From: Buchnera aphidicola (Brevicoryne brassicae)
GTDB taxonomy: Bacteria > Pseudomonadota > Gammaproteobacteria > Enterobacterales > Enterobacteriaceae
Assembly (NCBI RefSeq): GCF_005082825.1
Contig: NZ_CP034882.1
Location: 384,318 to 448,317, forward strand
DNA: 64,000 nt
Direction of reading: 5' to 3'
The notes below the pieces were generated by a model. The model was not told the DNA's origin. It made no database searches and saw nothing but the letters and a program-made list of their open reading frames with translations. Shown here one piece after another: positions 1 to 64,000 of the stretch. Position 1 is the stretch's first letter. Each line of letters opens with the position of its first letter. The position numbers and the translations under genes are program-made.

Positions 1-45
1 AGTAAGTTTTTATTTTTTATAAGTATAAATATTCTAATAAAATTT

Positions 46-2793
46 TTATTTAGGCTTTGAAATAGGTGAATTCGAAAAATCTGTTGCAGAATGTGCTCCA
101 GCAGAATTTTTTCTAGTAATATTTGATTTTTTTATTAAAAAATTAGAATCAATTATTATTTTTTTTTCTTTTAAATATAAATTTTCAGAAATTTTTGTTA
201 TAGGTGCACTAGATTGATTTTGCTTCTCTGTAATTAAGATATCTTTTTTTTGTGATGTTAATAAAAAATTAGATTTTATAGTTTTTTGAATTTGATTATT
301 ATATTTTAAAGATTTTTTAATCAAATTTATTTCATTTTTTATTTTAAGAAAATTGAGTTTTTTAAATTGTTTGTTTTGTATTATTATTTTTTGTTTTTCT
401 ATTTCATTTAATTTTAATATTGGATATTTGATCCAAACTTTATTAAATGCTAGTTCTAATGAAAAAACTGAAGACATTATAATTATTGGAGATTTAAAAA
501 TATTCTCTTGTAAAAATTTTTTTTCTAAAGTATTTTTTTTTAATTTTTTAGAACTATTTAAAACATGATAGAACACAGAATTATCAATCGTATGATTATA
601 TTTATTGATTAACGTATTTTTAAAGGAAACACTTTTACTTGGATATTTCTTTTTTATATTAAAATTATTTATTTTATTTTTCTTGTTTATAAAAATGTTT
701 AACTTTTGTTTTTTATTATTAAAAGAATTATTTTCTTTAATATCATTTGAATTTTGACTATCTAAATATTCTTTTTTATTTTTTTTATAAAAATAACTAT
801 CTTTTACTAATTTTACATTTTCATCTTTTAAAGATTCACTTTTTAAAGTTTTATCAAGAAAATTTAAATTAGTATTATAGTTTTCTTTTTGAGATTTATT
901 TAAAGGTGGAGATTTTTTTTTAAACAATTCAGATAAAGACGATATATTTTTTTTACTTAAAGAATCCTGTTTTTTTTTTAAAAGAACGCTATTTTTATTT
1001 TGAAAAGTATTTTTTTTTAAAATTTCACTTGTAAGTAAAATATGTTTTATTAAAAATGAATTTTTTAACCAAGAAACTATTTTAAATATCAAATTATTAT
1101 TTGATAATATGTTTAAAAAATTTTTATTCCAATTGTTTTTTTTTAAAATTTTTTCTCTGTCTTTTTTTATTTTTCTAGAATTATGTTTAGATGTATTAAA
1201 ATTATTTAAATTTAATTTTTCTTTTTTCTTTTTTTCTAAGATATTGTCTTTTAAAATATGTGTAATTTTACTCTTTCGAAAATTATAAAGACCATAACTA
1301 GTAGAATTTATATTTTCACCTCTTTTAACTCTAGAAACAGAATAATGAGGGGTTTTCATTTTTTTGCTAGGAACAATAATTGTTTTTCCACCACCTTGAC
1401 GTTTTTCTATAGCATGTACTGCATCTCTTTTTTCATTTAACAAATAACAAGCTATTTCTATAGGAACTATAGCATGTACCTCATGTGTATTTTCTTTCAA
1501 AGCTTCTTCTTCAATCAAACGCAAAATAGATAAAGATAAAGATTCATTGTCTCTAATAGTTCCTGTTCCTGTACATCTTGGACAAACATGATGACTAGAT
1601 TCACTTAAAGATGAACTTAATCTTTGTCGTGACATTTCTAATAAACCAAATTTAGAAATTTGACCGATTTGAATTCGAGCTCTATCTTCGCGTGCAATCT
1701 CACGTAACCTATTTTCAATAGCTCGTTGATGACTAATAGGAGTCATGTCTATAAAATCAATTACTATTAATCCACCTAAATCTCGTAGACGTAATTGACG
1801 AGAAATTTCATCTACTGCTTCAAGATTTGTATTAAAAGCAGTAGATTCAATATCTACACCACTTGTAGAACGAGAGGAGTTAATATCAATCGCGGTTAAA
1901 GCTTCTGTACTATCCAACATAATTGATCCCCCAGAAGGTAGTCGTACTTTCCTCTGAAAGGCAGAATCTATTTGTGTTTCAATTTGAAAATAACTAAATA
2001 GTGGAACAGATCCAGTATATAGTTTGATTTTATTAATAAAATCTGGTCTACCTAAAAAGGTTATATGTGAACGAGCTAAATCTAATATTTTAGGATTGTC
2101 AATTAAAATCTCTCCAATATCCTGACGTAAATAATCACGAAAAGCACGTACAATAACGTTACTCTCTTGATGAATTAAAAACGGTGCGGGGCGTTTTTTT
2201 GCTACTTTTTGAATTGTATCCCAGTGTTTTAATCTTAGTGATAAATCCCATCGTAATGATTCTATAGATTTTCCTGCTCCAGCAGTACGCACTATTATAC
2301 TCATATCTTCAGGTAACTTTAATGATACTAATAATTCTTTTAATATCATTCTATCATTACCTTCAATTCTTCGTGATATACCATCAGACTTAGGATTATT
2401 CGGCATTAGTACTAAATAACTTCCTGCTAAACTAATAAAAGTAGTTAAAGCTGCACCTTTTGTACCTCTTTCTTCCTTATTTATTTGAACAATTACTTCT
2501 TGTCCTTCTTGTAAAATATCTTTAATGTTAAAACGTAAACTATGAATGTAATGTTTTGGAAAATAATTTTTAGATATTTCCTTTAATGGTAAAAATCCAT
2601 GTTTTTCTTCACCATAATCTACAAAAGCTGCTTCTAAACTGGGTTCAATACGAGAAATTTTTCCTTTATATATATTTGATTTTTTTTGTTCTGATCCCAA
2701 AGTTTCTATATCAAGATCATATAAGCGTTGACCATCAACAAGGGCTACGCGCAACTCTTCCTGCTGAGTTGCATTAATTAACATTCTTTTCAT
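46..2793 (-). CDS. rne: Ribonuclease E (degradosome endonuclease)
   Basis: Single-strand endoribonuclease that starts mRNA decay and processes rRNA and tRNA at the inner membrane. The frame is open 15 codons further upstream, but the start at 2793 gives the family N-terminus [20 protein letters not shown] and has an AAGAGAG Shine-Dalgarno upstream. Product is 915 aa (E. coli 1061). Numbering of the catalytic half matches E. coli exactly: D303 (IDIN), D346 (FIDMTP) and Zn-link C404/C407 (CPRC). Residues ~520-860 are Lys/Asn-rich and divergent. An amphipathic stretch at ~566-587 ([13 protein letters not shown]) sits where the E. coli membrane anchor lies. The C-terminus (QSSAPITK...AGAHSAT) resembles the E. 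coli PNPase-binding tail. Divergent from rluC, as in E. coli. Confidence 0.97.
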
Positions 2794-3132
2794 TGTAACT
2801 TTTTCTCTCTTATTTTTATAAATAAGTAAATACATCAACAGGAAATATAAATCAGTAAAAAATTAATTTCTTATTATAATAATATGACTTCTATTTGAAA
2901 TACCTATAAAAATAAGTTTTTTATAAAAAAATTTAACATAAAAAGAAGTTTAAATATAAATATATAAAAAAACTTAATGTATATAAATAAAACTGATATA
3001 TTTAAAAATATCAAAATCATTATCTTCACTACTATATTTAATAGTGAATAATTTAATTAATATATTTATATAAATAATTATATTATAATAAATAAAAATT
3101 AAAAAAATTACTTTAAAATAGAGATTTTTTTA
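2794..3132. other. Divergent rne/rluC intergenic region
   Basis: 339 bases without a gene between the two divergent starts; it must hold both promoters. The only clear structure is an inverted repeat, TTCACTA (3025-3031) and TAGTGAA (3042-3048), with a 10-nt spacer. In E. coli the rne 5' UTR is long and structured for autoregulation. I cannot recognise those hairpins here in the AT-rich background. Confidence 0.5.
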
Positions 3133-4077
3133 ATGAAACATAAAATACTGCCTATATCTATTATATATATTAATGAAGATATGATAAACCAACGATTAGA
3201 TAATTTTATGCATAGTAAATTTAAAAATCTACCTAAAAGTATGATTTATCGTATTATAAGAACCGGTAAGATTCGAGTTAATAAAAAAAGAATCAAGCCG
3301 TGTTATAAATTAAAATTAGGAGATATGCTTAAAATTCCACCAATAAAAATCTCAAATAATATAAAAAAAACTTTACCTTCCTTAAATCAAAATAAAAATT
3401 TACTGCATAGTATTATATATGAAGATAATGATCTATTGATTATCAATAAACCTTCAGGAATTGCAGTACATGGTGGTAGCGGATTAAATTTTGGAGTTAT
3501 TGAATACTTTCGAAAACTACGTCCACTAGAAAAGTTTCTAGAACTTGTACATCGTATTGATCGTGAAACATCAGGTGTATTAATATTAGCAAAAAAACGT
3601 TTGTCTTTAATATCTTTGCATAAACAACTAAGAGAAAAAAAAATCAAAAAAAAATATATAGCATTAGTACATGGTTTATGGCCTTTTAAAATAAAAAAAA
3701 TTTCAGAACCATTATTAAGACTTAAATCACAAAATACACAAAAAAAAGTATTAATTAATCCACTTGGAAAGCCTTCAGAAACTTTTTTTAAAATAAAACA
3801 AACATTTTCTTCTTCAACATTGTTATCAATTATCCCAAAAACTGGTCGAACACATCAAATTCGAGCACATACTTCATATATAGGGCATCCCATATGTTTT
3901 GATAAAAGATATGGAAAAAATAATTTAGATATAAGCATAAAAAATAAAATAAATATTAATAGACTTTTACTACATTCTAGTGAAATAAATTTTATTCATC
4001 CAAAAAATAAAAAAAAAATATGCATACAAGCTCCATTAGACAAAGCATTTAAAAATTATTTAAAAAATATGATCTAA
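3133..4077 (+). CDS. rluC: 23S rRNA pseudouridine synthase RluC
   Basis: Makes pseudouridines 955, 2504 and 2580 in 23S rRNA. It is 314 aa (E. coli 319), with an N-terminal S4 RNA-binding domain (about 15-75, QRLDNFMHSKF) and a catalytic RluA-family domain whose motif HRIDRETSG carries the nucleophilic Asp. GAG lies upstream of the ATG at 3133. Divergent to rne exactly as in E. coli. RluD, encoded at 58417-59355, is a paralogue with the motif HRLDKDTTG. The rne neighbourhood and the RNAGRI-type core favour RluC over RluA or RluD. Confidence 0.95.
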   Translation: MKHKILPISIIYINEDMINQRLDNFMHSKFKNLPKSMIYRIIRTGKIRVNKKRIKPCYKLKLGDMLKIPPIKISNNIKKTLPSLNQNKNLLHSIIYEDNDLLIINKPSGIAVHGGSGLNFGVIEYFRKLRPLEKFLELVHRIDRETSGVLILAKKRLSLISLHKQLREKKIKKKYIALVHGLWPFKIKKISEPLLRLKSQNTQKKVLINPLGKPSETFFKIKQTFSSSTLLSIIPKTGRTHQIRAHTSYIGHPICFDKRYGKNNLDISIKNKININRLLLHSSEINFIHPKNKKKICIQAPLDKAFKNYLKNMI

Positions 4078-4157
4078 TCGATTTGATAAAATTTAATGTA
4101 AAAAAGAAATTTTTATATTAAAATAATTTTTCTAAAACATTTAATGGAAAAACATAT

Positions 4158-4322
4158 ATGGCTGTTCAAAAAAATAAACCTACTCGTTCTAAAAGGGGAA
4201 TGAGACGTTCTCATGATTTTTTAGTAGAACCAAAATTATCCATAGATAAACTTTGTGGAGAAACACATATTCGACATCATATTACTTCTAACGGTTATTA
4301 TAAAGGTAAAAAGATAATTTAA
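4158..4322 (+). CDS. rpmF: 50S ribosomal protein L32
   Basis: Small gene of 54 aa (E. coli 57) beginning [20 protein letters not shown], almost identical to E. coli L32. It retains the [17 protein letters not shown]-terminal block. It starts 80 nt after rluC; the E. coli gene between them (yceD) is missing. The position upstream of the fatty-acid cluster is the enterobacterial arrangement. Confidence 0.97.
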
Positions 4323-4637
4323 AAAAATTAAAAAATGGTGCTTGTAAAAAAGTACCATTTATAAAATATATAAGAAATATTAAATTCAATTTAACCTTTT
4401 TTAACAACATATATTTTTATTAAAAACGTTTTTTGTAAAATAAAAAAACAACATTTTTAAAAAATTTTTATATTTTAATAAGCAAAATATTAATATTTTA
4501 AAATACTTTTTATAATATCTAAAAATATTTAAAAAATTAACATAGATTGTATCTGAAAATCATTAGACATAACTTTTTATGTTTTATATCATAAATTTTT
4601 TTTAAATAATACAGAACTAAAAAATTAGGTAATTATA
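4323..4637 (+). other. rpmF-fabD gap with a hairpin (plsX-fabH deletion site)
   Basis: 315 bases without a gene. In E. coli plsX and fabH lie here, and no remnant of either is readable. Just after rpmF an 11-bp stem (4333-4343 pairing with 4350-4360, one G.U, loop GTAAAA) could end or protect the rpmF mRNA. It lacks a run of T, so it is not a textbook intrinsic terminator. The rest is plain AT-rich sequence that presumably holds the fabD promoter. Confidence 0.5.
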
Positions 4638-5621
4638 ATGTATTCATTTGCAATGTTATTTCCAGGACAAGGCTCACAATATATAGGTATGTTATCTTCT
4701 TTCTTTTACAAAAATGATAATATTATTAAACAGACTTTTAAAGAAGCATCACATTACATTAAGTATGATCTACTTAAATTGATAACAGAAGGACCAAAAG
4801 AAAAACTAAATCAAAATAAATATACACAAGCAGCCATATTAACTTCATCAGTTTCAATTTATCGACTTTGGAATAGTAAAAATGGAATATCTCCATTATT
4901 AATGTCAGGACACAGTCTTGGTGAATATTCCGCTTTAGTATGCTCTAATGCAATGAAGTTTTCTGATGCATTAAAAATTGTTTTTTTACGTGGCAAATTA
5001 ATGGAAAAGACTAGTATAAATCGTCCTGCCTTAATGAATGCAATAATTGGTATAGATAAAAAAATAGTTCAAACTGCTTGTGCAATATATTCAAAAAAAC
5101 AAGTAGTATCTCTAGCTAGTATAAATTCTCATGATCAAATTGTAATATCAGGAGATAAAAACGCTGTATACAAAACCAGTTTAAAATGTAAAAAATTTGG
5201 TGCTAAAAATATATTTAACTTAAATATTAACATAGCTGCTCATTCTGAACTAATGAAACCAATATGTGAAAAGTTAAACAAAATATTAAAAGTTACCGTT
5301 ATACGTCCACCAAAAATCCCAATAATCAATAATGTTGATGTAAAATTTGAAAATACTGGCAAAAAAATTAAAAATGCCTTAATTAGACAAATTTATAGTA
5401 CTGTAAGATGGCAAGAAATTATAAATTTAATAGAACTAAAAAAAATTTTTATGATATTAGAAGTAGGACCTAATAAAATTTTAACCAATTTAAATAAAAA
5501 AAATAAAAATTTTATTTCATTTAGTACAAATAATTTAAAAAATTTTCTAATAGCATTTAAAAAAATTAACAAAGGAAGTTATGAAAAAAAACAAAAAAAC
5601 GGCATTAATTACAGGGGCTAA
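4638..5621 (+). CDS. fabD: Malonyl-CoA:ACP transacylase FabD
   Basis: Loads malonyl groups from CoA onto acyl carrier protein for fatty-acid synthesis. It starts MYSFAMLFPGQGSQYIGML and has the nucleophile elbow GHSLG (Ser93) and catalytic His202 (AAHSELMKP). At 327 aa it is longer than the E. coli enzyme (309 aa). The extra C-terminal residues are Lys/Asn-rich, and their coding sequence runs 41 nt into fabG in another frame, as if the original stop was lost. The ACP substrate gene acpP is two genes downstream. Confidence 0.96.
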   Translation: MYSFAMLFPGQGSQYIGMLSSFFYKNDNIIKQTFKEASHYIKYDLLKLITEGPKEKLNQNKYTQAAILTSSVSIYRLWNSKNGISPLLMSGHSLGEYSALVCSNAMKFSDALKIVFLRGKLMEKTSINRPALMNAIIGIDKKIVQTACAIYSKKQVVSLASINSHDQIVISGDKNAVYKTSLKCKKFGAKNIFNLNINIAAHSELMKPICEKLNKILKVTVIRPPKIPIINNVDVKFENTGKKIKNALIRQIYSTVRWQEIINLIELKKIFMILEVGPNKILTNLNKKNKNFISFSTNNLKNFLIAFKKINKGSYEKKQKNGINYRG

Positions 5622-6312
5622 TCGCGGAATAGGAAAAGCAATTGCAGAAGAATTCGTAAAAAAGGGAATTCAAATAATTGGAACCTCAACAACTCAGAAT
5701 GGAGTTAATATAATTAATAAATATTTAAAAGAAAATGGATTTGGTTTAGTTTTAAATTTAAATAACACTGATTCTATCATACAAAATATTAAAAATATTT
5801 CTAAAAAATATTCTATTGATATATTAATTAATAATGCTGGTATTAAAAAAGATAATTTATTAATAAAAATGACTGATAAAGATTGGAATGATGTTATTAA
5901 AACTAATTTAACATCAATCTTTCATCTCATAAAATATGTTCTTCAATCCATGATAAAAAAAAGATATGGTCGAATTATTACTATTAGTTCTATAATTGGT
6001 TATACAGGCAATAAAGGACAAGTGAATTACAGTGCTTCGAAGTCAGGACTTATAGGATTTCATAAATCATTAGCTTTAGAAGTTGCATCAAAAGGTATTA
6101 CTGTAAATATAGTTTCACCGGGATTTATTAAAACAGATTTTATAAAAACGTTAAATTTGATGCAATATCAAAAATATTTATCTCAAATACCTATGCAAAG
6201 ATTAGGATATGCTAAAGAAGTAGCTAATGCTGTTATGTTTTTAGCTTCAGAGAAATCATCATATATTACTGGACATACATTACATGTAAATGGCGGCATG
6301 TTTATGATATAA
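5581..6312 (+). CDS. fabG: 3-oxoacyl-ACP reductase FabG
   Basis: NADPH-dependent reductase of the fatty-acid elongation cycle, 243 aa. It is a short-chain dehydrogenase with the Rossmann glycine motif TGANRGIGKA (11-20), NNAG, and the catalytic triad Ser137, Tyr150 and Lys154 (NYSASK). The Shine-Dalgarno AAAGGAAG lies just before the ATG at 5581, inside the 3' end of fabD, so the two genes are translationally linked. The C-terminal GHTLHVNGGM is typical. Confidence 0.97.
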   Translation: MKKNKKTALITGANRGIGKAIAEEFVKKGIQIIGTSTTQNGVNIINKYLKENGFGLVLNLNNTDSIIQNIKNISKKYSIDILINNAGIKKDNLLIKMTDKDWNDVIKTNLTSIFHLIKYVLQSMIKKRYGRIITISSIIGYTGNKGQVNYSASKSGLIGFHKSLALEVASKGITVNIVSPGFIKTDFIKTLNLMQYQKYLSQIPMQRLGYAKEVANAVMFLASEKSSYITGHTLHVNGGMFMI

Positions 6313-6363
6313 TACCTAAAAGACTATAATAATTATATTTAAAAAATAATAGAGACCATAAAA

Positions 6364-6603
6364 ATGAAAAATGTTGAAAAACGTATAAAAAAAATCATAA
6401 CTGATAAATTAGATATTAAAGAAGAAAACATCATTAATAAATCTTCTTTTACAGAAGATCTGGGTGCAGATTCACTTGATATAGTAGAATTAATTATGGC
6501 ATTAGAAGAAGAGTTTGATATTGAAATTTCAGATGAGGATGCTGAAAAAATCAGTACTATACAAGAATCTATTGATTATATTAAATCTCGTTTTCAAAAA
6601 TAA
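6364..6603 (+). CDS. acpP: Acyl carrier protein
   Basis: Small acidic carrier (79 aa) for growing acyl chains. The phosphopantetheine site is Ser37 in EDLGADSLD, followed by the acidic helix [12 protein letters not shown] that docks FabD and FabG. It lies 51 nt after fabG in the conserved fabD-fabG-acpP order. E. coli fabF, pabC and mltG, which follow acpP, are absent, and tmk starts 3 nt after the stop. Confidence 0.98.
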
Positions 6604-6606
6604 ATA

Positions 6607-7245
6607 ATGCAAAAAAACAAATTTATTGTAATTGAAGGATTGGAAGGTGCAGGTAAAACTAACGCCTGTATATGTATAAAAAAAATATTAAATCAATATA
6701 ATATTAAAAATATAATATTAGTACGACAGCCAGGTAGTACACCTATTGCAGAAGAAATAAGAAAATTAATACAAAAAAAATTTGATACAGATAATTTTAT
6801 AAAAGAAACTGAATTATTATTAATGTATGCAGCAAGAATCCAATTAATTGAAACAATAATAAAACCTGCATTAAAAAATGGAAAATGGGTTATTTGTGAT
6901 CGTCATGATTTATCTTCTTTAGCTTATCAAGGTGGAGGATTAGGGATTAAAAAAACAATAATCACTCAATTAAAAAATTTATTTTTAAAAGATTTTATTC
7001 CTGATTTAACGATTTATTTAGATATATCTCCAAAAATAGGATTAAAAAGAGCACTTAAGCGAAGTCCTTTAGATCAAATTGAAAATAGATCTTTAAATTT
7101 CTTTAAAAAAGCTAGAAAAATTTACTTAAAAAACATCAAACTAAATCAAAAAATTATAAAAATTAATGCTAATTTAGATTTAAAAACTGTAACGAAAAAC
7201 ATTACAAAAAAAATGTCAAATTGGCTACATAAGCAAGTTATATGA
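6607..7245 (+). CDS. tmk: Thymidylate kinase
   Basis: Phosphorylates dTMP to dTDP. It is 212 aa with P-loop GLEGAGKT (11-18) and the DRHDLSSLAYQGGG substrate-binding region; the LID region is Lys/Arg-containing. It follows acpP by 3 nt without a good Shine-Dalgarno, suggesting coupled translation. Its stop overlaps the holB start by 4 nt (ATGA). The tmk-holB-tatD order is that of E. coli. Confidence 0.95.
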   Translation: MQKNKFIVIEGLEGAGKTNACICIKKILNQYNIKNIILVRQPGSTPIAEEIRKLIQKKFDTDNFIKETELLLMYAARIQLIETIIKPALKNGKWVICDRHDLSSLAYQGGGLGIKKTIITQLKNLFLKDFIPDLTIYLDISPKIGLKRALKRSPLDQIENRSLNFFKKARKIYLKNIKLNQKIIKINANLDLKTVTKNITKKMSNWLHKQVI

Positions 7246-8222
7246 ACTTATATCCTTGGTTAATGAAACCATATAAAAATATTATTTACCAATATCAAAT
7301 AAAAAAAGCCCATCATGCTCTTCTTATAAAAACTGAAAAAGGAATAGGAGTATCTAATTTAATTTGGTATATCAGTAAATGGTTGTTGTGTCTTAAACCT
7401 ATAGGAATAAACTGTTGTAATGAATGTCATGGATGTAAATTAATGGTTGCTCGAAATCATCCAGATTGGCATTACCTAAAAAATAACACATTTAATATTA
7501 ATGATATAAGAATAATCAATGAAAAAATATTCAAACATCCACAACAAGGTGGAAATAAAATTATTTTTTTATCAAATATTGAAAACTTAACACCATATGC
7601 AGTAAATGCTTTTTTAAAAACATTAGAAGAACCTCCAAAAAATACTTGGTTTTTTCTTATAAGTTATAATCATGTTAATTTACATTTAACTTTAAATAGC
7701 CGTTGTCTTTTATACAAAATATTTATTCCAAAAGAAAAAGACAGTATAAAATGGTTGAAAAAAAAAACATTTAAGAAAAATAGATCATGTTTAACTGCAT
7801 TAAGAATCAATCAAGGTTCACCTATATCTGCAAAAAAATTTATTAATGAAGAAGTATGGATAGAAAGAGAAAATTTTTATAAATGTTTATTTAATGCTTT
7901 TAAAAATAAAAATATGTTAAAAATATTAAAAATTTTAAATAAAAAAAATAGCACAATTAAAATAAACTGGATATGCTCATTATTATTTGATTCTATTAAG
8001 TTCAATTTTAGTAAAGAAAAATATTTAACTAATATTGATCAAATAGCACTTATTCAATTTATTTCTTATAATTATACTAATTCTATTTTGGACATTAGTA
8101 TCCGCACTTGGATGCAATGCAGATATAGACTATTAAATATACCTGGAATAAATTATGAGTTATTATTAACGGAACAACTACTCAGATGGGAACAAATTTT
8201 ACATTTTGTACTTTTAACTTAA
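7242..8222 (+). CDS. holB: DNA polymerase III delta' subunit
   Basis: Clamp-loader subunit, 326 aa (E. coli 334). The four zinc-binding cysteines C50, C59, C62 and C65 (CCNECHGC) are at E. coli positions. The sensor-like region NAFLKTLEEPPKNTWF is conserved. As in other delta' proteins there is no working Walker A motif. The C-terminal half is Lys/Asn/Ile-rich and divergent. It overlaps tmk by 4 nt. Confidence 0.93.
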   Translation: MNLYPWLMKPYKNIIYQYQIKKAHHALLIKTEKGIGVSNLIWYISKWLLCLKPIGINCCNECHGCKLMVARNHPDWHYLKNNTFNINDIRIINEKIFKHPQQGGNKIIFLSNIENLTPYAVNAFLKTLEEPPKNTWFFLISYNHVNLHLTLNSRCLLYKIFIPKEKDSIKWLKKKTFKKNRSCLTALRINQGSPISAKKFINEEVWIERENFYKCLFNAFKNKNMLKILKILNKKNSTIKINWICSLLFDSIKFNFSKEKYLTNIDQIALIQFISYNYTNSILDISIRTWMQCRYRLLNIPGINYELLLTEQLLRWEQILHFVLLT

Positions 8223-8255
8223 TTATGAAATTACTTATATAAAAGAGATAAAATA

Positions 8256-9065
8256 ATGTTCTTAACTGATTCACACTGTCATATTGATAGATTAAATTAT
8301 AATTTATTACATAAAAGTTTAGAAGATGTTTTAAATAAGTCTTATAAAAACCACGTAAAAAATTTACTAGCAGTATCAACTTCAATAAATAATTTTCATA
8401 AAATTCAAAAAATGTCACAAAAAAATAAAAATATTTATTATTCCTGTGGTATTCATCCCTTAAATTGCAAAAAAGAATTAAAAAATTTTCATACATTAGA
8501 AATTATATCTAAAAAAATAGAAGAACAATCTTATCTAAAAAATGTAGTGGCATTAGGTGAATCTGGTTTAGATTATTACCACTCAATAGAAAATAAAAAC
8601 ATTCAAAAAGATTTTTTTCGTGAACATATCAGAATTGCAATAAAAGTAAAAAAACCAATTATAGTACATTCTCGTAATGCTATAAATGATACTATAAAAA
8701 TACTAAAAGAAGAAAATGCACAAGACTGTAAAGGAGTATTACATTCTTTTACTGAAAACTATGATTCAGCATATAAATTATTAGATATAGGTTTTTATAT
8801 TTCTATTTCTGGAATTATTACTTTTAAAAATGCTATACAATTAAAAAATACAATAAAAAAAATACCATTAGAACGTTTATTAATAGAAACAGATTCACCA
8901 TATTTATCACCAGAACCACATCGAGGATTAGAAAATCAACCTGCATATTTATTTAATACAGCACAATGCATTTCTTCATTAATGAAAACAGATATAAAAA
9001 TACTAGCAAATATTACAACAAAAAATTTTCGTAGATTATTTAATATAAAAAATATAAATATATAA
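8256..9065 (+). CDS. ycfH: TatD-family metal-dependent DNase (YcfH)
   Basis: TIM-barrel hydrolase of the TatD family, 269 aa (E. coli YcfH 265). Metal-ligand motifs are visible in order: DSHCHID near the N-terminus, [10 protein letters not shown], the HSR and LHSF histidines, and [14 protein letters not shown]. The family acts as a 3'-5' DNase or in nucleic-acid repair; the exact role of YcfH is not settled. It is the last gene of the tmk-holB-ycfH group, 33 nt after holB. Confidence 0.92.
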
Positions 9066-9171
9066 AAAACTTTTTAATTATTATTTTTTTAAATATGAAA
9101 ACGTTTATTCAAAAATAAAGTATATATGTTATTCATTTTGAATTTTTATATATATTTAGGAGTCTTTCAAC

Positions 9172-10605
9172 GTGTTTAAAAATGTATTTGCAAACCTTCA
9201 AAAAGTTGGTAAATCACTTATGTTACCTGTTTCAGTATTACCTATTGCAGGAATACTTTTAGGAATAGGATCTGCACATCTTAGCTTGTTACCGGATATT
9301 GTTTCTCAACTTATGGCTCAAACAGGAGGATCTGTTTTTAGTAACATGCCTTTAATTTTTGCAATTGGAGTTGCTCTTGGTTTTACTAAAAATGATGGTG
9401 TTGCAGCATTAGCCGCTGTCGTTTCTTATGGTATTTTAATTAAAACAATGTCAGTAATCGAACCAATAGTTTTAGATACAACTATTGATATCATAAAAGA
9501 TAAACATCTTTCTGATACTGGTATATTAGGAGGGATTATTGCAGGTGCAATTTCATCATATATGTTTAATAAATTTTATCGTATTCAATTACCTGAATAT
9601 TTAGGTTTTTTTTCTGGAAAAAGATTTATTCCTATAATTTCAGGATTATCTACGATATTAATAGGTTCAATATTATCTATAATATGGCCTCCTATTGGAC
9701 ATGAAATTCAAATTTTTTCTCAATGGGCTGCTTATCAAAATCCTATTCTTGCTTTTGCTCTTTATGGTTTAGTAGAAAGAGCTTTAGTGCCATTTGGATT
9801 ACATCATATATGGAATGTTCCATTTCAAATGCAAATTGGAGAATATACTAATGCTGCAGGACAAGTTTTTCATGGAGATATTGCTAGGTATATGGCGGGT
9901 GATTCTACAGCTGGAAATTTATCAGGGGGATTTATCTTTAAAATGTATGGTCTTCCTGGGGCAGCATTAGCCATTTGGCATTCGGCGAGAAAAGAACACA
10001 AGGCTAAAATAGGTAGTATTATGATCTCTTCAGCTTTAACTGCATTTTTAACAGGAATTACCGAGCCAATTGAATTTTCATTTATTATTGTTGCACCTGT
10101 TTTATATTTTATACATGCTATTTTAGCTGGATTATCTTTTCCTCTTTGCATTTTTTTAGATATGCGCGCAGGAACTAGTTTTTCACATGGTTTTATAGAT
10201 TTTTTAGTATTAAGTGGAAATAGTAATCATATACTTTTCTTTCCTGTTATTGGAATATTTTATGGATTTTTATATTATATTATATTTTATTTATTAATTA
10301 TTAGTTTTAATTTACAAACACCAGGAAGAGAAAAAATTCAAAATAATACATTATTAAAAAATAATATTGAAATTGCACCATATATTATTAAAGCGCTCGG
10401 TGGAAAAAACAATATCAAGAATTTAGATGCATGTATTACTAGACTGAGAATTACTGTATTAGACATATCTAAAGTTAAACAAAATGATTTAAAAGATCTT
10501 GGTGCAGCAGGAATAATTATTTCAGGATCAGGTATACAAGCTGTTTTTGGTACTAGATCTGAAAACATTAAAACAGCCATCGAAGAACATATAAAAAATA
10601 TATAA
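9172..10605 (+). CDS. ptsG: PTS glucose transporter EIICB(Glc)
   Basis: Imports and phosphorylates glucose at the inner membrane. It is 477 aa, the same length as E. coli. The start is GTG at 9172, 9 nt after TTAGGAG, and gives [20 protein letters not shown]. The EIIC membrane domain (about 1-385) contains [11 protein letters not shown]. The EIIB domain carries phospho-Cys421 in LDACITRLR, at the E. coli position. EIIA(Glc) (crr) must be encoded elsewhere. This is the main sugar-uptake protein visible in the window. Confidence 0.97.
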
Positions 10606-10657
10606 AAAAATTATTTTAAAATAAAATATAAATTTTAAGTTTTAAAGGATTGAAATC

Positions 10658-10999
10658 ATGTCAAACGATTCAATTTTTAAAAAAATTATTGAAAAAAAAA
10701 TACCAGCAAATATTATTTATGAAGATGAAATAGTAACTGCTTTTAAAGACATAAAACCTAAAGCTCCAATACATATATTAGTCATACCTAATATCCTAAT
10801 TGCTTCATCAAATGATATTAATAAAAAAAACAAAGATATTTTAGGACATATGTTTTATGTTGCTGTTAATATTGCAAAACAAAAAAAAATTAATAAAGAA
10901 GGATATAGAATAATTGTTAATTGTAATAAAAATGCAGGACAAGAAATAAATTATCTTCATATGCATTTATTAGGAGGTAAAAAATTAAATGCACTGTAA
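10658..10999 (+). CDS. hinT: HIT-family purine nucleoside phosphoramidase HinT
   Basis: 113 aa protein of the HIT superfamily (E. coli HinT 119), which hydrolyses adenosine phosphoramidates. Family blocks [19 protein letters not shown] and [17 protein letters not shown] are clear, with the C-terminal HMHLLGG. The catalytic middle His is H101, with H103 after it. The first His of the His-x-His-x-His triad is replaced by Tyr99 (YLHMH). It lies between ptsG and lpoB; E. coli fhuE and ycfL are gone. Confidence 0.93.
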
Positions 11000-11054
11000 T
11001 ATAAAAAAATTAATTTATTTTTAAATTTAAGGAAAAAATTTTATTAAAAATTTA

Positions 11055-11570
11055 ATGTCTATATTTTTTATTGTTATCTTTATCAATAGTTGTTCTATTT
11101 TAAAAAAAATAGAAAAAAATTCAACAAAAGAAAAAAATTCAGAATTTCTTTTTTTAGATTTTGATACTGCAGCAGAAAATATTATTTTAGAAATCTTAAA
11201 ATCAAAAAATGTATTTATTTCTAATAATACATTATTTTTTGTTAATTTTTTAAAAAACAATACAAATACTATTATAGATAAAAAAAAATTAACAAATATT
11301 ATAAAAAATAAAATTTCTAAAAATACTAATAAAGTGAATTTTATTACAAACGAAATAATCGATAAAGATAAAAAAAAACTAGGTTTATTAAATATAAAAA
11401 ATTTAATTAACACGAGTACTGCAATATTGTTGTCTCGTAATAATCATGCAAAATATTATTTAGAAAGTTATATTTCCGGAAATAAAGAGCCTTTTTTTTT
11501 AACGTTAAAATTAATATTAGTTAAAACAGGAGAAATAATATTTCTAAAAACAGAAAAATTTTATTTATGA
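11055..11570 (+). CDS. lpoB: LpoB-like outer-membrane lipoprotein (PBP1b activator)
   Basis: 171 aa from the ATG. It has a hydrophobic signal and a lipobox-like INSC, then a globular domain. The end LKLILVKTGEIIFLKTEK matches E. coli LpoB (MLVQTGEIIW), and its position after hinT is that of lpoB (ycfM). LpoB activates the peptidoglycan synthase PBP1b. The long Pro-rich linker of E. coli LpoB is nearly absent, so the domain starts about 15 residues after the Cys. The ATG lies 21 nt from the only Shine-Dalgarno (AAGGA, 11029-11033). An in-frame ATT at 11043 has proper spacing and would add MKNL. Confidence 0.78.
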   Translation: MSIFFIVIFINSCSILKKIEKNSTKEKNSEFLFLDFDTAAENIILEILKSKNVFISNNTLFFVNFLKNNTNTIIDKKKLTNIIKNKISKNTNKVNFITNEIIDKDKKKLGLLNIKNLINTSTAILLSRNNHAKYYLESYISGNKEPFFLTLKLILVKTGEIIFLKTEKFYL

Positions 11571-11626
11571 AAACAAAAATTTTTTATTTAAAAAATACAT
11601 GTATTTATAGAAAATCATTTTTTTAA

Positions 11627-11738
11627 TAAGAGTAGCGCTTTCTACTGAAGATTATATAAATTTATCATACATAATACTATTTTTAGTATAAAAAATAGAT
11701 TTTTCTATTTACAAATCAGTAGAAAGTTCTAACTCTTA
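11627..11738. other. Branched inverted-repeat structure between lpoB and porin
   Basis: A 112-nt region that can fold as a multi-branched RNA or DNA. The outer stem is TAAGAGT (11627-11633) with ACTCTTA (11732-11738). After a 4/5-nt internal loop comes an 11-bp perfect stem, CTTTCTACTGA (11638-11648) with TCAGTAGAAAG (11716-11726). Inside are two hairpins, each with a TTTT loop: 11674-11679/11684-11689 (6 bp) and 11693-11699/11704-11710 (7 bp). It lies between convergent genes. Neither strand has a T run after it, so it is not a simple terminator. Confidence 0.7.
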
Positions 11739-11791
11739 ATTATTACAATACTATATGAAATTGATTTTAAAAAATATATATTTTAAAAATA

Positions 11792-12940
11792 TTAAAATTG
11801 ATAAACAACTCCAGCACCAATAATATTATCTGTAGGAATATTATTTTCTTTAATAAATTTATTACTACTCTTTAATAAATTAATTTTATAATTCATATAT
11901 GTAGAAATATTTTTATTGAATTCATAACGAGTAGAAATATTTATTTGTTTTGCTAATTCCCAAGTATTTTGATCAAAATTATCTTGTTTTATATTTGAAT
12001 TTTGTCCTTTAGAATCTAAATAACTTAAAGAAGGATAAAAACCAGAATGAAAATTATACTCTGCAATTGCTTCAATATTTTCTATTTTATTTATATATGA
12101 TTCACTAGATGGATCATTGTTTTTATCATTCACATTAAATGGTTTTAAATTACTACCTGCACCATAAAAAGCGGCAATATATATATCATTTGCATCATAT
12201 TTAAAACCTAATCCATATGCATTTATAGAAGGAATTTTTTCATTTTTTTCTTTGTCATTATATTTAGATCTTTCAGAAGAAAAACAAGAACCAATAGCAG
12301 TTAATCCCACATCAGTTTCATATTTTAAAGATGCTCCCCAAGTGGAACTATTTTCTTGATTAACAATTTTGTTCTTAGATTCATCTTTATATTGTAATGC
12401 AAAACTAATTCCGTCAAACAAACCAAAAATATTATTATTTCTATAAGTAAGAAGACTATTATTTCTACCTATCATATAGGAATCATTATTATTAAAAGCA
12501 CTATTTTTGGTAATATATGGTGTGTGATTTGTTAAAGATTCTACATCATGAAAAATACCATAGTTACGACCATAATCTATTGAACCCCAATTTCCATATT
12601 TAAAACCTGCATAACCCAAACGTACAGTATTTGATTCTTGTTTATTATTAACTGTATCTTCTGGTGAAAAAAAATCAGTTTTATATTCAACGGTAGCATA
12701 ACTAAAAAGTTCATCAGTAATATTTATTTTTCCTGATAAACCTAGAATAGCATTTGTACTATCATTATGCGATTCAATTTTTTTTGATAAAAATTTATGA
12801 GAAAATTCATGATTAGGATTAAGACTACCATATAATTCTAGTTTATTACCATTTTTGTTAAAAATATCTACAGCATTAACTCCATTACTAGCAGATAATA
12901 ATAATGGTATTGCAATTGCTAAGGATTTACGATTTATCAT
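11792..12940 (-). CDS. ompF: General porin, OmpF/OmpC family
   Basis: Outer-membrane beta-barrel porin, 382 aa. The signal peptide (1-23, cleavage after VNA) is followed by VDIFNKNGNKLELYGSL, the start of mature OmpF/OmpC. Many beta strands are visible, including RLGYAGFKYGNWGSIDYGRN with the DYGRN block, and the protein ends in the aromatic GAGVVYQF needed for barrel assembly. It sits downstream of asnS in the same direction, as ompF does in E. coli. The mature sequence is Lys/Asn-rich and the loops are divergent, so the OmpF label rests on synteny. BamD (59499-60233) belongs to the machinery that would insert it. Confidence 0.88.
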   Translation of the reverse strand: MINRKSLAIAIPLLLSASNGVNAVDIFNKNGNKLELYGSLNPNHEFSHKFLSKKIESHNDSTNAILGLSGKINITDELFSYATVEYKTDFFSPEDTVNNKQESNTVRLGYAGFKYGNWGSIDYGRNYGIFHDVESLTNHTPYITKNSAFNNNDSYMIGRNNSLLTYRNNNIFGLFDGISFALQYKDESKNKIVNQENSSTWGASLKYETDVGLTAIGSCFSSERSKYNDKEKNEKIPSINAYGLGFKYDANDIYIAAFYGAGSNLKPFNVNDKNNDPSSESYINKIENIEAIAEYNFHSGFYPSLSYLDSKGQNSNIKQDNFDQNTWELAKQINISTRYEFNKNISTYMNYKINLLKSSNKFIKENNIPTDNIIGAGVVYQF

Positions 12941-13075
12941 AATTTTTTATATTACCTTTTTAATGAATATATAAATTATATATCAATGTATACTTTAATA
13001 AAAAATAACAGTTATTTTTTTTTATATAAAAATTAATATAATAAAATGCTTTCTGAATAAATATTAAAAATTTTT

Positions 13076-14476
13076 TTAGAAATTAGAATTATTAACAGTA
13101 CGAGGAAATGGAACAACATCTCTTATATTTGAAATTCCTGTAATATAAGAAATTAATCTTTCAAAACCCATCCCAAATCCTGAATGTGGCACTGTACCAT
13201 ATTTACGAAGATCTCTATACCACCAATAATTTTCTTTTTTTAATCCTAATTCTAATAAACGTTTATCTAAAACTTCAATACGTTCTTCACGTTGAGAGCC
13301 ACCTATCAATTCTCCAATATTTGGAACTAATAAATCTATTGCTGCAACAGTTTTGTTATCATCATTTAATCTCATATAAAATGCTTTCAATTTTTTTGGA
13401 TAATTTTTTATTATAACAGGAATTTTAAAATATTTTTCTACAAGAAAACGTTCATGTTCAGAAGATAAATCAACACCAAAAAACACAGATTTTTCAAATT
13501 TAATTCTAGAATCAAGTAAAATATTTATGGCTTCTATATAATCTATACGTATAAAATCTAATAGTACAACTTTATTTAAACGATTAATGATATCAGCATC
13601 AATATGCTTTTTAAGAAAATTAATATCTTCAATACAATTTTTTAAAAGAGATTTACAAATATATTTTAACATATGTTCAGCAAAATCTGATATATCATTT
13701 AAATCAGTAAAAGCTGATTCTACTTCTAACATCCAAAATTCTGCTAAATGACGACTAGTATTAGAATTTTCAGCACGAAAAGTAGGGCCGAAACTATAAA
13801 CTTTCGATAAAGAACAAGCATATGTTTCTAAATTTAGTTGTCCCGAAACAGTTAAAAAAGATTCTTTTCCAAAAAAATCTTTTTTAAAATCAACGGATCC
13901 ATCTTTTTTTTTAGGAATATTGTGCATATCTAAAGTTGAAATCCGAAACATTTCTCCGGCACCTTCAGTATTTAGTCCGGTAATAATAGGAGTTGGTATC
14001 CAATAATAATTTTTTTTATAAAAAAAATTATGTAAAGATTGTAAAATACAATTTCTTATCCGAACTATTACTCCTATTAAATTCGTTCTAGGTCTTAAAT
14101 GAGAAACTTCTCTCAAATATTCTAAACTATGTTTTTTAGCAGATATAGGATAAGTATCTGGTTGTTTAATCCAACCTAAAACTTTAATTTTTTTTGCTTG
14201 AATTTCATATTTTTGTTTATTACCAATAGAGAGTATTAAAATTCCACTAAGTGTCACAGAACATCCAATAGTTAGATGCAAGATTTCTTCATAATAATTA
14301 GATAAAGTATTATTAGCAATTACTTGAACAGAATAAAAGCATGAACCATCATAAATTGTAATAAAAGAAAAGCCTGATTTTGAATCTCTGCGGCTTCGAA
14401 CCCATCCAGATACAGTAATTAAACTATTAACGATAATATCATTTTTATATATATCTGATATCGATACTGTATTCAT
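13076..14476 (-). CDS. asnS: Asparaginyl-tRNA synthetase
   Basis: Class IIb aminoacyl-tRNA synthetase, 466 aa, same length as E. coli. It has an N-terminal OB-fold anticodon-binding domain (about 15-105, [17 protein letters not shown]). Class II motif 2 is [19 protein letters not shown] and motif 3 is GFGMGFERL near the C-terminus. It follows pncB by 119 nt and precedes the porin by 135 nt, the E. coli pncB-asnS-ompF order. An AT-only inverted repeat around 13000-13020 may be a weak terminator. Confidence 0.97.
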
Positions 14477-14595
14477 AAAAACTTTCCTTTTATACTTGTC
14501 TTATTTAAAATAAAAAAATAAAAAATATTTTTTAAAATAGTGTGTTAATAAACTTTTATCACAAATTATAAGTATATTATAAACCTTTTTATATA

Positions 14596-15795
14596 TTACC
14601 TATTATTTAATGATACGTTAAAAACTTTACACAAATTTCTTAAAAACTTTTTATCTAAACAAAAAGTTTTTCCTGGACTATCAGATAATTTAGCAACAGG
14701 TCTTCCATTACATTTTACTAATTTTATTACTATATTTAGCGGCTTTACATAAGGAATATCACATGTTAATTTTGTGCCTATACCAAAAACAACATTAATT
14801 CTATGGTTAAATTTTTGATAAAGAGATATAATCTTTTTAAGATTTAAATTATCTGAAAATAATAATGTTTTAGTACTAGGATCGATACCTAACTTTTCAT
14901 AATGTTTAAGAGCTTTTTCTCCCCATTTTACTGGATCTCCTGAGTCGTGTCTGATTCCTTGGTATGAAGAAGTAAAATAAAAGTCAAAATCACGTAAAAA
15001 AGAATCCATATTAATAGAATCTGTAAGTGCTATACTTAAATAATTTTTATATTGATACAACCATGTTTTTAAAGCTAAAGTCTGACTTTCTTTTAAATTT
15101 GAACTAATTTGTTGATGTGCTTGAAACCACTCATGAGCTTGAGTTCCTACTGGTGATAATTTTAGTATACGAGATATATGATAATTACTCGAACCTATTA
15201 AAAAAGGAAATTTTTCTTTTAATCTTTTAATAACTGAATATTGCACATCATAAGAAAATCTTCTTCTTGTTCCAAAATCAACAATTTTTAAACGAGATAA
15301 ATCTATATGTTTAGTGAAATTAAAAAATTTCATTAATTTATAATCTAAATGTTTTATAGCAGTTTTAGAAGTAATGTCTGGAGAAAAATTTCTATGAAAC
15401 AGTTCACTAATTAGTGCTAAAATTGGCACTTCCCATAATATTACTTCTTTCCATAAACCACTTATACGAATATTTAACTGACCTTGATGATTATGAATTT
15501 TTACTTGAGAAATATTATAACGAAAATTTCTTAACCAATGTAAATATTCTTGTTTAAAAAATGGAAAAGAATTCATATAAACATATTCTTCATCACTTAA
15601 AGATAAAAATTTCATCATATTGATCTGTTCTAATAAAGCATCAGAATAACAACCTAAAACATTCTCTCCCCTACAAACAAATTCAGCTATTACCTCTACA
15701 TTTTTATAATTACAAAACACAGCTTGTTGCATATAAAATTTATATGCGTCAGTATCAAGAAGTGTTTTTACTATTGGATAATCGTATCGTTTCAT
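14596..15795 (-). CDS. pncB: Nicotinate phosphoribosyltransferase
   Basis: Salvages nicotinate to nicotinate mononucleotide for NAD synthesis. It is 399 aa (E. coli 400). The active-site block [15 protein letters not shown] holds the His that is autophosphorylated by ATP. The substrate-binding [16 protein letters not shown] and the [10 protein letters not shown] block are intact. It starts with the typical [20 protein letters not shown]. Divergent from pyrD across 256 nt; E. coli pepN, which lies there, is absent. Confidence 0.96.
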
Positions 15796-16051
15796 AGTAT
15801 ATTCTAATTATCTATTATACTTATTTGCTATTTCATATATCTATAAAAACTGTATGTTAATTTATGTTCTAATAAATAAAATTAATTTCTTATTTAAAAA
15901 TATAACATAAATAAAAAAGTTATCACAAAGAAATAATATTTTTCTAATCAGATAAATAGTTTGTAGATACAAAATATTTCAATTTATTTAATTTATAAAA
16001 TTTTTTTATAAGTTTTTATATCATCTTAATTTAAGTTAAAGAGGAATTATA

Positions 16052-17064
16052 ATGTTTTATTATTTCATTCGTAAACTATTATTTTTATTAGATCCAGAAA
16101 AAGCTCATACTTTAGTATTCAAATACCTTAATTCTAAAAAAGTTCAATTAATAAGAGATTTTTTTTTACATATGAAATTCCATCAAAAAAAATTAAATGT
16201 ATGGGATTAACATTTAAAAACAGATTAGGAGCAGCAGCTGGGATAGATAAAAATGGAGAATATATAACTTGTTTATCAAGAATGGGTTTTGGTTTTATTG
16301 AAGTTGGTACTGTTACTCCTTTACCTCAATACGGCAATCCTAAACCCAGAATGTTTAGAATTCCTTCAAAAGAAGCTATAATTAATAGAATGGGATTTAA
16401 TAATTTAGGTATAGATAATTTGATTAGAAATATAAAAAAATCTAATTTTAAGGGAGTTATAGGTGTAAATATTGGAAAAAATAAAGATACGAGTATGAAC
16501 AATGCAATTAATGATTATTTAATATGTATAGAAAAAATTTATCTTTACGCTAGTTATATTGCTATTAATATTTCATCTCCAAATACTATTAATTTAAGAA
16601 AATTACAACATGGAATTATTTTTGAAAATTTATTATATCATGTAAAAAAAAAGCAAAAAGAATTAAATAAAAGGTATTTAAAATATGTTCCAATAGCTAT
16701 TAAAATTTCACCGGATCTTTCAAAAAAAGAATTATTGCAAATTTCAAAAAAATTAATTCAATACGAAATAGATGCAGTTATTGCGACTAATACAACATTA
16801 AATCACTCATCAATGTTTAATTTGAAAAATAATGTTCAAAAAGGAGGCTTAAGTGGATTACCTTTACAAAAAAAAAGTACTAATATAATTTCAATATTAT
16901 CAGAACATTTAAAAAAGCAAATTCCTATTATTGGAGTAGGTGGAATCAATTCAATTCATGCAGCACAAGAAAAAATAGAATCAGGAGCTACTTTAATACA
17001 AATTTATTCTGGATTAATATATCATGGTCCGAAACTTATTAGAAAAATCATCCAAAACATATAA
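16052..17064 (+). CDS. pyrD: Dihydroorotate dehydrogenase PyrD, frame broken at a T9 tract
   Basis: Class 2 (quinone-dependent) dihydroorotate dehydrogenase of pyrimidine synthesis. GAGGAAT precedes the ATG at 16052, which opens [19 protein letters not shown], the family N-terminus. That frame ends at 16210 after 52 aa. The rest of the enzyme ([20 protein letters not shown] onward, with INISSPNT) is in another frame, readable from ATG 16201. One extra T in the nine-T tract 16159-16167 would restore a 337-aa protein (E. coli 336) with [15 protein letters not shown] across the join. It may be rescued by slippage, restarted at 16201 without the membrane helix, be a sequencing error, or be decaying. 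Confidence 0.88.
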
Positions 17065-17101
17065 AAATTTTTATTTATATCTATTGAAAAAATATTTATA
17101 T

Positions 17102-17131
17102 ATATCCAATTTCATGTTGGATATTTATTAA
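17102..17131 (+). terminator. Probable pyrD terminator
   Basis: Perfect 8-bp stem ATATCCAA (17102-17109) and TTGGATAT (17117-17124) with a 7-nt loop, followed by the T-rich TTATTAATAAATTTT. It lies 38 nt after the pyrD stop. Confidence 0.5.
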
Positions 17132-17202
17132 TAAATTTTATATAAATATACAAAAAAAGTATGTAATATACTATTTGATTAAATCAATTATAAAAAATTA
17201 AA

Positions 17203-19320
17203 ATGAACTGTTTATTTGCAAGTACAAATTTTGGAACTGAAAATTTATTAGAACAAGAACTGTTAGATATAGGAGTTAAAATTTTAAATGTAAAACGTGG
17301 AGGAATTTACTATGAAGCAAATGAATTATTATTGTATCAAAGTTTAATGTGGAGTCGTATTGCATCACGAATTTTTTTATATATAAAAAAATTTAGAATC
17401 AATAATATCAAGGACCTTTATAATAATATATATGATATTAATTGGACTGAATTTTTTAATGTAAACAATACTTTTATGATAAATTGTAAAGGAACTAATA
17501 ATATTGTTCGTAATAGTTTATTTGGATCTTTAATAGTAAAAGATGCCATTGTTGATCAATTTAATAAAAAATATGGTTGTCGTCCAAATGTTGATCGTAT
17601 TTCTCCTAATATTAGAATAAAAGTATTAATATCAAATAAAAATATAATGCATGTTATGTTAGATTTAAGTGGTGATGCTTTATATAAAAGAGGTTATCGT
17701 CAATTTTGTCATTCCACTCCTATTAAAGAAAATTTAGCTTCAGCAATAGTATTAAATTCAGGATGGATAAAAAATACTCCTATAATAGATCCTATGTGTG
17801 GATCAGGGACATTATTAATTGAAGCAGCAATGATGTCGTGTGATAAAGCACCTGGATTAAACAGAGTAAAATGGGGTTTTAAATTCTGGAAAAAATATAA
17901 TAAAAGTTTATGGGAAAATGTATTCGAAACTGCACAAAAAAGATTTCAAATAGGATTACAAAAATGTTCTAAAAATTATTTTATAGGATACGATTACAAT
18001 GCTGAAATTATAGAAAAAGCCAAAATAAACACATCAAATGCAGGATTATCAAACATTATTCAATTTTTCACAAAAAACTTAAACAATTTAAAAAATACTT
18101 ATAATAAAAAAGAATTTGGAATATTATTAAGCAATCCGCCATATGGAGAAAGAGAACAAACAGAAAGTCAACTAGTTGGATTATATGTACAATTAAGTAT
18201 GATATCAAAAAAATATTTTAAAAACTGGCAATTATCAGTCTTTAGTTCATCAAATTTTTTGTTAAATTTTTTACAAATGCAATCACATAAAGAATATATT
18301 TTAAGAAATGGTGCATTAAATTGTACTCAAAAAAACTATAAAATTTTCTTACATTCTTCTATTACTGAAAGTGATGAATTTCAAAATAGATTAACTAAAA
18401 ACTTTAAAAAATTAAATAATTGGACACAACAAGAAAACATAGAATGTTTTCGTGTATACAATGCTGATTTACCAAATTATAATATAATAATAGATATTTA
18501 TAAAAAATGGATAGTTCTTCAAGAATATAAAGCTCCTAAAATAATAAATTATAAAAAAGCACATAAAAGATTATGTAATGCTATTTATCATACTAAAGAA
18601 ATATTATCTATTAATATTAATAATATAATATTAAAAATTAGACAAAAAAATAAAAATAAAACACAATATCAAAAATTATTTAATCAAAATAATTTTATAG
18701 AAATAAAAGAACATCATGCAAAATTTTTAGTAAATTTAACAGACTATTTAGATACTGGATTGTTTTTAGAAAAACGACTAATAAGAAAATTAATAGGAAA
18801 AATGTCTAAGGGAAAAGATTTTTTAAATTTATTTTCATATACTGGAACTGCAACTGTTTATGCTGGATTAGGAAATGCAAATAGTACAACTAGCATAGAT
18901 ATATCTAATACTTATATACAGTGGTCTATACGAAATATGTCTATTAATAATTTATCTGGTTCTAAACATAATTTTATTCAAACAAATTGTTTGAATTGGA
19001 TAAAAACAACTAAAAAAAAATTTGATCTTATATTTATTAATCCACCTACTTTTTCAAATTCAAAAAAAATGAATAAATCCTTTGAATTAAAAAGAGATTT
19101 TTTTCATCTTATTAAAGATTTAAAAAGAATTTTACGTCAAGACGGTAATATTATTTTTTCAAGTTCTACACATAATTTTAAAATTAACTTAGATGTTCTT
19201 GATAAAATAAAATTATATGCAAAGAATATTACAAAAAAAACTCAATCTAAAGATTATATAAACGATTCAAAAATTTACCATTCCTGGATAATTAAACATT
19301 CTCAACAAATTCAAGGATAG
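17203..19320 (+). CDS. rlmL: 23S rRNA methyltransferase RlmL/RlmK fusion
   Basis: Bifunctional enzyme that makes m2G2445 and m7G2069 of 23S rRNA. It is 705 aa (E. coli 702). It has a THUMP domain in the N-terminal 160 residues. The first methyltransferase has the SAM motif PMCGSGTLLIEAA and catalytic NPPYGER. A second methyltransferase has FSYTGTATVYAG and NPPTFSNS. All parts are present, so the fusion is intact. It precedes uup by 7 nt, as in E. coli. Confidence 0.95.
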   Translation: MNCLFASTNFGTENLLEQELLDIGVKILNVKRGGIYYEANELLLYQSLMWSRIASRIFLYIKKFRINNIKDLYNNIYDINWTEFFNVNNTFMINCKGTNNIVRNSLFGSLIVKDAIVDQFNKKYGCRPNVDRISPNIRIKVLISNKNIMHVMLDLSGDALYKRGYRQFCHSTPIKENLASAIVLNSGWIKNTPIIDPMCGSGTLLIEAAMMSCDKAPGLNRVKWGFKFWKKYNKSLWENVFETAQKRFQIGLQKCSKNYFIGYDYNAEIIEKAKINTSNAGLSNIIQFFTKNLNNLKNTYNKKEFGILLSNPPYGEREQTESQLVGLYVQLSMISKKYFKNWQLSVFSSSNFLLNFLQMQSHKEYILRNGALNCTQKNYKIFLHSSITESDEFQNRLTKNFKKLNNWTQQENIECFRVYNADLPNYNIIIDIYKKWIVLQEYKAPKIINYKKAHKRLCNAIYHTKEILSININNIILKIRQKNKNKTQYQKLFNQNNFIEIKEHHAKFLVNLTDYLDTGLFLEKRLIRKLIGKMSKGKDFLNLFSYTGTATVYAGLGNANSTTSIDISNTYIQWSIRNMSINNLSGSKHNFIQTNCLNWIKTTKKKFDLIFINPPTFSNSKKMNKSFELKRDFFHLIKDLKRILRQDGNIIFSSSTHNFKINLDVLDKIKLYAKNITKKTQSKDYINDSKIYHSWIIKHSQQIQG

Positions 19321-19327
19321 AAAATTT

Positions 19328-21112
19328 ATGTCTCTTGTTAGTATTCAAAACGCTTATTTATCTTTTAGCAATTTAGAAATTTTAAAAAATAGTACATTTT
19401 ATATTAATAAACGTGAAAGAATATGTTTAATTGGTAAAAATGGAGCTGGAAAATCTACTGTTTTAAAAATTATCAATCAAGCACAAGATTTAGATAACGG
19501 GAAAATTTTTTATAAAAAAAACATAAAAATATCTTATTTAGAACAAAAAAATCCTAATAATGTTGATATTTCTATATATGATTTTATTAGTTTAGGACTA
19601 AACCAAGAAAATACAACAAGTAACAATGATATTATATTAAATACAAAAAAAATAAATATAAAAGATCATATAAAAATTATAAAAATAATCGAAATAATTC
19701 AACTAAAAAAAAATACTTTATTATCCGAACTATCTGGTGGTTTATTAAGAAAAGTGACTTTAAGTCGGGTGTTAATAGGACAACCTGATGTATTATTGTT
19801 AGATGAACCTACTAATCATTTAGATATAAAAACAGTAAAATGGTTAGAAAGTTTTTTAAATAAATTTCCTGGAAGTATATTATTTGTGTCACATGATAGA
19901 AATTTTATTCAAAATATATGCACACGTATTATAGATATTGATCGTGGGAAATTAGTTTCTTGGCCAGGAAATTATAAAAATTTTATCAAATTAAAAAATG
20001 AAAGTAATCGTATTGAGAAAACAAAAAAAAAAATATTCGATAAAAATTTAAAAAAAGAAGAAAAATGGATTAGAACAAGTGTTAAAGCACGTTCTACTCG
20101 AAATGAAGGAAGAGTTAAAAGTTTACAAATATTACGAAAAGAAAATGATAATTATCAGAAAATAGAACAATTAGGTAAAATTAAAATAAATGAATCTAAA
20201 AATTATTTAGGAAAAATTCTTTTTAAGTTAGAAAACGTAAACTTTTCTATAAATAATAAATTTATTATTAAAAATTTTTCATCAATAATTGAACACGGTG
20301 ATAAATTAGGATTAATTGGAGATAATGGATGTGGAAAAAGTACAATGATTAAAATTCTCATGGGAGAAAAACAACCTCAAAAAGGAAAAATTTATAAAAA
20401 TACAAGATTAAAAATATCTTATTTTGATCAAAATAGATCTTCTTTAGATCCAAACAAATCTATTATAGAAAATATGAATTATGGAAAAGAACAATATTTA
20501 ATAAAATATTTAAATAATTTTCTTTTTAAACCTAATGAGTTAAAATCATTAGTAAAAACATTATCTGGTGGTCAATGCAACAGATTGTTATTAGCACAAC
20601 TATTTTTACAACCAAGCAATGTTTTAATTCTTGACGAACCTACAAATGACTTAGATTTAGACAGTTTAGAATTATTAGAAAAAATTATTATTAATTACCA
20701 AGGAACTGTTTTAATAGTTAGTCATGATGAAAGTTTTATTCAAAATACCATAAAAAAATGTTGGAAATTTGAAAATGATGGAATAATTAATACTTATATT
20801 GGTAATTGTAACTCTTTTAAAAAAGAAAAAAAAATTTACAAAAAATTAAAAAATAAAAAAAATACTTTTTCTGTAAATATAATACAAAAAAAATTAAAAA
20901 AAGATTTAGATAATATGTTATTTAAAATAGAAAAAACAGAATTTCATATTAAAAAATTACAAAAAGAGATAAATCAAATAAATTTTTTTAAAAACAATTT
21001 AAAAGACAAATTACCAATATTAAAAGCTTTAACTGAAAAAGAAAAAGAACTAGAAACACAAATAATACATTGGGAAGATTTAGAAAAATCTATTATAAAA
21101 TATAAAAATTAA
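19328..21112 (+). CDS. uup: ABC-F ATPase Uup
   Basis: Soluble twin-ATPase protein that acts on the ribosome and, in E. coli, affects transposon excision. It is 594 aa (E. coli 635). First ABC domain: Walker A GKNGAGKST, signature LSGGLLRK, Walker B LLLDEPTNHLD. Second: GDNGCGKST, LSGGQCNR, LILDEPTNDLD. A Lys-rich coiled-coil C-terminal domain (about 500-594) is shortened. No membrane segments. It forms a pair with rlmL and converges on trhO with 27 nt between. Confidence 0.94.
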   Translation: MSLVSIQNAYLSFSNLEILKNSTFYINKRERICLIGKNGAGKSTVLKIINQAQDLDNGKIFYKKNIKISYLEQKNPNNVDISIYDFISLGLNQENTTSNNDIILNTKKINIKDHIKIIKIIEIIQLKKNTLLSELSGGLLRKVTLSRVLIGQPDVLLLDEPTNHLDIKTVKWLESFLNKFPGSILFVSHDRNFIQNICTRIIDIDRGKLVSWPGNYKNFIKLKNESNRIEKTKKKIFDKNLKKEEKWIRTSVKARSTRNEGRVKSLQILRKENDNYQKIEQLGKIKINESKNYLGKILFKLENVNFSINNKFIIKNFSSIIEHGDKLGLIGDNGCGKSTMIKILMGEKQPQKGKIYKNTRLKISYFDQNRSSLDPNKSIIENMNYGKEQYLIKYLNNFLFKPNELKSLVKTLSGGQCNRLLLAQLFLQPSNVLILDEPTNDLDLDSLELLEKIIINYQGTVLIVSHDESFIQNTIKKCWKFENDGIINTYIGNCNSFKKEKKIYKKLKNKKNTFSVNIIQKKLKKDLDNMLFKIEKTEFHIKKLQKEINQINFFKNNLKDKLPILKALTEKEKELETQIIHWEDLEKSIIKYKN

Positions 21113-21139
21113 AATTTAATTAGAATTAATATAATAATA

Positions 21140-22072
21140 TTATGTTTTTTTCATACATTGAAAAGAACAACAATAATTAAAAATATTAGAACAATTTATA
21201 CACTGAATAAAAAGAAGATGACATGAATTATTTTTACAATTTACATAAATATCTGAAGGTTTTTGGCACTGATTACAATATGATATTATTTCATTAGAAA
21301 TTTTTTCAGACATACGATAATCAAAAACAAAATTTTTCCCTTTAAAAAGAATTGGTAAATTGTTTTTTTTAGCGTCATGTACATAACCAATAATTCCACC
21401 TTCTAAATGATAAATATATTTAAAACCGTTAAAACGCATCCAAGCAGTGGCCTTTTCACAACGAATTCCACCGGTACAGTACATGACAATTTTTTTATTT
21501 TTAGCATGTTGCATTATTTTTATAACTTTTTGCAATTGTTCTCGAAAGGTTGAACTTTCAATTTCTATTGCATTTTCAAAATGACCAATTGCATATTCAT
21601 AAGAATTTCTCATATCGATAAAGATTGTTTTTTTGTCATTTAACATCAAGTTAACTTGTTTTGATTTAATATAAACACCAACATTTTTAGGATTAAAAAA
21701 ATGCTCTTCGATTCCATCTGATACAATTTTTTTTCTTGTTTTAACTGAAAGTACCCAGAAAGATTTTTTATTATTTAATGATTTATTGATACGTAAATTA
21801 TTTAATTTTGAATCTAATTGATATAAAAAACTCTTTATAAAAGAATAGTTTTTTACTGGTACACTTATCTGCGCATTAATGCCTTCATTCGCAATATAAA
21901 TTCTTCCTAAAACATTATTTTTATAAAAATTTTGATAAATTTTATCTCGATATTCTTGAGGGTTTTTTATGTTAAAATATTTATAAAAAGATAAAGTTAA
22001 ACGTTCTATTATTTCAGATAACATTCGTTTTTTTAATTCTTTTTTAGAAATAACATTATGTAAAACTGACAT
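21140..22072 (-). CDS. trhO: tRNA uridine-34 hydroxylase TrhO (YceA)
   Basis: Rhodanese-type enzyme that forms 5-hydroxyuridine at tRNA position 34. It is 310 aa (E. coli 350). The N-terminus MSVLHNVISKKELKKRM and the rhodanese loop VMYCTGGIRCEKATAW with the catalytic Cys are conserved. A Cys-rich segment (CNQCQKPSD...CHLLFIQC) follows. The basic C-terminal tail of E. coli YceA, about 40 residues, is missing after CSFQC. Confidence 0.93.
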   Translation of the reverse strand: MSVLHNVISKKELKKRMLSEIIERLTLSFYKYFNIKNPQEYRDKIYQNFYKNNVLGRIYIANEGINAQISVPVKNYSFIKSFLYQLDSKLNNLRINKSLNNKKSFWVLSVKTRKKIVSDGIEEHFFNPKNVGVYIKSKQVNLMLNDKKTIFIDMRNSYEYAIGHFENAIEIESSTFREQLQKVIKIMQHAKNKKIVMYCTGGIRCEKATAWMRFNGFKYIYHLEGGIIGYVHDAKKNNLPILFKGKNFVFDYRMSEKISNEIISYCNQCQKPSDIYVNCKNNSCHLLFIQCINCSNIFNYCCSFQCMKKT

Positions 22073-22178
22073 TAAAAAATACCTTCAGTTGTAATTAATA
22101 AAAATGATTTAAAATTATTAATAATATTATTTTTTTTAAAATATACTCATATGAACTTATTCAAAAATAAAAATATTA

Positions 22179-25043
22179 TTATATATGAGATAAATTTGTA
22201 AATTTTTTTATCTGTTGAGATAATTCTGTATATATTTTATTTAATTTCAATAATTTATTTTTTTCTTGATTTACTATTTTTTCTGGAGCATAGAGTACAA
22301 ATTTTTTATTTAAAAGTTTTTCTTGTATAACTAAAATATTGCTTTGAATTTTTTGTTCTTCTTTTTTTAATCTTATCAATTCTACTTTTACATCTACTAA
22401 TTTTAATATAGGAATCATTACTTCCATTTCATTAATTATTTTCTTTATATATAAATTTTCATCATATTTTTCAAACAATATTGTAATACTTTCTAAAAAA
22501 GCTATTTTTTTTAAAAATAAAATATTTTCGTTAATAATATTTTTTTGCTCAAAAGTTGTATTATAAAAAAATAATGGTAGTAATTTACTAGAATTAACAC
22601 GCATATTAGTTCTAACTTGTCTTAAAAAAATAACTATTTCTTTTATCCAATTCACGTCATTGACCACTTTTTCATCAATTAATTTACTATTATATTTTGG
22701 AAAAGTTTGTAACATAATTGTTTTTTCTTTTATATTAGTAATTGATTTTATACGTTGCCAAATCGCTTCTGTTATAAATGGAATAACAGGATGACATAGT
22801 CTTAAAACTAATTCTAAAGTATAAACTAAAATATTTTTAGTAGTATAAATTTGTTTATCAGAACCATCTTTAATAATTATTTTTGTAAATTCTAAATACC
22901 AATCACAAAACACATTCCAAATAAAATCATATAAAACATTAGCAGCAATATCAAAACGATAAGTATCTAATGCATCACGATATGATTTAACTGTATTATT
23001 AAGTTGTATCAAAATCCATTTATTTATTAACAACATATCCTCTGTAAAATCAACTGTAAAAAAATGATGATTTTTAGTGTTTATTAAAACAAATCGACTA
23101 GCATTCCAAAGTTTATTACAAAAATTTCGATACCCTTTTAATCTATTCATATCCCAATTTATATCACGTGTGTTAGACGCTAATGCAAAAAAGGTAAAAC
23201 GTAATGCATCGGTTCCAGTCGAATTAATACCCTTAGGAAATTGTTTTTTAGTACGTTGAATAATTTTATTAGATAAATTTGATTGCAATAAATTACTCGT
23301 TCTTTTTGCAATTAAATTCTCTAAAGAAATTCCATCTATCATATCTAATGGGTCGATTACATTACCTTTTGATTTTGACATTTTGATGCCTTGATCATCT
23401 CGAATTAATCCTGTTATATAAACATTTTTAAATGGTACTTCAGGTTTTCCCTTATCATCTTTAATAAGATACATTGTCAACATAATCATTCTAGCAATCC
23501 AAAAAAAAATAATATCAAAACCACTTACTAAGACATCAGTAGAATGAAAAATTTTTAAAAATGTTGTTTTTTTAGGCCAACCTAAAGTAGAAAAAGTCCA
23601 TAATCCAGAAGAAAACCATGTATCTAATACATCTTCATCTTGTTTTAATAAGATTTTTTTTGATAAAGAGTATTGTTTACGTATTGTTTCTTCATCTTGT
23701 CCAACATATATATTTTTTTTATCATCATACCATATAGGAATTCTATGACCCCACCATAATTGACGAGAAATACACCAATCTTCGATATTATTCATCCAAG
23801 ATGAATACATACTTTCATATTGTTTAGGTATAAATTTTATTTTCTTTTCTTTAACAGCATTAAGAGCTACTTTAGCCATTTTCAATGTTTTTAAATACCA
23901 TTGATTTGTGAGAATAGGTTGAATAATGGCGCCACTTCGATCACTATAAGGAATAGTAATTTCACATTCTTCTACTTGTTTTAATAATCCCAATTTTTTA
24001 ATTTCTTCGATAATTTTAATTCGTGCAGATAAAATATCTAATTTTTGAAAAGAAATTGGAATAGAACTACTATATACATCAGATTTTTTTCCATTATAAT
24101 CATAAACATCAGAAACGCATTTAATTTTTCCATCAAAAGAAAAAACGTTAATCATGGGTAATTTATGATTAAACCCTACTTTATAATCATTAAAATCATG
24201 TGCTGGTGTGATCTTAACGCAACCTGTTCCCTTATCTATATCAGCATATTCATCTCCAATAATCGGAATAATTCTATCAACTAAAGGACATTTTACGAAT
24301 TGACCAATAAATTGGTTATATTTATTATCTTTAGGATTTACTGCAATAGCTGTATCTCCTAATAAAGTTTCAGGTCTAGTTGTACAAACTATTAAATATT
24401 TAATATTGTAATTTGAAAAAACATTATTTTTAACAATTGGATATTTAATTAACCATCTTTTACCTTTTTCTAAACGATGTTTAACTTCTAAATCTGATAT
24501 TACGGTTTCTAATTTTGAATCCCAGTGTACTAACCTTTTTTTTTGATAAATAAAGTTATTTTTATAAAATATAATAAACGCTTCTCTAACAGCAAAAGAG
24601 ATATCAGGATCTAAAGTAAATTTTTCACGATCCCAATCAGCAGAAATTCCTAAACGTCGCATTTGTTTAGTTACAATACTATTGTATTTTTTTTTCCAAA
24701 TCCAAACTTTTTTAATAAAATCGTCTCTACTGTAGTCTTTTTTAGTTTTTTTTTCTTCTAAAAATATTTGACGCTCAACTAATATTTGTGTTGCTATTCC
24801 AGCATGATCTGTTCCAATTTGCCAAAGAGTATTTTTTCCTTGCATCCTATGATAACGAACTAATACATCCATAATTGTTTGTTGAAAAGCATGTCCCATA
24901 TGCAAATTGCCTGTAATATTAGGAGGTGGCATCATAATACAAAAAGTTGGTTTTTTTAGATTATTAGGTTTAAAGTATCCATTTTTTTCCCAAAAATCAT
25001 ATAAAGACTCTTCAATATATTTAGGATTATAATTTTTTTTCAT
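22179..25043 (-). CDS. valS: Valyl-tRNA synthetase
   Basis: Class Ia synthetase, 954 aa (E. coli 951). The HIGH motif is in PPPNITGNLHMGHAFQ and the KMSKS motif in GIKMSKSKGNVIDP. The CP1 editing domain (about 190-330, including TTRPETLLGDTAI and GTGCVKITPAHDFNDY) is intact. A C-terminal coiled-coil arm rich in Lys and Glu (about 890-954) is present. It lies downstream of pepA; E. coli holC, normally between them, is missing (60-nt gap). Confidence 0.98.
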   Translation of the reverse strand: MKKNYNPKYIEESLYDFWEKNGYFKPNNLKKPTFCIMMPPPNITGNLHMGHAFQQTIMDVLVRYHRMQGKNTLWQIGTDHAGIATQILVERQIFLEEKKTKKDYSRDDFIKKVWIWKKKYNSIVTKQMRRLGISADWDREKFTLDPDISFAVREAFIIFYKNNFIYQKKRLVHWDSKLETVISDLEVKHRLEKGKRWLIKYPIVKNNVFSNYNIKYLIVCTTRPETLLGDTAIAVNPKDNKYNQFIGQFVKCPLVDRIIPIIGDEYADIDKGTGCVKITPAHDFNDYKVGFNHKLPMINVFSFDGKIKCVSDVYDYNGKKSDVYSSSIPISFQKLDILSARIKIIEEIKKLGLLKQVEECEITIPYSDRSGAIIQPILTNQWYLKTLKMAKVALNAVKEKKIKFIPKQYESMYSSWMNNIEDWCISRQLWWGHRIPIWYDDKKNIYVGQDEETIRKQYSLSKKILLKQDEDVLDTWFSSGLWTFSTLGWPKKTTFLKIFHSTDVLVSGFDIIFFWIARMIMLTMYLIKDDKGKPEVPFKNVYITGLIRDDQGIKMSKSKGNVIDPLDMIDGISLENLIAKRTSNLLQSNLSNKIIQRTKKQFPKGINSTGTDALRFTFFALASNTRDINWDMNRLKGYRNFCNKLWNASRFVLINTKNHHFFTVDFTEDMLLINKWILIQLNNTVKSYRDALDTYRFDIAANVLYDFIWNVFCDWYLEFTKIIIKDGSDKQIYTTKNILVYTLELVLRLCHPVIPFITEAIWQRIKSITNIKEKTIMLQTFPKYNSKLIDEKVVNDVNWIKEIVIFLRQVRTNMRVNSSKLLPLFFYNTTFEQKNIINENILFLKKIAFLESITILFEKYDENLYIKKIINEMEVMIPILKLVDVKVELIRLKKEEQKIQSNILVIQEKLLNKKFVLYAPEKIVNQEKNKLLKLNKIYTELSQQIKKFTNLSHI

Positions 25044-25103
25044 TTTATTTCACTATTTATAAATAAAAAGAAGATATTACCATATTATAAAAAAGATAAT
25101 GTA

Positions 25104-26612
25104 TTAATATATATTATTTAGTTGATTCAATAAAAATTGACATAAGAGTTCAACAGGACGACCAGTAGCGCCTTTATCTGTTCCTGATTTCCAAGCAGTT
25201 CCTGCAATATCTAAATGTGCCCAATTATATTTTTTTGCAAAATTAGAAAGAAAACAAGCTGCAGTTATAGCACCAGCCTTACCATTTCCTACATTAGAAA
25301 AATCTGCAATAGAAGAACTTATTTGTTTTTGATATTCTGAAAATAAAGGTAGACGCCATATTTTATCATCTGTTTCTTTTGAAGATTTTTTAAATTCATT
25401 AGCTAAATATTCATTATTTGTAAAAAAACCACTTACAGATTCTCCCAATGCTATCACACATGCTCCGGTTAATGTAGCAATGTCAATAACCACGTTTGGA
25501 GAAAAACGTTCTACATATGTTAATACATCACATAATACTAAACGTCCTTCGGCATCAGTATTTAATACTTCTACTGTTTTACCTGACATAGTCGTCAAGA
25601 CATCTCCTGGTCTAAAAGAATTACTTCCTGGCATGTTTTCACATCCAGCTAAAACTCCTATAATTGTCAAAGGTAATTTTAATTCAGCTACCATAATTAT
25701 AACTCCATAAACTGCTGCAGCACCAGACATATCATATTTCATTTCATGCATATTTAATGCTGGTTTGATAGATATTCCTCCAGAATCAAAAGTTAAACCT
25801 TTTCCTATTAATACAATTGTTTTATCATTACTAGTATTATTGTTTCCAGAATATTTTATTACAGACATAAATGGTTTATTTTTAGATCCATCTCCAACAG
25901 ATACATAAGCATTCATTCCTAATTTTTTCATTTGTTCCATATTAATTACTTCAACAATAACATTTTCTGGGTATTTTTTAGACAGTTTTTTTGCTTTATA
26001 AGATAAATATAAAGGATTACAAATATTAGGTGGTAAATTATTAATATTTTTAGTAGATACTATTCCAGTGTTAATAGCTAATGCATGTTTTAAAGATTTC
26101 TTTGCTATAAATAATTCATTTTCTTTTAAGATGTTTAATATAATTGCATTAAAATGAATATTCTTTTTAAGAACATGATTTATTTTTGTGATTCTATATA
26201 AATATTCATGTATAAAAAGAGTTATTGATCTAATTAACCAATATATATTATTTTCACTATTAATATCTATTTCAGAAAAAGAACATATAATATTTTTTAC
26301 AGATGTTTTTTTCAATTTTTTTATGATATTTTTAAATATTTCTTTTAAAATCGATCTAGTAACTTTACTTTCTTTTCCTAAACCTACTAAAAGTATTCTT
26401 TTAGAAAAAATTCTAGGAACATTGTATAACATAATTGTTTCACCTACTTCACCTTTAATATCACCTAATTTTAGTAAAGAAGTAATATAACCACCACTGC
26501 ATTTATCTAAGTAATTAGCAGAAATAGAAAGTTTGCATGAATCAAACAGACCAATTATTATACAATCTGTCTTTTCTTTATCTAAAAAACAGTTTTTTAC
26601 AAGAAATTTCAT
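25104..26612 (-). CDS. pepA: Leucyl aminopeptidase PepA
   Basis: M17 di-metal aminopeptidase, 502 aa (E. coli 503). Metal and catalytic motifs: GKGLTFDSGGISIKPA, MKYDMSGAAA and NTDAEGRLVL. The C-terminal catalytic half is well conserved and the N-terminal half is divergent. In E. coli PepA also binds DNA (Xer recombination, carAB control). I cannot judge from sequence whether this second role persists. Divergent from argI. Confidence 0.96.
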   Translation of the reverse strand: MKFLVKNCFLDKEKTDCIIIGLFDSCKLSISANYLDKCSGGYITSLLKLGDIKGEVGETIMLYNVPRIFSKRILLVGLGKESKVTRSILKEIFKNIIKKLKKTSVKNIICSFSEIDINSENNIYWLIRSITLFIHEYLYRITKINHVLKKNIHFNAIILNILKENELFIAKKSLKHALAINTGIVSTKNINNLPPNICNPLYLSYKAKKLSKKYPENVIVEVINMEQMKKLGMNAYVSVGDGSKNKPFMSVIKYSGNNNTSNDKTIVLIGKGLTFDSGGISIKPALNMHEMKYDMSGAAAVYGVIIMVAELKLPLTIIGVLAGCENMPGSNSFRPGDVLTTMSGKTVEVLNTDAEGRLVLCDVLTYVERFSPNVVIDIATLTGACVIALGESVSGFFTNNEYLANEFKKSSKETDDKIWRLPLFSEYQKQISSSIADFSNVGNGKAGAITAACFLSNFAKKYNWAHLDIAGTAWKSGTDKGATGRPVELLCQFLLNQLNNIY

Positions 26613-26672
26613 GATATTTACTCTATTTAAAGTATAATTTTTTTATATTTAACAATATCTATTATTATTAAC

Positions 26673-26712
26673 ATTACTACAATATAAAAAAATATTATAT
26701 ACTAGTAGTAAT
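26673..26712 (+). promoter_or_regulatory. Nested inverted repeat upstream of argI
   Basis: ATTACTAC (26673-26680) pairs with GTAGTAAT (26705-26712). Inside, AATAT (26681-26685) pairs with ATATT (26692-26696). It lies 80 nt before argI in the pepA-argI divergent spacer (26613-26791). It is not an ARG box (ArgR site) as far as I can tell. It could be a leader hairpin or an operator. Confidence 0.35.
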
Positions 26713-26791
26713 ATTTTTATTTTTAATAAAATTTTTAATTTAAATTTAATTTTATTAAAAATATATTTTTATAATACTGAGACTTTAGAAT

Positions 26792-27808
26792 ATGAATAAT
26801 CTTTATCATCGTAATTGTTTAAGATTATTAGATTTTTCCTCTCTAGAATTAAAAACAATTATAAAATTAGCTCAAAAATTAAAAAAAGATAAAAAAAATA
26901 ATAAAGAAATTCAATTACTTAAAAAAAAGAATATAGCTTTAATTTTTGAAAAAGAATCCACTCGTACAAGATGCTCTTTTGAAATTGCTGCATTTGATCA
27001 AGGGGCACATGTTACTTATCTTGGACCTGGTAGTACACATTTAGGATCAAAAGAATCAATTCAGGATACAGCAAAAGTACTTGGTCGATTATATGATGGT
27101 ATTCAATATAGAGGTCATCAACATAGAACAATAGAAATTTTAGCAAAATACTCAAAAGCACCAGTATGGAACGGTTTAACCGAAAAATTTCATCCTACAC
27201 AATTACTTGCTGATTTGATGACTATTAAAGAAATATATCCTAAAAGAAAATTTAATGAAATAAAATGTGCATATGTTGGTGACACACGTAATAATATGGG
27301 GAACAGTTTTTTAGAAGCAGCATCACTAATTGGACTAGATTTACGTTTAGTATCTCCTGAAGAATGCTGGCCACAAAAAGAATTGTTTGCATTTTGCCAA
27401 GAAAAAGCAAAAGAAAAAAAAGGTAAAATAATATGTACTGAAAATATTAAAAAGGGTGTAGAATATGCAGATTTCATCTATACTGACGTTTGGGTTTCTA
27501 TGGGAGAATCTGAAAAAACATGGAAAAAAAGAATTCAGTTATTAAAATCTTATCAAGTTAATGACTTTATGTTAAATGCGACTAAAAATTCTCAAGTAAA
27601 AATATTACATTGTCTTCCTGCTTTACACGATCAACAAACAGACATAGGAAGATCTATATTAAAACAATATGGATTTGAAAATGGAATGGAGATAACAGAC
27701 AATATTTTTCAAAAACATGAAGAAACCATTTTTGAACAAGCAGAAAATAGATTACATACTATAAAAGCCATTCTTGTATCTAGTCTATCAAAAACAATTA
27801 GCTTGTAA
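26792..27808 (+). CDS. argI: Ornithine carbamoyltransferase
   Basis: Makes citrulline from ornithine and carbamoyl phosphate. It is 338 aa (E. coli ArgI 334). Carbamoyl-phosphate motif [19 protein letters not shown], the DVWVSMGE block and ornithine-binding HCLPALHD are intact. The neighbourhood of valS, pepA and pyrBI is that of E. coli argI rather than argF, hence the symbol. It sits next to aspartate carbamoyltransferase, which shares the carbamoyl-phosphate substrate. Confidence 0.95.
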
Positions 27809-27866
27809 AACACTGTAAATACACTTAAAATTAAATATTTTTAATAATATTGTTTATGTACATATG

Positions 27867-27895
27867 TTGACTAGTTATCAAATATTTTTTATAGG
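27867..27895 (+). promoter_or_regulatory. Probable pyrBI promoter
   Basis: TTGACT (27867-27872), a 17-nt spacer and TATAGG (27890-27895), 66 nt before the pyrB start. The match to sigma-70 consensus is 5/6 and 4/6. No clear attenuator hairpin with a T run follows, unlike the UTP-sensitive attenuator ahead of E. coli pyrBI. Confidence 0.5.
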
Positions 27896-27960
27896 GTTTT
27901 ATATTTATATACTAAAAGTATCACATAGTTTCTTTTCTGAAATTACTAAGGAAAACAAAG

Positions 27961-28890
27961 TTGAGAAATCCTTTATTCAAAAAGAATATTATTTCGATTA
28001 ATGAACTTAAACGCAACGAACTAGAGTTAGTTTTAAAAAAATCTGAAATTCTTAAAAAAAAACCACAACCTAATTTATTAAAAAATAAAATTATAGCTAG
28101 TTGTTTTTTTGAAGCGTCTACTCGTACTCGTTTATCATTTGAAACAGCCGTTTATCGATTAGGAGCGTCAATAATAGGATTTCCTGATGGAAACAATATT
28201 TCTTTAAAAAAAAAAGGAGAAACATTATCAGATACTATATCAGTAATTAGTTCTTACGTTGATGCAATTATTATTCGACATCCTCAAGAAGGATCTGCAC
28301 GTTTAGCGACTGAGTTTTCTAATGGAACACCAATATTTAATGCAGGAGATGGAGCAAATCAACATCCAACACAAACACTTTTAGATCTATTTACTATTAA
28401 AGAAACTCAAGATAGACTTTCTCATTTAAATATTGCCATGGTTGGAGATCTGAAATATGGAAGAACAGTACACTCATTAACGCAAGCACTAGCTAAATTT
28501 AAAGATAATAAATTTTTTTTTATTTCACCTGATGCATTAATCATGCCAAATTACATTAATGATATGCTTCAAAAAAAAGAAATTTTTTGGAAAAGATGCA
28601 AAAATATTGAAGAAATAATTTCTGAAATAGATATTCTTTATATGACACGAGTTCAAAAAGAAAGACTTGATTCTACTGAATATGCAAATGCTAAATCAAA
28701 ATTTGTACTACATGTTAAAACTTTGAAACATGCACGTAAAAATTTAAAAATATTACATCCTCTTCCTCGTATAGATGAAATAGATTATGATGTAGATCAA
28801 ACACCGTATGCATGGTATTTTAAACAAGCAGCAAATGGAATTTATGCTCGTCAAGCTATTTTATCTTTAGTATTAATAGAGAAACACTAA
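27961..28890 (+). CDS. pyrB: Aspartate carbamoyltransferase catalytic subunit
   Basis: First committed step of pyrimidine synthesis, 309 aa (E. coli 311). The start is TTG at 27961 after ACTAAGGA; it gives the family start [15 protein letters not shown]. Motifs: carbamoyl-phosphate [10 protein letters not shown], the SLKKKGETL loop, [12 protein letters not shown] and [10 protein letters not shown]. The regulatory subunit pyrI follows by 10 nt, so the allosteric holoenzyme should form. Confidence 0.96.
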
Positions 28891-28900
28891 GAACAAAAGT

Positions 28901-29362
28901 ATGCAAATTAATAAACTTCAAGTAGAAGCAATTAGATCTGGTAGCGTAATCGATCATATCCCAGCTCATATAGGATTTAAGTTACTATCATTGTTTAGAT
29001 TTACAGAAACAGAAAAACGTATCACTATAGGTTTAAACTTACCTTCTAAAAAATTAGGGAAAAAAGATATTATTAAAATTGAAAATACTTTTTTAAGTGA
29101 TGATCAAATTAATCAATTAGCAATTTATGCTCCGCATGCAACTGTAAATTATATTAATGAATACAATCTAGTCGGAAAAACCTTTCCTACTCTACCTAAA
29201 AAAATAGATAGAATTCTCATTTGTCCAAATAGTAATTGTGTGAGTCATCATAATTTCATTACTTCTAGTTTTATTTTTAAAAAAAATAAATTTTCTAATA
29301 TGGATTTAAAATGTAAATATTGTGAAAAAGAATTTCCTAAAAACATAGTGTTATCATATTGA
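28901..29362 (+). CDS. pyrI: Aspartate carbamoyltransferase regulatory subunit
   Basis: Binds CTP/ATP and transmits feedback to PyrB. It is 153 aa, like E. coli. The N-terminal nucleotide-binding domain starts [20 protein letters not shown]. The C-terminal zinc domain keeps four Cys (CPNSNC and CKYCEKEF). Retention of the regulatory gene implies pyrimidine synthesis is still feedback controlled, in contrast with the altered PheA regulatory domain in this window. Confidence 0.96.
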
Positions 29363-29403
29363 TAATTGTAATTGTTATATTAAATATATAAAAATGGTAT
29401 TAT

Positions 29404-29802
29404 ATGAATTATATAATTAAAACTAAAAATGCACCTAAACCCATTGGTCCTTATTCACAAGCTATAAAAATTGATAATTTTATTATGTTGTCTGGGCAAA
29501 TACCTATTGATGTAAAGTCTAATTACATTCCAAAAAATATTGCTGAACAAACGTATGTTGTATTAACTAATATAAAGTCAATTTTAATTGAATCAGGATT
29601 CTTAGTTAAGGATATTATAAAAACAACAGTTTTTACTACCGAATTAAAAAAAATTGATATTATCAATGAAATTTATATGAAATTTTTTTTAGATAATGAT
29701 TCAAAATTTCCTGCTAGATCGTGTATAGAAGTTCAAGCACTTCCTAAAAATGTAAAAATAGAAATTGAAGCAACAGCATTTAAAAAAATTAATTCAATAT
29801 AA
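29404..29802 (+). CDS. ridA: Enamine/imine deaminase RidA (YjgF)
   Basis: YjgF/YER057c/UK114 protein, 132 aa (E. coli 128). It removes reactive 2-aminoacrylate made by PLP enzymes. It starts IIKTKNAPKPIGPYSQAI; the active-site Arg and Glu of the family lie in FPARSCIEVQALP and EIEATA. It follows pyrI by 41 nt, the E. coli pyrBI-ridA order, and converges on deaD. Confidence 0.94.
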   Translation: MNYIIKTKNAPKPIGPYSQAIKIDNFIMLSGQIPIDVKSNYIPKNIAEQTYVVLTNIKSILIESGFLVKDIIKTTVFTTELKKIDIINEIYMKFFLDNDSKFPARSCIEVQALPKNVKIEIEATAFKKINSI

Positions 29803-29845
29803 AAATATATTTTTCCATTAATATTATTTAAAATAAATTGTTTAA

Positions 29846-29864
29846 TATGCCGCAAAGCGGCATA
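29846..29864 (-). terminator. GC-rich hairpin, deaD terminator
   Basis: TATGCCGC (29846-29853), AAA, GCGGCATA (29857-29864): an 8-bp perfect stem with five G:C pairs, striking in this sequence. It lies 12 nt after the deaD stop on the minus strand. Downstream in that direction the RNA reads AUUAAACAAUUUAUUUU, so the T tract is imperfect. It may also block read-through from ridA. Confidence 0.75.
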
Positions 29865-29876
29865 GAAAATAAAAAA

Positions 29877-31679
29877 TTAAACACTTCGACGACGAAAAAA
29901 AGATGATTTTAATTCATTTTTAGATGTATTAGATTTATTTATACGATTTTCAGAAAAACGACGATTGCTGCTTCTATCTTTACTAAATAGAGACCTATTA
30001 GACATTTTTCCTTCATATGTTCTAGGATCTCGTAATAACTTTATATTGATCAATTTATTTAATATTCTAGTACGAGTAAATTTATTTAATAGATCTTTAG
30101 ATAACCCTTTAGGCAATTCAATTGTAGAATAAGTAGAAAAAAGTTTAACATTACCAATATTACGACTATTAATATTTCCTTCGTTTGCAATTGCTCCGAC
30201 TATATGTCTTACTTCTATTCCATCATTACGTCCTATTTCAATACGATATAAATCTATATCTTTACTATCACGACGTGATCGATTATGACGACTGTTATCT
30301 TCACGTCTACGATCATCTTTTGAAAAAAAAGTATTTTTAGAAGAAGATGAACGTTTTAGTAAATCTGTTTTTATAATTAAAGGGCGTTCACCTTGAGCCA
30401 TTTTTAATAAAGCAGCTGCTAAAGTTTTTATATCTAAATCATCTGAAGAATATAATTTATCTAACAAAGCAGTATATTCATCTAAATCTCGACTTTCTAG
30501 TTGTTGTTGTACTTTTTTTGAAAATTGTTCAAGACGTCTTTGACATAACAACTCAATTTTTGGTAATTGAACTTCTTGAATAGATTGTTTGATAGTACGT
30601 TCTATATTACGTAATAAACGACGTTCACGATTTTCAACAAATAACAAAGCACGACCTGTACGACCAGCACGACCTGTACGACCTATACGATGTACGTAAG
30701 ACTCTGCGTCCATAGGAATATCATAATTAATAACAAAACTAATACGATCAACATCTAAACCACGAGCTGCAACATCTGTTGCAATTAAAATATCTAATCG
30801 ACCATTCTTTAATCTTTCTAATGTTTGTTCTCTTAATGCTTGATTCATATCTCCATTTAAAGCTGCACTATTGTAACCATTACGTTCTAAAGCTTCAGAT
30901 ACTTCTAAAGTTGCATTTTTAGTTCTAACAAAAATAATAGTAGCAGAAAAATCTTCAGTCTCTAAAAAACGAATTAATGCATCAGTTTTTCTACCATATA
31001 CCATCCAATAACTTTGTTTTATATCTGGACGTGTAGTGACATTAGATTTTATTTTAATTTCTTTTGGATTTTTCATAAACCGTTTAGAAATACGGCGTAT
31101 CGCTTCTGGCATAGTTGCAGAAAACAATGCAGTTTGATGATCTTTAGGGATTTTAGTCATAATTGTTTCTACATCTTCTATAAATCCCATCCGTAACATT
31201 TCATCTGCTTCATCTAAAACTAATCCATGTAAATTTGAAAGATTAAGAGTTCCTCTCTTTAAATGATCTAATAAACGTCCTGGAGTTCCTACAACGATTT
31301 GAGGTCCTTGTCGCAATGCACGCAACTGTAATTCATATCTTTGACCACCGTATAAAGGAAGTACATGTATTCCGATCATATATTTAGAAAAATCAGAAAA
31401 AGCTTCAGCTACTTGAACTGCTAATTCTCTTGTAGGAGCTAATACTAATATTTGAGGAGCTTTTAAATTAATATTAAGATTATGTAATAAAGGTAATGCA
31501 AAAGCAGCTGTTTTACCACTTCCAGTTTGTGCCATTCCCAATACGTCATGTTCTTCTAAAAGTAAAGGAATACAAGTTGCTTGAATAGGAGAAGGTTTAA
31601 CATATCCCATTTCAGTTAAAGATTGAATAATAAAAGGATTTAAACCAAGAAAAGAAAATGTGCTTTCAATACGAGTCAT
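29877..31679 (-). CDS. deaD: DEAD-box RNA helicase DeaD (CsdA)
   Basis: Unwinds RNA in ribosome assembly and, in E. coli, joins the degradosome in the cold. It is 600 aa (E. coli 629). Helicase motifs in order: [53 protein letters not shown]. The RNA-binding domain that follows has the block [10 protein letters not shown]. The tail is shortened and Arg/Ser-rich ([16 protein letters not shown]). The start matches E. coli MAEFETTFADLG, here [12 protein letters not shown]. An in-frame upstream segment with a stop is annotated separately. Confidence 0.97.
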
Positions 31680-31700
31680 GCAGTAGATATGCCTTTTAAG

Positions 31701-31727
31701 TTACAGTGGCCAGTCTACATAGCTCAT
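31701..31727 (-). promoter_or_regulatory. Upstream mini-ORF MSYVDWPL ahead of deaD
   Basis: ATG AGC TAT GTA GAC TGG CCA CTG TAA, ending 21 nt before the deaD start and in its frame. From memory, older E. coli DeaD annotations begin with an extra segment, MSYVDWPPLILRHTYYM. This region aligns with it codon for codon (MSYVDWPL, stop, LKRHIYCM), but one codon is TAA. Such conservation upstream of a start argues for a leader peptide or a translated regulatory segment. Confidence 0.65.
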
Positions 31728-32076
31728 GATGAAAATATTTTATTTATTCTCATTGAAAAGTGTGAACCGGCTCAAATGAAATGATTTAATAAATAAAAAA
31801 TTGATTTTTTTAATACCAAAAGTTTTATTTATGAGTTATTACTAATAATTTTTAGATATATAAATAACTTGTGTTATTTATAAAAACCACATTAGTAATT
31901 TATTAGAATTTATTTTTTAAAATTAAAAGTCTATTTTTATACAATAAAAATTATTAAACTAAAATATTTTTATAATATTTCTATCTATATGTTACTATTT
32001 GAAAAGATATAAATCTATATTTTATTAAAAAATGTTTTAACATTTTAAAAAAAAATATTAACTAGTAATAATTATA
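31728..32076. other. deaD leader and pnp-deaD spacer (nlpI deletion site)
   Basis: 349 bases without a gene; E. coli nlpI lies here. The part nearest deaD (to about 31790) is richer in G and C than the other spacers (GAGCCGGTTCACAC on the minus strand). This suggests a retained deaD leader, which is long in E. coli. The part nearest pnp holds a hairpin, annotated separately. No nlpI remnant is readable. Confidence 0.45.
32029..32046 (-). terminator. Possible pnp terminator
   Basis: Perfect inverted repeat AAAATGTT/AACATTTT (32029-32036 and 32039-32046), 31 nt beyond the pnp stop. On the minus strand it is followed by UUUAAUAAAAU. The stem is AT-rich and weak. Confidence 0.4.
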
Positions 32077-34200
32077 TCAGATAATGTTATTATTTATCGA
32101 TTTATTAGAAATGATAAAATTTTCTGTCTCTTTAATACTCAACCTCAAACGACCTTGACGATCTATTTCTAGTACTTTTACAGATATTATTTGATCAATT
32201 GTTAAATGATCAGAAACTTTTTCTACTCTTTTTTCAGAAATTTGAGAAATATGTACTAAACCTTCTTTTCCAAATCCAATTGAAACAAAAGCACCAAAAT
32301 CAACAATACGTGTAACTTTACCAGAGTAAATTCGCCCTACTTCAATTTCAGCTGTAATTTCTTCAATTCTACGGATAGCATTTCTTGCTTTTTCTTTAAC
32401 AGTAGCTGATATTTTTACTGTTCCATCATCTTCAATTTCAATTATAGTTCCTGTTTCTTCAGTAAGCATGCGAATAACAGAACCCCCTTTTCCTATTACA
32501 TCTTTAATTTTTTCAGGATTAATTTTTATGGTGTGAATGCGAGGAGCAAACTCAGAAATTTCAGTTCTTGATCTACTTAAGGCTTGATTCATTATATTTA
32601 AAATATGTAATCGAGCTGATCTTGCTGAATTTAAGGCTGTACGTATAATTTCATTAGTAATACCTTCTATTTTCATATCCATTTGTAAAGCAGTAATACC
32701 TTTTTCTGTACCAGACACTTTAAAATCCATATCTCCTAAATGATCTTCATCTCCTAAAATATCTGAAAGTAATACATATTGACTGCCTTCTTTTACTAAA
32801 CCCATAGATATTCCAGCAACAGCAGATTGAATAGGCACTCCAGCATCCATTAATGCTAAAGAAGCACTACATACAGAGGCCATAGAAGAGGACCCATTGG
32901 ATTCAGTAATCTCGGAAACTATTCTAATAGTATAAGGAAAATCTTCTAATTTAGGCATAACAGCTAAAAGACTTCTTTTAGCAAGACGACCATGACCAAT
33001 TTCTCTTCTTTTAGGTGATCCCACCATTCCTATTTCTCCAACTGAATAAGGAGGAAAATTATAATGAAACAAAAAATTATCTGTTCTATCTCCTAACAAT
33101 TCATCTAAATTTTGTGCATCTCGAGATGTTCCTAAAGTTACTGCAGCTAAAGATTGAGTTTCTCCTCGAGTAAATAAAGCAGAACCATGTGTTCTTGGTA
33201 AAACACCTGTACGAACATCTAATGCACGTATCATATCTTTTTCACGTCCATCAATACGTGTTTCATTATTTAATATTCGTTGACGTACAATTTTTTTTTC
33301 AATTTTATGTAAAATATCTTCTATTTCTGATTGATCTATATTTGAATCTTCGTTAAAAATAAAATTTATTATTTCTTCTTTAATAAAATTTAATTTTTCA
33401 GATCTTTCTTGTTTATTAAATATTAAATAAGCAGAACGTATATCTTTTTCTGCTAATTCTATTATTTTTAATTCTAATGCTTTATTAATTTCTGGATAAG
33501 ATATACTCCAAGGTAATTTGCTTGCTTCATTCGATAATGAACGAATATTATTAATTACTACTTGTTGTTGTTGATGTCCAAACATAATAGCTTCAAGGAC
33601 TTTTTCTTCATTTAATATTTTTGCCTCTGCTTCTACCATAAGCACAGCATTTTGAGTTCCTGAAATTACTAAATCTAAAGAACTGTGTTTCATATCATCA
33701 CTAGTAGGATTTAATATATATTGATTATTAATATAACCTACTCTAGCAGCACCTACTGGTCCATAAAATGGAATTCCTGATAAACTCAATGCTGCTGATG
33801 CGCCTATAATAGAAATTATATCTGGATTAATTTGTGGATTAACTGACACTACTGTTGCAATTATCTGAATTTCATTAAAAAAACTTTTAGGAAATAAAGG
33901 ACGAATAGGTCTATCTATTAAACGAGCAATTAATATTTCATTTTCACTTGGACGTCCTTCTCTTCTAAAAAAACCACCGGGTATGCGACCTGCAGCATAT
34001 GTGCGTTCTTGATAATTGACAGTAAGTGGAAAAAATTTTTGACCTAAATGTGTTTTTTTTTGTCCAACAACAGTTACAAAAACAGCAGTATCATCCATAC
34101 TAGCCATAACAGCAGCTGTAGCTTGTCGAGCCATTATACCTGTTTCTAAAGTAATCGTATATTGACCATATTGAAATTTACGTACAATTGGATTTAGCAA
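32077..34200 (-). CDS. pnp: Polynucleotide phosphorylase
   Basis: 3'-5' phosphorolytic exoribonuclease and degradosome subunit. It is 707 aa (E. coli 711). It has two RNase PH domains joined by an all-helical linker. The catalytic region in the second is [13 protein letters not shown]. The KH domain ([14 protein letters not shown]) and S1 domain ([21 protein letters not shown]) at the C-terminus are intact. It lies downstream of rpsO with a terminator between, as in E. coli. Its possible partner motif is kept at the end of RNase E in this window. Confidence 0.98.
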
Positions 34201-34309
34201 AATAATATCCTTAACATAAAACTAATTTTTTAAATTACTTGCAAGTTGTACTTTAAAATTTTTAATATAATAAAAATATATTAATATAAATTTTAAATTT
34301 GATAATTGT

Positions 34310-34335
34310 AAAAAAAGGGCCAAATAAAGCCCTTT
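34310..34335 (-). terminator. rpsO intrinsic terminator
   Basis: On the minus strand: AAAGGGC, loop TTTATTTG, GCCCTTT running into a seven-T tract. Arms are 34329-34335 and 34314-34320. It lies between rpsO and pnp, where E. coli has the rpsO t1 terminator. Confidence 0.88.
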
Positions 34336-34401
34336 ATAAAAAATATTTTTGATTTTTTATTAATATAAAATTTTTGATTTTATAACTTCTAATACAACTT
34401 T

Positions 34402-34671
34402 TTAGCGTCTTAATTTTAAATCTTCAATTAAAATAGTATAGCGAGATATATTTTTTTTCTTCAAATAATCTAATAATTTACGACGTTTTGATACCATATT
34501 TAAAAGACCCCTACGACTACAATGATCTTTTTTATGTTGAGAGAAATGTGTTTGAAGATGATTAATTTGAGTCGTTAACAATGCCACTTGTACTTCTGTT
34601 CTACCAGTATCTTGTTCAGATTTCCCATATTGTAAAATGATTTTTTTCGTGTCTATTACAGATAAAGACAT
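34402..34671 (-). CDS. rpsO: 30S ribosomal protein S15
   Basis: 89 aa, as in E. coli. The start at 34671 ([13 protein letters not shown]) is chosen over an in-frame ATG four codons upstream because it matches the family and has a GGAG upstream. Conserved blocks: [21 protein letters not shown] and [22 protein letters not shown], the 16S rRNA-binding part. It lies between truB and pnp, the E. coli order. Confidence 0.97.
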
Positions 34672-34774
34672 ATAATACTCCATATATTTAAAATTATATT
34701 AAATTAATTATTGAATTTAATTAATTTGTTTGAAAAATAATATCATGCTAATCTTAAATTTAACAGTGAATAAC

Positions 34775-35710
34775 TTAATTACCAAATGTAGAAACTAATC
34801 GATATGGAATTAATAATTCTTCCATGTTAATTTTTCCTAATCCAATAAATTTATTATCTTTATCTCTGACTCGTACTAAACTGTTTTTAATATTAGAATT
34901 AAAATTTACTGTTTGTCCTAATTTAAAATTATATGATTTTTTAGGAGAAAGATATACTTCTGGCAAAAAAGATACAGGACTATCTACAGGCATCAACAAA
35001 TCATCTATTTTGTTAAAAAAACTATTATTTTTAATATTTTCTTTTTTTAATAATTCATGTAAATCAGATATTTTTACTAGTTTTTTAGAAAAGTATGATC
35101 CTACTTGTAAACGACGTAAAAACACTACATGAGCTCCACAACCTAATTTTTCGCCTAAATCTTCAACAAGAGTGCGAATATACGTACCCTTTGAGCAAAA
35201 TACTTTAAACTCAATTAAATCATTTTTTTGATGAATAGCATCAATATTATATATTGAGACTTTTCTTGCGCTACGCTTAATATTTAATCCTTGGCGTGCA
35301 TATTTATATAAAGATATACCATTATATTTAATAGCTGAATACATTGAAGGAACTTGATCAATTAAACCAGTAAGTTCTTTTATAGATAAATTGAGCTGCA
35401 AATCAGTAAAAGTAATTGGACGTTTTTTAATGATAACACCATCAGAATCAGATGTAGATGTTTTCTCACCCAATTTAGCAATTACATGATATCGTTTGTT
35501 AGAATCTGTTAAATAATGAGAAAATTTTGTACATTCTCCAAAACAAATTGGCAATAGTCCTGTTGCTAAAGGGTCAAGAGTACCAATATACCCTGCTTTT
35601 TTTGCATTAAAAATTAGTTTTACTTGTTGTAAAGCGTTATTGGAGGATATACCTTTCGGCTTATCTAATAAAAGTAATCCATTAATATTTCTTTTTTTAT
35701 GAAAAAACAT
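34775..35710 (-). CDS. truB: tRNA pseudouridine-55 synthase TruB
   Basis: Makes pseudouridine 55 in the T loop of tRNAs. It is 311 aa (E. coli 314). The catalytic motif is GTLDPLATG (Asp46). LLLDKPKGISSN at the N-terminus and KGTYIRTLVEDLGEKLGCGAH in the second half are characteristic, and a C-terminal PUA-like domain is present. In the rbfA-truB-rpsO series. Confidence 0.96.
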   Translation of the reverse strand: MFFHKKRNINGLLLLDKPKGISSNNALQQVKLIFNAKKAGYIGTLDPLATGLLPICFGECTKFSHYLTDSNKRYHVIAKLGEKTSTSDSDGVIIKKRPITFTDLQLNLSIKELTGLIDQVPSMYSAIKYNGISLYKYARQGLNIKRSARKVSIYNIDAIHQKNDLIEFKVFCSKGTYIRTLVEDLGEKLGCGAHVVFLRRLQVGSYFSKKLVKISDLHELLKKENIKNNSFFNKIDDLLMPVDSPVSFLPEVYLSPKKSYNFKLGQTVNFNSNIKNSLVRVRDKDNKFIGLGKINMEELLIPYRLVSTFGN

Positions 35711-35737
35711 CTATTTATCCTTTATTTTTTCATAATA

Positions 35738-36109
35738 TCATGCATGTTTATCTTTTTTAGATAAATCATTTAATAAAATAGAAACGTTGTTACCTATTGA
35801 AAAAGAATTATCATGGTAAAATACAATATTTGGTATAATTCTTAATCTCATTTCTTTACATAATAATTTACGAATATAAGTAGAAGCTTTATTTAAAATA
35901 ATTAAAAGTTTTTTTATATTTAATTTATTATAATTTTTTAAAAAACTTATAAATATTTGAGCATGAGATAAATCTTTAGATACTCTTACTTCAGAAACTG
36001 TTATTATTGTTTTAATGCGTGGATCTTGAAGCGAATACTGTATAATTATAGCTATTTTTTTTTGTAATTCTTGAGCAATACGAACAGATCGATTAAACGA
36101 TTTTTCCAT
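35738..36109 (-). CDS. rbfA: Ribosome-binding factor A
   Basis: KH-fold protein for 16S rRNA 5'-end maturation and cold growth. It is 123 aa (E. coli 133). The start RSVRIAQELQKKIAIIIQYSLQDPRI and the SKDLSHAQIFISFL block are recognisable. It sits between infB (49 nt) and truB (27 nt). It is the most divergent member of this run and lacks the last few residues of E. coli RbfA. Confidence 0.93.
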   Translation of the reverse strand: MEKSFNRSVRIAQELQKKIAIIIQYSLQDPRIKTIITVSEVRVSKDLSHAQIFISFLKNYNKLNIKKLLIILNKASTYIRKLLCKEMRLRIIPNIVFYHDNSFSIGNNVSILLNDLSKKDKHA

Positions 36110-36158
36110 AATTATATTACCAAATTAAACCCTTTATAATAAAATCATATATTTCTAT

Positions 36159-38792
36159 TTACAATATTCTTTTAATTTCTTTTAATTCAAACACTTCTAT
36201 AATATCTTTAATACGTATATCATTATAATTTTTTATACCTATTCCACATTCTAATCCATTACGTATCTCATTTACATCTTCTTTAAAACGACGTAATGAT
36301 TCTAATGAACCTTCATAAATAACTATATTATTTCTTAATACGTGAATTGGATTATTTCTTTTAATTATTCCTTCTAAAACCATACAACCAGCAATTAAGC
36401 CAAATTTAGGAGATTTAAAAGTATTTCTAACTTCAGCTAAACCAAGAATATTTTGTTTATACTCAGGTGATAAAAGACCTATCATAGCTGATTTTACTTC
36501 ATTAATTAAATCATAAATAACTGAATAATACCGAAGATCTAAATGTTCTGCATTAATTATTTTTTTAGCAGAAGAATCAGCTCTAACATTAAATCCTAAG
36601 ATAATAGCATTTGAAGCTAAAGCTAAAGAAGCATCTGTCTCTGTAATACCTCCAATACCTAAACCTATTATTTTTACTTTTACTTCTTTAGTAGATAGTT
36701 TTAATAGAGCATTAGATATTGCTTCTAAAGAACCTTGTATATCAGATTTGAGAATAATTTTTAATTCAGAAACATCATTTTTATTTATGTTATCAAACAT
36801 ATTTTCTAAATTGACTTTATTTTGACCTGATAATTTTGTTTCACGAGATTTTTCTTTACGATAACATGCTACCTCTCTTGCTTTTTTTTCATCACGAACA
36901 ACGGTAATTACATCACCTGAAAAAGGAACTTTAGATAATCCTAAAATTTCTACGGGAATAGATGGACCTGCACTTAAAATTTCATTTCCAATTTCATTAC
37001 GCAAGGCTTTTACACGACCATATTCAAAACCACATAGTATTATGTCTCCTTTTTGTAAATTTCCTTTTTTTACTAGAACAGTAGCTATAGGTCCTCGACC
37101 TTTATCTAAATAAGATTCTATAACAACACCTTCAGCCATACCACTATGAACTGCTTTTAATTCCAAAATTTCTGCTTGTAATAAGATAGCATGTAATAAT
37201 TCATTAATGCCTTTTCCTGTTTTTGCAGAAATAGGTATAAATATATTTTCACCCCCTAATTCTTCTGAAAGAATATTGTATTTCATTAAATCATTTTTAA
37301 TTTTATTAATATCTGCATCTGTTTTGTCTATTTTATTAATAGCAATTATCACTGGAACATTAGCTTCTTTTGCATGTTGAATTGCTTCGATTGTTTGTGG
37401 CATAACTCCATCATCTGCAGCTACAACTAATACAACAATATCAGTTATCTGTACTCCACGGGATCTCATGGCAGTAAAAGCCGAATGTCCTGGTGTGTCT
37501 AAAAAAGTAATAGAACCTAAATCAGTATTCACATGATAGGCTCCAATGTTTTGTGTAATTCCACCTGCTTCATAAAATGCTATTTTAGTTGAACGAATAT
37601 AATCTAATAACGATGTTTTCCCATGATCAACATGACCCATTATAGTTACTACTGGAGCTCTAATAATAGAAATATTATTTCCTTTATCACGATCTTGCAT
37701 TATCATTTCTTCTAATGCATTTTCCCGGTGTAAAATAACTTTATGACCCATTTCTTCTGCAATTAATTGAGCTGTATCTTGATCAAGAATATAATTAATA
37801 TTTCCTATGATTCCCATATTCATCATAGTTTTAATAAGCTCAGAACTTTTTATAGCCATTTTATTTGCTAAATCAGATACAGAAATTGCACCACTAATAA
37901 CAACATCTCTATTAATAGTAAATACAGGCTTTTGAAAAACTTGATGTAATAAAACAGTCTTATTTTTTTGTTTTATGTTTTTTTTATTACGATTATTAAT
38001 ACGAATTTCTTCTTTTTGATATTTTCCGTTATGAAAGTTTTTACTATTTTTCTTATGACGATAATTTTTAGTAATTCGACCATAATTTTTTTTGTCTTTT
38101 TCTACTTTTTGATCATTATCGTCTTCATCTTGACGAGTATGTAAAAATGTTGTTAAATTATAATCTTTTTTCTGTTCTTTATAAGACTCCCAAACGTCTT
38201 TTTTTTCCTTTATTCTTTTTTTATTATTTAAATCAGAAATATTATTTTCTATGTTTTTTTTGATTTTTTTATTGTGTTCTTCTCTATTAGAATTATTTGA
38301 ATTTTTTAATCTATTCATTTTTTTTAAATTTAAAGATTCAATCTGATTTTTATTTAATTTGGATATATCAATAGTTTTTTTATATTTTTTTTCTACAGAC
38401 GTTTTTATATTATTTTTTTCTTGATTTTTTAACGATATATGTTTCTTGTTCACAGAAAATTTATTTTTTTTTATTGTATTTGATACAAAATCATTTTCAA
38501 ATTGATCGTTTTTTACATAAGTTCTTTTTTTTCGTACTTCTATTTGTATAGATTTGTTTTTTCCTCCAATGGTAGAAACATTTAAAGTACTCCGTGTTTT
38601 TCTTTGCAAGATTAAAGTATTTAAAGAAGATTTCTTTTTGTTTTTTAAATATTTTAGTAAAACACTTTTTTCATTTAAATTAATATAATCATTTTCATTT
38701 TTTACTATATCAATATTAGATAATTCTTGTATCAACTCTTGAATTGATATTTTTATTTCACTAGATAAAACTTTTAAACTTATATCTGTCAT
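36159..38792 (-). CDS. infB: Translation initiation factor IF-2
   Basis: GTPase that brings initiator tRNA to the ribosome. It is 877 aa (E. coli 890). The N-terminal domain (1-60, then [10 protein letters not shown] and [12 protein letters not shown]) is conserved. The linker (about 100-300) is a Lys/Asn-rich low-complexity run. G domain: [26 protein letters not shown]. Domains II to IV follow intact. The start [12 protein letters not shown] matches the long IF2-1 form of E. coli. It follows nusA by 17 nt. Confidence 0.98.
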
Positions 38793-38809
38793 ACTATTTT
38801 TTCCTATTA

Positions 38810-40297
38810 TTAAACTTTACTACCAAACCAACAGATATTACGAGCAGTCATAATCAATAAACCAGCTTGCTCAGAATTTAAACTCTTAATATCAGTTAAA
38901 TCATCTATTCCTTGATTAGCTAGTTCTTCTAAGGTAAATATATTTTTTTCTGCTAACTTTGATGCTAATACTAAATTCATTCCATTAATACCTAATAAAT
39001 CATCTGATGTTGTCTTTTTTTCAATTTGATTTTTTTTATCTAACTCTATTAAAAGTAATTTACTTTTAGCACTTTCACGTACTAAAGAAGCTTCTTCTTT
39101 AGTTAAATTCTCAATTTCTAATAATTCTCTAAAGGGTACATAAGCTAATTCCTCAAGAGAAGAAAATCCTTCTTTTACTAAAATTTTAATAATTTTATCA
39201 TTAATATTTAAATTTTTTTTAAATGTATTAAAGGCAGCATGAGCTTCTTCTTGATGTTTAAAATGAAGATCTTCTTTAGTCATAACGTTTAATTCCCAAC
39301 CACTAATTTGTGAAGCTAAGCGAACGTTTTGACCATTTCGACCAATAGCTTGTGCTAAATTACTTGCATCTACAGCTATATCCATAGTATGACGATCTTC
39401 GTCTACTACAATAGAAGATACATCGGCTGGTGCCATAGCATTGATAACAAATTGAGCAGGATTGTCATCCCATAAAATAATATCTATACGTTCACCACAC
39501 AACTCACTTGATACTGCTTGTACTCGAGCACCTCTCATTCCTACACAAGCTCCTACTGGATCAATACGTTTATCATTAGTTTTTACCGCTATCTTTGCTC
39601 GAGAGCCTGGATCACGTGCTGCTGCTTTAATTTCAATAACTTCTTCGCCTATCTCTGGTACTTCTATTCTAAATAATTCAATGAGCATTTCTGTTTTTGA
39701 ACGACTAATAAATAGTTGAGCATTACGGGATTCAGGATATACTTTATATAAAATACCACGAATGCGATCACCAATACGAAAGTTTTCCCTAGGTAACATT
39801 CCCTCACGTAAAATTAATGCTTCAGCATTATTACCTAAATCTAAAGTTAGATTATCTCGATTTATTTTTTTTACTATACCAGTAATTATTTGACCAATAT
39901 ATTTACGAAATTGATCAACTAACATTGCTCGTTCTGCTTCACGAACTTTTTGTACAATCACTTGTTTTGCAGTTTGAGTTGTTATTCTATCAAAATTAAC
40001 AGATTCAATTTGATCTTCTACAAAATCATTAATTTTAACATTTTCGCCTTCAAAACATGCTGCTTCCAAAGTAATTTCTCTAGTAGGTTGTGTCACAACA
40101 TCTACTACCATCCAACGTCTGAAAGTAGTAAAATTTCCAGTTTTTCTGTTTATACTAACTTTAACATCGATTTCCTGTTCATGTTTTTTCTTAGTTGCTG
40201 TTGCTAATGCAATTTCCAAAGCTTCAAAAATTTTTTCACGAGGAAGAGATTTTTCATTAGACACAGCTTCCACGACAGCTAAGATTTCTTTATTCAT
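38810..40297 (-). CDS. nusA: Transcription elongation/termination factor NusA
   Basis: RNA polymerase-binding factor for pausing, termination and antitermination. It is 495 aa, as in E. coli. The start at 40297 ([20 protein letters not shown]) matches the family; five more in-frame codons lie upstream but follow a GAGG site that fits this ATG. It has the N-terminal polymerase-binding domain, S1, two KH domains ([28 protein letters not shown]) and both C-terminal acidic repeats. It heads the nusA-infB-rbfA-truB run; E. coli rimP is missing. Confidence 0.97.
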
Positions 40298-40639
40298 TTT
40301 AAAGAACCTCAAAATAAAAATTTTTTAAATGAGAAATAGTAACTCATTTTACATGTATTAATTACAAAAAATTTAATTATGAAATTAGATAATTAATACA
40401 CTAATTTTTACTAATCAAGAGTTTATATAATTAATTATTAATTAATATTAAAAATAACTATTAAGATTGTATAATTAGAATAAATATTCTAATAAAAAAC
40501 CCCGAAAATTCGGGGTTTAAGTGATTTCACCCTATATATAAATTTTTTATTAAAAATATTTTTATATTGTAAATTTTTAAATATTATTAATATAAAAATT
40601 ATATATAATTAATCTAGAATTTTTAAATAAAAAACTAAA
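40298..40639. other. nusA upstream region (rimP/metY deletion site)
   Basis: 342 bases between tRNA-Leu and nusA. It holds a strong terminator, annotated separately, then 195 nt of AT-rich sequence that must contain the nusA promoter. A 7-bp hairpin (AAATGAG 40327-40333 with CTCATTT 40343-40349) lies in the nusA leader. No initiator tRNA and no rimP remnant is visible. Confidence 0.5.
40494..40518 (-). terminator. secG-tRNA-Leu terminator
   Basis: AAACCCCGAA/TTCGGGGTTT inverted repeat (40497-40506 and 40509-40518). Read on the minus strand it is followed by TTTATTAG, so the arm runs into a T tract. It ends transcription coming from tRNA-Leu before nusA. Confidence 0.88.
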
Positions 40640-40725
40640 TGGTACCGAGGATGGGAGTTGAACCCATACGCTTATTTAGCACTATCCCCTCAAGATAGCG
40701 TGTCTACCAATTTCACCACCTCGGT
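40640..40725 (-). tRNA. leuU: tRNA-Leu (anticodon GAG)
   Basis: Long-variable-arm tRNA of 86 nt with CCA encoded. Acceptor ACCGAGG pairs with CCTCGGT. The anticodon stem CTATC/GATAG holds the loop TTGAGGG, so the anticodon is GAG, reading CUC and CUU. The T loop is GTTCAACT. It lies downstream of secG, exactly as E. coli leuU does. Confidence 0.97.
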
Positions 40726-40776
40726 AAAAAAATCTTAAATAAAATTAATATATATAATTTATTCTATTAGAAAAAA

Positions 40777-41106
40777 TTAATGAGGTATATCAAGATTTAA
40801 CGATTTTTTTTCTAAAATAGATTCATGTTTTGTAATATTTTTTTTATTATCTTCTAAAAAAAAATCTACGTCCATTTTTCTATTATTAATATTACATAAA
40901 ACAATACTTATTATTAAAAATAAAAAAGATAGAACTGAAATAATATTTGTTATAAAACTGTTTGTTCCTATATTATTAAATAATTTAATATTGCTTGTTG
41001 TATTTGAATTTAAGGTGTTATTAAGTCCTTTTCCTGGTTGTAATAAAATCAAAAAAATTAAAGAAAGAGAAACGAAAATAAAAAAAATTAAGAAAAACAA
41101 ATACAT
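40777..41106 (-). CDS. secG: Protein-export membrane protein SecG
   Basis: Small subunit of the SecYEG translocon, 109 aa (E. coli 110). It has two hydrophobic segments (about 1-22 and 50-70) joined by the conserved [10 protein letters not shown] loop. The C-terminal tail is Lys/Glu-rich and divergent. It lies 87 nt downstream of glmM and 51 nt upstream of tRNA-Leu, as in E. coli. Confidence 0.92.
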
Positions 41107-41193
41107 AAAAAATAATTTCCTTTTTTATAAAGTTTTCAAAAAAATATAATTTTTTTTCAATAAAAATTATTATTGATGGTAAAATATAAAAAT

Positions 41194-42528
41194 TCAAAAC
41201 ACTTTAATTATATCTGCAATATAATGAGCTAATTTATAAACTTTTAAATAATTTTCTCCTTCAACCATAATTCGAATACAAGATTCTGTTCCAGATTTAC
41301 GAATTAAAACACGACTATTTTTACCTAAAATTTTTTTATATTGACTAAGAATAGTTTTTAATTTAACATTTTCTTCTAAATTTATATCTTTTTCTAAAAA
41401 AACATTTAACAATACCTGAGGAAATAATTTTATTTGACTTAGTAAATCATATAAAGTCATATTATTATGAATCATAATCAACAAAACTTGTAAACTAGCT
41501 ATAATCCCATCTCCGGTAGAATGTTTATCAGATAAAATAATATGACCTGACTGTTCTGCTCCTAGTATCCATTTTTTTTCTTGTATTTTTTTATATATAT
41601 TACGATCTCCTATTTGTGTTGGATAGAAGGGAATACCTAATTTTTTTAATCCTAAAACTATTCCCATATTAGTCATTAAAGTTCCTACAACACCTCTATT
41701 TAACTCTTTTATTTTCAAATATTCTTTTGCAATAATATAAATTATTTGATCTCCATCTATTTTATTTCCTAAATGATCTACCATAATAACACGATCTCCA
41801 TCACCATCAAATGCTAAACCAATGTTTGCTTTTTCTGATATCACTGCATTTTTTAAATTTGAGATATTAGTAGATCCTGAGTTTTTATTAATATTTACTC
41901 CATTAGGAGTGGCAGAAAGAATTATTACTTTTGCTCCTAAATCCTGAAAAACTCTTGGTGCTACATTATAAGTTGAACCATTCGCACAATCTATAACAAT
42001 AGTAAATTTAGATAAATTTAAATCTTTAGGATAAATATTTTTACAAAAATTAACGTATTTACATTCAGGATTAATAATTTTACTAGAATAACCATAATGT
42101 ATAAAATCAGGATAAGTAAAAATATTTTTTATTTTTTTTTCAATTTTTAATTCTATTTTTTTAGTTAATTTAATTCCATTTTTATAAAAAATTTTTATCC
42201 CATTATCATCAAAAAGATTATGTGATCCTGAAATAATAATACCCGCTGAAGCATTAAAATATCTGGTAAAATATGAAATTGCTGAGGTCGGTATACAACC
42301 AGCCAATAAAGTAGATATACCTGTAGATAAAATACCAAATTCTAAAGCTGACTGTAATAAAGATCCAGAAATACGCGTATCTCTTCCGATAACAATTTTT
42401 TTTTCTGGATTGTTTCCTAACACCATTCCAATAGCTTTTCCTAATGTCAAACAAAATTCTGGGGTCATAGGATTTTTTCCTACTTTCCCACGTATACCGT
42501 CTGTTTTAAAATATTGCAAATGAGTCAT
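41194..42528 (-). CDS. glmM: Phosphoglucosamine mutase GlmM (MrsA)
   Basis: Converts glucosamine-6-P to glucosamine-1-P for peptidoglycan and LPS precursors. It is 444 aa (E. coli 445). The phosphoserine is Ser102 in GIIISGSHNLFDDNG. The usual Pro after SHN is Leu here, an unusual change next to the active site. The Mg-binding loop DGDGDR and the C-terminal phosphate loop RKSGTESCIRIM are intact. MurA, in this window, acts later in the same pathway. Confidence 0.96.
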   Translation of the reverse strand: MTHLQYFKTDGIRGKVGKNPMTPEFCLTLGKAIGMVLGNNPEKKIVIGRDTRISGSLLQSALEFGILSTGISTLLAGCIPTSAISYFTRYFNASAGIIISGSHNLFDDNGIKIFYKNGIKLTKKIELKIEKKIKNIFTYPDFIHYGYSSKIINPECKYVNFCKNIYPKDLNLSKFTIVIDCANGSTYNVAPRVFQDLGAKVIILSATPNGVNINKNSGSTNISNLKNAVISEKANIGLAFDGDGDRVIMVDHLGNKIDGDQIIYIIAKEYLKIKELNRGVVGTLMTNMGIVLGLKKLGIPFYPTQIGDRNIYKKIQEKKWILGAEQSGHIILSDKHSTGDGIIASLQVLLIMIHNNMTLYDLLSQIKLFPQVLLNVFLEKDINLEENVKLKTILSQYKKILGKNSRVLIRKSGTESCIRIMVEGENYLKVYKLAHYIADIIKVF

Positions 42529-42603
42529 AACAATTTTATTCCTACACTCAATTTTAAATATAATTATATTTGCAATAAATTATAATAATTATTCTGTATA
42601 GTT

Positions 42604-42650
42604 AAAAAATAAGATGAAGTTATAATAACTTTATCACTTCATCTTATTTT
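42604..42650 (-). terminator. ftsH terminator, long hairpin
   Basis: A 15-bp perfect stem (42606-42620 with 42636-42650), core AAGATGAAGT/ACTTCATCTT. Read on the minus strand it ends in a T run. An alternative smaller hairpin, AAGTTA/TAACTT (42617-42622 and 42626-42631), overlaps it. It separates ftsH from glmM, where E. coli has folP; the rest of 42529-42759 shows nothing. Confidence 0.85.
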
Positions 42651-42759
42651 AATACACATTAAATTAAAAAATTTTAAAAAAAATAAAATAATATTATTGA
42701 TAGAAAAATTTTTTTTAAACATATTATGAAATATATTTATATTTCTAAATTTTTAAAAA

Positions 42760-44604
42760 TTATGTACTAATGTCAGTCGCTGTCCATCCTTGTGGTTTGC
42801 GTACTTCTCGTCTTTCCATTAAATCATCAATTTGAAATGCATCAATAGTTTCATATTTTATTAAAGCATCTTTCATTGCATGTAATATATCAATATTTTC
42901 ATTTAAAATATTTCGAGCTCGACTATAATTAGTTTCAATTAATAATTTTACTTCTTCGTCAATAATTCTAGCTGTTTCATCAGACATATGTTTTGCTTTA
43001 GCTACTGAACGACCTAGAAACACTTCTTCTTCTTCTTCAGCATATAGTAAAGGTCCTAGTTTATCTGAAAAACCCCATTGAGTTACCATATTTCGAGCTA
43101 AATTTGTAGCTATTTTAATATCATTACAAGCACCAGTAGAAACATTTTTTGATCCATAAATAATTTCTTCTGCTAAACGACCACCATATAAAGTAGATAT
43201 TTGACTTTCTAATTTTTGTCGACTGATACTAAGTGTATCTGATTCTGGTAAAAAGAACGTAACACCTAATGCTCGTCCTCTAGGAATAATAGTAACTTTA
43301 TGAGCAGGATCATGATCAGGTACTAATCGTCCAATAATTACATGACCAGCTTCATGATAAGCAGTAGACTCTTTTTGAAAATCACTCATAACCATTGATT
43401 TTCTTTCAGAACCCATCATCATTTTATCTTTAGCCCTTTCAAATTCCAACATAGATACTACACGATTATTAAGTCTGGCAGCAAAAAGAGCAGCTTCATT
43501 AACTAAATTTGCTAAATCAGCACCTGAAAAACCTGGGGTTCCACGTGCAATAATCATAGGGTCTACATCTTTAGATAAAGGAACTTTTTTCATGTGAACT
43601 TTTAAAATTTGTTCTCTTCCACGAATATCTGGAAGAGGTACAATAACCTGACGATCAAATCGACCAGGACGTAATAATGCAGGATCTAAAACATCAGGTC
43701 TATTAGTAGCGGCTATTAAAATAACACCTTCATTTCCATCAAATCCATCCATTTCAACTAGCATTTGATTTAGTGTTTGTTCTCTTTCATCATGTCCACC
43801 GCCTAATCCTGTACCTCTTTGTCGTCCTACTGCGTCAATTTCATCAATAAATATTATACATGGAGCTGACTTTCTTGAATGCTCAAACATATCTCTCACT
43901 CTAGAAGCACCAACTCCAACAAACATTTCTACAAAATCAGATCCTGAAATAGTAAAAAATGGAACTTTTGCTTCTCCAGCTATTGCTTTTGCAAGTAAAG
44001 TTTTACCAGTCCCAGGTGGACCAACCATTAATACTCCTTTCGGAATTTTTCCTCCTAGTTTTTGAAAACGACTAGGTTCTTTAAGGTATTCAACTAATTC
44101 ACTCACTTCTTCTTTTGCCTCATCACATCCTGCAACATCTGAAAAAGTAGTTTGAATTTGATTCTCTGATAACATACGTGCTTTACTTTTTCCAAAAGAC
44201 ATAGCACCTTTTCCACCACCTATTTGCATTTGCCTCATAAAAAATATCCATACACCAATTAATAATAACATTGGAAACCAAGAAATAAAAATCGAAATTA
44301 GAAGACTTGGTTCTTCAGGAATAGAACCTGTAATTTTAACATTTTTTGTTAAAAGATTATCTAATAATTTAGGATCATTAATAGGTATATAAGTAGTATA
44401 TTTACTGCTATCTTTTTTAGTTACGCTAATTACACGTCCATTAATATATGCTTCACGAATCTGATTCTGATTAACTTCTGATAAAAAAGTTGAATAATCA
44501 ACTCTATGATTATTTACATCATGAGCATTGAAGTTTTGAAAAATAGACATCAATATAACTGTTATGACTAACCAGAAGATCAGGTTTTTAACCATATCAT
44601 TCAA
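42760..44604 (-). CDS. ftsH: ATP-dependent zinc metalloprotease FtsH
   Basis: Membrane-anchored AAA+ protease, 614 aa (E. coli 644). Two membrane segments (about 5-22 and 99-120) flank a periplasmic domain. AAA motifs: [19 protein letters not shown] and the [20 protein letters not shown]. Zinc site is HEAGH in [11 protein letters not shown]. The acidic E. coli C-terminal tail is lost. I chose TTG at 44604, 8 nt after GAGAGG; the ATG three codons later is too far from it. It follows rlmE by 60 nt. Confidence 0.97.
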
Positions 44605-44664
44605 AGGAACAACCTCTCATTGAATCTATATATTAAAAATAACACAGACTAATAACTATAATGT

Positions 44665-45285
44665 TTATCTGATTGCTAGAATGAATATTTCTCGAGATCT
44701 TGTTCGAGAAGTTTTAGGTTTGCAAATTTTGACTTTTTTAAATAGTGTTTTGATTTCTTTGTAAAACTCATTAAAACCTTCTCCTTGAAATGATTTTAAC
44801 AAAAAAATACCGTTTTTAGATAATAAAAAATCTGATATTTTTAATGCTAATTTACATAAATTAATAATACGTGGCATATCAATAGAAAAATTCCCTGTAA
44901 TATTAGGAGACATATCTGACATGACTAAATCAAATTTAATATCACTTAAAGAACTTAATACTAAATTAAATATTTTTTTATTACGAATATCTCCTTGAAA
45001 AAAATTAACACCTTTTATTGGTTTAATAGGTAATACATCAAAAGCTGCAATATATCCTGTTTTTCCTATCTTAGTAATTGCATATTGTGACCAACTTCCA
45101 GGAGCCGCCCCTAAATCAATGACATTCATACCAATTTTAAATAATTTATTAGTTTTGTCTAATTGCTCTAATTTGAACCAAGCTCTAGAACGTATTTTAT
45201 TTTTTTGTGCTTCCTTGACATATTTATCATTAAAATGTTCTAATAGCCAACGATTAGAACTTTTTGATTTTTTTTGAGAATTCAT
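44665..45285 (-). CDS. rlmE: 23S rRNA Um2552 methyltransferase RlmE (FtsJ)
   Basis: 2'-O-methylates U2552 of 23S rRNA, a late 50S assembly step. It is 206 aa (E. coli 209). SAM-binding motif VIDLGAAPGSWSQYA, DLVMSDMSPNITG and the K-D-K-E catalytic tetrad positions (RSRAWFKLEQLD, LLKSFQGEGF) are visible. Paired with ftsH downstream, as in E. coli. The gene yhbY, which lies between greA and rlmE in E. coli, is absent. Confidence 0.96.
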   Translation of the reverse strand: MNSQKKSKSSNRWLLEHFNDKYVKEAQKNKIRSRAWFKLEQLDKTNKLFKIGMNVIDLGAAPGSWSQYAITKIGKTGYIAAFDVLPIKPIKGVNFFQGDIRNKKIFNLVLSSLSDIKFDLVMSDMSPNITGNFSIDMPRIINLCKLALKISDFLLSKNGIFLLKSFQGEGFNEFYKEIKTLFKKVKICKPKTSRTRSREIFILAIR

Positions 45286-45340
45286 ATTCTTATATACGTT
45301 ATAGTTAACTTTTAAAAAATAAAAAATATTTTTTATATGA

Positions 45341-45820
45341 TTAAATATAATCTATTTTTAAAATTTTATATTCAACATTGCCACCTGGTGTATATATTAC
45401 TACAGTGGCATTATTTTTTTTTCCAATCAGACCTCTAGACATTGGAGAATTTATAGAAATTAAATTTTGTTTAAAATCAGATTCATCATCACCTACAATT
45501 TGATAAGTAAATTTTTCATTTGTTTTTATATTTAAAACAGTAACAGTAGAACCAAAAATTACTCGTCCATTGTTAGATAATTTTGTTACATCTATAATTT
45601 GCGAATTAGATAATTTTGCTTCAATTTCCTTAATACGTCCTTCACAAAAACTTTGTTCTTCACGAGCTGAATGATATTCAGCATTTTCTTTTAAATCACC
45701 ATGTTGCCTTGCTTCTGCAATTGCATTAATAATACGAGGACGTTTTATACTCTTTAATTGTTGAAGTTCTTGACGAAGTTTCTCTGCACCTCTTACAGTC
45801 ATTGGAATTAAATTAATCAT
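45341..45820 (-). CDS. greA: Transcript cleavage factor GreA
   Basis: Rescues backtracked RNA polymerase by stimulating cleavage. It is 159 aa (E. coli 158). I chose the ATG at 45820 because GGAG lies 9 nt before it and it gives [16 protein letters not shown]; five extra in-frame codons upstream are not typical. The coiled-coil N-terminal domain keeps the acidic tip ([17 protein letters not shown]). The C-terminal globular domain ([18 protein letters not shown]) is intact. Confidence 0.96.
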
Positions 45821-46353
45821 ATTTACACACTCCATTATTTTTTTATTTAATATTGTAAAAAATTATTTTTAATAAAAAAAACATCTTGTTTACAATATAT
45901 ATATATATAAATACTTTTTAAAATTAAAAAAAATGTTAAAATTTTAAATATTTTCAGTAAAAATATATATTTTATAACATAATATGTTTGTATGTAATTT
46001 TTAAACTATCAAGATTTTTATTAATGTGATTAAAAATTTTTTATAAAAAATTATATTTAAATAAATATAAAAAATAATTTAAAATTAATTATGTATTTTT
46101 TAGTTTCACTTAAAAATATTTTTTTTAAATATATACTTTTTTTGATAATAAAAATTTATATTGTTTTATATTAAAGTAAAAAATATAATTTATCAAAATT
46201 TTAAAAAATTCATTCTATTAATATGTAACATTATATGTCTTATTTGAAATATTTAATATATTTTACATATTTTTTAGTATCGATAAAATCATCATTTCAA
46301 TTTTTTTAAGATTTTAAAATCTTTTCAAAAATTTAATCAAAAGTACATTAAAA
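45821..46353. other. Large greA/ibaG divergent spacer
   Basis: 533 bases without a gene, the longest gap here and almost entirely A and T. It marks a rearrangement junction relative to E. coli, where greA and ibaG-murA are further apart. Two structures stand out: TATTGTAAA (45851-45859) with TTTACAATA (45889-45897) near greA, and a 16-bp perfect palindrome AAGATTTTAAAATCTT (46308-46323) 30 nt before ibaG. No decayed gene is recognisable. Confidence 0.5.
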
Positions 46354-46623
46354 ATGAATAATCAAGAAATAAAATCATTACTTATTACTGAGTTAAATTT
46401 AAAAGAAGCATATATTACAGGCGATAGTAATCATATTAAAATAATCGTCATAGGAGATATATTCAAAGGAGAAAGTCAAGTAAAAAGACAACAAATAGTT
46501 TATGCACCTTTAATAAATATGATTGCAAAACAACATATTCATGCAATTTCTATTGTTGCTTATACAGCTGAAGAATGGAAAAAAAACAACAAAAAAATTA
46601 AGAACTCTATTCATAAAACATAA
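46354..46623 (+). CDS. ibaG: BolA-family protein IbaG (YrbA)
   Basis: BolA-like protein, 89 aa, linked in E. coli to iron-sulfur cluster trafficking with monothiol glutaredoxin and to acid stress. The start NNQEIKSLLITELNLKEAYITGD and the core QIVYAPLINMIAKQHIHAISIVAYTAEEW match IbaG. It lies 40 nt before murA, as in E. coli. No strong Shine-Dalgarno precedes the ATG. Confidence 0.92.
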   Translation: MNNQEIKSLLITELNLKEAYITGDSNHIKIIVIGDIFKGESQVKRQQIVYAPLINMIAKQHIHAISIVAYTAEEWKKNNKKIKNSIHKT

Positions 46624-46663
46624 GAAAATTTTACATATTAATAAAATAGAGATTTATCAATAA

Positions 46664-47914
46664 ATGGATAAATTTTTTATAATAGGTAGCAAAAGTTTAA
46701 ATGGAAACGTTTCTATTTCTGGTTCTAAAAACGCCGCATTACCAATTTTATTTATGAGTATATTGACAGAAGAAAAAATAAAAATCAGAAATATTCCCAA
46801 TTTGACAGATGTTAATATAGCACTTGAATTACTTGAATACTTAGGAGCAAAAATAAAACATCAAAAAATATTATATATTGATCCTAGTTCAATTAATAAC
46901 TTTTCACCTCCATATGATTTGATTAAAAAAATCAGAGCTTCTATATGGATATTAGCTCCTCTTTTAACACGATTTGGAAAAGCTAAAATATTTTTTCCTG
47001 GAGGATGTCAAATAGGAAAAAGGCCAATAGATTTGCATATAAAAGGTCTAATTAAATTAGGTGCTACAATTAATTTAGAAAAAAACTGTATTAATGCATC
47101 TATAAAAGGACGTTTTCAAGGTAAATACATCCTAATGAAAAAAAATAGTGTTGGCGCAACTATTACAATTATGAGTGCAGCTGCTTTAGCTCAAGGTATT
47201 ACCGTTATTGATAATGCAGCTCAAGAACCTGAAATAATTGATATTGCAAATTTTTTAAATACATTAGGTGCTAATATTATTGGAGCAGGTAGTAATAAAA
47301 TATTTATTACAGGTGTTTTAAAATTAAAAGGAGGCACACATCAAATCATTCCAGATAGAATTGAAACAGGAACTTTTTTAGTTGCCGCAGCTGTATCTCA
47401 AGGGAAAATTATTTGTCATAACACTGAACCTAAACACTTAAAAAGTGTATTAGTAAAACTAACTGAAGCTGGAGCAAATATTAATATAGGAAAAAATTGG
47501 ATTAAATTAGATATGAGAGGGAAAAGACCTAAATCCTTAAATATTCATACCGCACCTTATCCCGGATTTCCAACGGATATGCAATCTCAATTTGCTTTAT
47601 TAAATACAATTTCTAAAGGCGTAGGTAATATTACTGAAACCATATTTGAAAATCGTTTTAATTATGTTTCAGAATTGATTAATATGGGAGCTAAAATTAA
47701 AATAAAAAAAAATACTATTGTGTGCTATGGGATACCTATATTATCATCTGCAAATGTTTTTTGTACTGATTTAAGAGCATCTGCAACATTAGTTTTAGCT
47801 GGCTGTATTTCTAAAGGCGTAACAATAGTTAATAAAACACAACATCTTATTAGAGGATATGAATTATTTCATAAGAAATTAAATAAATTAGGAGCTGATA
47901 TTACAATGATATGA
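46664..47914 (+). CDS. murA: UDP-GlcNAc 1-carboxyvinyltransferase MurA
   Basis: First committed step of peptidoglycan synthesis, the target of fosfomycin. It is 416 aa (E. coli 419). The catalytic Cys115 is in PGGCQIGKRP at the E. coli position. Lys22 (SGSKNAALP) and the C-terminal DLRASATLVLAG block are conserved. It follows ibaG. Together with glmM and lpoB in this window it shows a retained cell-wall pathway. Confidence 0.97.
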   Translation: MDKFFIIGSKSLNGNVSISGSKNAALPILFMSILTEEKIKIRNIPNLTDVNIALELLEYLGAKIKHQKILYIDPSSINNFSPPYDLIKKIRASIWILAPLLTRFGKAKIFFPGGCQIGKRPIDLHIKGLIKLGATINLEKNCINASIKGRFQGKYILMKKNSVGATITIMSAAALAQGITVIDNAAQEPEIIDIANFLNTLGANIIGAGSNKIFITGVLKLKGGTHQIIPDRIETGTFLVAAAVSQGKIICHNTEPKHLKSVLVKLTEAGANINIGKNWIKLDMRGKRPKSLNIHTAPYPGFPTDMQSQFALLNTISKGVGNITETIFENRFNYVSELINMGAKIKIKKNTIVCYGIPILSSANVFCTDLRASATLVLAGCISKGVTIVNKTQHLIRGYELFHKKLNKLGADITMI

Positions 47915-48081
47915 AAAAATACTCGTCATTTAATTTATGAAATAAAACAATTGTAAAATAGACTTTTTATTTAAAAAAATAGTATTTTTAAGTAAAAAAT
48001 TAATTATATTTTATTTTAAAACAAGCAAAAAATTAACTATAAAAAAATACAAATAATTAGTCACAATCATCGGAGTCTTGT

Positions 48082-48408
48082 ATGTATGCAGTTTTTATAA
48101 GTGGTGGAAAACAACATAGAGCAACTAAAAATCAGATTATAAGATTAGAAAAATTAAATAATTCACTTGGTACAACTATAGAATTTAATCAAATTTTAAT
48201 GATTTCTAATGAAGATTTTACAAAAATTGGCACACCTTTTATAAAAGGTGCAAAAATAAAAGCTCATATTGAAAATCACGGTCGTCTGAAAAAAATAAAA
48301 GTTGTTAAATTTAATCGCCGCAAGCATTATAAAAAACAACAAGGTCATCGTCAATATTTTACTGATGTAAAAATTATAGATATTAATCATATTTCAGAAG
48401 AGAGTTAA
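48082..48408 (+). CDS. rplU: 50S ribosomal protein L21
   Basis: 108 aa (E. coli 103). It starts [25 protein letters not shown] after CGGAG. The basic C-terminal RNA-binding loop ([20 protein letters not shown]) is typical. It precedes rpmA by 4 nt. E. coli has ispB upstream; the 167-nt spacer here after murA has no gene and no sign of one. Confidence 0.97.
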
Positions 48409-48412
48409 AAAA

Positions 48413-48667
48413 ATGGCACATAAAAAAGCTGGAGGATCTACTAGAAATGGACGAGATTCTAATGCTCAAAGACTGGGTGTTAAATGTTTTGGCGGTCAGT
48501 TAATTTCAGCTGGTAGTATAATTGTTAAACAACGTGGAACAAAATTTCATCCTGGTAAAAATGTATCCTGTGGGAAAGATCATACAATTTTTGCTACTTC
48601 AAAAGGAAAAGTAGAATTTAAAAAAAAAGGATTAAAGAAAAGAACGTATATTAATATTATAAATTAA
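48413..48667 (+). CDS. rpmA: 50S ribosomal protein L27
   Basis: 84 aa (E. coli 85). The N-terminal [20 protein letters not shown] tail, which reaches the peptidyl-transferase centre, is nearly identical to E. coli. GVKCFGGQ and [14 protein letters not shown] blocks (here [12 protein letters not shown]) follow. Translationally close to rplU. Confidence 0.98.
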
Positions 48668-48674
48668 AATATGC

Positions 48675-48702
48675 AAAAACCCCCTTTTTTTAGGGGTTTA
48701 AT
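48675..48702 (+). terminator. rplU-rpmA terminator
   Basis: AAACCCC (48677-48683), loop CTTTTTTTA, GGGGTTT (48693-48699), then AATAATC. The stem is GC-rich for this genome and lies 9 nt after the rpmA stop. The following T run is short, so it may give partial read-through into obgE. Confidence 0.7.
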
Positions 48703-48740
48703 AATCAACATCTTCTAAGATATATAATTTTTTAAAATAA

Positions 48741-49805
<1,065 letters not shown>

Positions 49806-49840
49806 CTAAAAAATAACTATTTTTAAAGTTTTTTCTAATC

Positions 49841-50233
49841 TTAACGTTTTGAAAATTGTGGACGCTTTCTTGCTTTACGAAAACCTACTTTTTTGCGTTC
49901 AACTTGACGAGAATCACGTGTCACAAATCCAGATTTTCTTAATTCAAAACGTAATGATTGATTATATTTAATTAACGCACGCGTAATACCTTGACGAATT
50001 GCACCTGCTTGACCAGAGATACCTCCTCCTTTAACAGTAATATAAATATTGAATTTATTCATCATGTCAACTAATTCTAATGGCTGACGAACAATCATAC
50101 ATGAAGTTTCGCGACCAAAATATTCTTGTAAAGAACGTTTGTTTACAACTATCTCTCCATTTCCAGATCTTAAAAAAACTCGAGCAGAAGAGCTTTTTCG
50201 ACGACCAGTTCCATAATTTTGATGCTGAATCAT
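49841..50233 (-). CDS. rpsI: 30S ribosomal protein S9
   Basis: 130 aa, as in E. coli. Conserved [17 protein letters not shown] near the N-terminus, [19 protein letters not shown], and the C-terminal tail [11 protein letters not shown] whose last Arg contacts P-site tRNA. It follows rplM by 15 nt, the universal L13-S9 operon. Confidence 0.98.
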
Positions 50234-50248
50234 TTTTTATACCTTTAA

Positions 50249-50677
50249 TTAAATTTTTAATAATTGAGGATTTTGCGCTATATGATAATGATTTTCATTT
50301 GGAAAAACTTTTAATTTTTTAAACATTGCACGTCCCAAAGGTCCTTTTGGCAACATACCTTTGACTGCAATTTCAATTACTTTTTCCGGAGAACGAATTA
50401 TCATCTCTTCAAATCTAAATTGTTTTATTCCACCGACATAACCAGTATGGTGATAATAAATTTTATTTGTTTTTTTTCTTCCTGTAACTAATATTTTTGA
50501 AGCATTTAAAACAATAATATAATCTCCAGTATCAAGGTGAGGAGTATATTCCACTTTATGTTTACCCCGAAGACGAAGAGATAATTCACTTGCTAATCTA
50601 CCTAATATTTTATTAGTTGCATCTACGTAATACCAATTTCTTTTAATATTACTTGATTTAATTGAAAAAGTTTTCAT
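50249..50677 (-). CDS. rplM: 50S ribosomal protein L13
   Basis: 142 aa, equal to E. coli. I chose the ATG at 50677 ([20 protein letters not shown]). The frame stays open 31 codons upstream with a hydrophobic run, but that part has no family counterpart and lies in the promoter region. Conserved: [51 protein letters not shown]. Confidence 0.97.
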
Positions 50678-50965
50678 TGACAAACCACATTGAAATATAA
50701 TTATTTGTATATAAAATAATACTATGATTAGAATTAATAAGATATAGTAAATACATTTAACTACAAACATACAATTTAAACTATCTTATACAAGATTATA
50801 AAAATAATTTAATATAATATCTTTGTTTAAAATAATAAATATATAATTAAAAATATTGATTTACTCATGCTTTTAATAAAATTAAATTTTTATACAAAAC
50901 ATGTTTTTAAGAAAAATTCACTTTTTAAATATCAGAAATGTTACATATTTCATAGGTAATAAATT

Positions 50966-52120
50966 ATGCCTAACAATCCACTACTTGTTTTCCGTGATCA
51001 AATTAATAATATTGATAAAAAAATAGTACAATTATTATCAGAAAGAAAAACACTAGTATTAAAAATAGCTAAATCTAAAATAAAAAATAATCAATCAATA
51101 CGGGATATAGAACGTGAAAAAAAAATGTTACAAGAATTAATTGTTTTAGGTAAAAAAAATCATTTAACGGCTGAATATATTACTCGATTATTTCAACTGA
51201 TAATTGAAGAATCTGTGTCAACTCAAAAAAAAATGTTACAAAAATTTTGTAATAATCATAAAAAAAATATTTCTAATTTTTCTTTTTTAGGTCCTAAAGG
51301 TTCCTATTCTCATATTGCTGCTTGCGAATATGCAAATCAAAATTTTAAAACATGTATTACAAAAGAATGTACAACATTTGAAGAAGTTGTCATATCAGTA
51401 GAAAATAATGAATCAGACTATGCTGTTTTACCAATAGAAAATACTTGTTCTGGTTATATTAATGAAATTTTTTATTTATTAAAAAAAACTAATTTATTTA
51501 TTATTGGAGAAATTAGTATATTGATTGATCACTGTTTACTTTCAATTCAAAAAGTTGAATTAAATAAAATTAAAACAGTATATAGTCATCCTCAACCCTT
51601 TCAACAATGTAGTAACTTTATTAAAAAATTTCCAAAATGGAAAATAAAATATACAAAAAGTACAGCTGATGCAATGAAAAAAATTTCTCAGTATAACGAT
51701 CCAAGAAATGCAGCATTAGGAAGTGAAATAGGAAGTAAAATTTATGGATTAAATATTTTATCTAAAAATTTAGCAAATCAAGAAAAAAATATTACAAGAT
51801 TTATTTTACTGAATAGAAATCCTATTGAAGTATCTAAAAAAATACTAGCTAAAACAACATTAATATTTAGTACAGGACAAGAATTAGGAGCTCTTGCTAA
51901 AGTATTATTAATATTACAAGAAAAAAAAATAATTATGAAAAAATTAACTTCTCATACCATTTATAAAAATCTATGGGAAGAAATTTTTTATATTGATATT
52001 GAAGCAAATCTATCATCAACTTTAATGCAAGAAACAATAAAAAAAATCGAAAAAATCACTAAATTTGTAAAAATTCTAGGATGTTATCCTAGTGAAAAAA
52101 TTATTCCAACAATACCGTGA
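50966..52120 (+). CDS. pheA: Bifunctional chorismate mutase/prephenate dehydratase PheA
   Basis: Makes phenylpyruvate, the precursor of Phe that aphids need. It is 384 aa (E. coli 386). Chorismate mutase domain 1-90 (IDKKIVQLLSERKTLVLKIAKSK). Prephenate dehydratase about 105-285 (FLGPKGSYSHIAA). A C-terminal ACT-type regulatory domain follows (LWEEIFYIDIEANL). The Phe-binding motifs are altered: GALV is GALA (308-311) and ESRP is TSHT (327-330). That suggests loss of Phe feedback. No pheL-type attenuator is seen upstream. Confidence 0.96.
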   Translation: MPNNPLLVFRDQINNIDKKIVQLLSERKTLVLKIAKSKIKNNQSIRDIEREKKMLQELIVLGKKNHLTAEYITRLFQLIIEESVSTQKKMLQKFCNNHKKNISNFSFLGPKGSYSHIAACEYANQNFKTCITKECTTFEEVVISVENNESDYAVLPIENTCSGYINEIFYLLKKTNLFIIGEISILIDHCLLSIQKVELNKIKTVYSHPQPFQQCSNFIKKFPKWKIKYTKSTADAMKKISQYNDPRNAALGSEIGSKIYGLNILSKNLANQEKNITRFILLNRNPIEVSKKILAKTTLIFSTGQELGALAKVLLILQEKKIIMKKLTSHTIYKNLWEEIFYIDIEANLSSTLMQETIKKIEKITKFVKILGCYPSEKIIPTIP

Positions 52121-52256
52121 AATTTTCAAAAACAAAAATATTTTAATAAAATATAGTTACTTTTAAAAAAAGTATCTAAAATATTAAAAATAATTTTTTA
52201 AAAACATTATTTTAATTAAGATATATATTCAGAAATTTTAATATGAGCAATCAACA

Positions 52257-53612
52257 ATGTTTAACAACTTAACTCAACGTCTTTCACAAAGTTTACGTAA
52301 AATTATCAACAAAGGAAGACTTACAGAAGAAAATATTGAAGATACTATACGCGAAGTAAGAAAAGCATTTTTAGAAGCAGATGTAACCTTATCAGTAATA
52401 AAAAAATTTATAGAAAATGTTAAAAAAAAATCAATTGGTCATCAAATCAATAAAAGTTTAACTCCAGGACAAGAATTTATAAAAATTGTTAAAAATGAAT
52501 TAATACTTGCTATGGGTGAAAAAAGTAATAGTTTAAATTTATCTATTACACCACCAGCAGTAATATTAATAGTAGGTTTACAAGGAGTTGGAAAAACTAC
52601 TAATTTAGCAAAATTAGCTAGATGGATCAAAAACAAACACAAGAAAAAAATATTAATTGTATCTACTGATATTTATCGTGCTGCCGCTATTAAACAACTT
52701 CAAATGTTATCTCAACAAATCGAAGTAGATTTTTTTTCATCTAATATAAATCAAACACCAATAGAAATTACTGAGCAAGCAATAAAATATGCTACGCTAA
52801 AATTATATGATGTGTTATTAATTGATACAGCAGGACGTTTACATATTGATAAAAAGATGATGAATGAAATTCATGAAATACAGGCTTTATCAAAACCCAT
52901 TGAGACACTTTTAGTAGTAGATTCAATGATGGGACAAGATGCAATAAATATGGCTAGAATATTTAATGAGGAATTATCTATATCTGGTATAGTATTAAGT
53001 AAAACAGACGGTGATTCTAGGAATGGAATTGCTTTATCTATGCGTTATGTTATTGGAAAACCTATTAAATTCATAGGAACAGGAGAGAAAATAAATGAAT
53101 TAGATGCTTTTTATCCTGAAAGAACTGCAGAAAGAATTTTAGGTATGAACGATGTTATGTCTCTTATTGAAGATATCGAAGAAAAAGTAGATCAATTTCA
53201 TGTTAAAAAACTAACAAAAAAATTAAAAAAAGGTCATGATTTTAATTTAAACGATTTTTTGATACAAATTAAACAAATGAAAAAAATAGGAGGACTTAAT
53301 TATTTTATCGATAAATTTTCTACGAATAATAAATTTTTTAATAAAATATCATCATTAAATACAGATAAAAATACATTAAATAGAGTAGAAGCAATGATAC
53401 AATCCATGACGCCCAAAGAAAGAATAAAACCAATAATTATAAAAGGTTCAAGAAAACGTAGAATAGCTTCAGGTTCAGGAACAAAAATACAAGATGTAAA
53501 TAAATTATTAAAAAATTTTGATGATATAAAAAAAATCATGAAAAAAATAAAAACTAGTGGGATAGCAAAAGTAATGAGGGGAATTAAAAATATACTACCA
53601 AAAAACTTTTAA
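52257..53612 (+). CDS. ffh: Signal recognition particle protein Ffh
   Basis: SRP54 GTPase that binds 4.5S RNA and signal sequences. It is 451 aa (E. coli 453). N domain 1-88, G domain with GLQGVGKTT, DTAGRLH and KTDGD. The usual DGDARGG reads DGDSRNG. The M domain (about 325-451) keeps the RNA-binding SGSGTKIQDVNKLLKNF but has only about five Met, against the many Met bristles of E. coli. No clear Shine-Dalgarno precedes the ATG. Confidence 0.96.
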   Translation: MFNNLTQRLSQSLRKIINKGRLTEENIEDTIREVRKAFLEADVTLSVIKKFIENVKKKSIGHQINKSLTPGQEFIKIVKNELILAMGEKSNSLNLSITPPAVILIVGLQGVGKTTNLAKLARWIKNKHKKKILIVSTDIYRAAAIKQLQMLSQQIEVDFFSSNINQTPIEITEQAIKYATLKLYDVLLIDTAGRLHIDKKMMNEIHEIQALSKPIETLLVVDSMMGQDAINMARIFNEELSISGIVLSKTDGDSRNGIALSMRYVIGKPIKFIGTGEKINELDAFYPERTAERILGMNDVMSLIEDIEEKVDQFHVKKLTKKLKKGHDFNLNDFLIQIKQMKKIGGLNYFIDKFSTNNKFFNKISSLNTDKNTLNRVEAMIQSMTPKERIKPIIIKGSRKRRIASGSGTKIQDVNKLLKNFDDIKKIMKKIKTSGIAKVMRGIKNILPKNF

Positions 53613-53639
53613 AAATAAATTTACGAAGAGATACATTTA

Positions 53640-53677
53640 ATTAAACGTTTAATAGTTTTGAATATGGGATATTATCC
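53640..53677. other. Two palindromes in the ffh-rpsP spacer
   Basis: ATTAAACGTTTAAT (53640-53653), a perfect 14-bp palindrome, and GGATATTATCC (53667-53677), an 11-nt palindrome around a central T. They lie 28-65 nt after ffh and 63-100 nt before rpsP. They could be a weak ffh terminator or part of the rpsP promoter or operator region. Confidence 0.3.
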
Positions 53678-53739
53678 TTTATTTTAATTAAAAATTATTA
53701 ATTTTTTGATCTAATTAACCTTAAAAGAAGAAAATACAT

Positions 53740-53988
53740 ATGGTAAAAATTCGTTTAGCTCGTTATGGAACAAAAAAACGTCCTTTTTATAAAATGGTCG
53801 TAGCTGATAGCCGTTTTTCTAGAGATGGTCGATTTATTGAACATGTTGGTTACTTTAATCCTATTGCGAAAGGAAAATCTGAAAAAATTAAATTAAATTT
53901 AAACCGTATTGAATATTGGAAAAACCAAGGTGCTCAAATGTCAGAAAGAACTAAAAAAATAATTAAATTGTTAAATGAAAAAAAGTAA
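53740..53988 (+). CDS. rpsP: 30S ribosomal protein S16
   Basis: 82 aa, like E. coli. It starts [20 protein letters not shown] and contains [21 protein letters not shown], the core of S16. It heads the rpsP-rimM-trmD-rplS operon, a conserved bacterial unit. Confidence 0.98.
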
Positions 53989-53998
53989 CATTATAAAT

Positions 53999-54538
53999 AT
54001 GGCTCTAAATAAAACAGTTAATCCAATATTAATAGGAAAAGTAGGAAAACCTTATGGTATATTAGGTTGGATAACTATTTTTTCTTTTTCAGAAAAAAAA
54101 GAAAAAATTTTTAATTATCTTCCATGGTTTTTTTTTAAAGAAAAAAAATGGATAAAAATTAATCTTGATAATTGGAAAAAACACAAAAAAAACTTTATAG
54201 TAAAGATAAAAGGGGTTTCTGATCGTACAGAAGCCACGATGCTAACTAATTCAAATATATTAATTAATAGTCATCAATTACCTATATTAAAAAAAAATGA
54301 ATATTATTGGTTTGAAATTATTAGCTTTAACGTATTTAATACAAATCAAGAATATTTAGGCCAAGTAATCGATTTAATGAGAACAAAAAACAATGACATT
54401 TTAATAATTAAAAATGAATTAAAAAACTATAAAAAAAAAATTCTCATTCCTTTCATTGATAAAGAAATAATAAACAAAATAGATGTTTATAATAAAATTA
54501 TAATAGTCCAATGGAATTCAATCATATACTATAAATGA
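53999..54538 (+). CDS. rimM: Ribosome maturation factor RimM
   Basis: Assists 16S rRNA processing and 30S head assembly by binding S19. It is 179 aa from the ATG at 53999 (MALNKTVNPILIGKVGKPYG), close to E. coli (182). An in-frame ATG at 53975 would overlap rpsP by 14 nt; neither start has a clear Shine-Dalgarno. The PRC-barrel part YYWFEIISFNVFN...LGQVIDLM is present but divergent. Confidence 0.92.
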   Translation: MALNKTVNPILIGKVGKPYGILGWITIFSFSEKKEKIFNYLPWFFFKEKKWIKINLDNWKKHKKNFIVKIKGVSDRTEATMLTNSNILINSHQLPILKKNEYYWFEIISFNVFNTNQEYLGQVIDLMRTKNNDILIIKNELKNYKKKILIPFIDKEIINKIDVYNKIIIVQWNSIIYYK

Positions 54539-55296
54539 AAAAAAAATATGATAATACCTTTATATGGTTTAAAATTATTACAATTTTCCCAGAAATGTTT
54601 CGTGCTATTACTCATTATGGTGTAACTAATAAAGCAATTAAAAAAAACATTATTAACATTGATTGTATTAATCCAAGGGATTTTTCTAAAAACAAATATA
54701 AATCTATAGATGATCGTCCTTACGGAGGAGGACCAGGTATGTTAATGAGTGTTGAACCATTATACTTATCTATTCAACATGCAAAATCTATGCTAAAAAA
54801 TGCTTTTATTATTTATTTATCTCCTCAAGGAAAAGTATTTCAACAGAATCATATAGAACAATTAATCAATAAAAAAAAAATAATTTTTATTTGTGGTAGA
54901 TATGAAGGAATAGATCAAAGAATTATTGATAACTATGTTAATGAAGAATGGTCTGTTGGAAATTACATACTTACCGGAGGAGAATTAGCAGCTATGATTA
55001 TGATCGATTCTATTTCTAGACTAATCCCTGGTGTTATTAAAACAAAAAAATCAATAGAAGAAGAAACGTTTTCTAAGAATTTACTTGATTATCCTAATTA
55101 TACTAGACCGAAAATAATAAGAAATAAGTCAGTACCCGAAATATTATTATCTGGAAATCACAATAAAATTCGTCTTTGGAGATTAAAACAATCACTCGGA
55201 AAAACATGGAAAAATCGTCCTGATCTTCTAAAAAACAAATTAACAAAAGAAGAAAAAATACTATTAGATGAATTTAAAAAAGAGCATAAAAAATAA
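54535..55296 (+). CDS. trmD: tRNA (guanine-37-N1) methyltransferase TrmD
   Basis: Methylates G37 next to the anticodon, preventing +1 frameshifting. It is 253 aa (E. coli 255). SPOUT-class motifs: TIFPEMFRAITHYGV, DDRPYGGGPGMLM, ICGRYEGIDQR and the knot region LTGGELAAMIMIDS. It overlaps rimM by 4 nt (ATGA). A charged C-terminal tail follows. Confidence 0.97.
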   Translation: MKKKYDNTFIWFKIITIFPEMFRAITHYGVTNKAIKKNIINIDCINPRDFSKNKYKSIDDRPYGGGPGMLMSVEPLYLSIQHAKSMLKNAFIIYLSPQGKVFQQNHIEQLINKKKIIFICGRYEGIDQRIIDNYVNEEWSVGNYILTGGELAAMIMIDSISRLIPGVIKTKKSIEEETFSKNLLDYPNYTRPKIIRNKSVPEILLSGNHNKIRLWRLKQSLGKTWKNRPDLLKNKLTKEEKILLDEFKKEHKK

Positions 55297-55341
55297 AAAA
55301 TATCATTAATATCTTTAGTTGTCTAATTTAAAGGGAAATAC

Positions 55342-55689
55342 ATGACAAACATTATTCACACAATAGAAAAAGAACAACTAAAAAAAAATATACCTATTTT
55401 TAGGTCTGGAGATACTCTAGAAGTAAAAGTATGGGTTATTGAAGGTTCTAAAAAACGTTTACAATCTTTCGAAGGAATTGTAATAGCAATAAAAAATCGT
55501 CATTTAAATTCATCTTTTACTGTACGTAAAATTTCTAATGGAGAAGGTATTGAACGTGTTTTTCAAACACATTCACATAGTATAGATGAAATTCTTGTAA
55601 AAAGAAAAGGTTTAGTAAGAAAAGCAAAACTATATTACTTAAGAAGTAGAACTGGTAAAGCTGCACGTATCAGAGAACGACTTAATTAA
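55342..55689 (+). CDS. rplS: 50S ribosomal protein L19
   Basis: 115 aa, equal to E. coli. Typical [25 protein letters not shown] block, then [12 protein letters not shown] and [28 protein letters not shown] precedes the ATG. It is the last gene of the rpsP operon and is followed by a strong terminator. Confidence 0.98.
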
Positions 55690-55711
55690 TAATGTTTAAA
55701 ATACTTATGAC

Positions 55712-55749
55712 ATGCAGTCACGATATACTTCTTGACTGCATTATTTTTT
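55712..55749 (+). terminator. rpsP-rplS operon terminator
   Basis: Perfect 9-bp stem ATGCAGTCA (55712-55720) with TGACTGCAT (55733-55741), 12-nt loop, then TATTTTTTAG. Classic intrinsic terminator on the plus strand, 22 nt after rplS. Confidence 0.9.
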
Positions 55750-55789
55750 AGTATTACGTAAATTAAAAAAGAATTTTTACTTTAAATAA

Positions 55790-57241
55790 TTAAGCAGTTC
55801 CGCCTATTGTCAAGCTGTCTAATTTAATAGACGGTTGACCAATTCCCACTGGAACGTTTTGTCCATCTTTTCCACAAACACCCATGCCTTGATCCATTTT
55901 TAAATCATTACCAACCATTGATATCTTTTGCATAACTTCCAAACCAGATCCTATTAAAGTTGTATTTTTAATAGGTATAGAAACTTTTCCTTCTTGTATT
56001 AAATAAGCTTCCGAAGTAGAAAAAACAAATTGTCCTGAAGTAATATCAACTTGACCTCCTGAAAAATTCACAGCATATATTCCATAATCAACACTTTTAA
56101 TGATATCTTCTATTTTTGATGTTCCAGATAACATATAAGTATTTGTCATGCGAGGCATGGGCAAACAAGAATAAGATTCACGACGAGCGTTTCCAGTAGA
56201 TTTTGTCCCCATTAAACGTGCATTAAGTTTATCTTGCATGTATTTTTTTAATATTCCTTTTTCAATTAAAATATTATATTGACCTGGAGTACCCTCATCA
56301 TCAATAGTTAATGAGCCACGTTGATCTTGTATTGTTCCATCATCAATAATTGTACATAATTCTGATGCAACTTTTTTACCAATCATACCAGTAAAAATTG
56401 AAGTTCTTCTTCTGTTAAAATCACCTTCTAAACCATGTCCAACTGCTTCATGTAACAATACTCCTGGCCATCCAGATCCCAAAACTACTGGAAATGTTCC
56501 TGATGGAGCTTCTTTTGAAGATAAGTTTAAAAGAGCTATACGTACTGCTTCTCTAGACCAATAATCAATTCTAACTTCTCTTGAAAGATCATCTTTTTTT
56601 AAAAAAAAGTCATAATCAGTACGACTACTTCCTCCACTTCTACCACGTTCTCTTTTTCCATGATCTTCAACTAAAACACTAATTGAACAATATACTAATG
56701 GTCTTATATCTGAAGCTAAATTTCCATCAGTTGATGCAATTAAAATTTGTTCATATGAACCTGTTAAAGTAACATTTACTTCTACGACACGATGATCAAC
56801 ACTTCTAGCTATATGATTAGCTCTATAAAGCAAATCATTTTTTTCTCTAGAAGAGATTTTTTTTAATGGATTCATATTAGTGTAAAATGGTATTATCTTT
56901 TTTTTTGATAATGTTTTTGTTTTTCCTCCGCCTTTTGAAAAAATAATACTATTCGCCATATTAGTACTTTTTATTAGAGATTCTTTTGATATTTGATCTG
57001 CATATGCAAATCCTGTAGTTTCTCCTTGAATAGCTCTTACTCCAACTCCTTGATCTGAATGATAATTTCCTTCTTTTATAATTCCATTTTCTAAAAACCA
57101 AGATTCATGAAGATGAGATTGAAAATAAAGATCCCCATAATCTATTTTACGTTTACATAGTTCTTCTAAAGAAACAAAAAGATCTTGATGATTTATGTTA
57201 TTTGCAGTTAATAAAGATTCAGTAACTAATTCAAATGTCAT
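55790..57241 (-). CDS. tldD: Metalloprotease TldD
   Basis: Subunit of the TldD/TldE (PmbA) Zn-protease that trims peptides such as microcin B17 and CcdA in E. coli. It is 483 aa (E. coli 481). The metal site is [13 protein letters not shown]-terminal [18 protein letters not shown] and C-terminal [17 protein letters not shown] blocks are conserved. The partner pmbA is not in this window. It lies divergent from aroQ. Confidence 0.96.
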
Positions 57242-57360
57242 TCGAACCTACTTAATTTATAATAGTCTTGTAAAAACTTATTATAAAATATAATATAAAA
57301 AAATAAAAATTATTATTTTACATATTTTAAATAAAAATTATCCAAACTAGAGATTAAATC

Positions 57361-57810
57361 ATGAAAAAAGTTACAAAAATACTAATAATAAATGGACCTA
57401 ATTTAAATCTTTTAGGAACAAGAGAAACTGAAATTTATGGTAATATAACTTTATCTGCTTTATTAAAAAAATTAGAAATAGAAGCTAAAAAACTTAATAT
57501 TTTATTACAACATATACAATCTAATGCAGAACATGTTTTAATTGATAAAATTCATTCTTCAAAAAATGAGATTGACTATATTATAATTAATCCAGCTGCA
57601 TTTACACATACTAGTATAGCAATTAGAGACGCATTAATAGCAGTTAACATTCCCTTTATTGAAGTTCATATTTCAAATATTTACGCTAGAGAAAATTTTC
57701 GTTCTCATTCATGGTTATCTGATATTTCTAAAGGTGTTATATGTGGACTAGGCATAGATGGTTATATTTGGGCATTAAAAACAATATCTAATAGAAAAAT
57801 ACAGATATAA
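57361..57810 (+). CDS. aroQ: Type II 3-dehydroquinate dehydratase
   Basis: Third step of the shikimate pathway, feeding chorismate to PheA. It is 149 aa. Family motifs: [13 protein letters not shown] with the catalytic Tyr a few residues on (EIYG), [16 protein letters not shown], and VHISN with the catalytic His. E. coli K-12 has the unrelated type I enzyme (AroD) instead. In other enterobacteria such as Yersinia and Erwinia, aroQ lies beside accB-accC on the side of fis, as here with the intervening genes lost. Confidence 0.96.
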
Positions 57811-57862
57811 AACAACGAATAAGTTTTATATTTTTTTAAAAAAATGAGATAAAAAAATATTT

Positions 57863-57910
57863 TGCACTCTCTTATTAAGAAATTAATTCTTAATAAAAAT
57901 AGAAAGTGCA
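57863..57910 (-). terminator. fis terminator
   Basis: Long hairpin: TGCACT (57863-57868) with AGTGCA (57905-57910), and an inner 10-bp perfect stem TTATTAAGAA/TTCTTAATAA (57872-57881 and 57887-57896). Read on the minus strand it leads into AAAATATTTTTTT. It separates fis from the convergent aroQ. Confidence 0.8.
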
Positions 57911-57946
57911 GCAAAAAAAATCATCTAAAAAAATGTTTAACAATCA

Positions 57947-58243
57947 TTAATTCATACCATATTTTTTTAATTTTTTCCGTAACGTGCTACGATTAATTCC
58001 CATCATTAAAGCTGCACGTGTTTGATTTCCTCGAGTATATTGCATAACCATATCTAGCAAGGGTTGTTCTAATTCTGCTAATGCTAATTCATATAAATTA
58101 TTTACATATTTACCATTTAAATTCAATAAATAATATTTTAAAGATTTTTTAACTGATTCGCGCAAAGGTTTTTTGACAATTTGATTTTGAGAGTTTGTAG
58201 TAGATACAACTAAAAATTCTTTTTTTATAGGTTCTTCTAACAT
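57947..58243 (-). CDS. fis: DNA-binding protein Fis
   Basis: Nucleoid-associated dimer that bends DNA and activates rRNA and other promoters. It is 98 aa, as in E. coli. The helix-turn-helix at the C-terminus ([20 protein letters not shown]) is nearly identical to E. coli; the N-terminal part (1-35) is divergent. AAGAG precedes the ATG. The usual upstream gene dusB is missing. It is the only sequence-independent chromosome regulator visible here. Confidence 0.97.
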
Positions 58244-58406
58244 AATATTGTCAACTCTTGATTTTTTAAATTGTATATATTTTTATAAAATTAAAAATAA
58301 ACAAAAACTACATATCGAATAAATTAAAAAGAATGTCTTCGTAAATTTTTAATAAAAATAAATGATATGTTTTATTAAAAATAAATACAATAAGTAAAAA
58401 ACAACT

Positions 58407-58430
58407 TTTTACATTTTTATAAATGTAAAA
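58407..58430 (-). terminator. Hairpin spanning the rluD stop codon
   Basis: TTTTACATTT (58407-58416) with AAATGTAAAA (58421-58430), a perfect 10-bp stem with a 4-nt loop. The rluD stop (58417-58419) lies in the loop, so the right arm is the end of the gene. On the minus strand it is followed by AGTTGTTTTTTAC, a T run, making it a likely terminator. Confidence 0.55.
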
Positions 58431-59355
58431 GAAGATTTTTTATATCTTGAGGAAGAGGTATAGTCCAAGACATTAAATTGCGACTAATAGGATGATAAAA
58501 AGAAATACGACTCGCATGTAACGCTTGACGAGAAAGTTTATATGTTTGATTCAGATTCTTATTGTTTTGATGGTTTATAAGACGATTAATACCACTATAT
58601 ATAGGATCTCCAACTAATGGATATCCAATGTGTAACATATGAACACGAATTTGATGTGTTCGTCCTGTCTCTAATTGTATTAATATATGTGTATGAAATT
58701 TAAAATGATTAATTATTTTATAGTGTGTTACTGATTTTTTTCCTAAATGATGAGTCATCATACAAGTTCTTTTTTTATGATGACGCATTATAGGTATATT
58801 TATCGTTCCACCTGAAATCATTTTTCCTCTAACAACTCCTTGATATTCCCTACAAATTTCTCGTTTTTTTAATTTTTTTAATAAATAATTATAAGAAAAA
58901 ATAGTTTTTGCAATTACCATTAATCCAGTAGTATCCTTGTCTAAACGATGAACTATACCTGCTCGAGGTAAATATTTAGCGTTTTTATAATGATATAATA
59001 AAGCATTTAAAATAGTACCTTTATTATTACCTGGACCTGGATGAACAACTAAACCATCAGGCTTGTTAATAACTAATATTTCATTATCTTCATATATAAT
59101 ATTTAAATTTATTTTTTCAGGAAGATTAAATTGAACATCTTCTAAAAAAAAATAAATAGTAATTGTTTCCCCACCTAATATTTTTTTATCAGGTTGATTA
59201 ACCACCTTATTATTAATAAATACTTGATTAATGAGAATTAATTGTTTTAAATAAGAACGAGAGTACTCTTTAAACAATTTAGATAACACTTGATCTAATC
59301 TTTTCCCAGACAAGGAAGAACAAGATACAACTGCACTTAATTCTATTTTTTTCAA
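58417..59355 (-). CDS. rluD: 23S rRNA pseudouridine synthase RluD
   Basis: Makes pseudouridines 1911, 1915 and 1917 in helix 69 of 23S rRNA, the most important RluA-family modifications. It is 312 aa (E. coli 326). S4 domain near the N-terminus (SGKRLDQVLSKLFKEYSRSY). Catalytic motif HRLDKDTTG. C-terminal LETGRTHQIRVHMLHIGYPLVGD is typical. Divergent from bamD across 143 nt, which is the E. coli arrangement and separates it from RluC. Confidence 0.96.
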   Translation of the reverse strand: MKKIELSAVVSCSSLSGKRLDQVLSKLFKEYSRSYLKQLILINQVFINNKVVNQPDKKILGGETITIYFFLEDVQFNLPEKINLNIIYEDNEILVINKPDGLVVHPGPGNNKGTILNALLYHYKNAKYLPRAGIVHRLDKDTTGLMVIAKTIFSYNYLLKKLKKREICREYQGVVRGKMISGGTINIPIMRHHKKRTCMMTHHLGKKSVTHYKIINHFKFHTHILIQLETGRTHQIRVHMLHIGYPLVGDPIYSGINRLINHQNNKNLNQTYKLSRQALHASRISFYHPISRNLMSWTIPLPQDIKNLLLHL

Positions 59356-59498
59356 AAATATTATCCTTGCTCTAATTAAATATTTTTATGTATTAAAATA
59401 CGTAATCTTTAACATTTATAAAAAATAATATTCTATAATACTACTAAATATAAATATTTTTAATAAAAACATTATTAATTTAAATTGAATAGACTTTT

Positions 59499-60233
59499 AT
59501 GAAAAAAAACTACAAAATGATATTTATTTTTATAATTATATGTGTAAATTTAACAGTACATTGTAAATCTTCAAATGATTATCTTTTTATAACAACAGAT
59601 ATACTTTATAAATACTCGAAAAAAAAACTAAAAGAAAAAAAATTTGATGAAGCGATAAATATATTAGAAAAAATTAAAAATGATAGTATTGTTAATTTTA
59701 ATAATGATAAAATTCAAATAAACCTAATTTATGCTTATTATAAAAATTTCAATTTTAATATGGCACAAAAAACTGTACAAGAATTTATATATTTTCATCC
59801 CAACCATCCAAATATAGATTATGTTTTATATATGCAATCTTTAATTAGTTTAGCTATGGATAAAAATACATTTTTTAAAATTTTACCTATAGAGTATTAT
59901 AAAAGTGACCCTATTCATGCAATCAATGCATTTTTTCAATTACAAAATCTAATTTATCATTATCCTAAAAGTCTATATATCATAAATGCTAAAAAAAATA
60001 TAATATCAATAAAAAAGCGTTTATCAGAACATGATTTTAAAATTTTAAAATTTTATTTTTCACACAAAAAATACATATCTGTTATAAATAGAGGAACAGA
60101 AATAATTCAAAAATATCCAGAAACACAAGCTGCCCGCAAAACACTTATATATATGGAAAAATCTTTTTTTGCTCTAAATATTTTAGATACTGCTAAAAAA
60201 ATATCAAAAATAATATCCTTAAACTCTCTTTAA
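59499..60233 (+). CDS. bamD: Outer-membrane assembly lipoprotein BamD (YfiO)
   Basis: Essential partner of BamA in inserting outer-membrane beta-barrels such as the porin above. It is 244 aa (E. coli 245). Alpha-helical TPR repeats with blocks LIYAYYKNFNFNMAQ, HPNHPNIDYVLYMQS and KYPETQAARKTLIYMEKSF. The signal has a poor lipobox: LTVHC (Cys22), with His before the Cys where Gly, Ala or Ser is expected. Divergent from rluD, as in E. coli. Confidence 0.93.
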   Translation: MKKNYKMIFIFIIICVNLTVHCKSSNDYLFITTDILYKYSKKKLKEKKFDEAINILEKIKNDSIVNFNNDKIQINLIYAYYKNFNFNMAQKTVQEFIYFHPNHPNIDYVLYMQSLISLAMDKNTFFKILPIEYYKSDPIHAINAFFQLQNLIYHYPKSLYIINAKKNIISIKKRLSEHDFKILKFYFSHKKYISVINRGTEIIQKYPETQAARKTLIYMEKSFFALNILDTAKKISKIISLNSL

Positions 60234-60305
60234 AAAGCTAATTAACGTTTTTTAAAACATTTAATTATAATTCAATATTTATTTTTAAAGCAAAAAAGAA
60301 TAATT

Positions 60306-62960
60306 ATGAATAAAAAAACTAATGAAATACGTCAAGATTTTCTAAATTTTTTTGAAAAAAAAGGACACGTTATTCTTCCGAGTAGTTCTTTAATACCACA
60401 TAATGATTCTACTTTACTATTTACTAATGCAGGTATGAATCAATTTAAAGAAGTTTTTTTAGGTCAAAAAAAAATCAACTATCCTCGTGTAGCTACAGTT
60501 CAACGTTGTTTAAGAACGGGTGGAAAACATAATGATTTAGAAAATGTAGGATATACTTCTAAACATCATACGTTTTTCGAAATGTTAGGTAATTTTAGTT
60601 TCGGTGATTACTTCAAAAAAGAAGCAATAAAATATGCTTGGGAATTATTAACATCAAAAAAATGGTTTAATATACCCAAAAATAAATTATGGATTTCAGT
60701 ATATCAAGATGATAATGAAACATATGAAATATGGAAAAATATAATTCAAATACCTTCTGAACGTATTATAAAAATAGGTGATAAAGATAATTCTAAATAT
60801 AATTCTGATAACTTTTGGCAAATGGGAGATACCGGACCATGTGGACCATCTACTGAAATATTTTATGACTATGGTAACAAAGTTATAGAAAATCAATTAG
60901 AATTTTTAGAAAATAAAAATAATCGTTTTATTGAAATTTGGAATATTGTTTTTATAGAATTTAATCGAATTTCAAAAACAAAAATCATTACTTTACCAAA
61001 AAAATGTATAGATACAGGAATGGGGCTCGAAAGAATATCTGCTGTTTTGCAAAACGTTCATTCTAATTATGATATTGATATATTTAAAGAATTAATTAAA
61101 GATATAACTATATTTAGTCCTATAAAAGATTTACATCATGTTTCTTTAAAAATTATAGCTGACCATATTAGATCATGTGCATATATTATTTCAGATGATA
61201 TTATTCCATCAAATGAAAATAGAGGTTATGTTTTAAGAAGAATTATTAGAAGAGCATTAAGACATGGACATAAAATTGGAATCAAAGAAAATTTTTTTTA
61301 TAAACTTGTTTCTAGTTTAATTAAAGTTATGGGTGTAGCTTCTAATATATTAAAACAAAAAAAAGAAAAAATAGAAAAAACATTAAAAACAGAAGAAATA
61401 CAATTTTCTTATACTCTTGATAAAGGTTTAAAAATATTAGATCATGAAATAAAAAAAATTAAAAAAAATGTACTCTCCGGTGAAACTATCTTTTATCTTT
61501 ATGATACATTTGGATTTCCAATTGATTTAATAGCTGATGTATGTCGTGAAAAAAACATAAAAATAGATTATATAGGCTATAAAATATTAAAAGAAAAACA
61601 AAAAACACAGTCTAATAGCAAAAAAAAATTTTATAAAGATTACAATGACGGTATTATCTTAAATGATACCTGTTTATTTCAAGGCTATAAAGAGTACAAG
61701 GTGAAATCTTTAGTAAAACATATTTTTGTGAACAATCAATCAGTTCAAGAAATTCGAATTAATGAAACTGGAATAATTTTTCTTGATACAACAACATTTT
61801 ATGGAGAGTCAGGTGGACAAGTAGGTGATATAGGTGAATTATATCATAAAAATTCATGTTTTATAGTAGAAACTACAAAAAAATACGGAAATACAATAGG
61901 ACATATCGGAAAAATCGTTTCAGGAAAAATTGAAATCAATGATTATGTATACAGTCAAATCAACAAAGATTATAGACATTCTATTCAACGAAATCATTCT
62001 GCCACACATTTATTACATGCGACATTACGAAAAATTTTTGGCGAAAATGTATATCAAAAAGGTTCTTTAGTCACTGATACATATTTAAGATTTGATTTTT
62101 CTTATTCTAAATCTATAAAACTATCTCAAATACAAAAAATTGAACATATTATTAATATGAAAATTCGTGATAATATTCCAATTGAAATTAAAACGTTAAA
62201 TTTGGAAGAAGCGAAGAAACAGAAAGCAATGTGTTTATTTGAAAATGAATATAATTCTATCGTTCGTGTTGTATTCATAAATGATTTTTCTATAGAACTT
62301 TGTGGAGGAACTCATACGAAAAGAACTGGAGATATTGGATTTTTTAAAATTATTTCTCAATCAAGTATATCATCAGGAATCAAAAGAATCGAAGCTAAAA
62401 CTGGACAAAAAGCAATAGATTATTTACATGAAAAAGATAATAATATACAAGATATATCTCTTATACTAAATTGTAATCGTTATTACATCAAAGAAAAAAT
62501 ACAACAAATAATAAAAAAAACAAAAATATTAGAAGAGAAAATAATTAATTTTCAAAAGAAAGAAAATACAAATCATATAAAAAAATTAATTAAAAATGCT
62601 AATGATATAAAAGGAATAAAATTTGTATCAAATGTTTTTTATAATTATGAGCATAAACTATTAAGAATAATAGTTGATCAATTAAAAAAAGAACTAAAAA
62701 AAACAATTATAATTTTAACAAATATTATAAAAAATCGTTTTACCATTGTTATCGGAGTTACAAAAAATTTAACTAATGATATAACAGCAATAAGTATTAT
62801 GAACATAATTATGAAAGAAATAAATGGAAACGGTGGAGGAAAAAAAGAAATTGCTGAAGGAGGAGGTATCGACGTAAAAAAACTACTTATTGTTTTAAAC
62901 AATATTCAATTATGGATTAATACTCAATTAAAAAATAAAAAAAACAACGATTATTTATAA
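60306..62960 (+). CDS. alaS: Alanyl-tRNA synthetase
   Basis: Class IIc synthetase, 884 aa (E. coli 876). Aminoacylation domain with FTNAGMNQFK, GDTGPCGPSTEIFYD and DTGMGLERISAVLQ. Editing domain metal motifs HSATHLLHATLR and CGGTHTKRTGDIGFF. C-terminal C-Ala domain keeps the glycine-rich NGNGGGKKEIAEGGG. Many Lys/Asn replacements but no missing domain. It precedes csrA, as in E. coli. Confidence 0.98.
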   Translation: MNKKTNEIRQDFLNFFEKKGHVILPSSSLIPHNDSTLLFTNAGMNQFKEVFLGQKKINYPRVATVQRCLRTGGKHNDLENVGYTSKHHTFFEMLGNFSFGDYFKKEAIKYAWELLTSKKWFNIPKNKLWISVYQDDNETYEIWKNIIQIPSERIIKIGDKDNSKYNSDNFWQMGDTGPCGPSTEIFYDYGNKVIENQLEFLENKNNRFIEIWNIVFIEFNRISKTKIITLPKKCIDTGMGLERISAVLQNVHSNYDIDIFKELIKDITIFSPIKDLHHVSLKIIADHIRSCAYIISDDIIPSNENRGYVLRRIIRRALRHGHKIGIKENFFYKLVSSLIKVMGVASNILKQKKEKIEKTLKTEEIQFSYTLDKGLKILDHEIKKIKKNVLSGETIFYLYDTFGFPIDLIADVCREKNIKIDYIGYKILKEKQKTQSNSKKKFYKDYNDGIILNDTCLFQGYKEYKVKSLVKHIFVNNQSVQEIRINETGIIFLDTTTFYGESGGQVGDIGELYHKNSCFIVETTKKYGNTIGHIGKIVSGKIEINDYVYSQINKDYRHSIQRNHSATHLLHATLRKIFGENVYQKGSLVTDTYLRFDFSYSKSIKLSQIQKIEHIINMKIRDNIPIEIKTLNLEEAKKQKAMCLFENEYNSIVRVVFINDFSIELCGGTHTKRTGDIGFFKIISQSSISSGIKRIEAKTGQKAIDYLHEKDNNIQDISLILNCNRYYIKEKIQQIIKKTKILEEKIINFQKKENTNHIKKLIKNANDIKGIKFVSNVFYNYEHKLLRIIVDQLKKELKKTIIILTNIIKNRFTIVIGVTKNLTNDITAISIMNIIMKEINGNGGGKKEIAEGGGIDVKKLLIVLNNIQLWINTQLKNKKNNDYL

Positions 62961-63099
62961 TATACGTTATACAATAAATTCGTTTAAGACTAAAGAATTT
63001 TTTAAATACATCATTTATGGATTCAAATATATTTATAAAAAAATATAATACATTACAAGATATTTTTTGGTCTACGTTTAACCCTATATTATTCATAAA

Positions 63100-63153
63100 A
63101 CCAGGGATTGGAAAGGCCGAACTCTTTTAAAATCTTTTAAGGAGCAAAAAACA
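63100..63153 (+). promoter_or_regulatory. csrA leader with GGA motifs and strong Shine-Dalgarno
   Basis: Three GGA triplets in about 40 nt (63105-63107, 63110-63112, and 63141-63143 inside AAGGAG), unusual in this AT-rich sequence. CsrA binds GGA in hairpin loops, and E. coli CsrA represses its own mRNA through such sites including the Shine-Dalgarno. The AAGGAG is 10 nt before the ATG. The rest of the alaS-csrA spacer (62961-63153) shows nothing more. Confidence 0.5.
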
Positions 63154-63339
63154 ATGCTGATTCTAACTCGTCGAGTTGGCGAAACATTAATAATTGGAGA
63201 TGAAATTACTGTAACAGTACTAGGAGTTAAAGGTAACCAAGTTCGCATTGGTGTAAATGCCCCTAAAGAAGTATCGGTACATCGTGAAGAAATATATCAA
63301 CGTATTCAAACTGAAAAAAAACAACAAAAAAGTTGTTAA
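63154..63339 (+). CDS. csrA: Carbon storage regulator CsrA
   Basis: Post-transcriptional RNA-binding regulator, 61 aa, as in E. coli. Almost unchanged: [40 protein letters not shown] and [11 protein letters not shown]. Both RNA-contact strands (LTRRV and VHREE) are intact. The tail is KKQQKSC. This level of conservation is exceptional here and indicates strong selection. It precedes tRNA-Ser, as in E. coli. Confidence 0.98.
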
Positions 63340-63419
63340 TTAACATCTTATCTTGCTACTTTTAAAGTAAAACGTAGTATTTTTGTATTTTTTATCAATA
63401 TTAAATTAATAAAATATGT

Positions 63420-63447
63420 TTGACTTATATTTAAAAAAAAGTACAAT
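63420..63447 (+). promoter_or_regulatory. Promoter for tRNA-Ser-tRNA-Arg
   Basis: TTGACT (63420-63425), 16-nt spacer, TACAAT (63442-63447), ending 23 nt before the tRNA-Ser gene. The match is 5/6 for both boxes. It suggests independent transcription of the tRNA pair, apart from csrA. Confidence 0.7.
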
Positions 63448-63470
63448 GATAATTGTAAAAATTAAAGTTA

Positions 63471-63563
63471 GGTGAGATGGCCGAGAGGTTGAAGGCGCTC
63501 CCCTGCTAAGGGAGTATGTAAAAAAATTTTGCATCGAGGGTTCGAATCCCTCTCTCACCGCCA
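63471..63563 (+). tRNA. serV: tRNA-Ser (anticodon GCU)
   Basis: Long-variable-arm tRNA of 93 nt with encoded CCA. Acceptor GGTGAGA pairs with TCTCACC (discriminator G). The anticodon stem CTCCC/GGGAG holds the loop CTGCTAA, so the anticodon is GCT, reading AGC and AGU. The T loop is TTCGAAT. Position after csrA and before tRNA-Arg matches E. coli serV. Confidence 0.97.
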
Positions 63564-63589
63564 CTATTTAATTTATAAAATTATATTTT

Positions 63590-63663
63590 GCATCCGTAGC
63601 TCAGTTGGATAGAGTACTCGGCTACGAACCGAGCGGTCGGAGGTTCGAATCCTTCCGGATGCA
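63590..63663 (+). tRNA. argV: tRNA-Arg (anticodon ACG)
   Basis: 74 nt. Acceptor GCATCCG pairs with CGGATGC, discriminator A at 63663. The anticodon stem CTCGG/CCGAG holds the loop CTACGAA, so the anticodon is ACG (wobble A to inosine by TadA). The 3' CCA is not encoded; the next bases are AAAA, so the tRNA nucleotidyltransferase must add it. E. coli has four copies here (argV, Y, Z, Q); one remains. Confidence 0.97.
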
Positions 63664-63762
63664 AAAATAAAAAAAATCAAAAAATATCTTTCTTAAAAAG
63701 AAGTTAATAAATATTAATTTAAATTTTCAAAAAAAAGTAAATATTAAAATCAGGAGTAAAAA

Positions 63763-64000
63763 TTGATACAAGATATCTCAGAAAAAATTTCCTGGTTAAA
63801 AAAACATCCATTAATATTAAAAGGTATTTTCCGAGGAATTGAACGTGAAACTTTAAGAATTCAAAAAAATGGAAAATTTTCTAAATCTTTGCATCCAAAT
63901 GTTATCGGATCACCTTTAACTCATAAATGGATCACTACTGATTTTGCAGAAAATTTATTAGAATTTGTCACTCCAGCCAGTAATAATGTAGACTACCTAT
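63763..64000 (+). CDS. gshA: Glutamate-cysteine ligase GshA (5' part)
   Basis: First step of glutathione synthesis. The gene runs off the window after 79 codons. The start is TTG at 63763, 7 nt after CAGGAG; E. coli gshA also uses TTG. The visible N-terminus ([29 protein letters not shown]) closely matches E. coli GshA ([27 protein letters not shown]). Confidence 0.93.

Follow-up and report, generated by a model that had tools for sequence, protein, structure and literature searches.

The closest described system is the yrbN-deaD locus of Escherichia coli (b4685/b3162), in which yrbN, a gene of 26 codons, extends over the first 8 deaD bases in a different frame. DeaD of E. coli reportedly autoregulates through mRNA stability and Rho-dependent termination, and a long 5' UTR is said to be involved. 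In some other leaders, such as those of the ribosomal-protein S15 and L20 operons, start codons are engaged by long-range helices or pseudoknots. By analogy with these leaders, pairing across a loop to the start region may set ribosome access at the locus described here, which differs from them in having the start of an upstream ORF inside the loop and in that its second helix (P2) and a pseudoknot are candidates. With the account of E. coli DeaD autoregulation (Ojha and Jain 2020) it shares a regulatory leader of the same gene; by its title, that account concerns mRNA stability and Rho-dependent termination.

The deaD leader in the window (the whole 64,000-nt stretch of Buchnera DNA that was analysed) resembles that of E. 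coli in its locus, in the 48-nt spacing between an internal ATG and deaD, in the presence of two conserved blocks, A and B, and in that the P1 and P2 pairings are both possible. It differs in that the yrbN frame of the window strain is broken by a spacer indel, with a stop well before deaD, and in the lack of any ORF of at least 50 aa in the interval from pnp to deaD, which in E. coli contains nlpI. The segment directly upstream of deaD is read here, with a probability of roughly 0.6, as the 3' half of a leader RNA that acts in cis on deaD, is common to the window's family, E. coli-like genomes included, and has been kept in Buchnera. The leader belongs to an already known kind, that of regulatory leader RNAs carrying an upstream ORF, and, judging from the sequences compared, it probably controls the amount of helicase made. 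A testable RNA structure is in this way offered for how a major cold-shock helicase may regulate itself. Among the papers listed in literature searches, no title or abstract opening described the P1 helix, and a term search in the main text of three Buchnera and symbiont papers (PMC8557413, PMC6867890, PMC3571970) returned neither 'deaD' nor 'csdA' as a whole word.

Conservation of the deaD leader

The deaD (csdA) gene occupies positions 29877..31679 of the minus strand and encodes a DEAD-box RNA helicase of 600 aa, with an orthologue in 36/36 genomes of the genus and a match to E. coli DeaD at E 2.7e-262. Upstream of it, the minus-strand codons from 31727 to 31680 read ATG AGC TAT GTA GAC TGG CCA CTG TAA CTT AAA AGG CAT ATC TAC TGC, that is MSYVDWPL, a stop and LKRHIYC before the deaD ATG at 31679, exactly as the preliminary description had it. 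The resemblance to E. coli K-12 that was quoted there was borne out by the actual sequence (MSYVDWPPLILRHTYY), which lies in the DeaD frame with an identical 48-nt spacing and aligns without gaps. The Shine-Dalgarno-like motif AAAAGG (31692..31697, minus strand), whose counterpart in E. coli is GAGG, is the putative ribosome-binding site of deaD; GAG is found at this site in 105/105 free-living leaders, a set chosen by locus ranges and not by named species.

The segment is present in all 36 genomes of the genus, the window genome included. In a blastn search with 114 nt (31677-31790), 5375/5426 E. coli genomes were matched, 5373 of these 5375 with an identity of 60-80%; among the matches listed the identity was 77-78%, with E values from 2e-10 to 4e-12, and the matches were located under yrbN and deaD. 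The E. coli similarity of the segment is not due to chance. The gene annotated there in E. coli is yrbN, and its frame differs from that of MSYVDWP.

The conserved stretch exceeds the segment first noted, beginning near 31776, about 50 nt farther upstream. Two blocks could be delimited on the minus strand, block A (31744..31776; TTTGAGCCGGTTCACACTTTTCAATGAGAATAA), which is the 5' half of the leader element and is near-identical in E. coli, and block B (31680..31736), which reaches the deaD start and is defined by the identity over 36 Buchnera and by an alignment of diverse leaders (A1, see below). Over the 36 Buchnera, window strain included, mean identity to the window strain is 95.7% in block A and 96.3% in block B, against 61.0% in an upstream comparison region (-380..-120). 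Identity in Buchnera over about 90 nt of the leader amounts to 0.96, compared with 0.91 over the first 20 bases of deaD. Non-coding sequence is normally eroded in Buchnera. The motif GCCGGTTCACACTTTTCAATGA of block A occurs a single time in the genome with up to three mismatches allowed. Indels in the AT-rich spacer between the blocks place the upstream ATG in all three frames among Buchnera strains, and the blocks persist. Comparison of the sequences indicates that nucleotides are conserved here rather than a peptide.

The P1 helix

A total of 247 leaders were sought and 243 placed (all except L186, L213, L220 and L230), and one more (L076) was dropped for its masked bases. Of the 242 that were left 217 were unique, and 194 of the latter were usable for anchored pair tests: 118 from the free-living and order set, 36 from Buchnera and 40 from the set of small and other genomes. 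Alignment A1 consists of 82 leaders, after removal of six with low similarity outside P1 and of redundancy at 90%.

RNAalifold, run on 82 diverse leaders with no structure supplied, returned seven pairs and nothing else. They constitute P1, formed between the strand GCCGGUU (31765..31771, minus strand) within block A and the strand GACUGGC (31709..31715, minus strand) within block B. All seven pairs can form in 36/36 Buchnera. Compensatory variants are found in the relatives, where the two strands have changed jointly to GCUGG with CUAGC (L227, L234), to GACCGGUU with GACUGGUC (L193) and to AUCCAGUU with AACUGGAU (L194), and where an outer pair is C-G in L060.

Significance was judged against a tree-based null in which each column's own substitution count is scattered on the tree, deep branches too. 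Over the 194 leaders, 96.8% of P1 cells are paired as against 84.8% under this null (0/500), and P1 is fully paired in 90.7% of leaders as against 33.2% (0/500), a contrast that the null overstates because changes hit deep branches and the tree was built from the same alignment. Double changes are seen at 5/7 pairs where 2.0 are expected (2/500); the number of double-change cells (16 against 7.8, 54/500) is not significant, and at one pair three of the U-A cases were contributed by leaders that have otherwise lost P1 (L200, L216, L239). When P1 is slid to other registers, 3-56% of cells are paired. Within A1, nine compensatory cells are found in P1 against 1.3 in shuffles (0/500), and three of the seven pairs have changed on both sides, a count reached by 21/500 shuffles. 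Cognate P1 strands pair at -6.40 kcal/mol and swapped ones at -4.37 kcal/mol (0/2000, n=57); two control segment pairs gave no advantage in the same test (194/2000 and 1095/2000). In an unsupervised scan of the 22 varying six-pair helices of the E. coli leader, P1 came first and its one-base neighbour second, being fully kept in 10/25 and 9/23 variant forms, respectively, against a median of 9%.

Beyond the seven pairs, the bases ACA (31761..31763, minus strand) can extend P1 by pairing with UGU (31717-31719) across a C.A mismatch. Cells of this extension are paired in 93.8% of cases against 71.4% under the tree null (0/500), with no excess of double changes over that null (133/500). A P1 of eight pairs was tried as well and did no better than the null (cells 110/500, fully paired 292/500); therefore the pair outside G-C is not claimed. 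An unsupervised pairwise covariation analysis with APC gave no significant pair (best E 3.5), because the clade signal dominates. Taken together, comparison and covariation leave P1 well supported, and of the two possibilities raised in the preliminary description, a translated leader or an RNA element controlling deaD, the RNA element has gained support, its control of deaD being something that we infer.

A covariance model built from A1 with P1 found one place in the window genome at E <= 0.01 (E 2.4e-22), the next one having an E of 7.6. It matched 8/89 genomes of the order, always directly upstream of deaD, among them 5/5 of the window's family and three genomes of three other families, and among 77 genomes of the class it matched the window genome alone; in these order and class scans stricter filters may lose weak matches, part of the candidates was scored and the E values are rough. 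One of the genomes outside the family (L372) has, by eye, a perfect P1 and an ORF of only four codons. Neither the window from 31500 to 32300 nor the E. coli leader region (L001:4200-5600) gave a match to Rfam at E <= 1.

Pairing at the deaD start codon

A second helix, P2, is a candidate for sequestering the start codon and has modest support. Its strands on the minus strand are AUGUAG (31715..31720) and CUGCAU (31678..31683), the latter including the AU of the deaD start codon. The partner of AUGUAG is CUACAU in the relatives and CUGCAU in Buchnera, window strain included. By eye, the E. coli register fits the window strain solely with a G.U wobble. P2 adjoins P1 and shares bases with the P1 extension. 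Its cells are paired in 90.4% of cases against 72.9% under the tree null (1/500), double changes are not above that null (pairs 93/500, cells 138/500), and in the unsupervised helix scan it ranked 4 of 22, fully kept in 4/25 variant forms. One of its pairs has changed from G-C to A-U in seven rows of A1. A control segment beside P2 showed a weak advantage for cognate strands in the swapping test (91/2000), and a pairing of GCC with GAGGC over the Shine-Dalgarno site has a cognate energy of -4.21 kcal/mol against -3.88 kcal/mol (0/2000). On these comparisons P2 is plausible but unproved. By eye, both strands of P2 seem to have changed in L174 and L177 (to AUGUCA and UGACA), the clearest compensatory case for this helix.

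In nested folding P1 and P2 are mutually exclusive and close in energy. The difference G(P1)-G(P2) has a median of +1.3 kcal/mol (n=166), the window strain having a value of +1.3, E. coli one of +1.2 and 35 Buchnera one of -2.2 kcal/mol. In unconstrained folding the predicted open probability of the deaD start codon has a median of 0.018 in the free-living leaders (n=117), where it is mostly closed, and of 0.646 in Buchnera (n=36), where it is mostly open; the value for the window strain is 0.117, which is reached by 12% of 51 other starts of the window. Compared with shuffles, closure of the start codon is moderately unusual, on average only (mean fraction 0.10, 20 leaders), and overall folding of the leader is not unusually stable (mean z -0.57, 20 leaders against shuffles).

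The mechanism that we propose for the leader RNA would work as follows. P1 would close a loop of about 48-49 nt containing the yrbN start codon, and P2 would fold next to it over the deaD start codon, the two being conformers close in energy, either alternative or pseudoknotted, that may determine how readily ribosomes reach the deaD start. Where yrbN is translated, in the free-living relatives, the ribosomes would unwind both helices on their way through block B and stop at the deaD start or shortly before it, and deaD would thereby be coupled to yrbN; the balance between P1 and P2 could be shifted by an RNA helicase or by temperature. In Buchnera the peptide would be dispensable, its frame being shifted in several lineages including the window strain, and the RNA pairing would have been kept. 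P2 as a structure of the cell, the coupling, the gating of translation and the effect on the level of DeaD we infer from comparison and folding. A bolder form of the same idea is a bistable switch read by its own helicase, in which P1 would free the deaD start and P2 or a pseudoknot would close it, the choice being resolved by yrbN translation or by DeaD, with Buchnera, despite the loss of most of its regulators, keeping a self-sensing loop shifted to the open side and the peptide lost in several lineages. This form is tentative and less likely than not.

Somewhat less likely still is that P1 serves mRNA stability or processing, as an RNase site or a protection against decay, or that it is the site of a trans-acting RNA or protein, and is not a gate on translation. 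Such a role would agree with the autoregulation of E. coli deaD reported to proceed through mRNA stability and Rho-dependent termination. However, the conserved bases reach the ribosome-binding site and the start codon of deaD, which fits translation better without being decisive.

The yrbN frame and other readings of the conserved DNA

The leader RNA proposed here has to be weighed against the ORFs that it carries. In the family, of which 120 genomes were fetched and 119 scored, 94/119 genomes have a yrbN ORF that reaches into the deaD start, and in 117/119 the ORF ends within -16..+17 of it; in 21/119 it terminates immediately ahead of the Shine-Dalgarno-like site, at -16, -12 or -11. The suggestion of a translated leader is thus retained, now for the yrbN ORF, whose frame is not that of MSYVDWP. 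The ancestral yrbN ATG of the window strain opens an ORF (31724..31753, minus strand) that reads MRINKIFSS* and is shifted by one spacer base. Its TGA overlaps the ATG at 31727-31725 and ends at 31724 (-44), so it does not overlap the deaD start, and the remnant of the yrbN frame (31696..31740, minus strand) is out of frame with its ATG; the stop of this remnant is the one used by the ORF in 19/36 Buchnera. The upstream ORF of Buchnera ends at -16 in 19/36 strains, as it does in 11/119 family genomes, at -21 in 9/36 and at -43 to -47 in 7/36, the window strain among the last; the end at -47 in L003 reflects a doubled ATG. Because a stop before the Shine-Dalgarno-like site recurs in the family, the TAA in the yrbN frame of Buchnera need not mean decay. 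One Buchnera strain of the 36, L026 (G019), has an upstream ORF that passes the deaD start (ending at +14), because its TAA has changed.

In the free-living leaders the yrbN frame is stop-free from -67 to -26 (105/105), a mild openness, since as few stops were found in 24/300 runs of the tree null and in 13/300 permutation runs. The position of the stop suggests a coupling of deaD via yrbN, and the absence of stops in the frame weakly suggests the same; in free-living relatives yrbN is probably coupled to deaD. RNA-seq values of one Erwinia amylovora study (PMC9371280) show a joint rise of yrbN (log2 3.65) and of a DEAD/DEAH helicase gene that is possibly deaD (log2 3.84). In two reduced genomes, L224 (G455) and L228 (G356), the yrbN ORF continues into deaD without a change of frame and P1 has 7/7 pairs; by their sequences, these genomes could make DeaD with a YrbN extension.

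P1 and the ORF can be told apart in genomes that have lost the latter. P1 has 7/7 pairs in the seven Buchnera with an early stop of the upstream ORF. In the small and other set, the ORF or its ATG is lost in 23/40 usable leaders under a narrow rule (ATGA followed by two bases), which scored L141 as 'no ATG' although an ATG is present, and in 20 if any ATG is accepted. At least 6/7 pairs of P1 are kept in 13/23 of these leaders without the ORF (11/20 under the wider rule) and in 14/15 of those with it (16/18). P1 is therefore able to outlast the ORF; in strongly reduced genomes the two tend to be lost together, as far as the sequences tell. The pairing in L206 may be due to chance in AT-rich DNA, and L190 and L195 score low because they are misaligned, the pairing being visible by eye. 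In the reduced genome L195 (G394), also by eye, the yrbN region is deleted and the loop is short, with GCCAGUU and GGCUGGU remaining. Buchnera L037 (G024) has a TAA within deaD, ATT in place of the ATG of block B and a TGA right before the deaD start; its deaD may be decaying, though P1 still has 7/7 pairs.

It is improbable that the DNA has been conserved for a functional small protein, YrbN, of which the window Buchnera would carry a fresh pseudogene. YrbN is annotated in E. coli, its frame is free of stops in the 105 leaders mentioned, the ORF end at -16 is common to Buchnera and family genomes, and in block B the second codon positions are the least changed. However, the substitutions expected of a protein are not seen. 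In the 105 free-living leaders, the changes in six block B codons number 12/1/10 at positions 1/2/3 (TTA 5/0/1, TGT 4/0/1, AGA 1/1/0, CTG 0/0/0, GCC 0/0/5, GCC 2/0/3), third positions thus being no more changed than first ones (10 against 12), and the GAG codon preceding them changed 6/5/0 times. The check on substitution pattern that the preliminary description had called for hence found no greater freedom at third positions of the conserved block. Codons -67..-49, with 37/55/64 changes, show little amino-acid constraint. Neither stretch resembles ordinary protein constraint in its sequence changes, and block B appears to be held as nucleotides, though the fewest changes fall on its second positions. 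Moreover, most of block A is situated upstream of the ORF, yet the block is equally conserved, the spacer indels of Buchnera give all three frames without loss of the blocks, and P1 is kept in Buchnera whose ORF is broken. On the leader-RNA reading, yrbN would exemplify how constraint on an RNA can shape a gene annotated for a small protein, and Buchnera would represent a natural mutant series in which the frame of the upstream ORF is broken and the RNA is intact.

A signal at the DNA level is very improbable. The promoter-like sequence TTCACA-18 nt-TAAAAT (window 31766-31737, minus strand) matches the consensus at 10/12 positions in the window strain, but the spacer after TTCACA differs in length and sequence among Buchnera strains, and the two strands together carry 11 promoter-like sites where shuffled versions of this AT-rich stretch give 5.0 (sd 2.6), which makes such sites common here. 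Nor would a promoter predict compensatory changes between blocks about 50 nt apart. It was rejected for its variable spacer and the frequency of promoter-like sites.

The peptide MSYVDWP, whose conservation had been put forward, did not hold up. Its ATG is absent in 71/117 scored free-living and order leaders, is followed by an open frame into deaD in just 41/117, and is present with a stop or out of frame in 5/117; in the window strain the ORF MSYVDWPL* (31701..31727, minus strand, deaD frame) is closed by TAA, and a stop falls within the last 15 codons before the deaD start in 36/36 Buchnera. Its sequence marks the peptide as a shadow of another frame. A DeaD N-terminal extension (MSYVDWPPLILRHTYYM...) interrupted in Buchnera has next to no probability and was rejected, for although no stop interrupts the E. 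coli frame between that ATG and deaD, and an older annotation of E. coli DeaD was presumably longer, it is already contradicted by the missing ATGs and by the stops in L040-L042 and all 36 Buchnera, and the current E. coli annotation starts downstream.

Two further features of the neighbourhood were recorded. The pyrB-like and pnp ORFs (window 27961 and 34200) are called from TTG, which may be real starts or mechanical choices. In the spacer between pnp and deaD, a second, unusually conserved stretch at window 32000-32019, which may be a promoter, the end of the pnp transcript or something else, has a mean Buchnera identity of 87% over 20 nt.
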